This document shows positions 1 to 48,892 of a stretch of DNA of 48,892 nt, piece by piece. The position numbers and the translations under genes are program-made. This DNA comes from an uncultured Gemmiger sp. (lineage in GTDB: Bacteria > Bacillota > Clostridia > Oscillospirales > Ruminococcaceae), in the NCBI GenBank assembly GCA_944388105.1, contig CALXHN010000009.1:1-48892 (forward strand). Direction: 5' to 3'. The notes below the pieces were generated by a model. It searched no databases. It saw only the letters and a list, made by a program, of their open reading frames with translations, and was not told the origin of the DNA. Each line of letters starts with the position of its first letter. The stretch's first letter is position 1.

Positions 1-2373
1 CGTCTGCCGGTGTGGGCACGCATCCTGCTGGGCGTGCTGGCGGTGGTCGTGGTGTTTGCGGGGCTGGCCGTGGGGTACATCAACGGCAAGCTGGATCTGA
101 TCCGCTATGACGATGGTACGGTGGACAGTGTGGGTTCCATTGACGCCGGGGAAGACCAGGATCTGGACAGCAGCGGCCTGGCACACAACACCGGCGACAT
201 GATCATGCCGGAAGGCAGCCCTTTCCAGGATGACAATGTGCTCAATATGCTGCTCATCAGCACCGACGAACGCACCGACGCCGTCAATGACGCCGATGCC
301 TTTACCCATCTGAACGACCTGGACGGCACCCGTGCCACCACCGAATTCAGCTCCGACGCCCGGGCCGACAGCCTGATCCTGGCCTCTCTGAACATCCAGG
401 AAGACACCATCAAGCTGGTGTCCATCGAGCGTGCCACCGGTGTGCCCATCATGCTGGACGGGTATGAGGACCAGTATGACTGGATCACCCACACCTTCCG
501 TTACGGCGGCGCGCGCCTGACCATGGACACGGTGGCGGAATGCCTGAACCTGGACGTGGATCACTATGTGCGTTTCAACTTCAATTCTTTTGTGCAGATC
601 GTGGATGCCGTGGGCGGCATTGATATTGAACTGACCGAGATGGAGGCTGCGGCCCTGAACTGGGAAGTGCCCTCCAACTCCATGCTGATTATCGGCAAGG
701 TGCATGCCGGCCTCAACCATCTGGACGGCTACACCGCTCTGCAGTATGCCCGCCTGCGCGCCATCGACAATGACTGGCAGCGCATCGTGCGGCAGCGCAC
801 CGTCATCCAGGCGGTGCTGGACCAGATCCAGCATGCCTCGGTCACCGAGCTGGATGACCTGCTCAATACAGTTCTGCCTCTGGTGCAGACCAACTTCACC
901 AAATCGGAGATCGCGGCGCTGCTGGTGCAGCTGCCCGGTTTCCTGGGGGTGCAGACGGAGCAGATGTCCCTGCCGGTGGAAGGCACCTACGGCGTGCGCA
1001 CCGGTATGGACAACCGCACCATGTATGACCCCGACTGGCAGACCAACAGCGATATCCTGCAGGACTTCTTCTACGGGGATATGACGGCCGATGAGGCCAT
1101 CGCCGCCCATGTGACAGACGAGAGCGCCACGGCGGAGACCGCCGAAGAAGAGCCTGCGCGGGATCTGACCCCCATGGAATCCTATCTTACCGCAAACAGC
1201 AGTCCTGTGGATCTGGAAGAGGGCATCAACGGGGAGGATTTCGGCAACGGCAACTACCGGGTCTTCCTGGCCGGCGCACCTCAGGGCACCAACGTGTACT
1301 GGCAGATGAAGCAGGCCCTGGTGCAATACCTCCATGAAAGCCAGGGCGTGAATGTGCTGCTGGAGGACTGCGGTCCCGCAGCCGCCCTGAGCCTGCAGCG
1401 GTATATTGATACCGGCAGCGGCTGCACCTTCTCCAGCCAGGAAGAGGAAGATTTCTGGTCCTGGCTGTATGAGTACAACGACAGCCAGCTGGACAGCGGC
1501 AAATTCACCGTGGTGGGCCTGGGCAGCGACAGCGACCCCGACATGGTCCTCACCGGCCTGAGCACCCTTCTGGACGAGGAAGTGACCGGCGAAGACCTGT
1601 CCGGTACCGCAGCGCGCCATCTGCTGACCAATCTGCGGCAGGGCAATGGGGTGCGCACCAATTCCTCCTACCGGCTGCTGTATCAGCTGCAGCGTCTGGC
1701 CCAGGGCAGCGCGACGGATCAGAACGACCTGAACCTGCTGTTCGGAGAAAATACCGACCGTGTCCTGTCCATTCTGGACAGCGTTCTGTCCGGCAGCGGG
1801 CAGAATGGTTCTCTGGCCGACAACTTCACCACGGTCTGGCAGCAGTACAGTGACCAGAACTTCTTCGGCATGTTCGCCCCCGAGGAAGTCCTGCTGACCC
1901 CCGCCGACCTGGACGGGGACGGTCAGGCGCCCCAGACCACCCTGGCCATGGCCATCAACACCGGTTCCACCCCCGCCGCCGGCAAGGTCTGCGCCATTCT
2001 GGGCGCCTGCCTGGATGTGGACGGGGAAGGTACCCAGCCCCAGGGCATTGATGCCGGAACGCTGTACAGCACCCTGGCCGATGCCGACGCCCTGCTGGCC
2101 CGTCAGGAACCGGAAGCCACTGCCACCCCGCAACCCACCCTCCAGCCTGCCGGTGGGGAGAAAACCGGGGAAGAAGCGGCGGATGACGGAGACTGCTACT
2201 TCCTGGCCCTGGACGGAAAAGACAGCCCCTATGCCGAGGAAAACGGCATCCTGACGGGAAATGCCGACCAGCCTGCCGCCGACTATTTCCAGAAGATTCT
2301 GCTGATGCCTTCGGCACAGGGGGTCACGTCGGCGGAAGAGGAGACCGGGGCCGCAGAAGCTGCCGGCCGGTAA
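1..2373 (+). CDS. LCP (LytR-CpsA-Psr) family cell-wall ligase with long C-terminal extension, 5' partial
   Basis: The frame is open from the first base, so the true start probably lies upstream; a GTG at 10 has no visible ribosome site. Numbering from that GTG, a membrane segment (about 3-25) precedes an LCP domain (about 75-330). Family marks are SIERAT (138-143, matching the usual SIPRDT), WITHTFRYGG, VGGIDIE, and the Arg-rich DNDWQRIVRQR near 253-263. LCP proteins transfer undecaprenyl-linked glycopolymers to peptidoglycan outside the membrane. Residues from about 415 onward are unusual for the family: they resemble a degenerate EreA/ChaN-like domain, followed by a low-complexity acidic, Ala/Thr/Pro-rich tail. 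The LCP call is firm; the C-terminal assignment is tentative. No clear terminator follows; the next promoter starts 27 bases later. Confidence 0.85.
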   Translation, partial: RLPVWARILLGVLAVVVVFAGLAVGYINGKLDLIRYDDGTVDSVGSIDAGEDQDLDSSGLAHNTGDMIMPEGSPFQDDNVLNMLLISTDERTDAVNDADAFTHLNDLDGTRATTEFSSDARADSLILASLNIQEDTIKLVSIERATGVPIMLDGYEDQYDWITHTFRYGGARLTMDTVAECLNLDVDHYVRFNFNSFVQIVDAVGGIDIELTEMEAAALNWEVPSNSMLIIGKVHAGLNHLDGYTALQYARLRAIDNDWQRIVRQRTVIQAVLDQIQHASVTELDDLLNTVLPLVQTNFTKSEIAALLVQLPGFLGVQTEQMSLPVEGTYGVRTGMDNRTMYDPDWQTNSDILQDFFYGDMTADEAIAAHVTDESATAETAEEEPARDLTPMESYLTANSSPVDLEEGINGEDFGNGNYRVFLAGAPQGTNVYWQMKQALVQYLHESQGVNVLLEDCGPAAALSLQRYIDTGSGCTFSSQEEEDFWSWLYEYNDSQLDSGKFTVVGLGSDSDPDMVLTGLSTLLDEEVTGEDLSGTAARHLLTNLRQGNGVRTNSSYRLLYQLQRLAQGSATDQNDLNLLFGENTDRVLSILDSVLSGSGQNGSLADNFTTVWQQYSDQNFFGMFAPEEVLLTPADLDGDGQAPQTTLAMAINTGSTPAAGKVCAILGACLDVDGEGTQPQGIDAGTLYSTLADADALLARQEPEATATPQPTLQPAGGEKTGEEAADDGDCYFLALDGKDSPYAEENGILTGNADQPAADYFQKILLMPSAQGVTSAEEETGAAEAAGR

Positions 2374-2399
2374 AATCCACAATAATTTTCCCGGAAGTG

Positions 2400-2428
2400 T
2401 TGACAAAACCGGAGAACTGTGCTTTAAT
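2400..2428 (+). promoter_or_regulatory. Sigma-A promoter of the T-box/trpXYZ operon
   Basis: TTGACA (2400-2405), a 17-base spacer and TTTAAT (2423-2428) form a near-consensus promoter. The predicted start, near 2435, lies just upstream of the T-box Stem I. Confidence 0.8.
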
Positions 2429-2439
2429 TAGCTAAACCA

Positions 2440-2706
2440 ATGAAGCGAAAGTAAAACTGCAGGCGCACCCACAGAGAGCCCCCGATGCTGGGAACGGGGC
2501 GGAGAGCGGAGCAGAACAATGGTTCGCGGAGGGCACGGGGAAAAGGCAGAAGCCTGAGTATCCGCTGACGGCAGCCCCCGTTACAGGGCAGGGAAGTGTT
2601 GGCTTCCCGCAGAGCGGCCGTGCAAAGCACGGCAAGCAAGGTGGCACCACAGGAATTTGTTCCTGCCCTTGCACAGGCAACAGGTCTGTGCAAGGGCAGT
2701 TTTTTT
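2440..2706 (+). promoter_or_regulatory. T-box riboswitch leader, probably tRNA-Trp responsive
   Basis: This leader fills the 482-base gap before trpX. The Stem I base is GCGAA (2445-2449) paired with TTCGC (2523-2527), with AGTA on the 5' side, the AGAGAG and GATG distal-loop elements near 2473-2486, and GAACAATGG on the 3' side. The T-box core AAGGTGGCACCAC is at 2638-2650. Its GCAAGG (2636-2641) can pair with CCTTGC (2667-2672) as antiterminator, competing with the terminator at 2663-2706. TGGC (2642-2645) would pair with a tRNA ending GCCA, i.e. discriminator G, as in bacterial tRNA-Trp. The best specifier reading is TGG (2520-2522), but the spacing from GAA is not canonical, and CAA or AAT are alternatives. 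The T-box class is firm; the amino acid is inferred mainly from the transporter family. Confidence 0.85.
2663..2706 (+). terminator. T-box regulated intrinsic terminator
   Basis: CTGCCCTTGCACAG (2663-2676) pairs perfectly with CTGTGCAAGGGCAG (2686-2699) and is followed by a run of seven T. Its 5' arm overlaps the antiterminator partner CCTTGC. Confidence 0.9.
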
Positions 2707-2855
2707 ATCCCCGGTACAGACAGAATCACCGTATTCACAAGGGGGCCATGAACCATGAAACACATCCGATTGGCAGAGCGATGGCGGGGCTGAGCCGTTT
2801 GTCCGTCCCATCACCCGAAAACACTGTATGCTCACTGCAAGAAAGGATGCTTACC

Positions 2856-3878
2856 ATGAAAAAGACCATTGCTATGCTGACCGCCGCCACCCTCGCCCTT
2901 TCCCTGGCCGCCTGCGGCGGCACCGGGGCCACTTCCGGTTCCTCTGCTTCCACCTCCGCTGCCACGGCGGACAACGCTTCCGCAGGCGGATACCGCATCG
3001 CCATTGTGCAGCAGCTGGACCACGCCAGCCTGGACGAAATCCGCACCGCCATCGAGGCGGAACTGGATGCCAAGGCCGCCGAGCTGGGCATCACCATTGA
3101 ATACAAGGATTTCAACGGCCAGAACGACCCCACCACCCTGAACCAGATCGGCACCCAGGTGGTCTCCGACGGGTATGACGCCATCATCCCCATCGCCTCT
3201 CTGGCAGCCCAGTGCATGACCACCGCCGCTGCCGATACCGGGACCCCGGTGATCTACGCCGCCATCTCCGACCCCGAAGCTGCCGAGCTCACCGGCATTG
3301 ACTACGTCACCGGCACTTCCGACGCCCTGGACACCAAGTTCATCATGGACATGATGTTCGCCGCCGACCCGGACATCCAGACCGTGGGCCTGCTCTACTC
3401 CAACTCCGAGCCCAACTCCGAAAAGCCCATCGCGGATGCCAAGGCATATCTGGACGAGAAGGGCATCGCCTACGTGGAAGCCACCGGCAACACCAACGAT
3501 GAGGTGCTCAGCGCTGCGGCCAACCTGGCCGATCAGGCCGACGCCGTCTTCACCCCCACCGATAACGTGGTCATGGCCGCCGCCGCTGCGGTCAGCGAGA
3601 CCCTGACCAAGGCGGGCGTGCCCTACTACACCGGCGCAGACAGCTTCGTCACCGCCGGCGCCCTGGCCACCTGCGGCGTCAACTACACCGACCTGGGCAC
3701 CACCACCGCCGACATGGCCCTGGATGTGCTGCAGACCGGCACCGTGCCCGAGTACCATGTGATGGAAGGCGGCATCATCACCGTCAACACCGAGACCGCG
3801 GCTGCGCTGGGCATCGATCCCTCCGCCTTCGCCGACCTGGGCGGCACCCTGAAGGAAGTCGTCACCGCGGCCGAATAA
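2856..3878 (+). CDS. trpX: ABC transporter substrate-binding lipoprotein, TrpX-like
   Basis: This 340-residue lipoprotein belongs to the ABC_sub_bind family (PF04392), which includes the tryptophan-binding TrpX proteins of Firmicutes. It has a Lys-Lys signal peptide with lipobox SLAAC (Cys20), so the mature protein should be anchored on the outer face of the membrane, and a two-lobe periplasmic-binding fold follows. I chose ATG 2856 because AAAGGA lies 8 bases upstream and the signal peptide starts there; an in-frame ATG at 2847 lies within that ribosome site. The T-box leader upstream and the permease and ATPase genes downstream make this the first gene of an importer operon. Tryptophan as the substrate rests on family and riboswitch, not on binding residues. 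Confidence 0.8.
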   Translation: MKKTIAMLTAATLALSLAACGGTGATSGSSASTSAATADNASAGGYRIAIVQQLDHASLDEIRTAIEAELDAKAAELGITIEYKDFNGQNDPTTLNQIGTQVVSDGYDAIIPIASLAAQCMTTAAADTGTPVIYAAISDPEAAELTGIDYVTGTSDALDTKFIMDMMFAADPDIQTVGLLYSNSEPNSEKPIADAKAYLDEKGIAYVEATGNTNDEVLSAAANLADQADAVFTPTDNVVMAAAAAVSETLTKAGVPYYTGADSFVTAGALATCGVNYTDLGTTTADMALDVLQTGTVPEYHVMEGGIITVNTETAAALGIDPSAFADLGGTLKEVVTAAE

Positions 3879-3893
3879 TTCCCCATAACCAAC

Positions 3894-3928
3894 GGCAGGC
3901 AGCGCCCCGCAGGTGCGCTGCTTTTGCC
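3894..3928 (+). terminator. Intra-operon hairpin with T-run between trpX and trpY
   Basis: GCAGCGC (3899-3905) pairs with GCGCTGC (3915-3921), followed by TTTT. An outer GGCA (3894-3897) could pair with TGCC (3925-3928). It probably acts as a partial terminator or mRNA stabiliser that keeps the binding-protein message more abundant than the permease message. Confidence 0.55.
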
Positions 3929-3970
3929 TTTGTCAGAAACTTTTTCCCGGAAAGGAAGGTCCTGCCGACC

Positions 3971-4891
3971 ATGTTATCCATCGCCATCATCCAAAGCGCG
4001 CTGGAGCTGGGCTGCATCTATTCTCTTGTGGCCATGGCCCTGTTCCTCAGCTTCCGTGTGCTCAACATCGCGGATATGACCACCGACGGCGCATTCACCC
4101 TGGGCTGCGCGGTCTCAGCCACCGCCGCCGTGGCCGGACACCCCTTCCTGGGGCTGGTGCTGGCCATTCTGGCCGGTGCCTGCGCGGGCTTCGTCACCGC
4201 TTTGCTCCAGACGCGCCTGGGCGTGCCCTCCATTCTGGCCGGCATCGTCACCAACACCGGGCTGTACACCGTGAACCTGGCCATCATGGGCTTCTCTTCC
4301 AACGTGCCCATGCTCAAAACCACCACCATCTTCACCCTTGCCCAGGACCTGATGGGGGAGAACGCCCCCTACAAGCTCATCGTGGCCGCGGCCATCACCG
4401 TGGTGGTCTGTGTGCTGCTCATCCTCTTCCTGGGCACCCGGCTGGGCCTGTCCATCCGGGCCACCGGCGACAACCCGGACATGGTCCGGGCCAGCTCCAT
4501 CAACACGGCGTTTACCGTCACGGTGGGGCTGTGTGTGGCCAACTGCATGACCTCCCTGTCCGGGGCGGTGCTGGCCCAGTACCAGCGCTCCGCCGATATC
4601 AACCTGGGCACCGGCATGGTGGTCATCGGTCTGGCCTCCCTCATCATCGGCGAGACCCTCTTTGCCCGGGGCGGGCTGTGGGTCAAGGCGGTAGCGGCCA
4701 TCGGCGGCAGCGTGATCTACCGCTTCATCATTGCCCTGGCGCTGCGCATCAATGTGCCCTCCGAGTGCATGAAACTGCTCTCCGCCGTCATTGTGGGTCT
4801 GGCCATCGCCGCACCCACCATCCGCAAGAACGTGGCCTTTGCCCAGCGCCGTCGGGCAGCCCGGAAGCAGGGGGGTGGCAGCCGTGCTTGA
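3971..4891 (+). CDS. trpY: ABC transporter permease, TrpY-like
   Basis: This 306-residue, highly hydrophobic protein has the layout of branched-chain-amino-acid-type permeases (LivH/BPD_transp_2 superfamily). It starts with a membrane helix, has about eight to nine segments in all, and carries the RATGDNPDMVRASSIN cytoplasmic loop expected to contact the ATPase. It ends in a basic tail. A GGAAAGGAAGG site lies upstream of ATG 3971. The stop overlaps the trpZ start, which indicates translational coupling. With TrpX and TrpZ it would form the membrane channel of the probable tryptophan importer. Confidence 0.8.
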   Translation: MLSIAIIQSALELGCIYSLVAMALFLSFRVLNIADMTTDGAFTLGCAVSATAAVAGHPFLGLVLAILAGACAGFVTALLQTRLGVPSILAGIVTNTGLYTVNLAIMGFSSNVPMLKTTTIFTLAQDLMGENAPYKLIVAAAITVVVCVLLILFLGTRLGLSIRATGDNPDMVRASSINTAFTVTVGLCVANCMTSLSGAVLAQYQRSADINLGTGMVVIGLASLIIGETLFARGGLWVKAVAAIGGSVIYRFIIALALRINVPSECMKLLSAVIVGLAIAAPTIRKNVAFAQRRRAARKQGGGSRA

Positions 4892-5693
4892 TCTGAAAAA
4901 TGTGGGCAAGACCTTCAACCCGGGCACCGTCAATGAGAAAAAGGCCCTCACCGGTGTCAATCTTCACCTGGACGCCGGTGACTTCGCCACCATCGTGGGC
5001 TCCAACGGTGCCGGCAAATCCACCCTGTTCAACGCCATTGCCGGCTCTTTTGTGCCGGACACCGGCAGCATCCTGCTGGATGGGGAGGACATCACCTTCC
5101 TGCCGGACTACCGCCGGTCCAAGACCATCGGCCGGATGTTCCAGGACCCTCTGCGGGGCACCGCGCCCAACATGACCATTGAGGAAAATCTGGCCCTGGC
5201 TTATCTGCGGGCTTCGGGGCAGACTTCCCCCTTCTCCCGCATCACCCGGGCAGACCGGGAACTCTTTGCCCAGCGGCTGTCCCAGCTGGGTCTGGGGCTG
5301 GAAAAACGGATGAAACAACCGGTGGGCCTGCTTTCCGGCGGACAGCGTCAGGCCCTGACCCTGCTCATGGCCACCCTGGTCACCCCCAAGCTGCTGCTGC
5401 TGGATGAACACACCGCCGCCCTGGACCCTGCCACCGCCGACAAGGTACTGGAACTGACCAAGAGCATCGTGGCCGAAAACCACATCACCTGCCTGATGAT
5501 CACCCACAACATGCACGATGCCCTGACCCTGGGCAACCGTACCCTGATGATGGACAGCGGCCGCATCGTGCTGGATATTGCCGGACCGGAACGCAAAGGC
5601 CTGACCGTGGACGACCTGCTCCAGCGGTTTGCCAAAAATGCCGGACACGCCCTGTCCGACGACCGGGTCCTGCTCAGTCAGGCGGAAGAATAA
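4884..5693 (+). CDS. trpZ: ABC transporter ATP-binding protein, TrpZ-like
   Basis: This 269-residue cytoplasmic ATPase energises the importer. It contains Walker A GSNGAGKST (39-47), a Q-loop at MFQDPL, the signature LSGGQRQAL, Walker B LLLLDEHTAALD and the switch histidine in THNMHDAL. The start is GTG 4884, preceded by an AGGGGGG site at a suitable distance and overlapping the trpY stop; GTG 4875 is a less likely alternative because it lies inside that site. It is the last gene of the operon, with a bidirectional terminator just downstream facing convergent murC. Confidence 0.88.
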   Translation: MLDLKNVGKTFNPGTVNEKKALTGVNLHLDAGDFATIVGSNGAGKSTLFNAIAGSFVPDTGSILLDGEDITFLPDYRRSKTIGRMFQDPLRGTAPNMTIEENLALAYLRASGQTSPFSRITRADRELFAQRLSQLGLGLEKRMKQPVGLLSGGQRQALTLLMATLVTPKLLLLDEHTAALDPATADKVLELTKSIVAENHITCLMITHNMHDALTLGNRTLMMDSGRIVLDIAGPERKGLTVDDLLQRFAKNAGHALSDDRVLLSQAEE

Positions 5694-5712
5694 AGGGCAA
5701 AAGCTGCCAACA

Positions 5713-5753
5713 AAAATCCCCCGCGCCGGCAATCAACCGGTACGGGGGATTTT
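5713..5753. terminator. Bidirectional terminator between trpZ and murC
   Basis: AAAATCCCCCG (5713-5723) pairs with CGGGGGATTTT (5743-5753). The A-rich and T-rich flanks let it work for both converging transcripts. Confidence 0.8.
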
Positions 5754-5782
5754 GCACTGTTTACAGGAATTTGGTGGAAAAC

Positions 5783-7156
5783 TCAGCGGACCATCAGATC
5801 AGCTGCTTTGTACAGGTCGCCGCAGCTCATGCAGACCACCAGGTCGCCCTTTCTGGCGTTTTCCCGCACCCAGGCGGCGGCGCTTTCCAGCCCGTCAACC
5901 ACCACGCTGCCGGGAATCTTGGCGGCCAGGTCTTCGGTGTGTACGCTGCCGTCATCCACCTCGCGGCTGCCCATGATGGGCAGGAGTACGCAGACGTCGG
6001 CGGTGTTCAGGACCTTGGCAAAGTCGTCCATGAGGGCCTTGGTGCGGCTGTAGGTGAAGGGCTGGTGCACCGCGATGATGCGGTCATAGCCCATCTTGTG
6101 GGCGGTGGCCAGGGTGGCGGCCAGCTCGGCGGGATGGTGGGCGTAATCATCCACCACCACGGCGCCGGAAGGCGTCTCGCCCTTGACCTCGAAGCGGCGG
6201 CCGGTGCCCTTGAAGCTTTCGGCAGCGCGCTCGGCGTCGGCGGGGGTCAGGCCCAGGGGACGCACGCAGCAGCACATGGCCAGGGCGTTGTAGATGTTGT
6301 GGTAGCCCGGAACGCCCAGACGCAGGTGGGCAAAATGATCGTCCAGCTCATTGACATCGAACTCGTAGAATCCGGGCCGGTATTCCTGGATATTCACGGC
6401 GCGGAACCGGGCCTCCTCCTCAATGCCGAAGGACAGCACCGGCCGGTCGATGGAATTGACCACGTCCACGGTGTTGTGGTCATCCATGTTGAAGACCACC
6501 GTGCGGGACAGCAGAGCGAACTTCTGGAAAGCCAGCTTCAGCTTGCCCATGGTGTGGTAGTATTCCAGGTGGTCGTTGTCGATGTTCAGGATCACGCCGA
6601 TGTAGGGAGTCAGGTGCAGGAAAGTCTCATGGTACTCACAGGACTCAATGACGGCGGTCTGGCCGCTGCCTGCCTTGCCGTACCCCTGGATCAGGGGCAG
6701 CTTGCCGCCGATGACCGCGGCCGGGTCCCGTCCGGCCAGTTCCAGCATGGTGGTGATCATGCCGGAGGTGGTGGTCTTGCCGTGGGTGCCGGACACGCCC
6801 ACCGTCATGGGGTACATCCGGCTCACATAGCCCAGCAGTACGCTGCGCTCCACCGCCGGAATGCCGTGGGCGCGGGCGGCAGCCAGCTCAGGGTTGTCGT
6901 CATGGATGGCGGCGCTGTACACCACCAGGTCGGCCCCCTTCACGTTTTCCGCGTTGTGGCCCAGGGTCACGGTCATGCCCATGGCGCGCTCGGATTCGGT
7001 GATCTTGGTCTCCTCCACATCGGAACCGGACAGGGTCAGTCCGCGGGTGTGCAGGATCTGGATCAGGGGATACATTCCCGACCCGCCGCAGCCGATCAGA
7101 TGTACGTGCTTGACATTGTCCAGCAGTTTGGGATCATAGGTGTTGAAAAAAGGCAT
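5783..7156 (-). CDS. murC: UDP-N-acetylmuramate--L-alanine ligase
   Basis: MurC adds L-alanine to UDP-N-acetylmuramate using ATP, the first amino-acid step of cytoplasmic peptidoglycan precursor synthesis. The 457-residue length is normal. The N-terminal Rossmann part carries IGCGGSGMYPL (21-31), the central ATP-binding loop is GTHGKTT (123-129), and VDDYAHHPAE marks the C-terminal Mur ligase domain. The ATG is preceded on the minus strand by GAGGTGAGG. The gene stands alone, facing trpZ at its 3' end and divergent from the small gene at 7353. A possible -10 (TATAAT, reading from 7238 to 7233) lies upstream, without a clear -35. Confidence 0.96.
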   Translation of the reverse strand: MPFFNTYDPKLLDNVKHVHLIGCGGSGMYPLIQILHTRGLTLSGSDVEETKITESERAMGMTVTLGHNAENVKGADLVVYSAAIHDDNPELAAARAHGIPAVERSVLLGYVSRMYPMTVGVSGTHGKTTTSGMITTMLELAGRDPAAVIGGKLPLIQGYGKAGSGQTAVIESCEYHETFLHLTPYIGVILNIDNDHLEYYHTMGKLKLAFQKFALLSRTVVFNMDDHNTVDVVNSIDRPVLSFGIEEEARFRAVNIQEYRPGFYEFDVNELDDHFAHLRLGVPGYHNIYNALAMCCCVRPLGLTPADAERAAESFKGTGRRFEVKGETPSGAVVVDDYAHHPAELAATLATAHKMGYDRIIAVHQPFTYSRTKALMDDFAKVLNTADVCVLLPIMGSREVDDGSVHTEDLAAKIPGSVVVDGLESAAAWVRENARKGDLVVCMSCGDLYKAADLMVR

Positions 7157-7203
7157 CGGTCCTCACCTCAAAAAAATGCCTGCCCGCCCGCGGCGGGAAC
7201 AGG

Positions 7204-7231
7204 TTGATTCTGCTTTTATGCATGATATAAT
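7204..7231 (+). promoter_or_regulatory. Sigma-A promoter for the small gene at 7353
   Basis: TTGATT (7204-7209), a 16-base spacer and TATAAT (7226-7231). The predicted start near 7238 leaves a leader of about 115 bases. Confidence 0.65.
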
Positions 7232-7352
7232 GATTATAGTATTTTTTGGCCGCAAAATAAACACTTTTTTTGAAAAAAGGGCGAATATGGCTGAAAAAAA
7301 ACTCCATGAACCGTCGCCGCGGGTGCCGGAATCACCGAAAGAGGAGTCCACC

Positions 7353-7586
7353 ATGAAACGCAGCAGCCTGATCTACGGCTTCAATCCCCACGCCCTGTGC
7401 AGTGCGGGCAAGGATTTTGTGCCCGTGGCCATCACCCCCAGGGAGCTGGGGCGCATTGGCATTCCGGCCCGCAAGGTGGAGCGGGTCATGCAGGAACTGT
7501 CCCGGCTGGTGCAGGCGGACCCCGCCCTGGACGATCCGGCCGTCCTGGCAGGGCTGGCGCGGCAGATCGCGGCGCAGCTTCTGTAG
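7353..7586 (+). CDS. Small protein of unknown function (77 aa)
   Basis: I do not recognise this protein. It is cytoplasmic-looking, with no signal peptide or membrane helix: a short N-terminal part (MKRSSLIYGFNPHAL) and a probable helical C-terminal half (PRELGRIGIPARKVERVMQE onward). I chose ATG 7353 because AGAGGAG sits 7 bases upstream; an in-frame ATG at 7287 would add 22 Lys/Pro/Glu-rich residues and has a weaker site. It has its own promoter, lies divergent from murC and precedes glyS, which also has its own promoter, so context does not indicate a role. Codon use matches the neighbours. Confidence 0.65.
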   Translation: MKRSSLIYGFNPHALCSAGKDFVPVAITPRELGRIGIPARKVERVMQELSRLVQADPALDDPAVLAGLARQIAAQLL

Positions 7587-7604
7587 GAGGCCCGTTTTAT
7601 ATTA

Positions 7605-7633
7605 TTGCCCGCAGCGGGGCAATGTGCTATAAT
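7605..7633 (+). promoter_or_regulatory. Sigma-A promoter of glyS
   Basis: TTGCCC (7605-7610), a 17-base spacer and TATAAT (7628-7633). The -35 lies in the left arm of a hairpin, ATTGCCC (7604-7610) with GGGCAAT (7617-7623), which lacks a T-run. Confidence 0.75.
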
Positions 7634-7707
7634 AGCCCTATTGTGCCGGAAAGGCATGGGAATACATCGCTTGTGTGGCAGCCAGCCACGCGGGAGGGAG
7701 AGTAACA

Positions 7708-9129
7708 GTGAAAAACAGTGAAAAGACTCTGGACATGATCGTCAACCTTTGCAAGAACCGCGGCTTCATCTACCCGGGCAGCGAGATCTACGGCGGCCTG
7801 GCCAACAGCTGGGACTACGGCCCGCTGGGCGTTGAGTTCAAGAACAACGTCAAGAAAGCCTGGATGAAGAAGTTCGTGCAGGAAAGCCAGTACAACGTGG
7901 GCCTGGACGCCGCCATCCTCATGAACCCCCAGACCTGGGTCACCACCGGCCATGTGGCCAGCTTCTCCGACCCTCTGCTGGACTGCCGTTCCTGCAAGAG
8001 CCGTCACCGCGCCGACAAGCTCATTGCCGACTGCGAGCAGGGCAAGGGCGTGGACGTGGATGCCATGACCTTTGACGAGATGGATGCCTTCATCGCCTCC
8101 CACGACGAGGTGGTCTGCCCGGTATGCGGCAAGCATGACTTCACCCCCATCCGCAAGTTCAACCTGATGTTCAAGACCGCCATCGGCGTCACCGAGGACT
8201 CCAGCAGCACCTGCTACCTGCGTCCCGAAACCGCCCAGGGCATCTTTGTCAACTTTGCCAACATCCAGCGCACCACCCGCCGCAAGCTGCCTTTCGGCGT
8301 CTGCCAGGTGGGCAAGGCCTTCCGGAATGAGATCACCCCCGGCAACTTCACCTTCCGTACCCGCGAGTTCGAGCAGATGGAGTGCGAGTTCTTCTGCAAA
8401 CCCGGCACCGACCTGGAATGGTTCGCCTACTGGAAGAAATTCTGCCATGACTGGCTGCTGAGCCTGGGCATCAAGGACGAAAACCTGCGCCTGCGTGACC
8501 ATGAAGCCGCCGAACTGGCCTTCTACTCCCGCGCCACCACCGATATCGAGTACGCCTTCCCCTTCACCGACTGGGGCGAACTGTGGGGCATCGCCGACCG
8601 TACCGACTACGACCTGCGCCGCCACCAGGAAGCTTCCGGCAAGAGCCTGGAATACTTCGATTCCGAGACCAACGAGCACTACATCCCCTACGTCATCGAG
8701 CCCTCCCTGGGCTGCGACCGTGTGGCGCTGGCTTTCCTGTGCGAAGCCTACGACGAGGAGCATCTGACCGATTCCAAGGGCAAGGAAGATGTGCGCACCG
8801 TGCTGCGTCTGCATCCCTTCCTGGCACCCTTCAAGTGCGCCGTGCTGCCCCTGTCCAAGAAGCTGTCCGACAAGGCCATGGAGATCCGCAACGAGCTGGC
8901 CAAGGACTTCATGGTGGACTTCGACGACGCCGGTTCCATCGGAAAGCGGTACCGTCGTCAGGACGAGATCGGTACCCCGCTGTGCATCACCGTGGACTTC
9001 CAGACCGTGGGCGATGACAAGACCGAGGCCGACAACTGCGTTACCGTCCGTGACCGCGACACCATGGAGCAGGTCCGCATGCCCATCAGCGAACTGAAGA
9101 ACTACATCGCCGCCAAGGTGGCGTTCTGA
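7708..9129 (+). CDS. glyS: Glycine--tRNA ligase, single-chain class II type
   Basis: This enzyme charges tRNA-Gly with glycine using ATP. It is the single-polypeptide homodimeric form (473 residues), not the GlyQ/GlyS two-subunit form. Class II motifs are visible: motif 2 around [19 protein letters not shown] and motif 3 around [14 protein letters not shown], with the anticodon-binding domain after about 360. Zinc-type cysteines occur in the insertion (CRSCKS, CPVCGK). GTG 7708 was chosen because GGGAGGGAG precedes it; GTG 7675 in the same frame lacks such a site. The leader is only about 70 bases, too short for a T-box. A bidirectional terminator follows. Confidence 0.95.
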
Positions 9130-9154
9130 TCCGGTCCGCACCTTCTTTGCAATG

Positions 9155-9189
9155 AAAAAGGCTCCCGCCTCATGGCAGGAGCCTTTTTT
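9155..9189. terminator. Bidirectional terminator after glyS
   Basis: AAAAAGGCTCC pairs with GGAGCCTTTTTT, with an inner GCC/GGC pairing. It serves glyS and the convergent membrane-protein gene. Confidence 0.85.
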
Positions 9190-9199
9190 CATGCCGGTC

Positions 9200-9706
9200 T
9201 CAGTGATAGATCTGGCGTGAATAGGTATTGCGACAGGCCTTTACCGCGATGATAAAGACGACCACCATATACACCAGCCAGAGGGGCAGGAAGGAGCCGC
9301 CGGCCAGTGCTGTCACAAAGGTACGCAGAATATCCGGAACAGGGGAGAGCAGTACCACCACGCTCACACCCATGAGGATGCGGTAGGCCAGGATGCGTCC
9401 CGGCGTCTGGCCGTACACCAGCCGGGTCACCCCGCTCAGGATCAGCAGGGCTGCGGTGTACAGGATGGCCATCATGCCGAACAGCTGTACGGCAAACCCG
9501 GCCAGACCGCCCAGTCCGGCGCCCAGCATGCCGCCGATCATGGCGTAGCCTTCCACGTCGCCCACTTCCCCCTGCGGGGCTTCCGGCACCATCTCTTTGG
9601 CGGCCCCCAGAATGGCATCTCCCTGGGTCAGCATCACGATGCCCAGGATCAGTCCCAACGCGGCCGGGATCACAAAGAGCAGCAGATTGCGGTTGGCGGT
9701 TTTCAT
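9200..9706 (-). CDS. Small integral membrane protein of unknown function (168 aa)
   Basis: I do not recognise a named family. The protein has about four membrane helices: residues about 7-25, a Gly-rich pair about 55-95 with the motif GGMLGAGLGGLAGFAVQLFG, one around 105-130, and a last one around 138-158 before a basic tail. The frame is open further upstream, but the promoter at 9734-9762 places the RNA start inside that extension, so ATG at 9706 is the likely start; AAGGGAG lies 11 bases upstream. It is a single-gene unit convergent with glyS. Confidence 0.7.
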   Translation of the reverse strand: MKTANRNLLLFVIPAALGLILGIVMLTQGDAILGAAKEMVPEAPQGEVGDVEGYAMIGGMLGAGLGGLAGFAVQLFGMMAILYTAALLILSGVTRLVYGQTPGRILAYRILMGVSVVVLLSPVPDILRTFVTALAGGSFLPLWLVYMVVVFIIAVKACRNTYSRQIYH

Positions 9707-9733
9707 GGCGGCATCAACTCCCTTTTTTCTTAC

Positions 9734-9762
9734 AGTATAGCGGAAAATCCGCAAACCTGCAA
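9734..9762 (-). promoter_or_regulatory. Promoter of the minus-strand membrane protein
   Basis: Read on the minus strand: TTGCAG (9762-9757), a 17-base spacer and TATACT (9739-9734). It fixes the downstream ATG at 9706 as the start. Confidence 0.7.
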
Positions 9763-9907
9763 GTAAGAATCATCTGCACGGCGGTCCCGCCGGCCAGCTT
9801 TTGGCAGGGATGTCTTTTCTTTTTGCGGGGCATCGTGTATACTGAAAGACAGTGAGTTCAACCACCGTGCCCCATCCGGCGGCGCGGAGAAAAGGAGATA
9901 CAACAAG

Positions 9908-11143
9908 ATGGATAAGAAATATCTGCAGCTTTACGCTGATTTCGTCGTCAAGGTGGGTGTGAATGTACGCCCGCGCCAGAACTTCATCATCCGCTGCCCG
10001 GTGACCATGCCGGAGTTTGCCCACGCCTGCGCCAAGGCCGGCTATGAGGCGGGTGCCAAGAACGTGGTGGTCCGCTGGGAGGACGAGCGCCTGTCCCGCA
10101 TCCAGATGGAATACGGCGCCGAGGCCGACCTGTGCGACCTCAAGCCTTTTGAGCTGCGCAGCTACCTGGACTATGCCGAGGACCCGGACGGCTGCTGCAC
10201 CCTGGCCATCCATGCCTCCGACCCCGAGGCCTTCGCCGGTCTGGATGCCGGCAAGCTGAACCGGGTCAATCTGGCCCGCCGCACCTTCATGAAATCCTGG
10301 CAGGAATACACCATGAATGACCGGGTCCAGTGGTGCGTGGTGGCCATTCCCGCCCCCGCCTGGGCGGCCAAGGTCTTCCCGGAACTGCCGGTGGACGAAG
10401 CCATGGAAAAACTGTGGCAGGTGATTTTTGAGGTCTGCCGCGTCACCACCGGCGACCCCGTCTCCGCCTGGAAGGAACATGTGGCCAGGACCAAGGTCCA
10501 TCGGGACCAGCTCAACGCCTGGAACCTGGACCATGTGCGGCTGCAGAGCGCCAACGGCACCGACCTGACCATCGGTCTGGCCGACGACTGCACCTGGGAG
10601 GGCGCTTCCAGCGTGGCCGAAAACGGGGTGGAGTTCATCGCCAACGTTCCCACCGAGGAAGTTTTCTGCGCGCCGCACCGTGACCGGGTGAACGGCATTG
10701 TCTACGGCACCAAGCCTTATGTGTACAACGGTCAGCTCATCGAAGGCTGGCATGTGACCTTCCAGGACGGCCAGGTCATCGAGCACGGTGCCGAGAAGAA
10801 CGCCGAGCTGCTGGGTAAGCTGCTCACCACCGACGAGAACGCCAACCGCATCGGCGAGATCGCCTTCGTCCCGGTGTCCAGCCCCATCAACCAGAGCGGC
10901 GTGCTCTTCTACAACACCCTGTTTGATGAGAACGCCGCCTGCCACATTGCCTTCGGCGCCGGCTATCCCACCAACATCAAGGGCGGCGCCAGGCTGACCC
11001 GTGCCCAGCTCATGGAAAAGGGACTGAACGATTCCGCCATCCATGAGGATGTCATGATCGGCGCCCCCGACACCCGCATCACCGGCGTGTGCAAGGACGG
11101 CACCGAAGTGGTCATCTTTGAAAACGGCGAGTGGGCCTTCTGA
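9908..11143 (+). CDS. M29 family aminopeptidase (PepS/AmpS-like)
   Basis: This 411-residue protein matches M29 metallo-aminopeptidases, cytoplasmic enzymes that trim N-terminal residues from peptides using a two-metal centre. Family marks are NGTDLTIGL, the EFIANVPTEEVFCAPHRDRVNG segment (split here as FIANVPTEEVF and APHRDRVNG), the IGEIAFVP glutamate and YNTLFDENAACHIAFG with its histidine. The length is as expected. AAGGAG precedes ATG 9908. A TATACT box sits at 9838-9843 but no good -35 is placed before it. A strong hairpin follows, so it is probably monocistronic. Confidence 0.9.
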   Translation: MDKKYLQLYADFVVKVGVNVRPRQNFIIRCPVTMPEFAHACAKAGYEAGAKNVVVRWEDERLSRIQMEYGAEADLCDLKPFELRSYLDYAEDPDGCCTLAIHASDPEAFAGLDAGKLNRVNLARRTFMKSWQEYTMNDRVQWCVVAIPAPAWAAKVFPELPVDEAMEKLWQVIFEVCRVTTGDPVSAWKEHVARTKVHRDQLNAWNLDHVRLQSANGTDLTIGLADDCTWEGASSVAENGVEFIANVPTEEVFCAPHRDRVNGIVYGTKPYVYNGQLIEGWHVTFQDGQVIEHGAEKNAELLGKLLTTDENANRIGEIAFVPVSSPINQSGVLFYNTLFDENAACHIAFGAGYPTNIKGGARLTRAQLMEKGLNDSAIHEDVMIGAPDTRITGVCKDGTEVVIFENGEWAF

Positions 11144-11168
11144 GAAACCTTTTTATAAGCAAGCACCC

Positions 11169-11202
11169 GGCGGGGCGCGGCATGTGGCCGTGCCCCGCCT
11201 TT
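11169..11202 (+). terminator. Hairpin terminator after the M29 peptidase gene
   Basis: GGCGGGGCGCGGC (11169-11181) pairs with GCCGTGCCCCGCC (11187-11199) through one G-T pair. Only TTT follows, so termination may be partial. Confidence 0.55.
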
Positions 11203-11205
11203 GCC

Positions 11206-11234
11206 TTGCCCGGGTGCCAAACTTCTGGTATAAT
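11206..11234 (+). promoter_or_regulatory. Sigma-A promoter of the MBOAT/AlgJ-like pair
   Basis: TTGCCC (11206-11211), a 17-base spacer and TATAAT (11229-11234), directly after the preceding hairpin. Confidence 0.75.
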
Positions 11235-11276
11235 CAACACAAATTCCCATAATAATCAGCGGAAAGCGGTGTGCGG

Positions 11277-12683
11277 ATGGGCTTCTCTTCGGTTCAGTTC
11301 TTGTTTGTGTTTCTGCCTCTGGCGCTGGCGGTCTACTTTGTACTGCCGGCCCGGACCCGGAACCTGGTCATGGGGGTATTCAGCCTGGGGTTCTGCGCCT
11401 GGGCGGGCATCCGGTACAGCCTGCTGCTGGCGGCCTTTGCCCTGGTGCACTGGGGCTTCGGCCTGCTGCTGGGGCGGCATCCCCGCCGCAGTCTGCTGGG
11501 CGCCATGGTCACGGCAGACCTGCTGCTGTTGGGCTTTTTCAAGTATGCGGGCTTCCTGGCCGAAACTGCCAACGCCCTGTCCGGGGTACACCTGCCGGTG
11601 CTGACCATGGCGCTGCCCCTGGGCATCAGCTTTTACACCTTCCAGGGCATCAGCTACTGCGTGGACGTTCTCCGGGGCACCGTGAAACCGGAGCGCAATC
11701 CTCTGCGGCTGTACCTCTATTTTGCCTGCTTTGCCCATGTGAGCTCCGGGCCCATTGTGCGGTACGGTTTCCAGTCTGCCGCCCTGGACCCCCGGGCCCC
11801 CGAGCGCCGGGTAACGCCGGACCAGATGTATAAAGGCATCCGCCGGTTTGTGCTGGGCCTGGGCAAAAAGACCCTGCTGGCCGACCAGCTGGCCCTTGTC
11901 TATGCGGCGGTGAGCGGAACCGACGCCGCCCGACTGCCCGGACCGGTGCTGCTTTTGGGTTACGCTGCCTTTGCGGTGGAACTGTACTACGATTTCTCCG
12001 GCTACAGCGATATGGCCATCGGCCTGGGGGAGATGTTCGGTCTGTCCCTGCCCGAAAACTTTGATTACCCCTACCTCTCCCGCACGGTGGGGGAGTTCTG
12101 GCGCCGCTGGCACATGACCCTGGGCGCCTGGTTCCGGGATTACCTGTACATTCCTTTGGGGGGCAGCCGCCGGGGCACCGCCCGCACCTGCCTGAATCTG
12201 CTCGTCGTCTTTGCCTGCACCGGCTTCTGGCACGGGGCCGCCTGGCAGTATCTGGCTTTCGGGCTGTGGCACGGGCTCCTCAGCTGTGCCGAGCGTCTGG
12301 GCCTGCGCAAAGCCCTGGACCGTGCCCCTGCCTGGGTGTCCCACCTGTATATGGCGGTGGCGGTATTCGTGGGATTTACCTTCTTCGGCGCCCCCAGCCT
12401 GGGGCAGGCGCTGGCCGCCCTGGGCGGCATCCTCACCTGGCAGGCGGGCGCCCCCGGCATGACCCTGGCTGCCTTTGCCGACCCCAAGACCCTGCTGCTT
12501 CTGGCGGCAGGTCTGCTGCTCTGCGGTCCGGTACAGGCGGCTTTCCCCGGACTGAGATCCTGGCTGCGGGGGCAGGGCAGACCCGGTGCCGCCGATGTGG
12601 CGCTGGTGGCCCTGCTGCTCTTCGCCTCCATCATGCGCACCACGGCGGGCAACTACACCGCCTTCATCTACGCCCAGTTCTGA
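11277..12683 (+). CDS. MBOAT family membrane O-acyltransferase (AlgI/DltB-like)
   Basis: This 468-residue polytopic protein has the typical MBOAT opening MGFSSVQFLFVFLPLAL and family marks FYTFQGISYCVDV, FDYPYLSRTVGEFWRRWHM and GFWHGAAWQYLAFGLWHG. The last contains the catalytic-type histidine. Such proteins move acyl, usually acetyl, groups across the membrane for transfer to alginate-like polysaccharide, peptidoglycan or teichoic acid. I chose ATG 11277 to match the family N-terminus; GTG 11271 is equally open, and neither has a strong ribosome site. It is translated with the AlgJ/DHHW-type partner 16 bases downstream. The acceptor polymer cannot be read from the sequence. Confidence 0.88.
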   Translation: MGFSSVQFLFVFLPLALAVYFVLPARTRNLVMGVFSLGFCAWAGIRYSLLLAAFALVHWGFGLLLGRHPRRSLLGAMVTADLLLLGFFKYAGFLAETANALSGVHLPVLTMALPLGISFYTFQGISYCVDVLRGTVKPERNPLRLYLYFACFAHVSSGPIVRYGFQSAALDPRAPERRVTPDQMYKGIRRFVLGLGKKTLLADQLALVYAAVSGTDAARLPGPVLLLGYAAFAVELYYDFSGYSDMAIGLGEMFGLSLPENFDYPYLSRTVGEFWRRWHMTLGAWFRDYLYIPLGGSRRGTARTCLNLLVVFACTGFWHGAAWQYLAFGLWHGLLSCAERLGLRKALDRAPAWVSHLYMAVAVFVGFTFFGAPSLGQALAALGGILTWQAGAPGMTLAAFADPKTLLLLAAGLLLCGPVQAAFPGLRSWLRGQGRPGAADVALVALLLFASIMRTTAGNYTAFIYAQF

Positions 12684-12699
12684 CAAGGAGGAAAGGACC

Positions 12700-13761
12700 A
12701 TGGCCAAAAAACTCGTCATCGGGCTGTTCTGCCTGGTTCTGGGCGGCAGCTTTCTGGTGTTCAACATCTTCAGCCGGCAGCTCTCGGGGGATAATCATGA
12801 AAACCGCCTGCTGACCACCCTGCCTGAAGTGTTCCAGGGCTCCCTGTCTGGCCTGCCCGGGCGGCTGGATCAGTTCATCGCGGACAACTCTCCCTTCCGG
12901 TATCAGCTCACCGCCCTGGATGCCGCCATCGACTACACCCTCTTCGGCACCAGCCAGAGCGACCAGGTCCTTCCCGGCAAGGATGGCTGGCTCTTTTATA
13001 AGGATGGCCCCGACGCTGCCCGCCCGGTGGCCAACTACCAGGGCCTGCCCGAAACTTTCGACAGCGAGGACACCCTGGCCGCCGCGGCGGCCTCTTTGCA
13101 GCGCCTGTCGGATACCCTGGCCGAAAACGGCTGTACCCTGGTGCTGGACCTGGCACCCTCCAAGGACCGGGTCTACCGGGAATACATGTCCGACGCCTAT
13201 CCCATCGTCAACGAGGAAAACCGCACCGACCGTTTCGCCGCTTATATGACCGGACACACCTCGGTGGCCGTCAGCTGGCCTTATGAGGAACTGCGCGCCG
13301 AGGTGCTGCGCCGGATGGAAGCGGGGGAGAGCCCCCTGTATTTCAAGACAGACACCCACTGGAATCATGCGGGGGCCCTCTTCGGTCTGGACGGCACCCT
13401 GTCCGCGGCAGGTCTGGCGGCGGTACCCTTTGATGAATATCAACTTTCGGACAACGGCATCCAGACCGGGGACCTGGCCAATGTGGCGGCTCTGTACACC
13501 GTCCTGCCCGAAGAGCACGACCTGGCCGCCGTGAACTATATGGATTTGTACGCGGCCGACCCCCGCACCGTGGGGGTGGTGGGGGACAGCTTCAGCGGAT
13601 ACTATGTGCAGTATCTGGAACAGCGGTTTGCCGGCTGCTGGTACCAGGCCCCCGAGACCATGACCCCCGACCTGGCCGCCGCACCGGGATGCGATATCCT
13701 GATCTTTTCGGTGACCGAACGCAATCTGGACAAGCTTTTGGGGCTTCTTGGGCAGTTCTGA
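12700..13761 (+). CDS. DHHW/AlgJ-like extracytoplasmic partner of the MBOAT acyltransferase
   Basis: This 353-residue protein has one N-terminal membrane anchor (about 5-24) and then an extracytoplasmic domain of the DHHW (PF14286)/AlgJ-AlgX group. Visible marks are FKTDTHWNHAGALFG, which holds the Asp-x-His-Trp-type motif, and GVVGDSFSGYYVQYL, which holds the GDS serine of SGNH-type esterases. It should complete acyl transfer from the MBOAT protein to a surface polysaccharide. AAGGAGG before ATG 12700 decides the start; the open frame further upstream overlaps the MBOAT gene and is not coding. It is the second gene of the pair, and no clear terminator is seen before the rimP promoter. Confidence 0.8.
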   Translation: MAKKLVIGLFCLVLGGSFLVFNIFSRQLSGDNHENRLLTTLPEVFQGSLSGLPGRLDQFIADNSPFRYQLTALDAAIDYTLFGTSQSDQVLPGKDGWLFYKDGPDAARPVANYQGLPETFDSEDTLAAAAASLQRLSDTLAENGCTLVLDLAPSKDRVYREYMSDAYPIVNEENRTDRFAAYMTGHTSVAVSWPYEELRAEVLRRMEAGESPLYFKTDTHWNHAGALFGLDGTLSAAGLAAVPFDEYQLSDNGIQTGDLANVAALYTVLPEEHDLAAVNYMDLYAADPRTVGVVGDSFSGYYVQYLEQRFAGCWYQAPETMTPDLAAAPGCDILIFSVTERNLDKLLGLLGQF

Positions 13762-13815
13762 GCCGTTCCTGCACCGCAAAAGATAACAAAATGGCGGCAA
13801 AAGGGCGCAAAAGGC

Positions 13816-13844
13816 TTGCATTTTGCCAACGGGTGTGGTATATT
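13816..13844 (+). promoter_or_regulatory. Promoter of the rimP-nusA-infB operon
   Basis: TTGCAT (13816-13821), a 17-base spacer and TATATT (13839-13844). The leader to the rimP start is about 68 bases and holds a terminator-like hairpin. Confidence 0.7.
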
Positions 13845-13872
13845 CTTACTGTTCGATGATGATTTTTTACTG

Positions 13873-13902
13873 AAAGTGGGCCGTTCGGTCCGCTTTCTTT
13901 TT
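13873..13902 (+). terminator. Leader attenuator hairpin upstream of rimP
   Basis: AAAGTGGGCC (13873-13882) pairs with GGTCCGCTTT (13887-13896) around a GTTC loop, ten pairs with two G-T wobbles, followed by C and five T. It lies inside the transcribed leader, before the rimP ribosome site. In Bacillus subtilis the same operon is autoregulated by NusA-stimulated termination in its leader, which is a reasonable parallel. Confidence 0.7.
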
Positions 13903-13918
13903 GTGATAGGGGGTAACC

Positions 13919-14413
13919 ATGGCAAAAGCCAAGCATCAGCAGCCCGGCGGCGCAGCCGCTGCGGTGGAGACCATCGTCCGCCCTGTGGTGGAGAACATGG
14001 GCCTGCGCCTGTGGGATGTCCGGTTCGAAAAGGAAGGTCCGGACTGGTTCCTGCGCGTGCTCATCGACCGGGACGAACCGCTGGACACCGATACCTGCGA
14101 GGCCGTGTCCCGCGCCATCGACCCGCTGCTGGATCAGGCTGACCCCATCGACCAGAGCTACTACCTGGAAGTGGGCAGCCCCGGCCTGGGCCGCCGTCTG
14201 ACCCGCCCCGAACATTATGAGGCCCTGGTGGGGCAGAAATGTGCCGCCCGCCTCATCCGCCCCGATGAGGAAGGCCGCCGCGAACTGGAAGGCACCCTGG
14301 TGGGCCTGGAGGACGGCATCGTCACCCTGCACACCGAGCAGGGGGAGGCGTCCTTCCCCCTCAAGAGCGCCGGCTTCGTCAAGCTGTGCGACGACGAAAA
14401 CCTCTTCGGCTGA
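13919..14413 (+). CDS. rimP: Ribosome maturation factor RimP
   Basis: RimP assists assembly of the 30S subunit. The 164-residue protein shows the N-terminal alpha/beta domain with GLRLWDVRFEKEGPDWFLRV, followed by IDPLLDQ and YYLEVGSPGLGRRL, the best conserved family segment, and a C-terminal SH3-like part. A GGGGG-containing site precedes ATG 13919. It is the first gene of the operon, upstream of nusA as in other Firmicutes. Confidence 0.95.
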   Translation: MAKAKHQQPGGAAAAVETIVRPVVENMGLRLWDVRFEKEGPDWFLRVLIDRDEPLDTDTCEAVSRAIDPLLDQADPIDQSYYLEVGSPGLGRRLTRPEHYEALVGQKCAARLIRPDEEGRRELEGTLVGLEDGIVTLHTEQGEASFPLKSAGFVKLCDDENLFG

Positions 14414-14473
14414 GAAAACCAACATCCGCCAGTATGGCTGACATATATATCACTTTGGGAGGAAACCGGAAAA

Positions 14474-15550
14474 ATGGCTACTGCATCCAACAACGAATTC
14501 TTTGAAGCCCTCGCCGCACTGGAAAAGGAGCGCGGCCTGCCCGCCGATTACCTGATCGACAAGATCAAGGCCGCCATCGTCATTGCGGTCAAGAAGGATT
14601 ATGAGGTGGAGGACGACAACGTCATCGTGGACATCGATCCCGAACTGGGCACCTTCCGTGCCAGCCTGATGCGGGACATTGTGGAAGAGGTGGAAAACCC
14701 CCACACCCAGATCAGCCTGGAAGACGCCCAGCGGGTGCGCAAGTCCTACAAGATCGGCCAGCGGTTCGTCACCCAGCTGAAGACCAAGGAATTCGGCCGC
14801 ATCGCCGCCCAGACCGCCAAGCATGTGATCCGGCAGGGCCTGCGGGAAGGCGAGCGCAGCCTGCAGTGCAGCGAGATGCAGTCCCGCGCCCATGAGATCA
14901 TCGCCGCCACCGTGGTTTCTGTGGATCACGAGCGCGGCAATGTGGTGGTGGACCTGGGCAAGGGCGGCAGCGCCGTTCTGCCCCGCAACGAGCAGGTCCC
15001 CGGTGAGACCTTCACCGAAAACCAGGTGGTCCAGGTCTATGTGGTGGATGTCATTGCCACCGAGCGCGGCCCCCGCGTCACCATCAGCCGCACCCATCCG
15101 GGCCTGGTCAAGAGGATGTTCGAGCTGGAAGTGCCCGAAATCTATGAGGGCGTGGTGGAAGTCAAGGCCATCGCCCGCGAAGCCGGTGCCCGCACCAAGA
15201 TGGCCGTGTACAGCAAGGACCCCAACGTGGATCCCGTCGGCGCCTGCATCGGTGCCCACGGCGCCCGTGTGGAGAAGATCGTCTCCGAGCTGAACGGCGA
15301 AAAGATCGACATCATCCGCTGGAGCGAGGATATCTCCGCCTTCATCTCGGCGGCCCTGTCCCCGGGCAAGGTGGTCAAGGTGGAACTGCTCCCCGGTGAG
15401 AACAAGAGCTGCCGGGTCACCGTGCCCGATCACCAGCTCAGTCTGGCCATCGGCAATAAGGGCCAGAATGTGCGCCTGTGCGCTCACCTGACCGGCTATA
15501 ATATCGATATCCGTCCGGAATCCGGCTATTACGGCGAGGACGAAGAGTAA
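14474..15550 (+). CDS. nusA: Transcription termination/antitermination factor NusA
   Basis: NusA binds RNA polymerase and modulates pausing, termination and antitermination. The 358-residue length fits Gram-positive NusA, which lacks the C-terminal acidic repeats of enterobacteria. The N-terminal polymerase-binding domain is followed by an S1 domain (about 130-200, with GNVVVDLGKGGSAVLPRNEQ) and two KH domains (VDPVGACIGAHGARV, then LSLAIGNKGQNVRLCAHLTG). GGGAGGAAA precedes ATG 14474. It may feed back on the leader hairpin at 13873-13902. Confidence 0.97.
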   Translation: MATASNNEFFEALAALEKERGLPADYLIDKIKAAIVIAVKKDYEVEDDNVIVDIDPELGTFRASLMRDIVEEVENPHTQISLEDAQRVRKSYKIGQRFVTQLKTKEFGRIAAQTAKHVIRQGLREGERSLQCSEMQSRAHEIIAATVVSVDHERGNVVVDLGKGGSAVLPRNEQVPGETFTENQVVQVYVVDVIATERGPRVTISRTHPGLVKRMFELEVPEIYEGVVEVKAIAREAGARTKMAVYSKDPNVDPVGACIGAHGARVEKIVSELNGEKIDIIRWSEDISAFISAALSPGKVVKVELLPGENKSCRVTVPDHQLSLAIGNKGQNVRLCAHLTGYNIDIRPESGYYGEDEE

Positions 15551-15589
15551 TTCCCATCCCGCCCACTTTATCCGAAAAGAGGTTTCACC

Positions 15590-15901
15590 TTGCAGCAGCA
15601 ACGTCAAAAGAAAATCCCGGTGCGCCGGTGTGTGGGCTGCAACGCCCAAAAACCCAAGCGTGAACTTGTGCGCATCGTCCGCAGCCCGGAAGGGGAGGTG
15701 GGCGTGGACCTGACCGGCAAAAAATCCGGCCGGGGCGCCTACCTGTGTCCGTCGGCTGCCTGTCTGGCCAAGGCCCGCAAGGCCAAACGGCTGGAACATG
15801 CTTTCGGTGTTCCGGTGCCGGACAGCGTATACGACCGCCTGACCGAGGAGATCGCCTGCGCCGAACAAATGGCAAAGGAGGGGACCGAGCGTGCCACATG
15901 A
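15590..15901 (+). CDS. rnpM: RNase P modulator RnpM (YlxR family)
   Basis: This 103-residue YlxR-family RNA-binding protein has the hallmark PVRRCVGCNAQKPKREL near the N-terminus and KKSGRGAYLCPSAACLAKA in the middle. YlxR/RnpM of Bacillus binds RNase P RNA and modulates its activity. It appears to start with TTG 15590, the first in-frame start after AAAAGAGG. The 3' end overlaps the ylxQ start, indicating coupling. Its place between nusA and ylxQ is the classic one. Confidence 0.92.
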   Translation: MQQQRQKKIPVRRCVGCNAQKPKRELVRIVRSPEGEVGVDLTGKKSGRGAYLCPSAACLAKARKAKRLEHAFGVPVPDSVYDRLTEEIACAEQMAKEGTERAT

Positions 15902-16199
15902 TGCAAACGGATTGCTGGGTGCGCTGGGTCTGTGCCGCAAGGCGGGCAAACTGCTGCACGGGTACGACCGTGTTGAGGAAGCCGTGATCCGCGGCAAGGT
16001 CAGCCTGGTGCTGCTGGCCTGCGACGCCAGCCCCCGCACCAAACAACATATGCAAGACACTTGCGAAGGCCTTGTTGCCTGCGAAGTCATGCCGCTGGAA
16101 ACCGCCAGTCTGGCTGCGCTCACCCCGCGGCCCGCAGCGGTGTTTGCGGTAACGGATGATAACCTTGCGCGGCTGTGCGCAAACCAACTGACCCGATAA
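15891..16199 (+). CDS. ylxQ: L7Ae/L30e-family RNA-binding protein YlxQ
   Basis: This 102-residue protein is of the ribosomal L7Ae/L30e/Gadd45 fold: LLGALGLCRKAGKLLHGYD, then the central helix and strand VSLVLLACDASPRTKQHM. Such proteins bind kink-turn RNA. It starts at GTG 15891 after AAAGGAGGGG and overlaps rnpM by 11 bases. It is conserved in this operon in Firmicutes. Confidence 0.9.
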   Translation: MPHDANGLLGALGLCRKAGKLLHGYDRVEEAVIRGKVSLVLLACDASPRTKQHMQDTCEGLVACEVMPLETASLAALTPRPAAVFAVTDDNLARLCANQLTR

Positions 16200-16212
16200 G
16201 GAGGACCTGCCC

Positions 16213-18630
16213 ATGGATTTTAAGTATAAGATCGCCGACGTGGCCAAGGATTTCGGCATCACCCCCAAGAAGGCCATCGATACGGTGGCCGCCCTGACGG
16301 GGCAGAGCCGCAAACCCGGCGGCACGTTTGAGGAAAGCGAGGTCAACGGCCTGCTGGAATCCCTGACCCGGGAGACCGCCGTGAACAGCCTGGATGAATA
16401 CCTGGCTTCCGGCAAGAAGCCCGAACCCAAGAAGGCGGAACCCGCCAAGGTGCCCGCCCCCAAGGCTGAGGCCAAGGCCCAGCCCGCCGCCAAGGAGGCT
16501 GCCAAGGCGCCCCAGCGGCCCGCTGCCCCCAAGAAGAATGAGAACAAGCCTGCCGAGCGCCGCAAGGAAAAGAGCGTGACCATGCAGGAACTGGCCGCCG
16601 ACAGCGGCATCAAGAAGCCGGTGGCCACCGAGCAGGTGCAGGTCAACCGTGCCCAGGTGCAGGTGGATACCCGCACCGTGGACGTGAACGTGGATAAGTT
16701 CAGCGCCCGCTATGACGATTTGGCCGACAGCCGCAACATGCCCGCCAAGCGCAAGAAGCAGCCTGTGGCCACCAAGCAGAAGTTCCAGAACCGGAACAAG
16801 GGCCGCAACCAGTACCAGCGCCGCCGGGAAACCGAGGCCGAGCGCCTGCAGCGCATCCAGCTGGAAAAGGCCCGCAACGCCCAGCTGAAGATCCAGATCC
16901 CCGACGAGATCACCGTGGGCGAACTGGCCACCCGCCTGAAGCAGAATGTGGCCAAGGTCGTGGCCAAGTTCATGCAGATGGGCGAGATGCACTCCGCTTC
17001 CGATGTGGTGGATTTTGACTCCGCCGCCCTGGTGGCCGAGGAATTCCACGCCAAGGTGGAGCGGGAAGTCCATGTCTCCATCGAGGAACGCCTGTTTGAG
17101 CAGGAGGAAGACGCCGCCGAAGATCTGGTCACCCGTCCGCCGGTCGTGGTGGTCATGGGCCACGTCGACCACGGCAAGACCTCCATCCTGGACGCCATCC
17201 GCAAGACCAATGTCACCGCCGGTGAGGCCGGCGGCATCACCCAGGCCATCGGCGCCTACCAGGTCAAGAGCGGTGACGATGTCATCACCTTCCTGGATAC
17301 CCCGGGCCACGAAGCCTTCACCGCCATGCGTGCCCGCGGCGCCAACATGACCGATATCGCCGTCCTGGTGGTCGCCGCCGACGACGGCATCATGCCCCAG
17401 ACCATCGAATCCATCAACCATGCCAAGGCGGCCAAGGTCAAGCTGATCGTGGCCATCAACAAGATGGATAAGCCCACCGCCAACCCCGAGCGGGTCAAGG
17501 AACAGCTGACCAAGTACGAGATTGTCCCCGAAGACTGGGGCGGCGACGTGGCCTGCATCCCGGTGTCCGCCGTGACCGGCATGGGCATCCAGGACCTGCT
17601 GGAGCGCATCGTGCTGGAAGCCGAGGTCATGGAACTGAAGGCCAACCCCAACCGCCGTGCCAAGGGCGCCGTGGTGGAAGCCCGCCTGGACAAGGGCCAG
17701 GGCCCCATCGCCACCCTGCTGGTGCAGAACGGTACCCTGCACAAGGGCGACTGCCTCATCGCCGGTACCTCCGTGGGCCGTGTGCGTACCATGCGCAACG
17801 ACAAGGGCCAGGAGATCACCGAGGCAGGCCCCTCCATGCCTGTGGAGATCACCGGCCTGACCGAAGTGCCCACCGCCGGCGAGCTGTTTGAGGCCGTGGA
17901 AGACGAGCGTCTGGCCCGTGAGCTGGCCGACCGCCGCCTGACCGAAGCCAAGGAAAAGCAGTTTGCGGCCTACACCAAGGTCACCCTGGATAACCTGTTC
18001 GACCAGATGGCTGCCAACGACATGAAGGAACTGCCCATCATCGTCAAGGCCGATGTCCAGGGCTCCGCCGAAGCTGTGAAGCAGAGTCTGGAAAAGATCT
18101 CCAACGACGAAGTGCGCGTGCGGGTCATCCATGCCGCCGTCGGTGCCATCAACAAGTCCGACGTCAGTCTGGCCGACGCTTCCAACGCCATTATCATCGG
18201 CTTCAACGTCCGTCCTGACCCCATCGCCAAGGCGGAGGCCGAGCAGACCGGCGTGGAAATGCGGATGTACCGCGTGATCTACGACGCCATCAACGATGTC
18301 TCCGACGCTATGAAGGGCATGCTGGCCCCCAAGATCCGCGAAGTGGCTCTGGGCGAAGCCCAGGTCCGTCAGGTTTACAAGATCTCTTCTGTGGGCACTG
18401 TGGCTGGCTGCCGTGTCACCAGCGGCAAGATCACCCGGGATGCCAAGCTGCGCCTGGTGCGTGACGGCATCGTCATCACCGAGGATGCCATCGCCTCTCT
18501 GAAGCGCTTCAAGGACGACGCCAAGGAAGTGGCCGAAGGCTTTGAATGCGGCATCACCCTGGAGAAGTTCTCCGACATCAAGGAAGGCGACGTCTTCGAG
18601 TGCTTCAAGCTGGAAGAATACCGCGATTGA
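16213..18630 (+). CDS. infB: Translation initiation factor IF-2
   Basis: IF-2 is the GTPase that brings fMet-tRNA to the 30S subunit and promotes subunit joining. The 805-residue protein has an N-terminal IF2N domain, a Lys/Ala/Pro/Glu-rich linker (about 65-200), a second IF2N, and the G domain with GHVDHGKTS (316-324), DTPGHEAFTAMRARG and NKMDKP, then domains II to IV ending KLEEYRD. AAGGAGG precedes ATG 16213. It is the central gene of the operon. Confidence 0.98.
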   Translation: MDFKYKIADVAKDFGITPKKAIDTVAALTGQSRKPGGTFEESEVNGLLESLTRETAVNSLDEYLASGKKPEPKKAEPAKVPAPKAEAKAQPAAKEAAKAPQRPAAPKKNENKPAERRKEKSVTMQELAADSGIKKPVATEQVQVNRAQVQVDTRTVDVNVDKFSARYDDLADSRNMPAKRKKQPVATKQKFQNRNKGRNQYQRRRETEAERLQRIQLEKARNAQLKIQIPDEITVGELATRLKQNVAKVVAKFMQMGEMHSASDVVDFDSAALVAEEFHAKVEREVHVSIEERLFEQEEDAAEDLVTRPPVVVVMGHVDHGKTSILDAIRKTNVTAGEAGGITQAIGAYQVKSGDDVITFLDTPGHEAFTAMRARGANMTDIAVLVVAADDGIMPQTIESINHAKAAKVKLIVAINKMDKPTANPERVKEQLTKYEIVPEDWGGDVACIPVSAVTGMGIQDLLERIVLEAEVMELKANPNRRAKGAVVEARLDKGQGPIATLLVQNGTLHKGDCLIAGTSVGRVRTMRNDKGQEITEAGPSMPVEITGLTEVPTAGELFEAVEDERLARELADRRLTEAKEKQFAAYTKVTLDNLFDQMAANDMKELPIIVKADVQGSAEAVKQSLEKISNDEVRVRVIHAAVGAINKSDVSLADASNAIIIGFNVRPDPIAKAEAEQTGVEMRMYRVIYDAINDVSDAMKGMLAPKIREVALGEAQVRQVYKISSVGTVAGCRVTSGKITRDAKLRLVRDGIVITEDAIASLKRFKDDAKEVAEGFECGITLEKFSDIKEGDVFECFKLEEYRD

Positions 18631-18650
18631 TTGAACGAGGTTTATAACAA

Positions 18651-19031
18651 ATGCCTACCAAGAACCAGGGCCGCATGGCCCAGGATATGAAGCGGGAACT
18701 CATCGCCATCATCGGCGAGATGAAGGATCCCCGCGTTGCGGGCGGCCTTTTGACCGTCACCCGCCTGGACGTGACCCCCGACCTGGATGTGGCCAAGGTG
18801 TACATCAGTGTCATGGGGCGCGAAGGGGGCAGCAAACCGGTGGTCGCCGCGCTGAACAAGGCGTCCGGCCATGTCCGCACCGAGGTCAGCCGCCGCATGC
18901 ACATCCGCAAAGCTCCCCGCTTTGTGTTTGTGGCGGATGACGGTGCTGCCTATGCGGCGCACATCAATGAAATGCTGCGCGGGCTGGAAAATGACCATCC
19001 CGCTGCACAAGCCGAACCGCAGGAAGACTGA
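18651..19031 (+). CDS. rbfA: Ribosome-binding factor A
   Basis: RbfA is a KH-fold 30S assembly factor needed for 16S rRNA 5' end processing. The 126-residue protein starts MPTKNQGRMAQDMKRELI and carries the family signature DPRVAGGLLTVTRLDVTPDL, AKVYISVMG and a helical C-terminal half with INEMLRGLE. It lies 20 bases after infB, in the usual order. Confidence 0.95.
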   Translation: MPTKNQGRMAQDMKRELIAIIGEMKDPRVAGGLLTVTRLDVTPDLDVAKVYISVMGREGGSKPVVAALNKASGHVRTEVSRRMHIRKAPRFVFVADDGAAYAAHINEMLRGLENDHPAAQAEPQED

Positions 19032-19099
19032 GTCCTGCTTTCGGCCACTTTTGGAGCGAAGCCGAGGTTGTTTCGGGGTCGCTGGAAAAGAGGTAAGTT

Positions 19100-20098
19100 A
19101 TGACGGAATCTGTGGACAGGCAAACCGCTGTACTGCGGCTGCGCGCCGCACAGGATATCCTGATCCTATGCCATAAGAACCCCGACGGCGACACCATCGG
19201 CTGTGCCGGGGCGTTGTACCTGGCCCTGAAGGCGCTGGGCAAGAACGTGGCCGTGCTCTGCAGCGATCCCATCCCTTCCATGTACGATTTCATGGGCATC
19301 GGCTGGTTTGACGCCAGCTTCACCCCGGCTTTCGTGGTGGCGGTGGATGTGGCCGGTATCCAGCTTTTCGGTGACCGCAACAATGTGCAGAAATATGCCG
19401 AGCATGTGGATCTGTGCATCGATCACCATCCCAGCAACAGCGGCTATGCCTACGAGACCCTGCTGGACCCCGGTGCCGCCGCGGCCAGCGAGATCATGAT
19501 CGACGTGGTCACTGATATGGGGGTGGAGCTCACCCCCGAGATCGCAGCCTGCCTGTATACCGGCATTGCCACCGACACCGGCTGCTTCCGTTTCTCCAAC
19601 ACCACGGCCAAGACCCACATGGCGGCGGCCAAGGTCATTGAGGCGGGCGCCGACATCGAAAACCTCAACGCCCGCCTGTTCGAGTCCCGCTCCCGGGCCC
19701 GCCTGGAGATCGAGAAGATGGCCCTGGAAAGTCTGGAGTATTTCTTCGACGGTCTGTGCGCCATGATCTACCTGACCTGGGACCAGATCGTCACCTCCGG
19801 TGTGCCGGGAGCCGAGCTGGAGGACCTGACCAGCCTGCCCCGTTCCATCGAAGGGGTGGAAGTGGGCCTGACCCTGCGCCAGCAGAAGGACGGCAGCTTC
19901 AAGATCAGCGTGCGCACCGCCGGCAGGGTGGACGCCTGTGCCATCGCGCGGCATCTGGGCGGCGGGGGACATTCCCGCGCTGCCGGGTGCGAGATCAGCG
20001 GCAACCTGGACAACGCCCGCTATGCCATTCTGGATGAAGTGCGCAAGGAACTGGAACGCTGGGGCATGATCGACCACGCGGACCGCAATCAAGGATAA
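19100..20098 (+). CDS. nrnA: DHH/DHHA1 phosphoesterase, oligoribonuclease NrnA-like
   Basis: NrnA degrades very short RNAs and pAp in Firmicutes, and relatives hydrolyse c-di-AMP or pApA. The 332-residue protein has the DHH domain motifs CHKNPDGDTIG (24-34), VAVDVAG and IDHHPSN (about 107-113), plus IATDTGCFRFSNT, and ends with the DHHA1 domain carrying GGGGHSRAAGCEI. AGAGG precedes ATG 19100. It is part of the operon between rbfA and truB. Confidence 0.92.
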   Translation: MTESVDRQTAVLRLRAAQDILILCHKNPDGDTIGCAGALYLALKALGKNVAVLCSDPIPSMYDFMGIGWFDASFTPAFVVAVDVAGIQLFGDRNNVQKYAEHVDLCIDHHPSNSGYAYETLLDPGAAAASEIMIDVVTDMGVELTPEIAACLYTGIATDTGCFRFSNTTAKTHMAAAKVIEAGADIENLNARLFESRSRARLEIEKMALESLEYFFDGLCAMIYLTWDQIVTSGVPGAELEDLTSLPRSIEGVEVGLTLRQQKDGSFKISVRTAGRVDACAIARHLGGGGHSRAAGCEISGNLDNARYAILDEVRKELERWGMIDHADRNQG

Positions 20099-20109
20099 AG
20101 ACAGTCAAG

Positions 20110-20160
20110 GAACCGGTGACAGGCAGCGGCGCCGCAGGGCCCGCTGTCTGGGACCGGTTC
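20110..20160 (+). repeat. Interrupted inverted repeat between nrnA and truB
   Basis: GAACCGGT (20110-20117) matches ACCGGTTC (20153-20160), with an inner CAGCGG (20124-20129) matching CCGCTG (20141-20146). No T-run follows. It may be an RNA processing or stability structure just upstream of the truB ribosome site. Confidence 0.55.
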
Positions 20161-20181
20161 TTGCTGTATGGAGGCAAATCT

Positions 20182-21078
20182 ATGACCAACCTGACCAACG
20201 GCATCCTGCCGGTGGACAAACCCGCCGGCTGGACCAGCTTCGATGTGCTGGCCAAACTGCGGGGCGCGCTGGGCACCCGGCGCCTGGGACATTCCGGCAC
20301 TCTGGACCCCATGGCCACCGGTGTGCTGGTGGTGTTTGCGGGCGGGGCCACCGCGGCTGCCGACCGCCAGCCCGACCATGACAAAACCTACGAAGCCACC
20401 CTGCGCCTGGGGGTCCGCACCGATACGGGGGATATCACCGGCACCGTGCTGGAGACCGCTCCGGTCACGGCAGGGGAGGCGGAACTGCGGGCGGTGCTGC
20501 CCCGGTTCCTGGGGGCACAGCAGCAGCTGCCGCCCATGTACTCTGCCGTCAAGGTGAACGGTCAGCCCCTTTATAAAGCGGCGCGCAAGGGCCATACAGT
20601 GGAGCGCACCCCCCGGCCCATCACCATCTATTCCATCGACTACCTGGGCAGCCCCGCCCCGGGGGAGCACATCCTGCGGGTCGCCTGTTCCAAGGGGACC
20701 TACATCCGGGTCCTGGCCGAGGATATCGGCGCGGCCCTGGGCCTGCCTGCCACCCTGTCGGCGCTGCGCCGCACCCGGGCGGGGGCTTTCTCCCTGGACC
20801 AGTGCCACACCCTGCCGGAGATCCTGGCTGCCGCGGACAGCGGCACCCTGGCCCAGTCCGGCTGGATGCTGGGGGTGGAGACCGCCTTTGTCTCTCTGCC
20901 CGCCCTCACGGTGGAGGAACCGGCCCGCACCCACCTGTTCAACGGCTGTCCCACCAGCCGCTACCCCGCGGCGGACGGCCGCTACCGCGTGTATGATACC
21001 GCCGGCCTCTTCCTGGGTCTGGCGGTGATCGAAGGCGGCGTCCTGCGGGTGGAAAAACTGTTCTGCGAAAGGACCTGA
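20182..21078 (+). CDS. truB: tRNA pseudouridine-55 synthase
   Basis: TruB converts U55 in the T-loop of tRNAs to pseudouridine. The 298-residue protein opens ILPVDKPAGWTSFDVL and has the catalytic aspartate (D42) in GHSGTLDPMATGVL, then YEATLRLGVRTDTGD, PPMYSAVKVNG and CSKGTYIRVLAEDIG. GGAGG precedes ATG 20182. The upstream in-frame ATG at 20116 falls in the inverted repeat and lacks a site. Its stop is 4 bases before ribF. Confidence 0.96.
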   Translation: MTNLTNGILPVDKPAGWTSFDVLAKLRGALGTRRLGHSGTLDPMATGVLVVFAGGATAAADRQPDHDKTYEATLRLGVRTDTGDITGTVLETAPVTAGEAELRAVLPRFLGAQQQLPPMYSAVKVNGQPLYKAARKGHTVERTPRPITIYSIDYLGSPAPGEHILRVACSKGTYIRVLAEDIGAALGLPATLSALRRTRAGAFSLDQCHTLPEILAAADSGTLAQSGWMLGVETAFVSLPALTVEEPARTHLFNGCPTSRYPAADGRYRVYDTAGLFLGLAVIEGGVLRVEKLFCERT

Positions 21079-21082
21079 CACG

Positions 21083-22033
21083 ATGCAGCAATTGGATATG
21101 CAGATCATCCCGGCCATCGCTCCGGTGGATGCCCCCCAGGGCAGCGCCGTGGCCCTGGGCTTTTTTGACGGGGTCCATCTGGGCCACCGTGCCGTCATCT
21201 CCGCCGCCGTGACCGAAGCACGGCGCAGCGGCCTGATGCCCGCCGTCTTTACCTTTGAACTGGCGGAGGGCAGTACCCTCAAGGGCGGCCGCATTCTCTC
21301 CACCGCCCAGAAACACGCCCGCATTGCCTCCCTGGGGGTGCGGCGGCTCATGGAACCGCCCTTTGCGGATTTCTGCTCCCTGACCCCCGAAGCCTTTGTG
21401 CAGGATATCCTGGTGGGGTGCTTCCACGCCAAAGCCGTTTTCTGCGGGGATAACTTCACCTTCGGCGCCCGGGCGGCGGGCAATGTGCCCCGCCTCAAGG
21501 AACTCTGCGCTGCCGCCGGGATCCGGGTCACGGTGGTGGAGATGGCCCGCTACCGGGGCGAGGTGGTCTCCTCCACCCGCATCCGGGCCGCCCTGGAAGA
21601 GGGCCGCCTGCCCGACGCCAACGCCATGTTGGGGGCCCCTTACGCCATCGACTGGACCGTCACCCACGGCAAGGGGGTGGGTACCAGCAAACTGGGCACC
21701 CCCACCATCAACCAGAACTATCCTGCCGGAACTTTGCAGCCCTGCTGCGGCGTCTATCTGACCCGCATCTGCATCGGCGGCACCTGGTACCCTTCGGCCA
21801 CCGGCATCGGCCCCCGGCCCACGGTGGCGGAGAAGGGCGCCGCCGTCAGCTGCGAGACCTATGTGCCCGGTTTTTCCGGGGACGTGTACGGCCAGCGGCC
21901 GGTGCTGGAATTCCACCGGTACCTGTGCCCGGTACGTAAGTTTGATTCCCTGCAGGCCCTGTCCGACCTGATCACCACCGCCGCCGCCCGCAGTCGGGCC
22001 TATTTCCAGGGTCTGGACGGCCACATGGATTGA
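21083..22033 (+). CDS. ribF: Bifunctional riboflavin kinase/FAD synthetase
   Basis: RibF phosphorylates riboflavin to FMN and adenylates it to FAD. The 316-residue protein has the nucleotidyltransferase N-terminus with ALGFFDGVHLGHRAVI and GDNFTFG, and SSTRIRAALEEG before the C-terminal kinase domain with VTHGKGVGTSKLGTPTIN. AAAGGA precedes ATG 21083. It closes the nusA operon, as is common in Gram-positive genomes; a new promoter begins directly after its stop. Confidence 0.95.
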   Translation: MQQLDMQIIPAIAPVDAPQGSAVALGFFDGVHLGHRAVISAAVTEARRSGLMPAVFTFELAEGSTLKGGRILSTAQKHARIASLGVRRLMEPPFADFCSLTPEAFVQDILVGCFHAKAVFCGDNFTFGARAAGNVPRLKELCAAAGIRVTVVEMARYRGEVVSSTRIRAALEEGRLPDANAMLGAPYAIDWTVTHGKGVGTSKLGTPTINQNYPAGTLQPCCGVYLTRICIGGTWYPSATGIGPRPTVAEKGAAVSCETYVPGFSGDVYGQRPVLEFHRYLCPVRKFDSLQALSDLITTAAARSRAYFQGLDGHMD

Positions 22034-22062
22034 TTTACAACCTGCCCCAAAGGGCGTATAAT
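22034..22062 (+). promoter_or_regulatory. Sigma-A promoter of the M16 peptidase pair
   Basis: TTTACA (22034-22039), a 17-base spacer and TATAAT (22057-22062), starting the base after the ribF stop. It excludes the ATG at 22030 as the start of the next gene. Confidence 0.85.
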
Positions 22063-22107
22063 GAAGCAGGATTTTGCAAAATATACCCAAATCCGGAGGA
22101 AACGCCT

Positions 22108-23388
22108 TTGTTTGAACGCAAGCAGCTGGCACCCGGCGTATATCTGACCACGCTGGATGCCGAAAAATTCAACCGCTGCCGCATCACCATCCATCTGCGC
22201 TATCCGGCGCTGCGCCGTTCGGCCACCGATGCCGCGGTGCTGCCCCTGGTGCTGGAACGCGGCTATGCCCGGTGCCCGGACATGACTGCCCTTTCCCGCA
22301 AGCTGGCCCGCCTGTACGGCGCCGACCTGGGGGTGGATCTGGGCACCGCCGGCACCGACCGGGTGCTGACGGTGGATATCTGCGGCATCAAGGACAAGTT
22401 TGCCCTGACCGGGGAGAACCTGAGCGCCGAATACGCCGATATCGCCTTTGGCATCGTGTTTGAACCCTATCTCGTGGACGGTGTCTTTGACCCCGAAGCC
22501 GTCCGTATTGAAAAAGAGACCCTGGACCGCCGCCTGCAGGCCGAGTTCAACAACAAGCGCCTGTACTGTGTGCGTCAGGCCCGCCGCCGTTTTTACGGGG
22601 ATTCCCCCGCCGGCATTGAGCTGGGCGGGTATCGGGCCGACCTGCCCGATGTCACCCCCGCCACCCTCAAGGCGGAATATGACCGCATCCTGTCCACCGC
22701 CTCCATCGACGTGATGGTCCAGGGGGCGGACAGTGCCCGGGTGGCCGATCTGCTTCTCCAGAAGCTGGAAAAGGTCCGGCGCACCCCCCAGCGGTTTGCC
22801 TCGGCCATGGCCATGCCTGTCACCGAGACCCGCCATTTCACCGAGGAGATCCCCGGTGTGACCCAGGCCAAACTGTGCATGCTCTTTACCACCGGCACGC
22901 CGGAAGACCTGCCCAGCATTTCCCAGCTGCGCATGGCCATGAGTGTGTTCGGCGGTTCCGCCACCAGCCGCCTGTTCCGCAACGTGCGGGAAAAGCAGAG
23001 CCTTTGCTATTACTGCGGGGCCAGCGCCCTGCGCTCTACCGGCGTCATGATGGTGGATTCCGGGGTGGAACCCGGCGGGGAGGCCAAGGCCGAAGCCGCT
23101 ATCCTGAAAGAGCTGGAGGACCTGTGCCGCGGTCCCATCACCGAGGAGGAGATGGACGACTGCCGCCGCAGCCTCATGTCCGGCATGGACGCCCTGGGCG
23201 ACAGCCTGGGCGGGCTGGAAAACTGGTATTACGGCCAGATCGCCCGGGGTGAAGCCCTGGCTCCGCCGGAATACGGCAAGGTACTCATCCAGGCCGTTAC
23301 CGCCGAGGAAGTGCGGGAACTGCTCAACGGCTATCATTATTCGGTGTGTTACGCGGTGACCGCCGGCAACGAGGAGGTGGCACCATGA
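22108..23388 (+). CDS. M16 family zinc-peptidase homologue, catalytically degenerate (YmfF-like)
   Basis: This 426-residue protein has the two-domain pitrilysin/M16 fold: FRNVREKQSLCYYCGASAL in the second half is the conserved R/Y region. The HxxEH zinc motif of active members is absent from the expected N-terminal position, where AAVLPLVLERGYA occurs. It is therefore probably the non-catalytic partner, as in the Bacillus YmfF/YmfH pair. The start is TTG 22108 after CCGGAGGA, because the promoter lies between this codon and the upstream ATG. Its last bases overlap the start of the active partner. Confidence 0.82.
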   Translation: MFERKQLAPGVYLTTLDAEKFNRCRITIHLRYPALRRSATDAAVLPLVLERGYARCPDMTALSRKLARLYGADLGVDLGTAGTDRVLTVDICGIKDKFALTGENLSAEYADIAFGIVFEPYLVDGVFDPEAVRIEKETLDRRLQAEFNNKRLYCVRQARRRFYGDSPAGIELGGYRADLPDVTPATLKAEYDRILSTASIDVMVQGADSARVADLLLQKLEKVRRTPQRFASAMAMPVTETRHFTEEIPGVTQAKLCMLFTTGTPEDLPSISQLRMAMSVFGGSATSRLFRNVREKQSLCYYCGASALRSTGVMMVDSGVEPGGEAKAEAAILKELEDLCRGPITEEEMDDCRRSLMSGMDALGDSLGGLENWYYGQIARGEALAPPEYGKVLIQAVTAEEVRELLNGYHYSVCYAVTAGNEEVAP

Positions 23389-24677
23389 GCCAGGACCAGA
23401 CCATGCAGGGCATCCGGGCCAAGGCCGCCGATGCCATCCGCTGCCAGAGCACCGTCCTGCCCAGCGGGCTCACCGTGCTCTGCCGCACCATGCCGGGGTA
23501 CAGCACGGTGCATGCCATGTATGCCACCGCTTTCGGGTCCACCACCCGCAGATTCACCCTGGACGGCAAGGCGGTGGAACTGCCCGCCGGTACCGCCCAT
23601 TTTCTGGAACACAAGATGTTCGAGTCGGAGCAGGGGGACGCCTTTGAGCTGTACGCCAAGACCGGCGCCTCGGCCAACGCCTTCACCGGCTACGACCGCA
23701 CCTGCTATATCTTCACCGCCAGCGGTCAGATCGACGAAAACCTGGACATTCTTTTGAACATGGTGGGCCATCCCTGGTTCACCGAGGCCACCATCGCCAA
23801 GGAACAGGGCATCATCGGTCAGGAGATCAAGATGTATGATGACAGCCCCGACTGGCGGCTGATGACCGGCCTGTTCCGCTGCCTGTACAAGGACCATCCC
23901 ATCCGGGACGATATCGCCGGTACGGTGGACAGCATCGCCCAGCTCACCCCTGACCTGCTGTATGCCTGTACCGACGCCTTCTACCGTCCCGGCAACATGG
24001 TGCTGTCGGTGGCGGGCAACATCACCCTGGACCAGGCGGTGGCCGCCTGCCGGCGGGCCGGACTGGACAAGCCCGCCCCCGACCACACGGTCACGGTGGC
24101 CGCCAACCGCCCCGAAAACGATGTGCCCCGGCCGGAGATGCGATTTTCCATGCCGGTGAACAAGCCCTGCTTTGCTCTGGCTTTCCGGGAAGCCTCCATC
24201 CCCCGGGGGGATGTGCGCACCGAGATGCTGGCCGATATGCTGCCGGATCTGGTCTGCGGCGGGCTGACCGCCCTGTATCGCCAACTCTATGACCAGGCCC
24301 TGGTCAATCCGGAGTTCAGCGGTGACACGGTGAGCACAGCCGGCTGCTGCGTCATTGCCTTCACCGGGGAGAGCGAGACTCCCCGGGTTGTGGCCGATAT
24401 GGTGCGGCAGGAGATCCGGCGCCTGCGCCGGGAGGGCGTGGACCCGGAACTCTTCACCCTGGTGAAAAACCAGATGTACGGCGAGATGCTTGCCGACCTG
24501 GAAGGGGTGGAGGATGCCGCCGAGGCTCTGGCCAGTGCCCACCTGCGGGGCAACACCCTGGCCGACGAGATCGAAGCCCTGGCCACCCTCACGGTGGCCG
24601 ACGCCAACGCGGCTCTGCAGTCCATGCTCAGTGAGGACCGCATGACCCATGTGGAGATCGAGCCGCAAAACCAATAA
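23385..24677 (+). CDS. M16 family zinc metallopeptidase, active member (YmfH-like)
   Basis: This 430-residue M16 peptidase retains the zinc motif HFLEH (72-76) within PAGTAHFLEHKMFE and the downstream glutamate region ATIAKEQGIIGQEIKMYDD. M16 enzymes cleave peptides inside a clamshell formed by two halves or two subunits. ATG 23385 overlaps the stop of the preceding gene (ATGA) and follows GAGGAGGTGG. The pair is probably a cytoplasmic peptide-degrading or processing heterodimer; the substrate is unknown. Confidence 0.87.
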   Translation: MSQDQTMQGIRAKAADAIRCQSTVLPSGLTVLCRTMPGYSTVHAMYATAFGSTTRRFTLDGKAVELPAGTAHFLEHKMFESEQGDAFELYAKTGASANAFTGYDRTCYIFTASGQIDENLDILLNMVGHPWFTEATIAKEQGIIGQEIKMYDDSPDWRLMTGLFRCLYKDHPIRDDIAGTVDSIAQLTPDLLYACTDAFYRPGNMVLSVAGNITLDQAVAACRRAGLDKPAPDHTVTVAANRPENDVPRPEMRFSMPVNKPCFALAFREASIPRGDVRTEMLADMLPDLVCGGLTALYRQLYDQALVNPEFSGDTVSTAGCCVIAFTGESETPRVVADMVRQEIRRLRREGVDPELFTLVKNQMYGEMLADLEGVEDAAEALASAHLRGNTLADEIEALATLTVADANAALQSMLSEDRMTHVEIEPQNQ

Positions 24678-24694
24678 CATAAGAGGATATATCC

Positions 24695-25789
24695 ATGGAT
24701 ACAGTGTTTCATGTAGAGTTCCCCGGCCTGGGGCTGGCGTTCACCCTTGATCGTGTGGCATTTTCCATCGGCGGCTTCAATGTGTACTGGTACGGCGTCC
24801 TCATCGCCGCCGGTCTTTTGCTGGCCATGGCGTTTGCCTTCCATTATTCTGCCGACTTCGGCATCAACAGCGACCGTCTGGTGGACGTGGTGTTCATTGG
24901 TACGGTCATGGCCATCATCTGTGCCCGGGCCTGCTATGTGGCCATGGCGCCCTTCGAGTACGAATCCATCTGGGAGATGCTGGATATCCGGGAAGGCGGC
25001 ATTGCCATCTACGGCGGCATCATCGGCGCCTTCATCTTTGGCGGGCTGGCCGCCCGCTGGCGCAAGGTCCCGATCCTGCCCCTCTTTGACGTGGTGGGCA
25101 TGGGATTCTTCATCGGCCAGGGCATCGGCCGGTGGGGCAACTTCATGAACCAGGAAGCCTTCGGCTGCAACACCACCCTGCCCTGGGGCATGTACAGCGA
25201 GGGTACCTACCGCTACCTGACCAGCATGCAGCAGACCCTGGCCGCCCAGGGAGTCACCGTGGACCCCAGCCAGCCGGTGCATCCCACCTTTTTGTATGAA
25301 AGCCTGTGGTGCCTGTTCGGTTTCCTGGTGCTGTTTCTGTATATGCGGCACCGCCGCTTCCATGGGCAGCTGTTTCTGATGTACCTGACCTGGTACGGCC
25401 TGGGCCGTTACTGGATCGAGGGTCTGCGCACCGACTCGCTGCTCATCGGCAACACCAGCCTGCGCTTCAGCCAGGTGGTAGCGCTGGTCACCGTAGCCGT
25501 GGCCATTGTGCTGCAGGTTTACGGTCTGCAGAAATCCCGGGGCCGCACCGCGCCCCTGGTCATCCTGGCCGTGGATGACCTGAAAAAGCAGAAGGCGGCG
25601 GGGGACCGATTCACCCCGGATACCCTGCCCGCCAGCGCCGGCCACAAGGAATTTGTGGCTGCCACCGCGGCCATGAACCGGCGGCTGAAGGAGCTGGACC
25701 TGAACGCCGCGCCTGAAGAGGAGGCTCCCTCTTCGGAGCGGGAGCCTGCCGCCGAACCGGAACAGCCGGCGGAATCCAAACCCGAATAA
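24695..25789 (+). CDS. lgt: Prolipoprotein diacylglyceryl transferase
   Basis: Lgt attaches diacylglycerol to the lipobox cysteine of prolipoproteins in the membrane. The 364-residue protein has about seven membrane helices and the Lgt signature region [17 protein letters not shown], with [11 protein letters not shown] before it and [18 protein letters not shown] after it. A cytoplasmic Glu/Pro/Ala-rich tail of about 80 residues is longer than in many relatives. AAGAGGATA precedes ATG 24695. It may share the promoter of the M16 pair. The TrpX-like lipoprotein in this window would be a client. Confidence 0.95.
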
Positions 25790-25802
25790 ATCCGTTCATA
25801 CC

Positions 25803-25836
25803 GTCCCCGCACCGCATCTGTCGGCCGGGGACTTTT
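25803..25836 (+). terminator. Probable terminator after lgt
   Basis: GTCCCCG (25803-25809) pairs with CGGGGAC (25826-25832), followed by TTTT. The 16-base loop and short T-run suggest moderate strength. Confidence 0.55.
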
Positions 25837-25862
25837 CAAAACACAAGAGGGGAGTGCTGAAC

Positions 25863-26723
25863 ATGAGTGCAGCCATCATCGACGGAAAGAAACTGGCGGC
25901 CGCCGTCAAGGCAGAAGCCGCCGCCGAAGTGCAGCAGCTGAAAGAGCAGGGCGTGGTGCCCTGTCTGGCCGTGCTGCTGGTGGGGGAGGACCCGGCCAGT
26001 CAGGTGTATGTGCGGGGCAAGGCCAACGACTGCGCCGAGTGCGGCATCGAGAGCCGGGTCATCCGGCTGGACGCCGCCACCACCCAGGAGGAACTGCTGG
26101 CCCGCATCGATGCCCTGGCGGCGGATGACGCGGTGCACGGCATTCTGGTGCAGCTGCCTCTGCCCGCCCACATCGACGAGTCGGCGGTGATCGCGGCCAT
26201 CCCCCCGGAAAAGGACGTGGACGGCTTCACCCCCGTCAATGCGGGCCGCCTGCTCACCGGGGAACCCTGCTTCGCTCCCTGCACCCCGGCGGGCTGCCTG
26301 CGGATGATCCAGTCCACCGGCATCGACATCGCCGGCAAGCGCGCTGTGGTGGTGGGCCGGTCCAACATCGTGGGCAAGCCGGCAGCCCTGCTGCTGCTGG
26401 CGGCCAACGCCACCGTCACCATCTGCCATTCCCGCACCCGGAACCTGGCCGACATCTGCCGGGAAGCGGACATCCTGGTGGCCGCGGTGGGCCGTCAGGG
26501 CTTCATCACCGGGGATATGGTCAAACCCGGCGCGGTGGTCATCGACGTGGGCATCAACCGGGGGGCGGACGGCAAACTGCACGGGGACGTGGACTTTGCC
26601 GCCGCCAGCGAGAAGGCCGCTTTCATCACCCCCGTACCCGGCGGGGTGGGGCTCATGACCCGGGCCATGCTCATGAAGAACACCGTGGCCGCCGCACGGG
26701 CGGCCCTGGAAAGGCAGCAGTAA
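25863..26723 (+). CDS. folD: Methylenetetrahydrofolate dehydrogenase/cyclohydrolase FolD
   Basis: FolD interconverts 5,10-methylene-, methenyl- and 10-formyl-tetrahydrofolate with NADP. The 286-residue protein has the catalytic YVRGK (Tyr and Lys), [37 protein letters not shown] of the dinucleotide fold, and the ending [17 protein letters not shown] 25863 follows AGAGGGGAG at good spacing; GTG 25854 in frame lies inside that site. No separate promoter is clear, so it may be read from lgt. Confidence 0.96.
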
Positions 26724-26752
26724 AAAATCTGCCTTTGGACGAATAAAACCGC

Positions 26753-26781
26753 TTGACTTGTCCCACATTCTATGGTAAGCT
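26753..26781 (+). promoter_or_regulatory. Probable promoter and leader of rplU-rpmA-obgE-mrnC
   Basis: TTGACT (26753-26758) and an extended -10, TGGTAAGCT (26773-26781), give a 17-base spacer; TATATA at 26781 is an alternative at poor spacing. The leader to 26866 contains TGGGC and GCCCCA segments that could pair. An L21-type autogenous leader is possible but not shown. Confidence 0.55.
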
Positions 26782-26865
26782 ATATAAGCCGCATGGTATG
26801 GGCTCTGCAAGTGCGCCCCGGCGCCGCCCCACATCCAGCGAGACTTATTGAAAGAGGTTACCATC

Positions 26866-27177
26866 ATGTACGCAGTTATCAAAACCGGTGGCAAGCAGTA
26901 CAGCGTCAAGGTCGGCGATGTTGTTTACGTCGAGAAGCTGAATGCCGAGGCCGATACCGAAGTCACCTTCGACCAGGTTCTGGCCGTGGGCGAGGAAGGT
27001 TCCGTCAAGGTTGGCGCTCCCGTCGTGGACGGCGCTTCCGTTGTTGCCAAGGTCGTCAAGAACGGCAAGGGCAAGAAGCTGAACATCCTGACTTATCGTC
27101 CCAAGAAGGGCAGCATGGTCCGCAAGGGTCATCGTCAGCCCTACACCAAGGTGGAAATCACCGCGATCAACGGCTAA
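26866..27177 (+). CDS. rplU: 50S ribosomal protein L21
   Basis: The 103-residue protein is a full-length L21: [19 protein letters not shown] at the start and [17 protein letters not shown] at the end, binding 23S rRNA. ATG 26866 follows AGAGG; an in-frame ATG at 26848 is not supported. rpmA begins 14 bases after its stop, so the prp (ysxB) gene that normally lies between them in Firmicutes is absent. Confidence 0.97.
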
Positions 27178-27191
27178 GGAGGTAAAACACA

Positions 27192-27443
27192 ATGGCACAT
27201 AAAAAAGGCGTAGGTTCTACCAAGAACGGCCGTGATTCCGAGTCCAAGCGCCTCGGCGTCAAGCGCGGCGACGGTCAGTACGTTCTGGCCGGCAACATCC
27301 TGGTCCGTCAGCGCGGCACCCACATCCATCCGGGTGAGGGCGTCGGCATCGGCAGCGACGACACCCTGTTCGCTCTCGTTGACGGCCGCGTCCACTTCGA
27401 GCGTATGGGCCGCGACCGCAAGCGTTGCACCGTTAAGCAGTAA
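27192..27443 (+). CDS. rpmA: 50S ribosomal protein L27, without cleavable N-terminal extension
   Basis: L27 sits at the peptidyl-transferase centre, where its N-terminus touches tRNA. The 83-residue protein starts [19 protein letters not shown], the form seen in Gram-negative bacteria. Most Firmicutes L27 proteins carry an extra N-terminal peptide of about nine residues removed by the protease Prp; here neither the extension nor a prp gene in the operon is present. AAGGAGG precedes the ATG. A strong terminator follows before obgE. Confidence 0.97.
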
Positions 27444-27450
27444 CCTTTCA

Positions 27451-27478
27451 AACGGCGGGCCGTACGGCCCGCCGTTTT
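27451..27478 (+). terminator. Hairpin terminator between rpmA and obgE
   Basis: AACGGCGGGCC (27451-27461) pairs perfectly with GGCCCGCCGTT (27466-27476), followed by TTTT in all. obgE has no obvious promoter of its own, so partial read-through is likely. Confidence 0.75.
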
Positions 27479-27501
27479 CCATGTTATAAAGGAGTCAATT
27501 C

Positions 27502-28782
27502 ATGCCCAGCAACTTTATCGACACCGCTACCATCTGGCTGCACGCAGGCAAGGGCGGCGACGGCGCGGTGAGCTTCCACCGTGAAAAATTCGTCGCAGCC
27601 GGCGGCCCGGACGGCGGCGACGGCGGCCGCGGCGGCGACATCGTCTTTGTGGCCGACGATAACCTTTCCACCCTGATGGATTTCCGCTACAAGCGCAAAT
27701 ACAACGCCGCCGACGGCGAAAACGGCCGCGGTGCCCGCCAGAAAGGCCGGGACGCCGAGGACCTGGTCATCCGGGTCCCCCGGGGCACCGTGCTCAAGGA
27801 GGCCGAAAGCGGCCTGGTAGTGGCCGACCTTTCCGGCTCCGAGCCGGTGGTGGTGGCCAAGGGCGGCCGCGGCGGCTGGGGCAATGCCCGGTTTGCCACC
27901 CCCACCCGTCAGATTCCCCGCTTCGCCAAACCCGGCCTGCCCGGGGAGGACCTGCACCTGCGCCTGGAGCTCAAGGTCATTGCCGACGTGGGCCTGATCG
28001 GCTTCCCCAATGTGGGCAAGTCCACCCTGATCAGCGTCATCAGCGCGGCCAAACCCAAGATCGCCAACTACCATTTCACCACCCTGACCCCGGTGCTGGG
28101 TGTGGTGCGGGTGGCCGACGAGCAGAGCTTCGTCTGTGCCGACATCCCCGGCCTCATCGAAGGTGCTGCCGAGGGTGTGGGCCTGGGCCACGACTTCCTG
28201 CGCCATGTGGAGCGCTGCCGCCTGCTGCTGCATGTGGTGGACGTGTCCGGCTGCGAGGGCCGGGACCCCAAGGCGGACTTTGAGCAGATCAACCATGAAC
28301 TGGCCAACTTCAGCGCCGAGCTGGCCCAGCGCCCCCAGATCGTCCTGGGCAACAAGTGCGATGTGGCCACCCCCGAGCAGATCGAGGAGTTCCGCCAGTT
28401 CATCGAGGCCAAGGGCCTGACCTTCCTGCCCATCTCCGCCGCCACCCGCCAGGGCATCGACAACCTGCCCAAGCTGGTATATGCCCGCCTGCAGGAACTG
28501 CCCCCGGTGAAGGTCTTTGAGCCGGAGTACGTCCGTCCCGACAAGAGCGCCGAGCCCAAGCGGCCCTTCACGGTGGAAAAGACCGGCGAACACGAGTTCA
28601 CGGTGGATGCCCCCTGGCTGGAGCGCATCCTGGCCGGCACCAACGTGGAGGATTACGAAAGCCTGCAGTATTTCCAGACCCAGCTGGGGGATTCCGGCAT
28701 TCTGGATGAACTGGTCCGCCAGAACGTGCAGGAGGACGACACCATCAAGATCGGCGAATATGAATTCGACTATGTATTCTGA
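27502..28782 (+). CDS. obgE: GTPase Obg/CgtA
   Basis: Obg is a ribosome-associated GTPase needed for 50S assembly and growth control. The 426-residue protein has the Gly-rich Obg fold (GKGGDGAVSFHREKF, GPDGGDGGRGG), then the G domain with GFPNVGKST (167-175), DIPGLIEGA and NKCD, and the C-terminal OCT domain found in Gram-positive Obg. AAAGGAG precedes ATG 27502. It lies in the usual position after rpmA and 8 bases before mrnC. Confidence 0.97.
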   Translation: MPSNFIDTATIWLHAGKGGDGAVSFHREKFVAAGGPDGGDGGRGGDIVFVADDNLSTLMDFRYKRKYNAADGENGRGARQKGRDAEDLVIRVPRGTVLKEAESGLVVADLSGSEPVVVAKGGRGGWGNARFATPTRQIPRFAKPGLPGEDLHLRLELKVIADVGLIGFPNVGKSTLISVISAAKPKIANYHFTTLTPVLGVVRVADEQSFVCADIPGLIEGAAEGVGLGHDFLRHVERCRLLLHVVDVSGCEGRDPKADFEQINHELANFSAELAQRPQIVLGNKCDVATPEQIEEFRQFIEAKGLTFLPISAATRQGIDNLPKLVYARLQELPPVKVFEPEYVRPDKSAEPKRPFTVEKTGEHEFTVDAPWLERILAGTNVEDYESLQYFQTQLGDSGILDELVRQNVQEDDTIKIGEYEFDYVF

Positions 28783-28790
28783 GGTGTGGT

Positions 28791-29213
28791 ATGCTGCCTG
28801 AATCTGTACCGGAAATCGATATCAAGGAAATGTCCCCCCTGGCTCTGGCCTTTGTGGGGGATGCGGTGCTGGAACTGCTGGTCCGCAGCCGCCTGGTGGG
28901 CACCACCCGGCTGCAGCCGGGACGCCTGCACAGCGTAGCCACCCAGTATGTGTCCGCCCGGGCCCAGTTCCGGGAACTGGCCGCCCTGGAACCTCTGCTC
29001 ACCGAGCAGGAAGCCGCTGTGCTGCGCCGGGGCAAGAACGCCAGCAAAGCCACCGTGGCCAAGCATGCCACCGCCCAGGAATACCGGGCCTCCACCGGCC
29101 TGGAATGCCTGTTGGGCTGGCTGTACCTGCAGGGGCAGAACGACCGTGTCGCCCAGCTGTTTGAGGTGCTGTGGCAGGCGGGCGGCCCCGAAACATCGTC
29201 TCAGCAGGGGTAA
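28791..29213 (+). CDS. mrnC: Mini-ribonuclease III
   Basis: Mini-III is an RNase III-like dimer without a dsRNA-binding domain that matures 23S rRNA ends. The 140-residue protein has ALAFVGDAVLELLVR, the RNase III signature with catalytic acidic residues, and ASTGLECLLGWLYLQGQ at the second acidic site. It usually follows cysS in Firmicutes; here it follows obgE by 8 bases, so it probably shares that transcript. Confidence 0.92.
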   Translation: MLPESVPEIDIKEMSPLALAFVGDAVLELLVRSRLVGTTRLQPGRLHSVATQYVSARAQFRELAALEPLLTEQEAAVLRRGKNASKATVAKHATAQEYRASTGLECLLGWLYLQGQNDRVAQLFEVLWQAGGPETSSQQG

Positions 29214-29247
29214 CCGCAAAACGCAGCGCTGCGAGCCATTCCAAATC

Positions 29248-29271
29248 AAAAAGAGCTGCCCCGGCAGCTCT
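29248..29271 (-). terminator. Terminator of the small minus-strand gene
   Basis: On the minus strand, AGAGCTGCC and GGCAGCTCT form a perfect stem followed by TTTTTG. The plus-strand side lacks a T-run, so it belongs to the minus gene at 29324-29467. Confidence 0.8.
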
Positions 29272-29323
29272 CTTATGTAACCGGGCGGGGCCTGCCCCCG
29301 CCCTCGGAACGCGCCGCCGGAAC

Positions 29324-29467
29324 TTACTTCTTGTTCTGGCTGCCGGTCTTGTTCTGACCGTTGGTGGTCTTCTGCATGCCGGTCATCTTCTGGGTGCTCT
29401 TCTTGTTGGTGGTGTTCTGGGTATTCTGGGTGGTCTGGTTGGTGCAGTCTTTCATGTTGCGTGCCAT
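29324..29467 (-). CDS. Small Asn/Thr/Gln/Lys-rich protein (47 aa), unknown function
   Basis: A 47-residue frame on the minus strand begins MARNMKDCTNQTTQNTQNTT and ends TGSQNKK. It has an AAAGGAG ribosome site 8 to 9 bases before ATG and a strong terminator about 50 bases after the stop, so it looks like a genuine gene. About two thirds of the residues are Asn, Thr, Gln or Lys, there is one Cys, and there are hardly any hydrophobic residues, so it is probably disordered. Short Asn/Lys/Thr-rich proteins occur in many Clostridia with unknown roles. Its composition differs sharply from the Ala/Leu/Gly-rich neighbours. Longer frames across it on the plus strand are not supported. Confidence 0.75.
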   Translation of the reverse strand: MARNMKDCTNQTTQNTQNTTNKKSTQKMTGMQKTTNGQNKTGSQNKK

Positions 29468-29585
29468 AGTGGTTTGCTCCTTTCGTTTTTGACGGGGGCC
29501 GCGTTCCGGTCCCTTGCCATAAGTCTGCCCTGCTGCATGCCGTTTATGCAGCCGGGCCTTTCCTTTTTCAGGAGGTGAAACACGG

Positions 29586-30977
29586 TTGTTTTCTTTTCCC
29601 GCCGCCTTTGAGGCCCGCGAACGGGCGCTGCTGGGCAGCCGGTTTACGGAACTGCTGACCTATGCGACCCCCACCCCGGCCCGGGGCATCACGGTCAATG
29701 GACTGCGGTGTGCTCCCGATGTGGTGGCGGCCGGCGCCGGACTGCCCCTGGCGCCCTCCGCTTTCTGCACGGCGGCCTTTACCCTGACCGACCCTGACCT
29801 GCGCCCCGGCCGCCATCCCTGGCACCATGCGGGGGTCTTGTATGTGCAGGAACCCAGCGCCGCCGCTCCGGCCGCCCTGCTGGAAGTGCACCCCGGCCAT
29901 AAGGTACTGGATATGTGTGCCGCCCCGGGCGGCAAAAGCAGCCAGCTGGCCGCCGCCCTGCAGGGCCAGGGGCTGCTGGTGGCCAACGAGTACGATTCCG
30001 CCCGGGCGGAGATTCTGCGCCAGAATCTGGAGCGGATGGGGGTGTCCAACGCGGTGGTCCTCAACGAGGATACCTCCCGTCTGGCCGCCGCCTTTCCGGC
30101 CTTCTTCGACCGGGTTCTGGTGGATGCGCCCTGTTCCGGAGAAGGCATGTTCCGCAAGGAAGCCGCTGCAGCCGGACAGAACAGTCAGGCCCTCATCGAG
30201 CACTGCGCCGCCCTGGGCGGGGAGATCCTGGACAACGCGGCCGCCCTGCTGGCGCCGGGAGGAATTCTGGTGTTCTCCACCTGCACCTTTGCCCCGGAGG
30301 AGGACGAAGGCCAGGTGGCCCACTTCCTGCAGCGCCACCCTGAATTTACCCTGTGTGATCTCAGCGGCTGCGGTTTCGGCCGCCCCGGGGAACCCAACCG
30401 GGCGGGGTACGATTTCGGCGCCGAAAAGTGCCGCCGGATCTGGCCAGCCGACGGGGGCGAAGGGCACTTCATGGCCAAGCTGCAGAAGTCGGCGGATGCC
30501 GAACAGGCCCCGTCCACAGAACCTGCCTGCAAAAAGGGCAGGGGAGACCGCAGGTGCGGTCCCGCCAAAGTTCCGGCGGAGTGGGCTGACTTTGCCCGTG
30601 CCCTTTTCCCGGAACTGGCCGATCGGCCGGTGCAGACGGTGGGGGACTGGCTTGTTCTCCCGCCGGGAACATCCCTGCCGCCCCACAAACTGCGCACCCT
30701 GCGCGCGGGGGTCCCGGCCGGCAAGGTGCTGAAAAAGCGGTTTGAGCCCTCCCACGCCCTGTTCATGGCCTGGGGAACATCCTGCCGCAACCGGGAAGAG
30801 CTGACCCTGGACGACCCGCGCACCGCCGCATGGCTGCGGGGAGAGGAGATCGAGGCCCGGACCGCTGCCAACGGCTGGTGTGCCGTGCTGGTGGACGGCT
30901 TCCCCCTGGGCGGGGGCAAGGTCAGCGGCGGCCGCATCAAGAATCACTACCCCAAAGGGCTGCGAAACCTGGGCTGA
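29586..30977 (+). CDS. RsmF-like 16S rRNA m5C methyltransferase (NOL1/NOP2/Sun family)
   Basis: This 463-residue S-adenosylmethionine-dependent enzyme makes 5-methylcytosine in rRNA. The SAM site is VLDMCAAPGGKSSQLAA, the catalytic cysteines lie in LVDAPCSGEGMFRKE (C183) and VFSTCTFAPEEDE (C233), and the C-terminal third, with GFPLGGGKVSGGRIKNHYPKGLR (given here in two parts, GFPLGGGKV and IKNHYPKGLR), is the PUA-like RNA-binding region of the RsmF/YebU group. TTG 29586 is the start, after AGGAGGTG. The exact target base is inferred only from the subfamily. It is monocistronic and lies next to the small minus-strand gene. Confidence 0.88.
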   Translation: MFSFPAAFEARERALLGSRFTELLTYATPTPARGITVNGLRCAPDVVAAGAGLPLAPSAFCTAAFTLTDPDLRPGRHPWHHAGVLYVQEPSAAAPAALLEVHPGHKVLDMCAAPGGKSSQLAAALQGQGLLVANEYDSARAEILRQNLERMGVSNAVVLNEDTSRLAAAFPAFFDRVLVDAPCSGEGMFRKEAAAAGQNSQALIEHCAALGGEILDNAAALLAPGGILVFSTCTFAPEEDEGQVAHFLQRHPEFTLCDLSGCGFGRPGEPNRAGYDFGAEKCRRIWPADGGEGHFMAKLQKSADAEQAPSTEPACKKGRGDRRCGPAKVPAEWADFARALFPELADRPVQTVGDWLVLPPGTSLPPHKLRTLRAGVPAGKVLKKRFEPSHALFMAWGTSCRNREELTLDDPRTAAWLRGEEIEARTAANGWCAVLVDGFPLGGGKVSGGRIKNHYPKGLRNLG

Positions 30978-30988
30978 ACAGCCGGAAC

Positions 30989-31017
30989 TTGAAAAATTCG
31001 CCAAAACGTGGTATAAT
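30989..31017 (+). promoter_or_regulatory. Sigma-A promoter of yebC
   Basis: TTGAAA (30989-30994), a 17-base spacer and TATAAT (31012-31017) with an extended TGG before it. This is among the strongest promoters in the window. Confidence 0.85.
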
Positions 31018-31096
31018 TTACTGTCCATGTACAACAGGCCCTGCGCCGGTTTAACCGCCGCCGCCCGGCCCACACTATATATTAGGGGGATCATCC

Positions 31097-31831
31097 ATGT
31101 CCGGACATAGCAAATGGAACAACATCAAACGCAAGAAGGAAAAGACCGACGGCGCCCGCGCCAAGGTGTTCACCAAGATCGGCCGCGAAATCAGCGTTGC
31201 CGTTAAGGAAGGCGGCGCCGATCCGGCTTCCAACGGCAAGCTGGCCGCCCTGATCTCCAAGGCCAAGGCCAACAACGTGCCCAACGACAACATCCAGCGC
31301 ATCATCAAGCGCGCCGAGGGCGGCGACAAGACCGAGTATGAAGCCATGACCTATGAGGGCTACGGCCCCGGCGGCATCGCCGTTATGGTGGATACCCTCA
31401 CCGACAACCGCAACCGCACCGCGGCCAACATGCGCCATTACTTCGACAAGTTCGGCGGCAACCTGGGCCAGATGGGCTGTGTGGGCTTCCTGTTCAGCCA
31501 GAAGGGCGTCATCGTCGTGGACCTGGAAGACAAAGACCCCGACACCCTGATGATGGATGCTCTGGACGCCGGTGCCGATGACTTCGATGCCGGCGAAGAT
31601 GCCGCCGAAGTCACCACCACCCCCGAAGCCTTCACCGCCGTCTGCGACGCTCTGAAAGCCAAGGGTTACGAATTCATCTCCGCCGATGTGGCGCAGGTGC
31701 CTTCCACCTCCACCGCTCTGTCCGATGCCGACCAGCTGACCAACATGGGCAAGCTGCTGGACGCTCTGGAAGAGGACGACGACGTGCAGAACGTCTGGCA
31801 CAACCTGGAGAACGAGGACGACCTGCCCTGA
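31097..31831 (+). CDS. yebC: YebC/PmpR family protein (TACO1-like)
   Basis: The 244-residue protein matches the YebC family throughout: MSGHSKWNNIKRKKEKTD at the start, ANNVPNDNIQRIIKRA, YEGYGPGGIAVMVDTLTDNR, and an acidic third domain. Members were long annotated as transcription regulators, and newer work links them to translation of difficult sequences such as polyproline. It has a strong promoter and a GGGGG-containing site before ATG 31097. The PASTA protein follows after 18 bases and is probably cotranscribed. Confidence 0.95.
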   Translation: MSGHSKWNNIKRKKEKTDGARAKVFTKIGREISVAVKEGGADPASNGKLAALISKAKANNVPNDNIQRIIKRAEGGDKTEYEAMTYEGYGPGGIAVMVDTLTDNRNRTAANMRHYFDKFGGNLGQMGCVGFLFSQKGVIVVDLEDKDPDTLMMDALDAGADDFDAGEDAAEVTTTPEAFTAVCDALKAKGYEFISADVAQVPSTSTALSDADQLTNMGKLLDALEEDDDVQNVWHNLENEDDLP

Positions 31832-31849
31832 CCTTGCAAGGGGGACGTT

Positions 31850-33535
31850 ATGACCAAGATTCTTTGCCCTTTCTGCCTGGAACCGCTGGAAGACGGATTT
31901 CACGGGGACTGTCCCCACTGCGGGCGCAGCCTGGAAAACCATAATCCGGAAGGTGCGCTGCCTCTGGGCACGCAGCTGGGCGAACGGTACACGGTAGGGG
32001 AGTACCTCAGCGCCGATGGCGACGGTCTGGCCTACCGCGGTGTGGAAAATGAGACCCGCCGTTTTGTGCTGATCAAAGAATACTTTCCCGTCACCCTCTG
32101 CAACGGGCGCAGCCCGGAAGGGGCCCTGATGCCCAAGGAAGGGCGCGAGGTCCTGTTCAAGACCAGCCGGATGGATTTTCAGGATCTGTATGTGGACCTG
32201 AAAAACCTGACCCCGGCCACCGGCCTGTCCCAGATCCTGGACGTGCTGGAAGAAAACAACACCGTTTACGCGGTGGAAGAAAATGAGAAAGGGATGACCC
32301 TGACCCATTATCTTTCCCTGCGCTCCCGGAACCTGACTCCCTCCGAGGCCCGCACCCTTCTGCAGCCGGTGATGGAAGGGGTCATCCAGCTGCACAAGGC
32401 GGGGCTCATCCATCGGGGCATCTGCCCGGACAACATCCTGCTGCCCATTGACGGTTCCGCCCGCCTCACCGGCTACGGCACCCTGGCCCTGCGCACCGGC
32501 GGCAGTGAGCTGAAAAGTCAGCTTTACGCCGGGTATGCAGCGCCGGAGCAGTACAGCGCGGCGGAGTTTTCCGGCCGCTACACCGATGTGTATGCCCTGG
32601 CGGCGGTGACCTACCGCCTGGTCACGGGGCAGACGCCGGTGGCGGCCCCCCAGCGCAAGGTGCGGGACAGCCTGGAAAGCGCCCACAGCCTGGAAAACGG
32701 GGTGCCCACCTACTTTGCCCAGGTGCTGGCCTGTGCCATGCGCCTGGATCCCGCCAAGCGGATGCAGACGGTGCCCGAACTCATGAGTGCCCTCACCGAC
32801 CCCAGCGTGGCCAATGCCATGTTTGAGCGGGGAGACAACCAGATCTCCACCAAGAAGATTCTGGGTGCCTCCATGGTGGTCATCTTTGTGCTGGCGGGGC
32901 TGCTTTTGTGGAGCCTGCTGGCCCCCAGGGGCTCGGAGGAGCAGACAGCCAAACCCACCCCCACACCGGCCTCTGCCGCAGGAGCGGGGGAGGCAAGCAG
33001 CAGTGACAGCAGCGACAACAGTGATCTGCTGATCGTGCCCGACCTGGTGGGCAAGAACTATGCCACCGAGATCAAGAACAGTGATCTGTATCAGAAATAC
33101 CGCGTTGTGATGACGGAGGACTACTCCTCCGAGGTGGAGGAAGGCTGTGTCATCAGCCAGGATCCTCTGGCCGGAACCCTGCAGACCGAGGAAACACCCA
33201 TCATCCAGATCGTGGTCAGCAAGGGCCCCAACCTGGTGGAGATGCCCAACATTGTGGGCTTCACCCAGGACAACGCCATCAAACTGCTGGACGCCAAGGG
33301 AATCCAGTACCGCATGGAGATCATGGCCAATGACGGCCAGTACGCCGCCGGCTGTGTGGCCAAATGTGAGCTGGACGGCCAGAACCTGGAGCCGGGACGC
33401 AAGCTGGATACCGGAAACGTCATCGTCACGGTGTATATCGCCGGGGAACGGGATGACAGTCCCACCGTGTCGGTGCAGCCGGCAGGGGACCCGGATGCGG
33501 CTTCCGCCGCACCGTCGCCCACACCCGCTGCCTGA
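31850..33535 (+). CDS. Zinc-ribbon, kinase-like membrane protein with two PASTA domains (predicted pseudokinase)
   Basis: The 561-residue protein has a zinc ribbon (CPFC and CPHC, residues about 6-25), a protein-kinase-like domain (about 45-315), one membrane helix (about 337-357), a Ser/Asp-rich linker and two PASTA repeats outside the membrane. It keeps the ATP-site lysine (K76 in VLIKEYFP), the PDN of the catalytic loop and YAAPEQYS. The catalytic HRD is HRG (188-190) and DFG is GYG (208-210), so both essential aspartates are glycine. It should sense muropeptides or cell-wall fragments but is unlikely to phosphorylate. ATG 31850 follows AAGGGGGA, and yebC lies just upstream. The domain layout is firm; lack of activity is an inference. 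Confidence 0.85.
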   Translation: MTKILCPFCLEPLEDGFHGDCPHCGRSLENHNPEGALPLGTQLGERYTVGEYLSADGDGLAYRGVENETRRFVLIKEYFPVTLCNGRSPEGALMPKEGREVLFKTSRMDFQDLYVDLKNLTPATGLSQILDVLEENNTVYAVEENEKGMTLTHYLSLRSRNLTPSEARTLLQPVMEGVIQLHKAGLIHRGICPDNILLPIDGSARLTGYGTLALRTGGSELKSQLYAGYAAPEQYSAAEFSGRYTDVYALAAVTYRLVTGQTPVAAPQRKVRDSLESAHSLENGVPTYFAQVLACAMRLDPAKRMQTVPELMSALTDPSVANAMFERGDNQISTKKILGASMVVIFVLAGLLLWSLLAPRGSEEQTAKPTPTPASAAGAGEASSSDSSDNSDLLIVPDLVGKNYATEIKNSDLYQKYRVVMTEDYSSEVEEGCVISQDPLAGTLQTEETPIIQIVVSKGPNLVEMPNIVGFTQDNAIKLLDAKGIQYRMEIMANDGQYAAGCVAKCELDGQNLEPGRKLDTGNVIVTVYIAGERDDSPTVSVQPAGDPDAASAAPSPTPAA

Positions 33536-33553
33536 CAGACCATCGGATATAAC

Positions 33554-33593
33554 AAAAACCCGCCGCGAAGCAGCTGCTTCGCGGCGGGTTTTT
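33554..33593. terminator. Bidirectional terminator between the PASTA gene and rpsR
   Basis: A 40-base perfect palindrome with five A at the left end and five T at the right (stem CCCGCCGCGAAGC). It serves both convergent transcripts. Confidence 0.92.
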
Positions 33594-33639
33594 CACTTGA
33601 TTGTGCGCTTCGGTGGAAAACCGGAGCAACCGTTGTCAA

Positions 33640-33882
33640 TTAGTCGCTGACGTAGGGCATCAGAGCCATATGACGGGCGCGCTTGATAGCAACGGTCAGT
33701 TCGCGCTGATGGAAAGCGCAGGTGCCGGTGACACGGCGGGGAATGATCTTGGCGCGCTCAGTGACGTACTTGCGCAGGCGCGGCAGATCCTTGTAATCGA
33801 TGTGATCGATGCGATCGACGCAGAAGCTGCACACCTTGCGGCGGCCGCGATGCATCGGGCGGGAAGAACGATCCATAGCCAT
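33640..33882 (-). CDS. rpsR: 30S ribosomal protein S18
   Basis: The 80-residue protein shows the S18 core [20 protein letters not shown] and the ending [14 protein letters not shown]18 binds S6 on the platform of the 30S subunit. The N-terminal [11 protein letters not shown] is the zinc-type (C+) form. AAGGAGG precedes the ATG. It is the last gene of rpsF-ssb-rpsR, before a strong terminator. Confidence 0.96.
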
Positions 33883-33919
33883 GGTCTTAACCTCCTTATA
33901 GAATGATACGATTCAATGA

Positions 33920-34396
33920 TCAGAAGGGCAGGTCTCCCTCATCCTCGATCAGCGAAAAATCATCGTTGCTGCCGGCCGAATAGGCAGGTGCAGCGGGCTG
34001 AGCGGCGGGACGGGAATACTCTGCCGGGGCGGGCGCGGACATTGCAGGCGCGCCCATGCCGGGGCCGGGGTTCTGGGATTTCGGGCCAGTGAAATTCACA
34101 TTGTTGGCCACGATCTCAACAGCCTGCCGGTTGTTGCCGTTCTTGTCCTGATAGCTGCGGGTCTGCAGACGGCCGTCCACGGCGATCAGGGAACCCTTCT
34201 GGAAGTAACGGCAGACAAATTCCGCCGTACGGTCCCAGGCGACCACATCCAGGAAATCCGCCTGGCTCTGGCCATTGGGGTCACGACGACCGCGGTCACA
34301 GGCAATGCGGAACGAGGCCACATTCTTGCCGGTGGTCGTCTGGCGCAGCTGCGGGTCAGCCACAAGGCGGCCCATGATTGCAACAACATTCAGCAT
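33920..34396 (-). CDS. ssb: Single-stranded DNA-binding protein
   Basis: SSB coats single-stranded DNA in replication and repair. The 158-residue protein has the OB fold opening MLNVVAIMGRLVADPQLR, FLDVVAWDRTAEF and DGRLQTRSYQDKNGN, then a Gly/Pro/Ala-rich linker and the acidic tip DEGDLPF that binds partner proteins. AAGGAG precedes the ATG. It lies between rpsF and rpsR, as in most Firmicutes. Confidence 0.96.
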   Translation of the reverse strand: MLNVVAIMGRLVADPQLRQTTTGKNVASFRIACDRGRRDPNGQSQADFLDVVAWDRTAEFVCRYFQKGSLIAVDGRLQTRSYQDKNGNNRQAVEIVANNVNFTGPKSQNPGPGMGAPAMSAPAPAEYSRPAAQPAAPAYSAGSNDDFSLIEDEGDLPF

Positions 34397-34418
34397 GGTG
34401 TTAACTCCTTAAAACCTC

Positions 34419-34703
34419 TCAGGCTTCCTCCGCAATGATGATGGTGCGGAGCACGCCTTCCGTGATCTTGTAGACACGGTCCAGCTCGGCGGGGAAGGAC
34501 GGGTCGCTGGTGAACTTGATCACCGTGTACACGCCTTCGGTCTCGTCTTCGATGGGATACGCCAGACGGCGCTTGCCCCATTCGTCGACAGAATCGATCG
34601 TACCATTCGCCTCGATCAGGGACTTGAACTTGCCCACCAGGGCAGCGCTCGCTTCCTCATCCAGGTTGGAACTGGTAACCAGCATGGTTTCGTACTTAGC
34701 CAT
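34419..34703 (-). CDS. rpsF: 30S ribosomal protein S6
   Basis: The 94-residue protein opens MAKYETMLVTSSNLDEE and has the S6 marks WGKRRLAYPIEDETEGVYT and DPSFPAELDRVYKITEGVLR. The ATG at 34703 is chosen because AAAAGGAGG precedes it and the family N-terminus matches; the longer open frame lies in the leader. It is the first gene of the rpsF-ssb-rpsR operon. Confidence 0.96.
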   Translation of the reverse strand: MAKYETMLVTSSNLDEEASAALVGKFKSLIEANGTIDSVDEWGKRRLAYPIEDETEGVYTVIKFTSDPSFPAELDRVYKITEGVLRTIIIAEEA

Positions 34704-34732
34704 TATTCTGTACACCTCCTTTTGGACATAGG

Positions 34733-34753
34733 GCCCCTGCCTTGCGCAGGGGC
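34733..34753 (-). repeat. Inverted repeat in the rpsF leader
   Basis: GCCCCTG (34733-34739) matches CAGGGGC (34747-34753) around a 7-base loop, between the promoter and the rpsF ribosome site. It could be part of an S6:S18-binding autoregulatory leader, but I do not see the diagnostic loop clearly. Confidence 0.45.
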
Positions 34754-34783
34754 AAGGATATGTGCCTCTCGGCACAGCAATTT

Positions 34784-34812
34784 ATTTTACCAAATCCGTG
34801 CCGAAAAGTCAA
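34784..34812 (-). promoter_or_regulatory. Sigma-A promoter of rpsF-ssb-rpsR
   Basis: On the minus strand: TTGACT (34812-34807), a 17-base spacer and TAAAAT (34789-34784) with an extended TGG. Confidence 0.85.
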
Positions 34813-34827
34813 GAGGATTTTCACCGT

Positions 34828-36435
34828 TTATTCGACGGTTTTGAACCCCACGCTCTTCACAAAGCGCAGGAAAGCGGCCTTGCCTTCCTCATCCTGTTTG
34901 AACACACCGGCATTTTCCAGCACATGGCTGAACACCACGCCGATCTCGTTGCGCACAGCGGTGTTGGCGGCCACCGGGGTCATGCTGGTGCCATACTTGG
35001 CAATCAGGCTGTCGATCCAGTCGGCATGCACGGCCAGGGGGCTGCCTTCTTCCCGGCTGGTGTTGGGGGCGGCCCCGCACAGGATATCGGCAATCATGGT
35101 GCTCTGGTCCTTCAGGCGGGCCGGCAGGATGGCCAGACCCATGACCTCGATCAGGCCGATATTTTCCTTTTTGATGTTGTGATATTCCTTGTGGGGATGG
35201 AAGATGCCGTCGGGATACTCCTCGGTAGTACGGTTGTTGCGCAGGGCCAGATCCAGGATGTAGCCGTCCTGGTCGTCATAGTGCAGGATGGGGGTGACGG
35301 TGTTGTGGGGGGTATCGCCGCTGTGGGACAGGATATCCACGCTGGCATCGCTGTATTCCCTCCAGGCGGTCAGGATGTTGTTGGCAGCGGTCTGCACTTC
35401 CTGGGAGCTGCGGCCGATGAGGCGGACGGTGGAAACCGGCCAGTTCAGGATGCCGGCGCGCACGCCGGGATAGCGGGGATCCTGCAGCGGGGTGGCGATG
35501 CCGGCCTTCTGCATGGGGAAGACATACCGTCCGCCCTGGAAGTGGGAGTGGCTCAGGATGCTGCCGCCCACGATGGGAAGGTCGGCGTTGGAGCCGCAGG
35601 TGTAGTGGGGAAACTGGCTCACAAAGTCAAAGATCTGGGCCAGGGTACGGCGGTCCATTTCCATGGGCTTGTGCTCATCATGCAGGATGATGCAGTGCTC
35701 GTGGAAGTAAGCGTAGGGGCTGTACTGCAGGTAGAATTCCTCTCCGGCCAGATGCACCGGCACGATGCGGTGGGTCTGCCGTGCGGGGAAGTTGATGCGG
35801 CCGGCATAGCCGATGTTCTCCTTGCACAGCATGCACTTGGGGTAGCTGGCAGCGGGCTGCAGCCGCTCCATGGCAATGACCTTGGGGTCTTTTTCCGGCT
35901 TGGTCAGGTTGATGGTGATCTCCAGCTCGCCATACGGCGTCTTGGTGTTCCACTGGATGTTCTTGGCAATCTGGGCGGTGCGGATGTAGTTGGACACCAC
36001 ACACAGATCATAGAACCAATCGGTGGCGGCTTCGGGGCCCCGCTTGGCATACAGCTTGCGGAACTTGCGCAGGATCTCGCTTTCCCGGGGCATCATGGCG
36101 CCCATCAGGCGGGTCTCGAAGTTGATGCGGTATTGGGGCACGTCGTTGTCAAACAGCTGTTTGGCGGCGGCCAGGTCCAGCATATGCTCCAGGATCTCGG
36201 TGGGCGTGTCGAAGTTCTCCTTCGGGGGCTTTTCCTCGCAGGGCGCACTCAGCCCCAGCAGGTCCAGCAGGGTGTTGCGGGCCACCAGCATGTCCAGGTC
36301 CTTGATCATCTTGTGCTTGCGCCCGAAACGCAGCAGGCGCTCCACATCCAGGGCCAGGGCGGAATCCAGCTCGGCGGCAGTCATTTCGGAAACGGGCTTT
36401 TCGGCGATGATGGGTTCATTGTTCGGATTGCTCAT
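34828..36435 (-). CDS. galT: UDP-glucose--hexose-1-phosphate uridylyltransferase, type 2
   Basis: GalT swaps UMP between UDP-glucose and galactose-1-phosphate in the Leloir pathway. This is the Gram-positive type 2 form, 535 residues long; the active-site nucleophile region is ILSHSHFQGGRYVFPM, where type 1 enzymes have HPHGQ. RINFPARQTHR and YSPYAYFHEHCI are further family segments. The start at 36435 is the ATG after GGAGGG; the frame is open further upstream but without a site. A sugar-1-phosphate nucleotidyltransferase gene lies upstream, separated by a terminator. No clear terminator is visible after galT, before the rpsF promoter. Confidence 0.92.
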   Translation of the reverse strand: MSNPNNEPIIAEKPVSEMTAAELDSALALDVERLLRFGRKHKMIKDLDMLVARNTLLDLLGLSAPCEEKPPKENFDTPTEILEHMLDLAAAKQLFDNDVPQYRINFETRLMGAMMPRESEILRKFRKLYAKRGPEAATDWFYDLCVVSNYIRTAQIAKNIQWNTKTPYGELEITINLTKPEKDPKVIAMERLQPAASYPKCMLCKENIGYAGRINFPARQTHRIVPVHLAGEEFYLQYSPYAYFHEHCIILHDEHKPMEMDRRTLAQIFDFVSQFPHYTCGSNADLPIVGGSILSHSHFQGGRYVFPMQKAGIATPLQDPRYPGVRAGILNWPVSTVRLIGRSSQEVQTAANNILTAWREYSDASVDILSHSGDTPHNTVTPILHYDDQDGYILDLALRNNRTTEEYPDGIFHPHKEYHNIKKENIGLIEVMGLAILPARLKDQSTMIADILCGAAPNTSREEGSPLAVHADWIDSLIAKYGTSMTPVAANTAVRNEIGVVFSHVLENAGVFKQDEEGKAAFLRFVKSVGFKTVE

Positions 36436-36529
36436 ACAGACATCCCTCCTGTTTTTACGATACCGCATTTTGCCCTCTCTTTCCATGCCCAGTAATGTCA
36501 TTGTTTTGTGATTTTCGTTCCTGCGTACC

Positions 36530-36561
36530 AAAATGCCCCGGCGCAGAAAAAGGCCGGGGCA
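36530..36561 (-). terminator. Terminator after the nucleotidyltransferase gene
   Basis: On the minus strand, TGCCCCGGC and GCCGGGGCA form a perfect 9-pair stem followed by TTTT. It separates the nucleotidyltransferase gene from galT. Confidence 0.8.
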
Positions 36562-36574
36562 AAAACAGATGATT

Positions 36575-37501
36575 TTATTTGTGCAGGTCGCTGAACAGGT
36601 CCTTGCGGTAGACACCGGCCTCGATCAGTTTGGCAAAGGACTCCACCACCACGGGCTTGTCCTCCTGATAGGTCACGCCGAACCAACGGTCCTGCGTGGG
36701 CAGCACCTTGACGCTGACCTTGCCCTGCTTGAGCAGGCTGTCAATAAAGATGGGCAGCAGGTACTCGGCCTTCATCTCGTTGCCGGCAATGCCGCCGAAG
36801 AACTCAACAAACCCCTGGTCCAGCATGGTGACGAACTCGGGGGTCAGGCCCCACATGTTCATGGACACTAGACTGTCCGCATCCACGGCCTTGCCGCCGG
36901 CCTGTGCGCCGTCAGCGGTCTTTTCAATGCCGGAAGTCTCATCCACGCCGGTCAGGTAGCCTTCGGCGTTCATGCGGCAGATGCCCCGGGTCACGGCGCC
37001 GTTGTCGCTCAGGGTGTTCTTCAGCACAAAACCGGCCATGCACAGGTCACCGGGCTTTTCGGGAGTGTAATTTTCCAGGAAGTCGTGCAGCAGCACAAAA
37101 GCCTGCTTGCCGTAGTAGTCATCCGCATTGATGACCGCAAAGGGACCATCCAGCTGGTCTTTGCAGGCCAGCACCGCCTGACCGGTGCCCCAGGGCTTGG
37201 TGCGTCCTTCCGGCAGGGTTACCCCTTCGGGCAGGGCGTCCAGTTCCTGGAAGGCATACCCCAGCTCCACGCCCAGACCGGCGCAGATGCCCTGGATGCG
37301 GTCGCCGATGGCTTCCCGGAAGGCTTCCTCGATGTCGCGGCGGATGATGAAGATGATCTTGTCAAAACCGGCTTCGATGGCATCATGAATGGAATAATCC
37401 ATGATGATCTCGCCGTTGGGACCCACGGCCGCCAGCTGCTTGATGCCGCCGCCGTAACGGGAGCCGATGCCGGCCGCCATAATGACCAGGGTGGTTTTCA
37501 T
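36575..37501 (-). CDS. Sugar-1-phosphate nucleotidyltransferase family protein
   Basis: The 308-residue protein belongs to the NTP-transferase superfamily that makes NDP-sugars from sugar-1-phosphates. The nucleotide loop is AAGIGSRYGGGIKQL (9-23), a variant of the usual GxGTR, and FAVINADDYYG holds the metal-binding aspartate. PWGTGQAVLACKD is also family-typical. I chose ATG 37501 since GGAGGA lies 8 bases upstream. The specific sugar and nucleotide are unknown; the nearby galT suggests hexose metabolism, but the two are separated by a terminator. It probably shares the transcript of the upstream zinc-ribbon membrane protein. Confidence 0.85.
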   Translation of the reverse strand: MKTTLVIMAAGIGSRYGGGIKQLAAVGPNGEIIMDYSIHDAIEAGFDKIIFIIRRDIEEAFREAIGDRIQGICAGLGVELGYAFQELDALPEGVTLPEGRTKPWGTGQAVLACKDQLDGPFAVINADDYYGKQAFVLLHDFLENYTPEKPGDLCMAGFVLKNTLSDNGAVTRGICRMNAEGYLTGVDETSGIEKTADGAQAGGKAVDADSLVSMNMWGLTPEFVTMLDQGFVEFFGGIAGNEMKAEYLLPIFIDSLLKQGKVSVKVLPTQDRWFGVTYQEDKPVVVESFAKLIEAGVYRKDLFSDLHK

Positions 37502-37558
37502 AACAAATTCCTCCATTGTATTTCGGTGCCGCAGCCCGGTACAGGGCCGGCGGCTGTA

Positions 37559-38569
37559 TTACATGCTGAACATGGACATGACCGCGGTGGGGGTGACACC
37601 CAGGAACACCAGCAGCCAGGTCAGCGCCAGACACACGATCAGGTACAGGGCCATGGCGGGAATGCTCACGCCGCCGCGCAGCGCCAGCATATCCTGGCGG
37701 TCCTGCCCTTCGGGCACACGCTCATAGATGCTGTGGATGCGCTGCATGCAGGTCTTCTTGTACCAGTATCCGGCCCAGGCCCCCCGCACGATCATGACGA
37801 TCCAGCTCAGGACGGCACATACATTCATAGCGGGGATGATCCAGTCGGAACTCATGCCGCTGACGATGGGGGCATCCGAGATGACCAGCAACGCCATATA
37901 GCTGGGAATGGTCACGGCGATGTCCAGCAGGGCGAACAGCACGCCTTCCTTCCACATCTTGCGGTAGAAGAAATAGATGGGACCCAGGAAAAAGGCCGCA
38001 AAGGAGAGGCCGAACTTGTGACCGCTCTGTTCCTGGCGGGCAAACTGGATCAGATAATACAGACTGGACGGCCCCACAAAGGTGGCCCAATCCCGGGCCT
38101 TGATGCCCTCGACGGGATCATCGGGACCGATCTCCCGCCGGTAAATGCCTTCCGGCCCGGTGGAGTAGGTGTTGATGTGGGGCGGCGCCCCGGCTCCGGA
38201 GGAGGGGGCCTCATAGTTGGGATCGTCGTAGATGGGCCGATGGGGTTCCTGACCGGAATTCCCGGCGCTGCGGGGATTTTCCGCACTCTGGGGATGGTCC
38301 GGCAGAGGAACGCCGCAATGGCTGCAGAAATGGGTGCCGGCGGGATTGCGGGCACCGCAGTTGGGGCAGGCGGGCTGGCTGTCATCGCCGCCGCCGTCCG
38401 GCGCCCATTCAAAACCGGTGCCGTGGCGGGCTGCATTCACGCACACGCCGTCCGCCGGCCAGCAGGCGCGGTGGTAGGGCGTACCGCAGTCCGGACAGAC
38501 GACAACGTCATCCGTAGGCGCAAAAGGTTTATGGCACACAGGACATGTGCTGCCTGTATAATTGCTCAT
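37559..38569 (-). CDS. Zinc-ribbon/RING-like membrane protein (DUF2628-like)
   Basis: The 336-residue protein starts with a RING-finger-like zinc site (CPVC, CPDCGTPYHRACW, residues about 9-41), a second zinc ribbon (CPNCGARN and CSHCG, about 68-88), a Pro/Ser-rich linker and a C-terminal membrane domain with about four helices. The membrane part, with FGLSFAAFFLGPIYFFYRKMW (a helix region, given as FGLSFAAFFLG and YFFYRKMW), resembles DUF2628. The function is not known. GGAGG precedes the ATG, and a good promoter lies upstream. It heads a minus-strand unit with the nucleotidyltransferase gene. Confidence 0.75.
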   Translation of the reverse strand: MSNYTGSTCPVCHKPFAPTDDVVVCPDCGTPYHRACWPADGVCVNAARHGTGFEWAPDGGGDDSQPACPNCGARNPAGTHFCSHCGVPLPDHPQSAENPRSAGNSGQEPHRPIYDDPNYEAPSSGAGAPPHINTYSTGPEGIYRREIGPDDPVEGIKARDWATFVGPSSLYYLIQFARQEQSGHKFGLSFAAFFLGPIYFFYRKMWKEGVLFALLDIAVTIPSYMALLVISDAPIVSGMSSDWIIPAMNVCAVLSWIVMIVRGAWAGYWYKKTCMQRIHSIYERVPEGQDRQDMLALRGGVSIPAMALYLIVCLALTWLLVFLGVTPTAVMSMFSM

Positions 38570-38619
38570 GGTAGCCTCCGTGATTCATAGGCCGCCTCTG
38601 GCGGCTGTTAACAGAAATC

Positions 38620-38648
38620 ATTATACACCATGCCGGTGGGGAAAGCAA
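38620..38648 (-). promoter_or_regulatory. Promoter of the zinc-ribbon membrane protein gene
   Basis: On the minus strand: TTGCTT (38648-38643), a 17-base spacer and TATAAT (38625-38620). Confidence 0.75.
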
Positions 38649-38676
38649 AGAATTTTCCGTGAACAATGCGCAAAGG

Positions 38677-38702
38677 CCGGCCCTTTACAAGGCCGGTTTT
38701 TT
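38677..38702 (+). terminator. Terminator-like hairpin overlapping the prfB promoter
   Basis: CCGGCC (38677-38682) pairs with GGCCGG (38691-38696) and is followed by six T. It points in the plus direction although no plus-strand gene lies upstream in the divergent gap, and its loop contains the prfB -35 box. Confidence 0.6.
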
Positions 38703-38712
38703 CGTTTATACT
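38684..38712 (+). promoter_or_regulatory. Sigma-A promoter of prfB
   Basis: TTTACA (38684-38689) in the hairpin loop, a 17-base spacer and TATACT (38707-38712). Confidence 0.78.
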
Positions 38713-38751
38713 TATCCTGTATAACTATCATAAACTTAGGGGTATTGATAT

Positions 38752-39873
38752 ATGATCACCATTGACGAACTGAAATCCAAACTGGGCAGTTTCCAGACCG
38801 CCGTGAACGACCTGCGGGATGCCCTGTCCATTGAAGCCAGTGAAAAGCGTCTGGCCGAGCTGGAACACCAGATGACCATGCCCGGTTTCTTTGACGATCA
38901 GGCCCGCAGCCAGAAGGTCTATTCCGAGATGGGCGAGCTGAAGAACAAGCTGGAACGCTTCCGCAAACTGTCCACCCAGTATGAGGAGGCGGGCACCCTG
39001 CTGGAAATGATCGAGGAGGAGAACGATCCTTCCCTCATTGCGGAAGGGGAGGAAGCCGTCAACGGGGTGGAAAAGGCCATCGATGAGCTGCAGCTCATGA
39101 CCATGCTCAACGGCGAATACGACCACAACAACGCCATTCTCACCTTCCATGCCGGCACCGGCGGTACCGAAGCCCAGGACTGGGCGGAGATGCTCTACCG
39201 CATGTATACCCGCTGGGCCGAAGCCCACGGGTACTCGGTGGAGGTACTGGACGTGCTGGACGGGGACGAAGCCGGCATCAAGAGTGCTTCCATGATGGTC
39301 AAGGGCGCCAACGCCTACGGCATGCTCAAGAGCGAGAACGGCGTCCATCGTCTGGTGCGCATCAGCCCCTTTGACGCCAACGCCCGCCGGCAGACCAGCT
39401 TTGCCAGCCTGGAAGTCATGCCCGAACTGGACGAAAAGATCCAGATCGAGATCAACCCCAACGATATCGAGATGCAGGTGTTCCGTTCCTCCGGCGCCGG
39501 CGGCCAGCACATCAACAAGACCTCTTCCGCCGTCCGTCTGATCCACAAGCCCACCGGCATCGTCACCTCCTGCCAGACCCAGCGCAGCCAGCTGCAGAAC
39601 CGTGAGTACGCCATGGAGATGATGAAGGCCAAGCTGTATCAGATCGCCCTGCAGCAGCACAAGGACAAGATCGACGACATCAAGGGTGTGCAGAACGAGA
39701 TCGCCTGGGGTCACCAGATCCGCAGCTATGTCTTCATGCCCTACACCCTGGTCAAGGACCACCGCACCAACTACGAAAGCGGCAACGTGCAGGCCGTCAT
39801 GGACGGCGACCTGGACGGCTTCATCTATGCCTACCTGAAGGCGGCTTCCCGCGGCGAACTGGAAGAAGTCTGA
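38752..39873 (+). CDS. prfB: Peptide chain release factor 2, no programmed frameshift
   Basis: RF2 reads UGA and UAA and releases the finished peptide. The 373-residue protein has the stop-recognition SPF in VRISPFDANARRQTSFA and the catalytic GGQ in SSGAGGQHINKTSSAVRL. In many bacteria codon 26 or so is an in-frame UGA bypassed by +1 frameshifting; here the frame is continuous from MITIDELKSKLGSFQTAVN through the first 40 codons, so that autoregulation is missing. ATG 38752 follows a TAGGGG site. A strong terminator follows. Confidence 0.96.
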   Translation: MITIDELKSKLGSFQTAVNDLRDALSIEASEKRLAELEHQMTMPGFFDDQARSQKVYSEMGELKNKLERFRKLSTQYEEAGTLLEMIEEENDPSLIAEGEEAVNGVEKAIDELQLMTMLNGEYDHNNAILTFHAGTGGTEAQDWAEMLYRMYTRWAEAHGYSVEVLDVLDGDEAGIKSASMMVKGANAYGMLKSENGVHRLVRISPFDANARRQTSFASLEVMPELDEKIQIEINPNDIEMQVFRSSGAGGQHINKTSSAVRLIHKPTGIVTSCQTQRSQLQNREYAMEMMKAKLYQIALQQHKDKIDDIKGVQNEIAWGHQIRSYVFMPYTLVKDHRTNYESGNVQAVMDGDLDGFIYAYLKAASRGELEEV

Positions 39874-39885
39874 ATCTGAACCACC

Positions 39886-39914
39886 ATGCTCCCGTATGAA
39901 CGGGAGCATTTTTT
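39886..39914 (+). terminator. Terminator after prfB
   Basis: ATGCTCCCGT (39886-39895) pairs with ACGGGAGCAT (39900-39909) around ATGA, followed by a T-run. Confidence 0.9.
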
Positions 39915-39943
39915 GTTTTTGCCGCGTCTTAACCGTCCGGACT

Positions 39944-39972
39944 TTATTTGTTCACAAAGGCGGTCGTATACT
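39944..39972 (+). promoter_or_regulatory. Possible promoter of the P-type ATPase gene
   Basis: TATACT (39967-39972) is a good -10, but the -35 at 17 bases is only TTATTT (39944-39949). It may need an activator. Confidence 0.45.
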
Positions 39973-40015
39973 ACTGAACACACTTTTTGTATTCCGGTAA
40001 AGGAGGTCGTTTCCC

Positions 40016-42445
40016 TTGGCCAGCTGTCACCCGTCACCCTCTCCGCGCCGTCCGGCAGGGGAGAAGCCCGGACCGGCCCCGGCGGGCCTTTCCCCCAAAC
40101 CGGACAGAGGCCTGACCGCATCGCAGGCGGCCGAGCGTGCCGCTGCGGGGCTGACCAATCAGGCGCCCCGGAGCAACAGCAAAACCGAAGGGCAGATCCT
40201 GCGGGAAAACATCTTTACCTTTTTCAATCTGGTGTTTGTGGTGCTGGCGGTCTGCCTGTTTTCGGTGGGGTCCTACCTGAACGCAGGGTTCCTCGGGGTG
40301 GTGGTCTGCAATGCGGTCATCGGCATTGTGCAGCAGCTGCGGGCCAAGCGCACCATTGACCGGCTCACCCTTCTTTCTGCCCACAAGGTCCGCTGCGTGC
40401 GGGATGGAGAGATATGTCTGCTGCCCTCGGAGCAACTGGTGCGGGATGACATCGTGGAGTTCGTGGCCGGGGAACAGATCTGTGCCGACGCCGTGGTGCG
40501 CACCGGTACCGCCCAGGCCAACGAAGCTCTCATCACCGGGGAGGCGGATGCAGTGGACAAGGGCCCCGGGGATGTGCTGCGGTCGGGGTCCTTTCTGCTT
40601 TCGGGCCGGTGTCGGGCCCAGCTCACCCATGTGGGGCCGGATAGTTATGCCAACCGTCTGGCAGCGGAAGCCCGTCGGGATCACGCGGTGCCCAAGGGGG
40701 AGATGATGCGCTCCCTGGACAAGCTCATCCGGTTCATCGGCATTGCCCTGGTGCCGCTGGGCATCCTGATGTTCCTCAACCAGTTTGCGGCGCTGGACAT
40801 GACCCTGCGGGATGCGGTGGAGGGGACGGTTGCCTCTTTGGTGGGCATGATCCCCGAAGGACTGTATCTGCTGACCAGTGTGGCCCTGGCGGTGAGCATG
40901 ATCCGGCTGGCCCGACGCCAGGTGCTGGCGCAGGACATGAATTGTATCGAGACCCTGGCCCGGGTGGATGTGCTCTGCGTGGACAAGACCGGGACCATCA
41001 CCGAGACGGAGATGGAAGCCGGGGAACCCCAGCTTCTGGAAGAAAGCTGGACCCTGGACCGGGTGGAGACGGTGCTGCGCAGCCTGTATGCCGACACCGA
41101 ACCGGACAACGACACCGCCCGGGCCCTCAGCCGCCGGTTTGCCGGGGGCGGGGGAGAACGCTGGCCCCGCACCGCCGCGGTGCCTTTCAGCTCGGCTTGG
41201 AAATGGAGTGCCGCTGTTTTCCGGGACCACGGAGCCTTTGTGGTGGGGGCGCCTGAGGTGGTGGCCGGCGCCCGGGCCGCAGAATTGCGGCAGGAGATCC
41301 TGCCTTATCTGGAACGGGGCAGCCGGGTCCTGCTGCTGGCCGCTTATGATGGCCGCCCCGACCCAAAGACCGGCCTGGACCCGAAAAAACTGCAGTTTCT
41401 GGCTCTGCTGCCGGTGTCCAACCGGGTACGGGCGGAAGCGCCCCGGACCTTCCGCTATTTTGCGGAGCAGGGGGTGGCCGTCAAGGTCATCTCGGGGGAC
41501 AACCCTCTCACGGTCAGCCGGGTGGCCCGACAGGCGGGCATTGCCGGGGCCGATAACTTTGTGGACGCCACCACCCTGCACACCCCGGCGGAACTGGCGG
41601 AAGCCGCCGAGCGCTGTACCGTCTTCGGCCGGGTGACCCCTGACCAGAAACGGCAGCTGGTACGGGCCCTGCAGGCGGCAGGACACACCGTGGCCATGAC
41701 CGGTGACGGCGTCAATGATGTGCTGGCTCTGAAGGATGCGGACTGCGGCATTGCCATGGCCTCCGGCGCCCAGGCAGCCAGCCAGGTGGCGCAGCTGGTG
41801 CTGCTGGAATCGGATTTTTCCGGCCTGCCCGCCGTGGTGGCGGAAGGCCGTCGTGTGATCAACAATATCCAGCGCTCCGCGGCGCTGTATCTGGTCAAGA
41901 ATCTGTTTTCCTTCACTTTTACCCTGGCGGCGCTATGTATCACCCTGCCTTATCCCCTGCAGCCGGTCCAGCTGACCCTCATCGCGGCGGTGACCATCGG
42001 CATCCCGTCTTTCGTGCTGGCGCTGGAGCCCAACCATGAACTGGTGCAAGGGCGGTTCCTGCCCAATGTGCTGCGGGCGGCGCTGCCGGGGGGGCTCACG
42101 GATCTGATCCTGATTCTGGCATTGGAGGCGGTGGCGGCAGCGGTGGATATGCCTTATGCCATGCTTTCCACCCTGACCACCCTGGTCATGCTGGGCGTGG
42201 GATTGGGGGTCCTGTGGCGGGTCTGCCGCCCCTTCACGCCCACCCACGCTGCCCTGTGGGCCGGCATGCTGCTGCTGGCCGCTGCCGGGGTGGCGGTGTT
42301 CGGGCCGGCCCTGGAACTGGTCCTGCCCGGTCGGCAGGAGTGGCTGCTCCTGCTCCTCTTCTGGGCGGTCACGCCTTACCTGCTGCGGCTGCTGACCCGG
42401 GCGGTCACCGGTACGTATACCTGGTGGCAGAAACACCGCAGCTGA
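40016..42445 (+). CDS. Cation-translocating P-type ATPase (CtpE-like)
   Basis: This 809-residue membrane pump has the phosphorylation site DKTGTIT (D323), the actuator motif ITGEAD, the hinge MTGDGVNDVLALKDADCG, and about ten membrane helices in the usual 2+2+6 layout. The M4 motif is IPEGLYLLTSVALAVSMIRL. This PEGL type, together with the N-terminal ENIFTFFNLVFVVLAV, fits the CtpE-like group, some of which move calcium, rather than heavy-metal pumps; no metal-binding N-domain is present. TTG 40016 is the start, after AAAGGAGG. The ion is an inference. Confidence 0.88.
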   Translation: MASCHPSPSPRRPAGEKPGPAPAGLSPKPDRGLTASQAAERAAAGLTNQAPRSNSKTEGQILRENIFTFFNLVFVVLAVCLFSVGSYLNAGFLGVVVCNAVIGIVQQLRAKRTIDRLTLLSAHKVRCVRDGEICLLPSEQLVRDDIVEFVAGEQICADAVVRTGTAQANEALITGEADAVDKGPGDVLRSGSFLLSGRCRAQLTHVGPDSYANRLAAEARRDHAVPKGEMMRSLDKLIRFIGIALVPLGILMFLNQFAALDMTLRDAVEGTVASLVGMIPEGLYLLTSVALAVSMIRLARRQVLAQDMNCIETLARVDVLCVDKTGTITETEMEAGEPQLLEESWTLDRVETVLRSLYADTEPDNDTARALSRRFAGGGGERWPRTAAVPFSSAWKWSAAVFRDHGAFVVGAPEVVAGARAAELRQEILPYLERGSRVLLLAAYDGRPDPKTGLDPKKLQFLALLPVSNRVRAEAPRTFRYFAEQGVAVKVISGDNPLTVSRVARQAGIAGADNFVDATTLHTPAELAEAAERCTVFGRVTPDQKRQLVRALQAAGHTVAMTGDGVNDVLALKDADCGIAMASGAQAASQVAQLVLLESDFSGLPAVVAEGRRVINNIQRSAALYLVKNLFSFTFTLAALCITLPYPLQPVQLTLIAAVTIGIPSFVLALEPNHELVQGRFLPNVLRAALPGGLTDLILILALEAVAAAVDMPYAMLSTLTTLVMLGVGLGVLWRVCRPFTPTHAALWAGMLLLAAAGVAVFGPALELVLPGRQEWLLLLLFWAVTPYLLRLLTRAVTGTYTWWQKHRS

Positions 42446-42455
42446 ATCTGGTGCA

Positions 42456-42496
42456 AAAAATCCCCCACCGTCCGGAAAGGTCGGCAGGGGATTTTT
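42456..42496. terminator. Bidirectional terminator between the P-type ATPase and dnaI-like genes
   Basis: AAAAATCCCC (42456-42465) pairs with GGGGATTTTT (42487-42496), with further pairing inside the loop. Confidence 0.8.
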
Positions 42497-42508
42497 GCAT
42501 GTGTTGAT

Positions 42509-43477
42509 TTATTTGGTTCGGTTCAGCCGCTGGTCCACGCCGAAGAACTTGAACATCCGGCAGTTGCCCAGCATCCGGCTGGATACCTTCTCGGTGTAGC
42601 GGGCTTCAAAGATGCCCTGGTCGGTAATGTTGGTGGTGTACACGGTGGGACGGTGACAGAGCATCCGGGTGTTGACCAGCTCGTACAGCACGCTGATGGT
42701 CAGGGCGGTGATGTGCTCGGTGCCCAGATCGTCCAGAATCAGCAGGTCAGCCTCCTTGCAGGCTTCCAGCCAGCTGTCCTCGCTGTCCCGGTCAAAGTGT
42801 TCCCGGCTCAGCTGAGCCGCCAGGGCGGCGCTGCTGGTGTACAGGACATCGAATCCCCGCTCCAGAACGGCATCGGCCACGGCCAATGCCAGATGGGTCT
42901 TGCCCAGTCCGGCTCCGCCCATGAACAGCAGATTCTGGCTGTGCGGTCCGAAATTCTCCGCCCAGCGGCGGCAGTATTGCAGGACCTTGGCCATGTATTC
43001 CCGGGGCGGGCCGCCCAGTTCCGGTTCCACCTCCGCCGGATAGCGGTTTACATCAAAAGTATCAAAGTCACACAGGGCCAGGGGACTGGCGGCGTTGATC
43101 TCCTCCCGGCGCAGGGTGCGGGCCACCTGGGCCACGCACCGGCAGGGAGCTCCTTTATACAGGCCGGTGTCATGACACAGCGGGCAGGAAAATTGGGGCT
43201 CCAGGTCGGCGGAGGTCCGCCCCGACTTGCGCAGGACGTTCTCCAGTGCCTGTCCCGCGTCCGCCAGCTTTTTGGCGGCGGATGCGGTATCGGCGCCCCG
43301 GGCAGCGGCCATGGCCAGGGCCAGTCCCGCCTGGACACGGGCCTCCTCGGCGGCGGCCAGTTCGGGGCTGGCGGCAAAAGCCGCGCTCCGCATACGTTCG
43401 GCGCGGGTCACGGCCTGCTGGCGCCGTCCGGCAATGTGGCGCTGTGCTTCTCGAAACAGTTCGTCCTTGGTGCGCAT
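42509..43477 (-). CDS. ATP-binding replicative helicase loader (DnaI/DnaC-like)
   Basis: This 322-residue AAA+ protein loads the replicative helicase onto DNA. It has an N-terminal helical part, a zinc-type cluster CPLCHDTGLYKGAPCRC (Cys98, 101, 112 and 114), Walker A GGAGLGKT (187-194), Walker B LLILDDLG (245-252) and a sensor region around YTTNI, ending in the arginine-finger area SSRMLGNCRMF. CGGAGGAC in the end of the dnaD-like gene provides the ribosome site, 3 bases before it. It forms an operon with that gene; DnaB itself is not in the window. Confidence 0.9.
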   Translation of the reverse strand: MRTKDELFREAQRHIAGRRQQAVTRAERMRSAAFAASPELAAAEEARVQAGLALAMAAARGADTASAAKKLADAGQALENVLRKSGRTSADLEPQFSCPLCHDTGLYKGAPCRCVAQVARTLRREEINAASPLALCDFDTFDVNRYPAEVEPELGGPPREYMAKVLQYCRRWAENFGPHSQNLLFMGGAGLGKTHLALAVADAVLERGFDVLYTSSAALAAQLSREHFDRDSEDSWLEACKEADLLILDDLGTEHITALTISVLYELVNTRMLCHRPTVYTTNITDQGIFEARYTEKVSSRMLGNCRMFKFFGVDQRLNRTK

Positions 43478-43480
43478 GGC

Positions 43481-44386
43481 TTAGTCCTCCGTTTCATCCT
43501 CAAACACGGCATTCCAGTTGGCATGGAACAAATCCTTTTTGCCCGGGGCGGGGGCAGCGGGCTTCTGGGTGGTGGCCAGAATGTTGGCACCGGAAAGCTG
43601 TCCCTTGCCCCGCACCGCCTGCAGGGTGGTCAGTCCCTGGGACCGCCAGGACCGCAGGATGCCGTCCACATACCGCACGGTCCGGTGTGCCTCGGCGTGC
43701 AGGATGGCCTCGGCGATCATCTCTGTGCCAAAGCCCCATTCCTCATACCAGCGGATGATGGCGGTGCGCTCCCAGCGGGTCAGGCGGGAGGCTTCGGTGC
43801 CGAACTGCAGGGCAACTTCGCTCCAGCGGGCGGCGCGTACCGCCTCCTGCTTCAGGAACCGTTCGGCGTCGGCGCCGGTCTCTACCCCCGCCTCCCGCCA
43901 GCGGGCCAGTTCCCGGCTCACCGCGGCCACGGTGCACCGGCCCTGCCGTGCCACTTCGGCACAGCAGGTCAGGATCACGTCGGGCAGCCAGCCGTCCTGC
44001 AGGTACAGTCCCACCAGACGCTGCATTTCGCTGCGGCTCAGTGCCCGTCCCAGAGCAGCCTGGGCTTCCTGACACAGCACCGCCACATAAGGGTCGTTCA
44101 GGGTGGTCAGATCAATGTGGGGCGGTTTGGGGGCTTCCGGCTGGGGCAGGGCGCTGCGGTCACTTTCCAGCAGGCCGGCACCGGCCCAGTACTGCAGGGC
44201 CCGTTTGGCGGATTCAATGCTTTTCAGGCCCAGGTCGTGGGCGATGGTGCGCGGGTCCGGTGCGCCGCCGCCGACGAGGTACAGGGCCACCCGCACCGCA
44301 TCACCGTCTGCCCGGGGCAGATGCTGCCACACCAGGCGAGGCACGGCCACCGTGTCCCCGTTATGTGCCGCCAGCCGATATCCCAT
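43481..44386 (-). CDS. DnaD-domain replication initiation/primosome protein
   Basis: The 301-residue protein has an N-terminal winged-helix-like part (LPRADGDAVRVALYL, DPRTIAHDLGLKSIESAKRA) and two DnaD-like (DnaB_2) segments, the second with YEEWGFGTEMIAEAILHAEA and YVDGILRSW. DnaD proteins remodel DNA at origins and recruit the helicase loader. ATG 44386 (MGYRLAAHN) follows CGGAGG; the ATG at 44416 is close to the -10 and has no site. It is the first gene of the loader operon. Confidence 0.85.
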   Translation of the reverse strand: MGYRLAAHNGDTVAVPRLVWQHLPRADGDAVRVALYLVGGGAPDPRTIAHDLGLKSIESAKRALQYWAGAGLLESDRSALPQPEAPKPPHIDLTTLNDPYVAVLCQEAQAALGRALSRSEMQRLVGLYLQDGWLPDVILTCCAEVARQGRCTVAAVSRELARWREAGVETGADAERFLKQEAVRAARWSEVALQFGTEASRLTRWERTAIIRWYEEWGFGTEMIAEAILHAEAHRTVRYVDGILRSWRSQGLTTLQAVRGKGQLSGANILATTQKPAAPAPGKKDLFHANWNAVFEDETED

Positions 44387-44422
44387 GCTTTTTTCCTCCG
44401 TCCTTGTTTTTTGCATCTTACC

Positions 44423-44451
44423 ATTATAGCATCACCCCTGCAGGGTGTAAA
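44423..44451 (-). promoter_or_regulatory. Sigma-A promoter of the dnaD/dnaI-like operon with palindrome in the spacer
   Basis: On the minus strand: TTTACA (44451-44446), a 17-base spacer and TATAAT (44428-44423). The spacer contains the palindrome CCCTGCAGGG, which could be an operator. Confidence 0.85.
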
Positions 44452-44527
44452 GCAAGGCCGGAGGGGACTTGGCAAAACCGACAAAAACAAATGTGAAATC
44501 TTGGCGGGTATTTCCGGCGCCCGCCGC

Positions 44528-44556
44528 TTGCGCATGCAGCCAAAAGAATCTACAAT
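44528..44556 (+). promoter_or_regulatory. Promoter of the PyrE-like gene
   Basis: TTGCGC (44528-44533), a 17-base spacer and TACAAT (44551-44556). Confidence 0.6.
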
Positions 44557-44625
44557 AAAAGTAATAACTCCCGCGCGTTGCGGCACATGAGCGCATACCA
44601 AAAAGTGGAAAAAGGAGTGATTCCC

Positions 44626-45264
44626 ATGGCCATCAGTCTGGTCAAGCTGCCCACCAAAAAGAAGGACCTTCTGCTGCGCGTGGCAAAGGGCCATTTTGCC
44701 ACCAGCCACAGCCACATCAACTATTATATCGACGTCACCATGCAGAAGACCCGTCTGTCTGAGGCCCGTGCGGTGGCCCAGGAACTGGTGCGCCATTACA
44801 CCGCCACCACCATCGTGGACACGGTACTGTGTCTGGACGGTACCGAGGTCATCGGCGCCTGTCTGGCATCCGAACTGACCCGGGGCGGCTATGTGAACAT
44901 GAATGCCCACCAGACCATCTATGTGGTCAGCCCCGAACATACCAGCGGCAGCCAGCTGCTTTTCCGGGAAAACACTTCCCCCATGATCACCGGCAAACAT
45001 GTGCTGATCCTGGCGGCTTCGGTCACCACCGGTTACACCGCCCAGGCAGCTGTGGAAGCGGTGGATTATTACGGCGGCATGGTGGCAGGCATCACCTCCA
45101 TCTTCGCCACGGTCACCGAGTGCTCCGGGTATCCCGTCACCAGCATTTTCGATCCTTCCACCCTGGGTGATTACGAGAGCTACGACTCCCGCAACTGCCC
45201 CTGGTGCAAGCAGGGCATCAAGATCGACGCCCTGGTCAACAGCTACGGCTATTCCAGCCTGTAA
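44626..45264 (+). CDS. PyrE-like phosphoribosyltransferase-fold protein with altered PRPP loop
   Basis: The 212-residue protein has a type I PRTase fold and is closest to orotate phosphoribosyltransferase-like proteins. The PRPP loop reads VLILAASVTTGYTA (126-139); active enzymes have two acidic residues where this one has Ala130 and Ala131. The ending CPWCKQGIKIDALVNSYG is shared with PyrE-like relatives. Without the acidic pair, catalysis may be lost or changed, so it could be a sensor or salvage protein. ATG 44626 after AAGGAGTG was chosen over an in-frame ATG at 44578. It appears monocistronic. Confidence 0.75.
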   Translation: MAISLVKLPTKKKDLLLRVAKGHFATSHSHINYYIDVTMQKTRLSEARAVAQELVRHYTATTIVDTVLCLDGTEVIGACLASELTRGGYVNMNAHQTIYVVSPEHTSGSQLLFRENTSPMITGKHVLILAASVTTGYTAQAAVEAVDYYGGMVAGITSIFATVTECSGYPVTSIFDPSTLGDYESYDSRNCPWCKQGIKIDALVNSYGYSSL

Positions 45265-45314
45265 AAAGCCCATGAGCGGGGCATTTTTGCCCTGATGTCC
45301 TTTTCTCTTTTCGC

Positions 45315-45346
45315 AAAACCCCTGCCGTTGCACCGGCAGGGGTTTT
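45315..45346 (+). terminator. Terminator whose loop holds the next promoter's -35
   Basis: AAAACCCCTGCCG (45315-45327) pairs with CGGCAGGGGTTTT (45334-45346). The loop TTGCAC is the -35 box of the following promoter. Confidence 0.85.
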
Positions 45347-45356
45347 GTGGTATGCT
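45328..45356 (+). promoter_or_regulatory. Promoter of the WecG/TagA and sugar transferase genes
   Basis: TTGCAC (45328-45333), a 17-base spacer and TATGCT (45351-45356). The spacer is the 3' arm of the preceding terminator. Confidence 0.65.
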
Positions 45357-45450
45357 AAGGACAGTGTGCCCGCCTGTTCCGGCAATGGATACGGCGGGCC
45401 GGCAAACAGCTGGTTCCGGCCGGACCGGAACAGAAAAGGAGGGCTGCCTG

Positions 45451-46203
45451 ATGCCGGAACAACAGTTCCCGACCTGTGAAATCATGGGGGTGCGGGTGGC
45501 TGTCACCGATATGGACGCCACCCTGCGCCTGCTGCGGGACAATCTGGAACGCTGGCGCGGGGAGTACATCTGCGTGGCCAATGTCCACACAACCGTCACC
45601 GCCCACCGGGATGAGGAATACCGCAGGGTGCAGAACGGTTCTGCCATGGTATTGCCGGACGGTGGACCTTTGTCCAAGTACAGCCGGACGCACGGGTACC
45701 CGCAGGCAAAGCGGGTCACCGGCCCCGATCTGATGCGCCGGGTTCTGGCCGAAAGCGCCGAACACGGCTGGACCCATTACTTCTACGGTTCTACCCCGGA
45801 AACGCTGGAAAAACTCGGGGAAGTGCTGGCACAGCGCTATCCCGGCGCCAAAGTGGCGGGCATGTACAGCCCGCCCTTCCGTGCCCTGACCCCCGAAGAA
45901 GATGAGGCGGATGTGGCCCGCATCAATGCGGCTGCTCCGGATTTTGTCTGGGTGGGTCTTGGTGCGCCCAAGCAGGAGCGCTGGATGGCAGCCCACCACG
46001 GTCGGGTTCATGCCTTGATGCTGGGGGTGGGAGCTGCCTTTGATTATGAGGCAGGCAACATCCAAAGGGCTCCCGGCTGGATGCAGCGGCACAATCTGGA
46101 ATGGTTCTACCGGCTTATGCAGGACCCCCGGCGGCTGTTCGGGCGGTATTTTTCCACCAACCTGCGCTTTCTGGCCTGGGCTGCGCGGCAGAAAAAATCA
46201 TGA
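45451..46203 (+). CDS. WecG/TagA/CpsF family glycosyltransferase
   Basis: The 250-residue protein is of the GT26 family, which transfers N-acetylmannosamine (TagA, WecG) or related sugars to lipid-linked GlcNAc in wall teichoic acid or polysaccharide synthesis. Family marks are ANVHTTVTAHRDEEYR, LPDGGPLSKYSR, GPDLMRRVL, HYFYGSTPETLEKL and DFVWVGLGAPKQERWM, all in the expected order. It should act on the inner membrane face. ATG 45451 after AAAAGGAGGG is chosen over the longer frame. A sugar-phosphate transferase follows 18 bases later. Confidence 0.92.
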   Translation: MPEQQFPTCEIMGVRVAVTDMDATLRLLRDNLERWRGEYICVANVHTTVTAHRDEEYRRVQNGSAMVLPDGGPLSKYSRTHGYPQAKRVTGPDLMRRVLAESAEHGWTHYFYGSTPETLEKLGEVLAQRYPGAKVAGMYSPPFRALTPEEDEADVARINAAAPDFVWVGLGAPKQERWMAAHHGRVHALMLGVGAAFDYEAGNIQRAPGWMQRHNLEWFYRLMQDPRRLFGRYFSTNLRFLAWAARQKKS

Positions 46204-46221
46204 CGACCAGGGGGAACTCCT

Positions 46222-47667
46222 GTGGCGAAAAAGGATAAAATTCAATATGTGCTGAACCTGCTGGCCGATGCTGTCAGCCTGCTGGTCAGTGTGGTGGCGG
46301 CCTGGCTGATCACTGACAGGGGGCTGCATGTACTTCTGGACTATACCCGTCAGGACTGGGGACAGTTCATTCTGATCCTGATTCTGGCATTTCTGGTGGT
46401 GTATGCGGGATTCAACGGTGCGGCGGGCCTTACCCGCCGTGGCTGGAAATCGGAACTGCTGCATTGCCTGCGCAATACGGTGGTAATGGGAGCGGTGCTG
46501 GCGGTCTGCCTGTTGCTGACAAAGGCGACCCTTCTGGAATCCCGGTATCTGTATGTGGGGATCCTGTCCGCCAACGCGGTCTGCCTGTATTTCTTTCACA
46601 CGGCGCTGAAAACCTACCTGAACAAGTATTTTTACAAAGGCTCCCTGGCCACCCTGGTGGGCATCATCACCACCACCGACCGTGCACCCCTGCTGATTCA
46701 TGACCTCAAACATGACTGGGCCAAAAAACTGCAGGGGGTGGTCCTGCTGGATGCGGAGGAGCCGACAGGCCGTGTGGACGGTGTGCCGGTGGCTGCCGTA
46801 TATGAAGGCGCCCTGGAATGGATCCGCCATGAACCGTTGGATGAGGTGTACGTCAACGTCCCTTACCAGAGCGGTGACTCGCTGCGTCCGCTTCTCAACG
46901 AGATGGAAAGCATGGGCCTGTGCGTGCACCTGAACGTGACGGTGCTGGAACCGTATACCGCTGCGGCCCGCCAGGAAAGCGGATGGCTTCCCAAGCTGCA
47001 GACTACGGTGGAAACGGCGGGCGGAGTGCCTTTCGTCACCATTACAGCGGCGGAACACGATTTTGGCGCCATGATCCTCAAACGGGTCATGGACATTGCC
47101 GGAGCGCTGGTGGGTCTGGTCATTTCGGTTCCCATCATTGCGGTCACGGCCATTCCCCTCAAGCTGGAAAGTCCCGGCCCTCTCTTTTTCCGCCAAAAGC
47201 GGGTCGGCCTCAACGGACGGGTATTTTATATCTATAAACTGCGCAGCATGTACGCAGATGCGGAAAAACGCAAGCAGGAACTGATGAAGCAGAACAAGAT
47301 GCAGGGCCTGATGTTCAAGATGGATGACGACCCCCGCATCACCAGGGTGGGCAAATTCATCCGCCGCACCTCCATTGATGAGCTGCCCCAGTTCTGGAAT
47401 ATCCTGAAAGGGGATATGAGCCTGGTGGGGACCCGTCCGCCCACGCTGGATGAATATGAGCAGTACGACTCCCATCACAAGCGCCGCCTTTCCATGAAAC
47501 CGGGCCTGACAGGGCTCTGGCAGGTCAGCGGCCGCAGTGATATCCACAACTTTGAAGAGGTGGTCAAACTGGATGTGACCTATATCGATAACTGGTCTCT
47601 GGGTCTGGATATGCGTATCCTGGTCAAGACCATCGGTGTGGTGATCAAGCGCACCGGCGCGGAATAA
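46222..47667 (+). CDS. Polyprenyl-phosphate sugar-1-phosphate transferase (WbaP/EpsE-like)
   Basis: This 481-residue membrane enzyme starts surface polysaccharide synthesis by moving a sugar-1-phosphate from an NDP-sugar to undecaprenyl phosphate. It has about four N-terminal helices, a middle nucleotide-binding-like domain (about 145-265) and the C-terminal bacterial sugar transferase domain, with KRVMDIAGALVGLVISVP, FFRQKRVGLNGRVFYIYKLR, RRTSIDELPQFWNILKGDMS and KPGLTGLWQVSGRSD. GTG 46222 follows AGGGGG. The order with the GT26 gene suggests the start of an envelope polysaccharide locus; a strong terminator ends the pair. Confidence 0.93.
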   Translation: MAKKDKIQYVLNLLADAVSLLVSVVAAWLITDRGLHVLLDYTRQDWGQFILILILAFLVVYAGFNGAAGLTRRGWKSELLHCLRNTVVMGAVLAVCLLLTKATLLESRYLYVGILSANAVCLYFFHTALKTYLNKYFYKGSLATLVGIITTTDRAPLLIHDLKHDWAKKLQGVVLLDAEEPTGRVDGVPVAAVYEGALEWIRHEPLDEVYVNVPYQSGDSLRPLLNEMESMGLCVHLNVTVLEPYTAAARQESGWLPKLQTTVETAGGVPFVTITAAEHDFGAMILKRVMDIAGALVGLVISVPIIAVTAIPLKLESPGPLFFRQKRVGLNGRVFYIYKLRSMYADAEKRKQELMKQNKMQGLMFKMDDDPRITRVGKFIRRTSIDELPQFWNILKGDMSLVGTRPPTLDEYEQYDSHHKRRLSMKPGLTGLWQVSGRSDIHNFEEVVKLDVTYIDNWSLGLDMRILVKTIGVVIKRTGAE

Positions 47668-47674
47668 GAACAAG

Positions 47675-47704
47675 GCCCTTCGCTCACGGCGGAGGGCTTT
47701 TTTT
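47675..47704 (+). terminator. Terminator after the sugar transferase gene
   Basis: GCCCTTCGC (47675-47683) pairs with GCGGAGGGC (47689-47697) with one G-T pair, followed by seven T. Confidence 0.88.
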
Positions 47705-47708
47705 CATC

Positions 47709-47737
47709 TTGTGTGCCGCGCGGCGGTCCGATATAAT
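47709..47737 (+). promoter_or_regulatory. Sigma-A promoter of the LytTR response regulator gene
   Basis: TTGTGT (47709-47714), a 17-base spacer and TATAAT (47732-47737). Confidence 0.7.
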
Positions 47738-47768
47738 AAAACCAGGTGACAGAAAGGGGGGCAATCCT

Positions 47769-48479
47769 GTGATTCGCGTTGCAATTGTGGAGGACGACAA
47801 GGCGGTGCAGACCCAACTGGCGGATTATATCCGCCGGTATGAGCGGCAATTCGGCCGCATGTTCGAACTCAGCCTCTTTGATGACGGGGATGAGATCGTA
47901 TCCGATTACCGTGCGGTGTACGATATCATCCTGCTGGATGTGCAGATGCGCCGCATGGACGGCATGGCCGCTGCTGAGCGCATCCGTCAGATGGACAAGG
48001 ACGTTCTGCTGATCTTTATTACCAATATGGCACAGTTTGCCATCCGGGGATATGCGGTGGATGCGCTGGATTATGTGCTCAAACCGGTGCCGTATTTCGC
48101 CTTTTCCCAACAGCTGCAGAAAGCGGTGGCCCGTCTGCAGGCACGGCAGAAGACGTTTCTCACCGTACCGGTGGAGGGCGGCCTGCGCCGTGTGGATGTG
48201 GCCACCCTCTATTACCTGGAAAGCGACGGGCATAAAGTCCGGCTGTACGCAGAGGCCGGGGAGCTGACCGCCCCGGGCACCCTGAAAAGTTTTGAGGAAA
48301 AGCTGGCGGGCAAACCCTTTGCCCGGTGCAACAGCGGATACCTGGTCAATCTGGCCCAGGTCATGGGTGTGCAGCAGAACCTGGTGCAGGTGGGGCCCTA
48401 TGAGCTGCAGATCAGCCGTCCCAAGAAGAAGGCGTTCATGGAAGCTCTGACCGACTATATCGGGGGAGGTGTCCGATGA
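47769..48479 (+). CDS. LytTR-family DNA-binding response regulator
   Basis: The 236-residue protein has a receiver domain with the acidic pocket VEDD (7-10), phospho-acceptor D57 in IILLDVQMRRMDG and the lysine in VLKPVP, then a LytTR DNA-binding domain (from about 135, with YYLESDGHKVRLY, FARCNSGYLVNLAQV). Members of this AgrA-like class control virulence, bacteriocin or cell-surface genes, often with a peptide-sensing histidine kinase. GTG 47769 follows AAAGGGGGG and lies downstream of the promoter. Its stop overlaps the next start (ATGA), so the two are cotranslated. The target genes are unknown; the adjacent polysaccharide genes are a possibility. Confidence 0.93.
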   Translation: MIRVAIVEDDKAVQTQLADYIRRYERQFGRMFELSLFDDGDEIVSDYRAVYDIILLDVQMRRMDGMAAAERIRQMDKDVLLIFITNMAQFAIRGYAVDALDYVLKPVPYFAFSQQLQKAVARLQARQKTFLTVPVEGGLRRVDVATLYYLESDGHKVRLYAEAGELTAPGTLKSFEEKLAGKPFARCNSGYLVNLAQVMGVQQNLVQVGPYELQISRPKKKAFMEALTDYIGGGVR

Positions 48480-48892
48480 TGACATTGCCGGATATCCCCC
48501 GGCTGTACACGGCTCTGGCCGAATGGCTGGCCTGTATGGTGTATGTGCTGGCCCTGCGCCCGCGTTTCGGGCGGGGGGCCACCATCCTCATTGGTGCGGG
48601 ATGGCTGCTGGGAATGGGCGTGTTTCTGCAGCTGACCGGTCATGTTCCCATCGTGTGGTGGATTCCCTGTATGACTGCAGCTGTGGCGGCCATGTATCTT
48701 CTTCTGCTTCTGGCCTGTGAGATCCCGGCTCTGGATGCAGGTTATTGCTGTGCCCGGGCCTTTATTCTGGCGGAGTTTGCCGCCAGTCTGGAATGGCAGA
48801 TCCTCAATCGCCTGTTGGAACACAGGAATTTTCCCAAGCTGATAGATTTGATACGGATTTATTTTCAGGACACGGCGGCAAAGGGCATAACA
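48476..48892 (+). CDS. Membrane protein, probable sensor kinase N-terminus, 3' partial
   Basis: The frame is open for 139 codons and runs off the end. It starts MMTLPDIPRLYTALAEWLAC and shows at least three membrane helices (about 17-30, 38-57 and 63-86). By position, overlapping the LytTR regulator, it is probably an AgrC-like histidine kinase, but no kinase motif lies inside the window. ATG 48479 in the same frame is an alternative start; GGGGGAGG precedes both. Confidence 0.7.
   Translation, partial: MMTLPDIPRLYTALAEWLACMVYVLALRPRFGRGATILIGAGWLLGMGVFLQLTGHVPIVWWIPCMTAAVAAMYLLLLLACEIPALDAGYCCARAFILAEFAASLEWQILNRLLEHRNFPKLIDLIRIYFQDTAAKGIT

Follow-up and report, generated by a model that had tools for sequence, protein, structure and literature searches.

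The gene considered here lies in a 48,892-nucleotide stretch of DNA (the window) from an uncultured species of the gut bacterium Gemmiger. It encodes a protein of 561 amino acids joining a zinc ribbon, a kinase-like domain, a membrane segment and PASTA repeats (Table 1). This layout had been proposed in an earlier note made from the sequence, and it is borne out by the cysteine motif, by hydropathy and by two Pfam models. The Pkinase model PF00069 matches residues 126-306 (2.8e-19; 70 bits, cut-off 31.7), and the PASTA model PF03793 matches two stretches (1.5e-11 for the whole protein). The N-lobe falls outside the PF00069 match, but the kinase domain of PpkA (5hnv_A) aligns over residues 35-314. 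PpkA, which we take to be from Serratia, provides the best match of solved structure (4.7e-23 with the single sequence, 1.1e-46 with profile A2); it keeps HRD and DFG in the alignment, and the solved fragment has no PASTA. The curated PknB_PASTA_kin model (NF033483) gives 138.7 bits, below its cut-off of 450. The position of the PASTA repeats relative to the membrane segment suggests that they are extracellular.

Table 1. Features of the pseudokinase locus (positions in the window)
Feature	Position	Strand	Basis
Promoter-like TTGAAA-17-TATAAT before yebC	30989..31017	+	consensus scan, 11/12 positions matched
yebC	31097..31831	+	18 bp upstream of the pseudokinase gene; probably same operon
PASTA receptor pseudokinase gene	31850..33535	+	ORF, 561 aa; profile matches and relatives
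Zinc ribbon C6-C9-C21-C24 (CxxC...CPxC)	31865..31921	+	sequence; each Cys retained in 123-125/130 family rows
Pseudokinase domain, about residues 45-316	31982..32797	+	PF00069 and 5hnv_A alignment
Degenerate glycine loop SADGDG, residues 54-59	32009..32026	+	comparison with motif-intact relatives
Beta-3 lysine K76 (IKEYFP)	32075..32077	+	sequence and alignment
HRG at the HRD site, residues 188-190	32411..32419	+	codons cat-cgg-ggc; alignment
GYG at the DFG site, residues 208-210	32471..32479	+	sequence; alignment
GYAAPEQYS, residues 228-236, APE/P+1 segment	32531..32557	+	conserved; E233 in 130/130 rows
Single transmembrane segment, about residues 335-361	32852..32932	+	hydropathy
PASTA repeat 1	33032..33223	+	PF03793, 2.2e-6
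PASTA repeat 2	33236..33406	+	PF03793, 3.2e-4
Probable terminator downstream of the gene, a perfect inverted repeat with a following T run	33559..33593	.	sequence; terminator-like sites in scan

The upstream neighbour is a gene that we take, by resemblance, to be yebC. The short gap between the two genes, the promoter-like site before yebC, the terminator-like repeat after the second gene and the fact that no promoter-like or terminator-like site was called on the + strand between them make it probable that the pseudokinase gene is the second gene of a yebC operon. Four promoter-like sites were found in the scan against 1.1 expected in shuffles, and nine terminator-like sites were found in the region against 3.9 expected. 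The link to yebC claimed earlier is thus real at this locus but limited by lineage: within flanks of about 1.5-3 kb, some of them ended by contig ends, yebC was found near 29 of the 30 Gemmiger-labelled loci (L041-L070), 8 of the 11 loci L071-L081, and 26 of 129 loci of the family (L085-L213, direct search). Since the linkage holds in so few of the family loci, it says little about function, and yebC was rejected as a functional partner.

Pseudokinases lack at least one of the VAIK lysine, the HRD aspartate and the DFG aspartate, and two of these three are gone from the protein. The codons and the sequence agree with the earlier note in that HRD reads HRG and DFG reads GYG, with K76 and YAAPEQYS retained. 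Both replacements of aspartate by glycine are real, but that list of losses was incomplete, as the glycine loop has mostly disappeared and so has the alpha-C glutamate. Of the canonical catalytic and Mg/ATP residues, only K76, N195 and some of the glycine loop remain. These losses are defined against 28 zinc-ribbon relatives classed as motif-intact by their motifs and not by assay, all of which have both the HRD and the DFG aspartate. The HRD position is occupied by Gly or Ala in 127 of 129 pseudokinases of the Gemmiger family and in all 40 of a sister family. At the DFG position, Gly is found in 98 and Asp in 17 of 130 family rows, and Asp in 8 of the 40 sister-family rows.

Relatives within the genus share these features. 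Matches of at least 60% identity to the pseudokinase occur in 34 of 35 same-genus genomes, its own included; the exception, G028, is a genome 86% complete, and the match in G009 covers residues 1-199 only. A scan of named genomes yielded 43 relatives, mostly from Gemmiger, with Fournierella, Anaerofilum and others. Glycine occupies both aspartate positions in all 43, and also in the 30 same-genus loci examined, the window's own counted. Close relatives with intact HRD and DFG were looked for among these and none was found, which supports reading the domain as a pseudokinase.

The gene is near-core in the GTDB family of Gemmiger, where 141 of 148 sampled genomes match at 1e-40, including 111 of 111 high-quality genomes. 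The best hits of 138 of these 141 genomes were compared (130, window included, plus eight, with G081, G158 and G166 left out), and none has the HRD aspartate: the site holds G in 120, A in eight, S in one and N in one of the 130 rows, and G in seven and H in one of the further eight. A sister family belonging to this order was sampled as well, and 70 of its 80 genomes match at 1e-80 (54 of 59 of high quality), leaving ten without a match at that cut-off, five of them high quality. The HRD site in 40 loci from these 70 matches holds G in 35 and A in five, with Asp in none, and Leu stands there in L231, from one genome belonging to a third family. Loss of the HRD aspartate therefore marks every examined member of two families, with the DFG aspartate persisting in a minority of each, and a recent loss confined to Gemmiger was rejected given the matches across both families. 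The retention of a dead kinase in two large related groups suggests a real role other than phosphorylation.

Most of these pseudokinases also carry PASTA repeats. They were detected in 127 of 129 family rows, in five of the eight further family rows, in all 23 members of profile A2 (by Pfam), and in each of the eight rows scanned from the sister and third families, in one of them barely. The five of 137 family rows without a PASTA match are L104 (423 aa), L132 (295 aa), L300 (252 aa), L301 (381 aa) and L303 (252 aa). The ORF of L301 (G037) stops at 381 aa within a long contig; the gene may be broken, or its product may be a form that lacks PASTA. Some variation was also seen at the APE-like motif: in place of AAPEQYS, the sister-family loci L267-L294 often have GFAAIEQYG or GYAAIEQYG, and some earlier loci have GCAALEQYE. 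This is a further change of the P+1 segment that is particular to the family.

The pseudokinase gene is under purifying selection. In ten pairs, dN/dS is 0.023-0.140 for the zinc ribbon and kinase part against 0.039-0.357 for the PASTA part (dS reaching 1.40-1.65 in two pairs with L061). The kinase part has the lower value in eight of the ten, the exceptions being W-L041 and L053-L060, where PASTA lies slightly below. Column information follows the same direction, with 1.98-2.13 bits in the kinase lobes versus 1.36-1.61 in PASTA. The anchors of the fold are nearly invariant among 130 family rows: the APE glutamate and the subdomain IX aspartate are present in all 130, and Arg 304 in 129.

Searches beyond the family covered sampled genomes at cut-offs of 1e-60 for the order, 1e-75 for the class and 1e-85 for the phylum, and these are strict enough that divergent members could escape detection. 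Matches were obtained in 48 of 197 genomes of the order, 21 of them in other families. HRD and DFG are intact in the best hits of all 21, which comprise seven PrkC-like proteins with PASTA and 14 kinases of the zinc-ribbon type, though in L312, one of the latter, the ribbon was not recognised. The class search (291 genomes) gave 17 matching genomes outside the order, with both aspartates in 16 of the best hits and a degenerate kinase, L259, as the seventeenth, and the phylum search (299 genomes) added three matches, all motif-intact.

The closest motif-intact relatives seen are Hanks kinases with a zinc ribbon and a KEYxP motif (among them L241-L258, L260, L262-L264, L306-L316), with stretches reading like AIKEYMP, HRDISPDNI, LLDFGAAR and GPWTDVYAL. 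They share the zinc ribbon, KEYxP, EQY and TDVY with the pseudokinase, but unlike it they retain GGFG, the alpha-C glutamate, HRD and DFG. With a profile of the zinc ribbon and kinase domain, those of these kinases that were scored reach 177-312 bits (86 for a single fragment), compared with 118 for the PrkC of the Gemmiger genome; part of this gap is expected, since the profile spans the zinc ribbon, which PrkC lacks. In a tree of 83 rows, 56 pseudokinase rows are separated from all others by a branch (support 100/99) that recurs in all 200 bootstrap trees, and the PrkC row sits among the intact kinases, the rows being hand-picked, PrkC being a single row on a long branch and the root not being fixed. 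The protein has the zinc ribbon, the KEYxP motif and, according to this one tree of unfixed root, a shared kinase-domain ancestry. In the comparison with PrkC/StkP and zinc-ribbon KEYFP kinases that had been advised, it groups with the zinc-ribbon KEYxP kinases and not with PrkC, and a decayed PrkC/StkP was rejected because its kinase domain both resembles and groups with the former. The simplest history would be that a zinc-ribbon kinase lineage bearing PASTA lost catalysis, rather than that a PrkC was broken.

Outer domains vary among the motif-intact relatives. Among ten that were scanned, one has PASTA, two have discoidin-like domains, one has a C-type lectin domain and one DUF5050, and the other five have no outer domain above its cut-off. 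The one with PASTA (L261, from genome G096 of the same family) combines intact kinase motifs and a zinc ribbon with four PASTA repeats and with repeats of the carboxypeptidase-regulatory-like kind, and its genome also carries the pseudokinase. With their DUF5050, discoidin-like and C-type lectin domains, the motif-intact zinc-ribbon kinases L243, L251, L254 and L262 look like a sensor-swapping family. A separate case is L259, from genome G623 in a different family of the class. This zinc-ribbon kinase is degenerate (HGNIC, LTDFAF), has no PASTA match, lies outside the supported pseudokinase clade and possibly reflects an independent catalytic loss.

A profile search of the Gemmiger genome, which is 94.3% complete, found two Pkinase matches, the pseudokinase and PrkC. 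The latter carries HRDVKPQN and DFG, and is the second, intact PASTA kinase that the earlier note had recommended looking for. A gene named phosphatase-like by resemblance adjoins prkC, in an order similar to rlmN-stp-prkC-rsgA (genes named by resemblance), and the genome also encodes an IreB-family protein. The pseudokinase gene has no linkage to prkC. PrkC-like matches occur in 35 of 35 genus genomes (assigned by us, the motifs having been read in the Gemmiger genome only), and because every genome has one, co-occurrence with the pseudokinase weighs little. No FHA-domain protein was found in a search of the genome, and an FHA-mediated read-out of the MviN/FhaA kind was rejected for that reason.

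Several known systems resemble the pseudokinase in part. PrkC, StkP and PknB (NF033483) have in common with it an inner kinase fold, one membrane segment and outer PASTA repeats, but the pseudokinase lacks the catalytic motifs, has an additional zinc ribbon and possesses a kinase domain that groups elsewhere, as judged with one PrkC row. CD2148 of Clostridioides difficile is likewise a second Hanks-type membrane protein beside PrkC without the catalytic Asp and Asn; it has no PASTA, and the likeness considered here is one of features. In the portions of two reports considered here (PMC9674922, PMC8262956), the catalytic residues of CD2148 are replaced (S134, S139), its autophosphorylation was not detected, and it was phosphorylated in vitro only with PrkC present. 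The same portions describe a more than fourfold rise of PrkC-dependent CwlA T405 phosphorylation in the CD2148 mutant. They also attribute 41 phosphoproteins to its control and note that PrkC phosphorylation sites were unchanged upon its addition in vitro; to the authors it is an atypical kinase, and they do not exclude pseudokinase status (PMC9674922, PMC8262956). It is therefore an imperfect precedent for the tuning of PrkC by a pseudokinase. In the mycobacterial case, as outlined in parts of a review (PMC12599244), the pseudokinase MviN (ActPs3) is phosphorylated by PknB and recruits FhaA. MviN is also membrane-linked and acts in wall-synthesis control (PMC12599244), but the Gemmiger protein has PASTA and no MviN part, and its genome yielded no FHA partner.

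The reading preferred here, held at a probability of roughly 0.55, is that of a PASTA receptor pseudokinase that acts by non-catalytic partner binding and most likely tunes the PrkC pathway or envelope signalling. Most weight is placed on a non-catalytic, wall-placed receptor because the genome encodes PrkC and IreB and in view of the CD2148 and MviN precedents. As a single-pass membrane receptor, the protein would expose two PASTA repeats whose expected ligand is peptidoglycan or lipid II, and this binding would position it at sites of wall synthesis. Inside the cell, the zinc ribbon and pseudokinase domain could form a protein-binding platform through the preserved C-lobe and the APE/P+1 surface, with PrkC, PrkC substrates or envelope proteins as candidate partners. 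The domain is presumed neither to catalyse phosphotransfer nor to bind ATP, and the ligand, the identity of the partner and the direction of the effect are likewise presumptive. The likeliest output would be tuning of the resident PrkC (IreK/StkP-type) pathway, either by pairing with PrkC or by presenting or withholding its substrates; this most likely route is modelled on CD2148, which appears to act so in C. difficile. A PrkC-type dimer cannot be assumed, as the domain lies outside the PrkC lineage, and the link to PrkC is put forward tentatively. A scaffold or a partner of PrkC, two of the roles raised in the earlier note, would each be compatible with these data. It is conceivable, though unlikely, that two clostridial families, including the one to which Gemmiger belongs, possess paired PASTA receptors, in which an active PrkC and a separately descended zinc-ribbon pseudokinase would share the same wall ligand and the latter would control PrkC output allosterically. 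The proposed analogue is HER2/HER3, a pair formed by an active and a pseudokinase receptor.

The pseudokinase might instead operate independently of PrkC, as a scaffold that is anchored at the wall and serves envelope or division proteins; in it, PASTA locates the protein and the pseudokinase domain recruits effectors. This is quite possible, if short of probable. The distinct kinase lineage, the lack of linkage to prkC and the better conservation of the pseudokinase lobes compared with PASTA all agree with it, and there is a published example in EssB/YukC, presented in the review excerpts as a transmembrane pseudokinase scaffold of Firmicutes (PMC12599244). That likeness is by description, and EssB/YukC, unlike the PASTA pseudokinase, is a component of type VII secretion. 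Against it, the neighbourhood indicates no client, and a conserved neighbouring client gene was rejected: the commonest clustered neighbour occurs at 19 of 129 loci, and YebC is itself restricted, as noted above.

Unusual enzymes, either a kinase working without the HRD aspartate or an AMPylating or glutamylating enzyme like SelO or SidJ, would be an improbable explanation. Escherichia coli YegI is reportedly a kinase without conserved motifs, in the wording of a paper title cited in PMC9674922. SelO and SidJ are degenerate kinase folds with enzyme activity according to parts of the review (PMC12599244), and both K76 and N195 are kept in Gemmiger within a strongly conserved domain. Against this, N195 is not maintained across the family, where 78 of 130 rows have Thr and 47 have Asn (30 of 40 sister-family rows have Thr). 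K76 is lysine in 42 of 43 near relatives, but at the beta-3 position 70 of the 130 family rows have Arg and 47 have Lys, and 38 of 40 sister-family rows have Arg. The scarcity of the DFG aspartate argues in the same sense, as does the alpha-C Glu 113, which is present in 28 of 28 intact rows and replaced by Leu in 106 of 129 family and 24 of 40 sister-family rows.

The same residues bear on an ATP-dependent allosteric switch, which the earlier note had listed and in which nucleotide would be bound without hydrolysis. K76 and N195 would suit such a switch, and parts of the review place ATP, by modelling rather than by measurement, in two degenerate families, DYD and DLHK, of which DYD has Arg in place of the beta-3 lysine (PMC12599244). 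The glycine loop points the other way: the Gly residues at positions 54 and 56 are mostly substituted relative to the 28 intact relatives, and position 58, which is the Phe of GGFG in 27 of those 28, carries an acid (Glu or Asp) in 122 of 129 family and 38 of 40 sister-family rows. Taken with the alpha-C glutamate and DFG aspartate, both mostly absent, and a beta-3 lysine often replaced by Arg, this pattern argues against Mg-ATP binding and makes the switch very improbable. Arg 215, uncommon among motif-intact rows, is found in 125 of 129 family and 33 of 40 sister-family rows, and the acid at 58, residue 76 and R215 may pair inside an empty pocket. A sequencing error or a decaying pseudogene can be considered refuted, since the ORF is intact, glycine recurs at both aspartate sites in every near relative checked, the HRD aspartate is missing across two families and dN/dS is low.

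A 2025 review recognises seven pseudokinase-rich bacterial families (ActPs1-3, GLW, CP1, DYD and DLHK), and its sections 4, 8 (with GLW), 10, 12, 13 and 14, compared by description, contain no family with PASTA and a zinc ribbon (PMC12599244). In its text, the word PASTA appears in the references alone and zinc is absent. Among the literature matches listed, no title or abstract opening describes a PASTA pseudokinase of this kind. If the preferred reading of a non-catalytic receptor is true, wall sensing could be transmitted without phosphotransfer, through a near-core receptor that lacks the catalytic aspartate in all examined members of two families and whose dead kinase domain nevertheless usually evolves more slowly than its PASTA sensor. 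PASTA proteins are familiar mainly as active wall-sensing kinases or as penicillin-binding proteins. The genome encodes two further PASTA proteins, at G000:C7:18915-19076 and G000:C18:6277-6633 (frames of 737 and 828 aa), which are perhaps penicillin-binding proteins.
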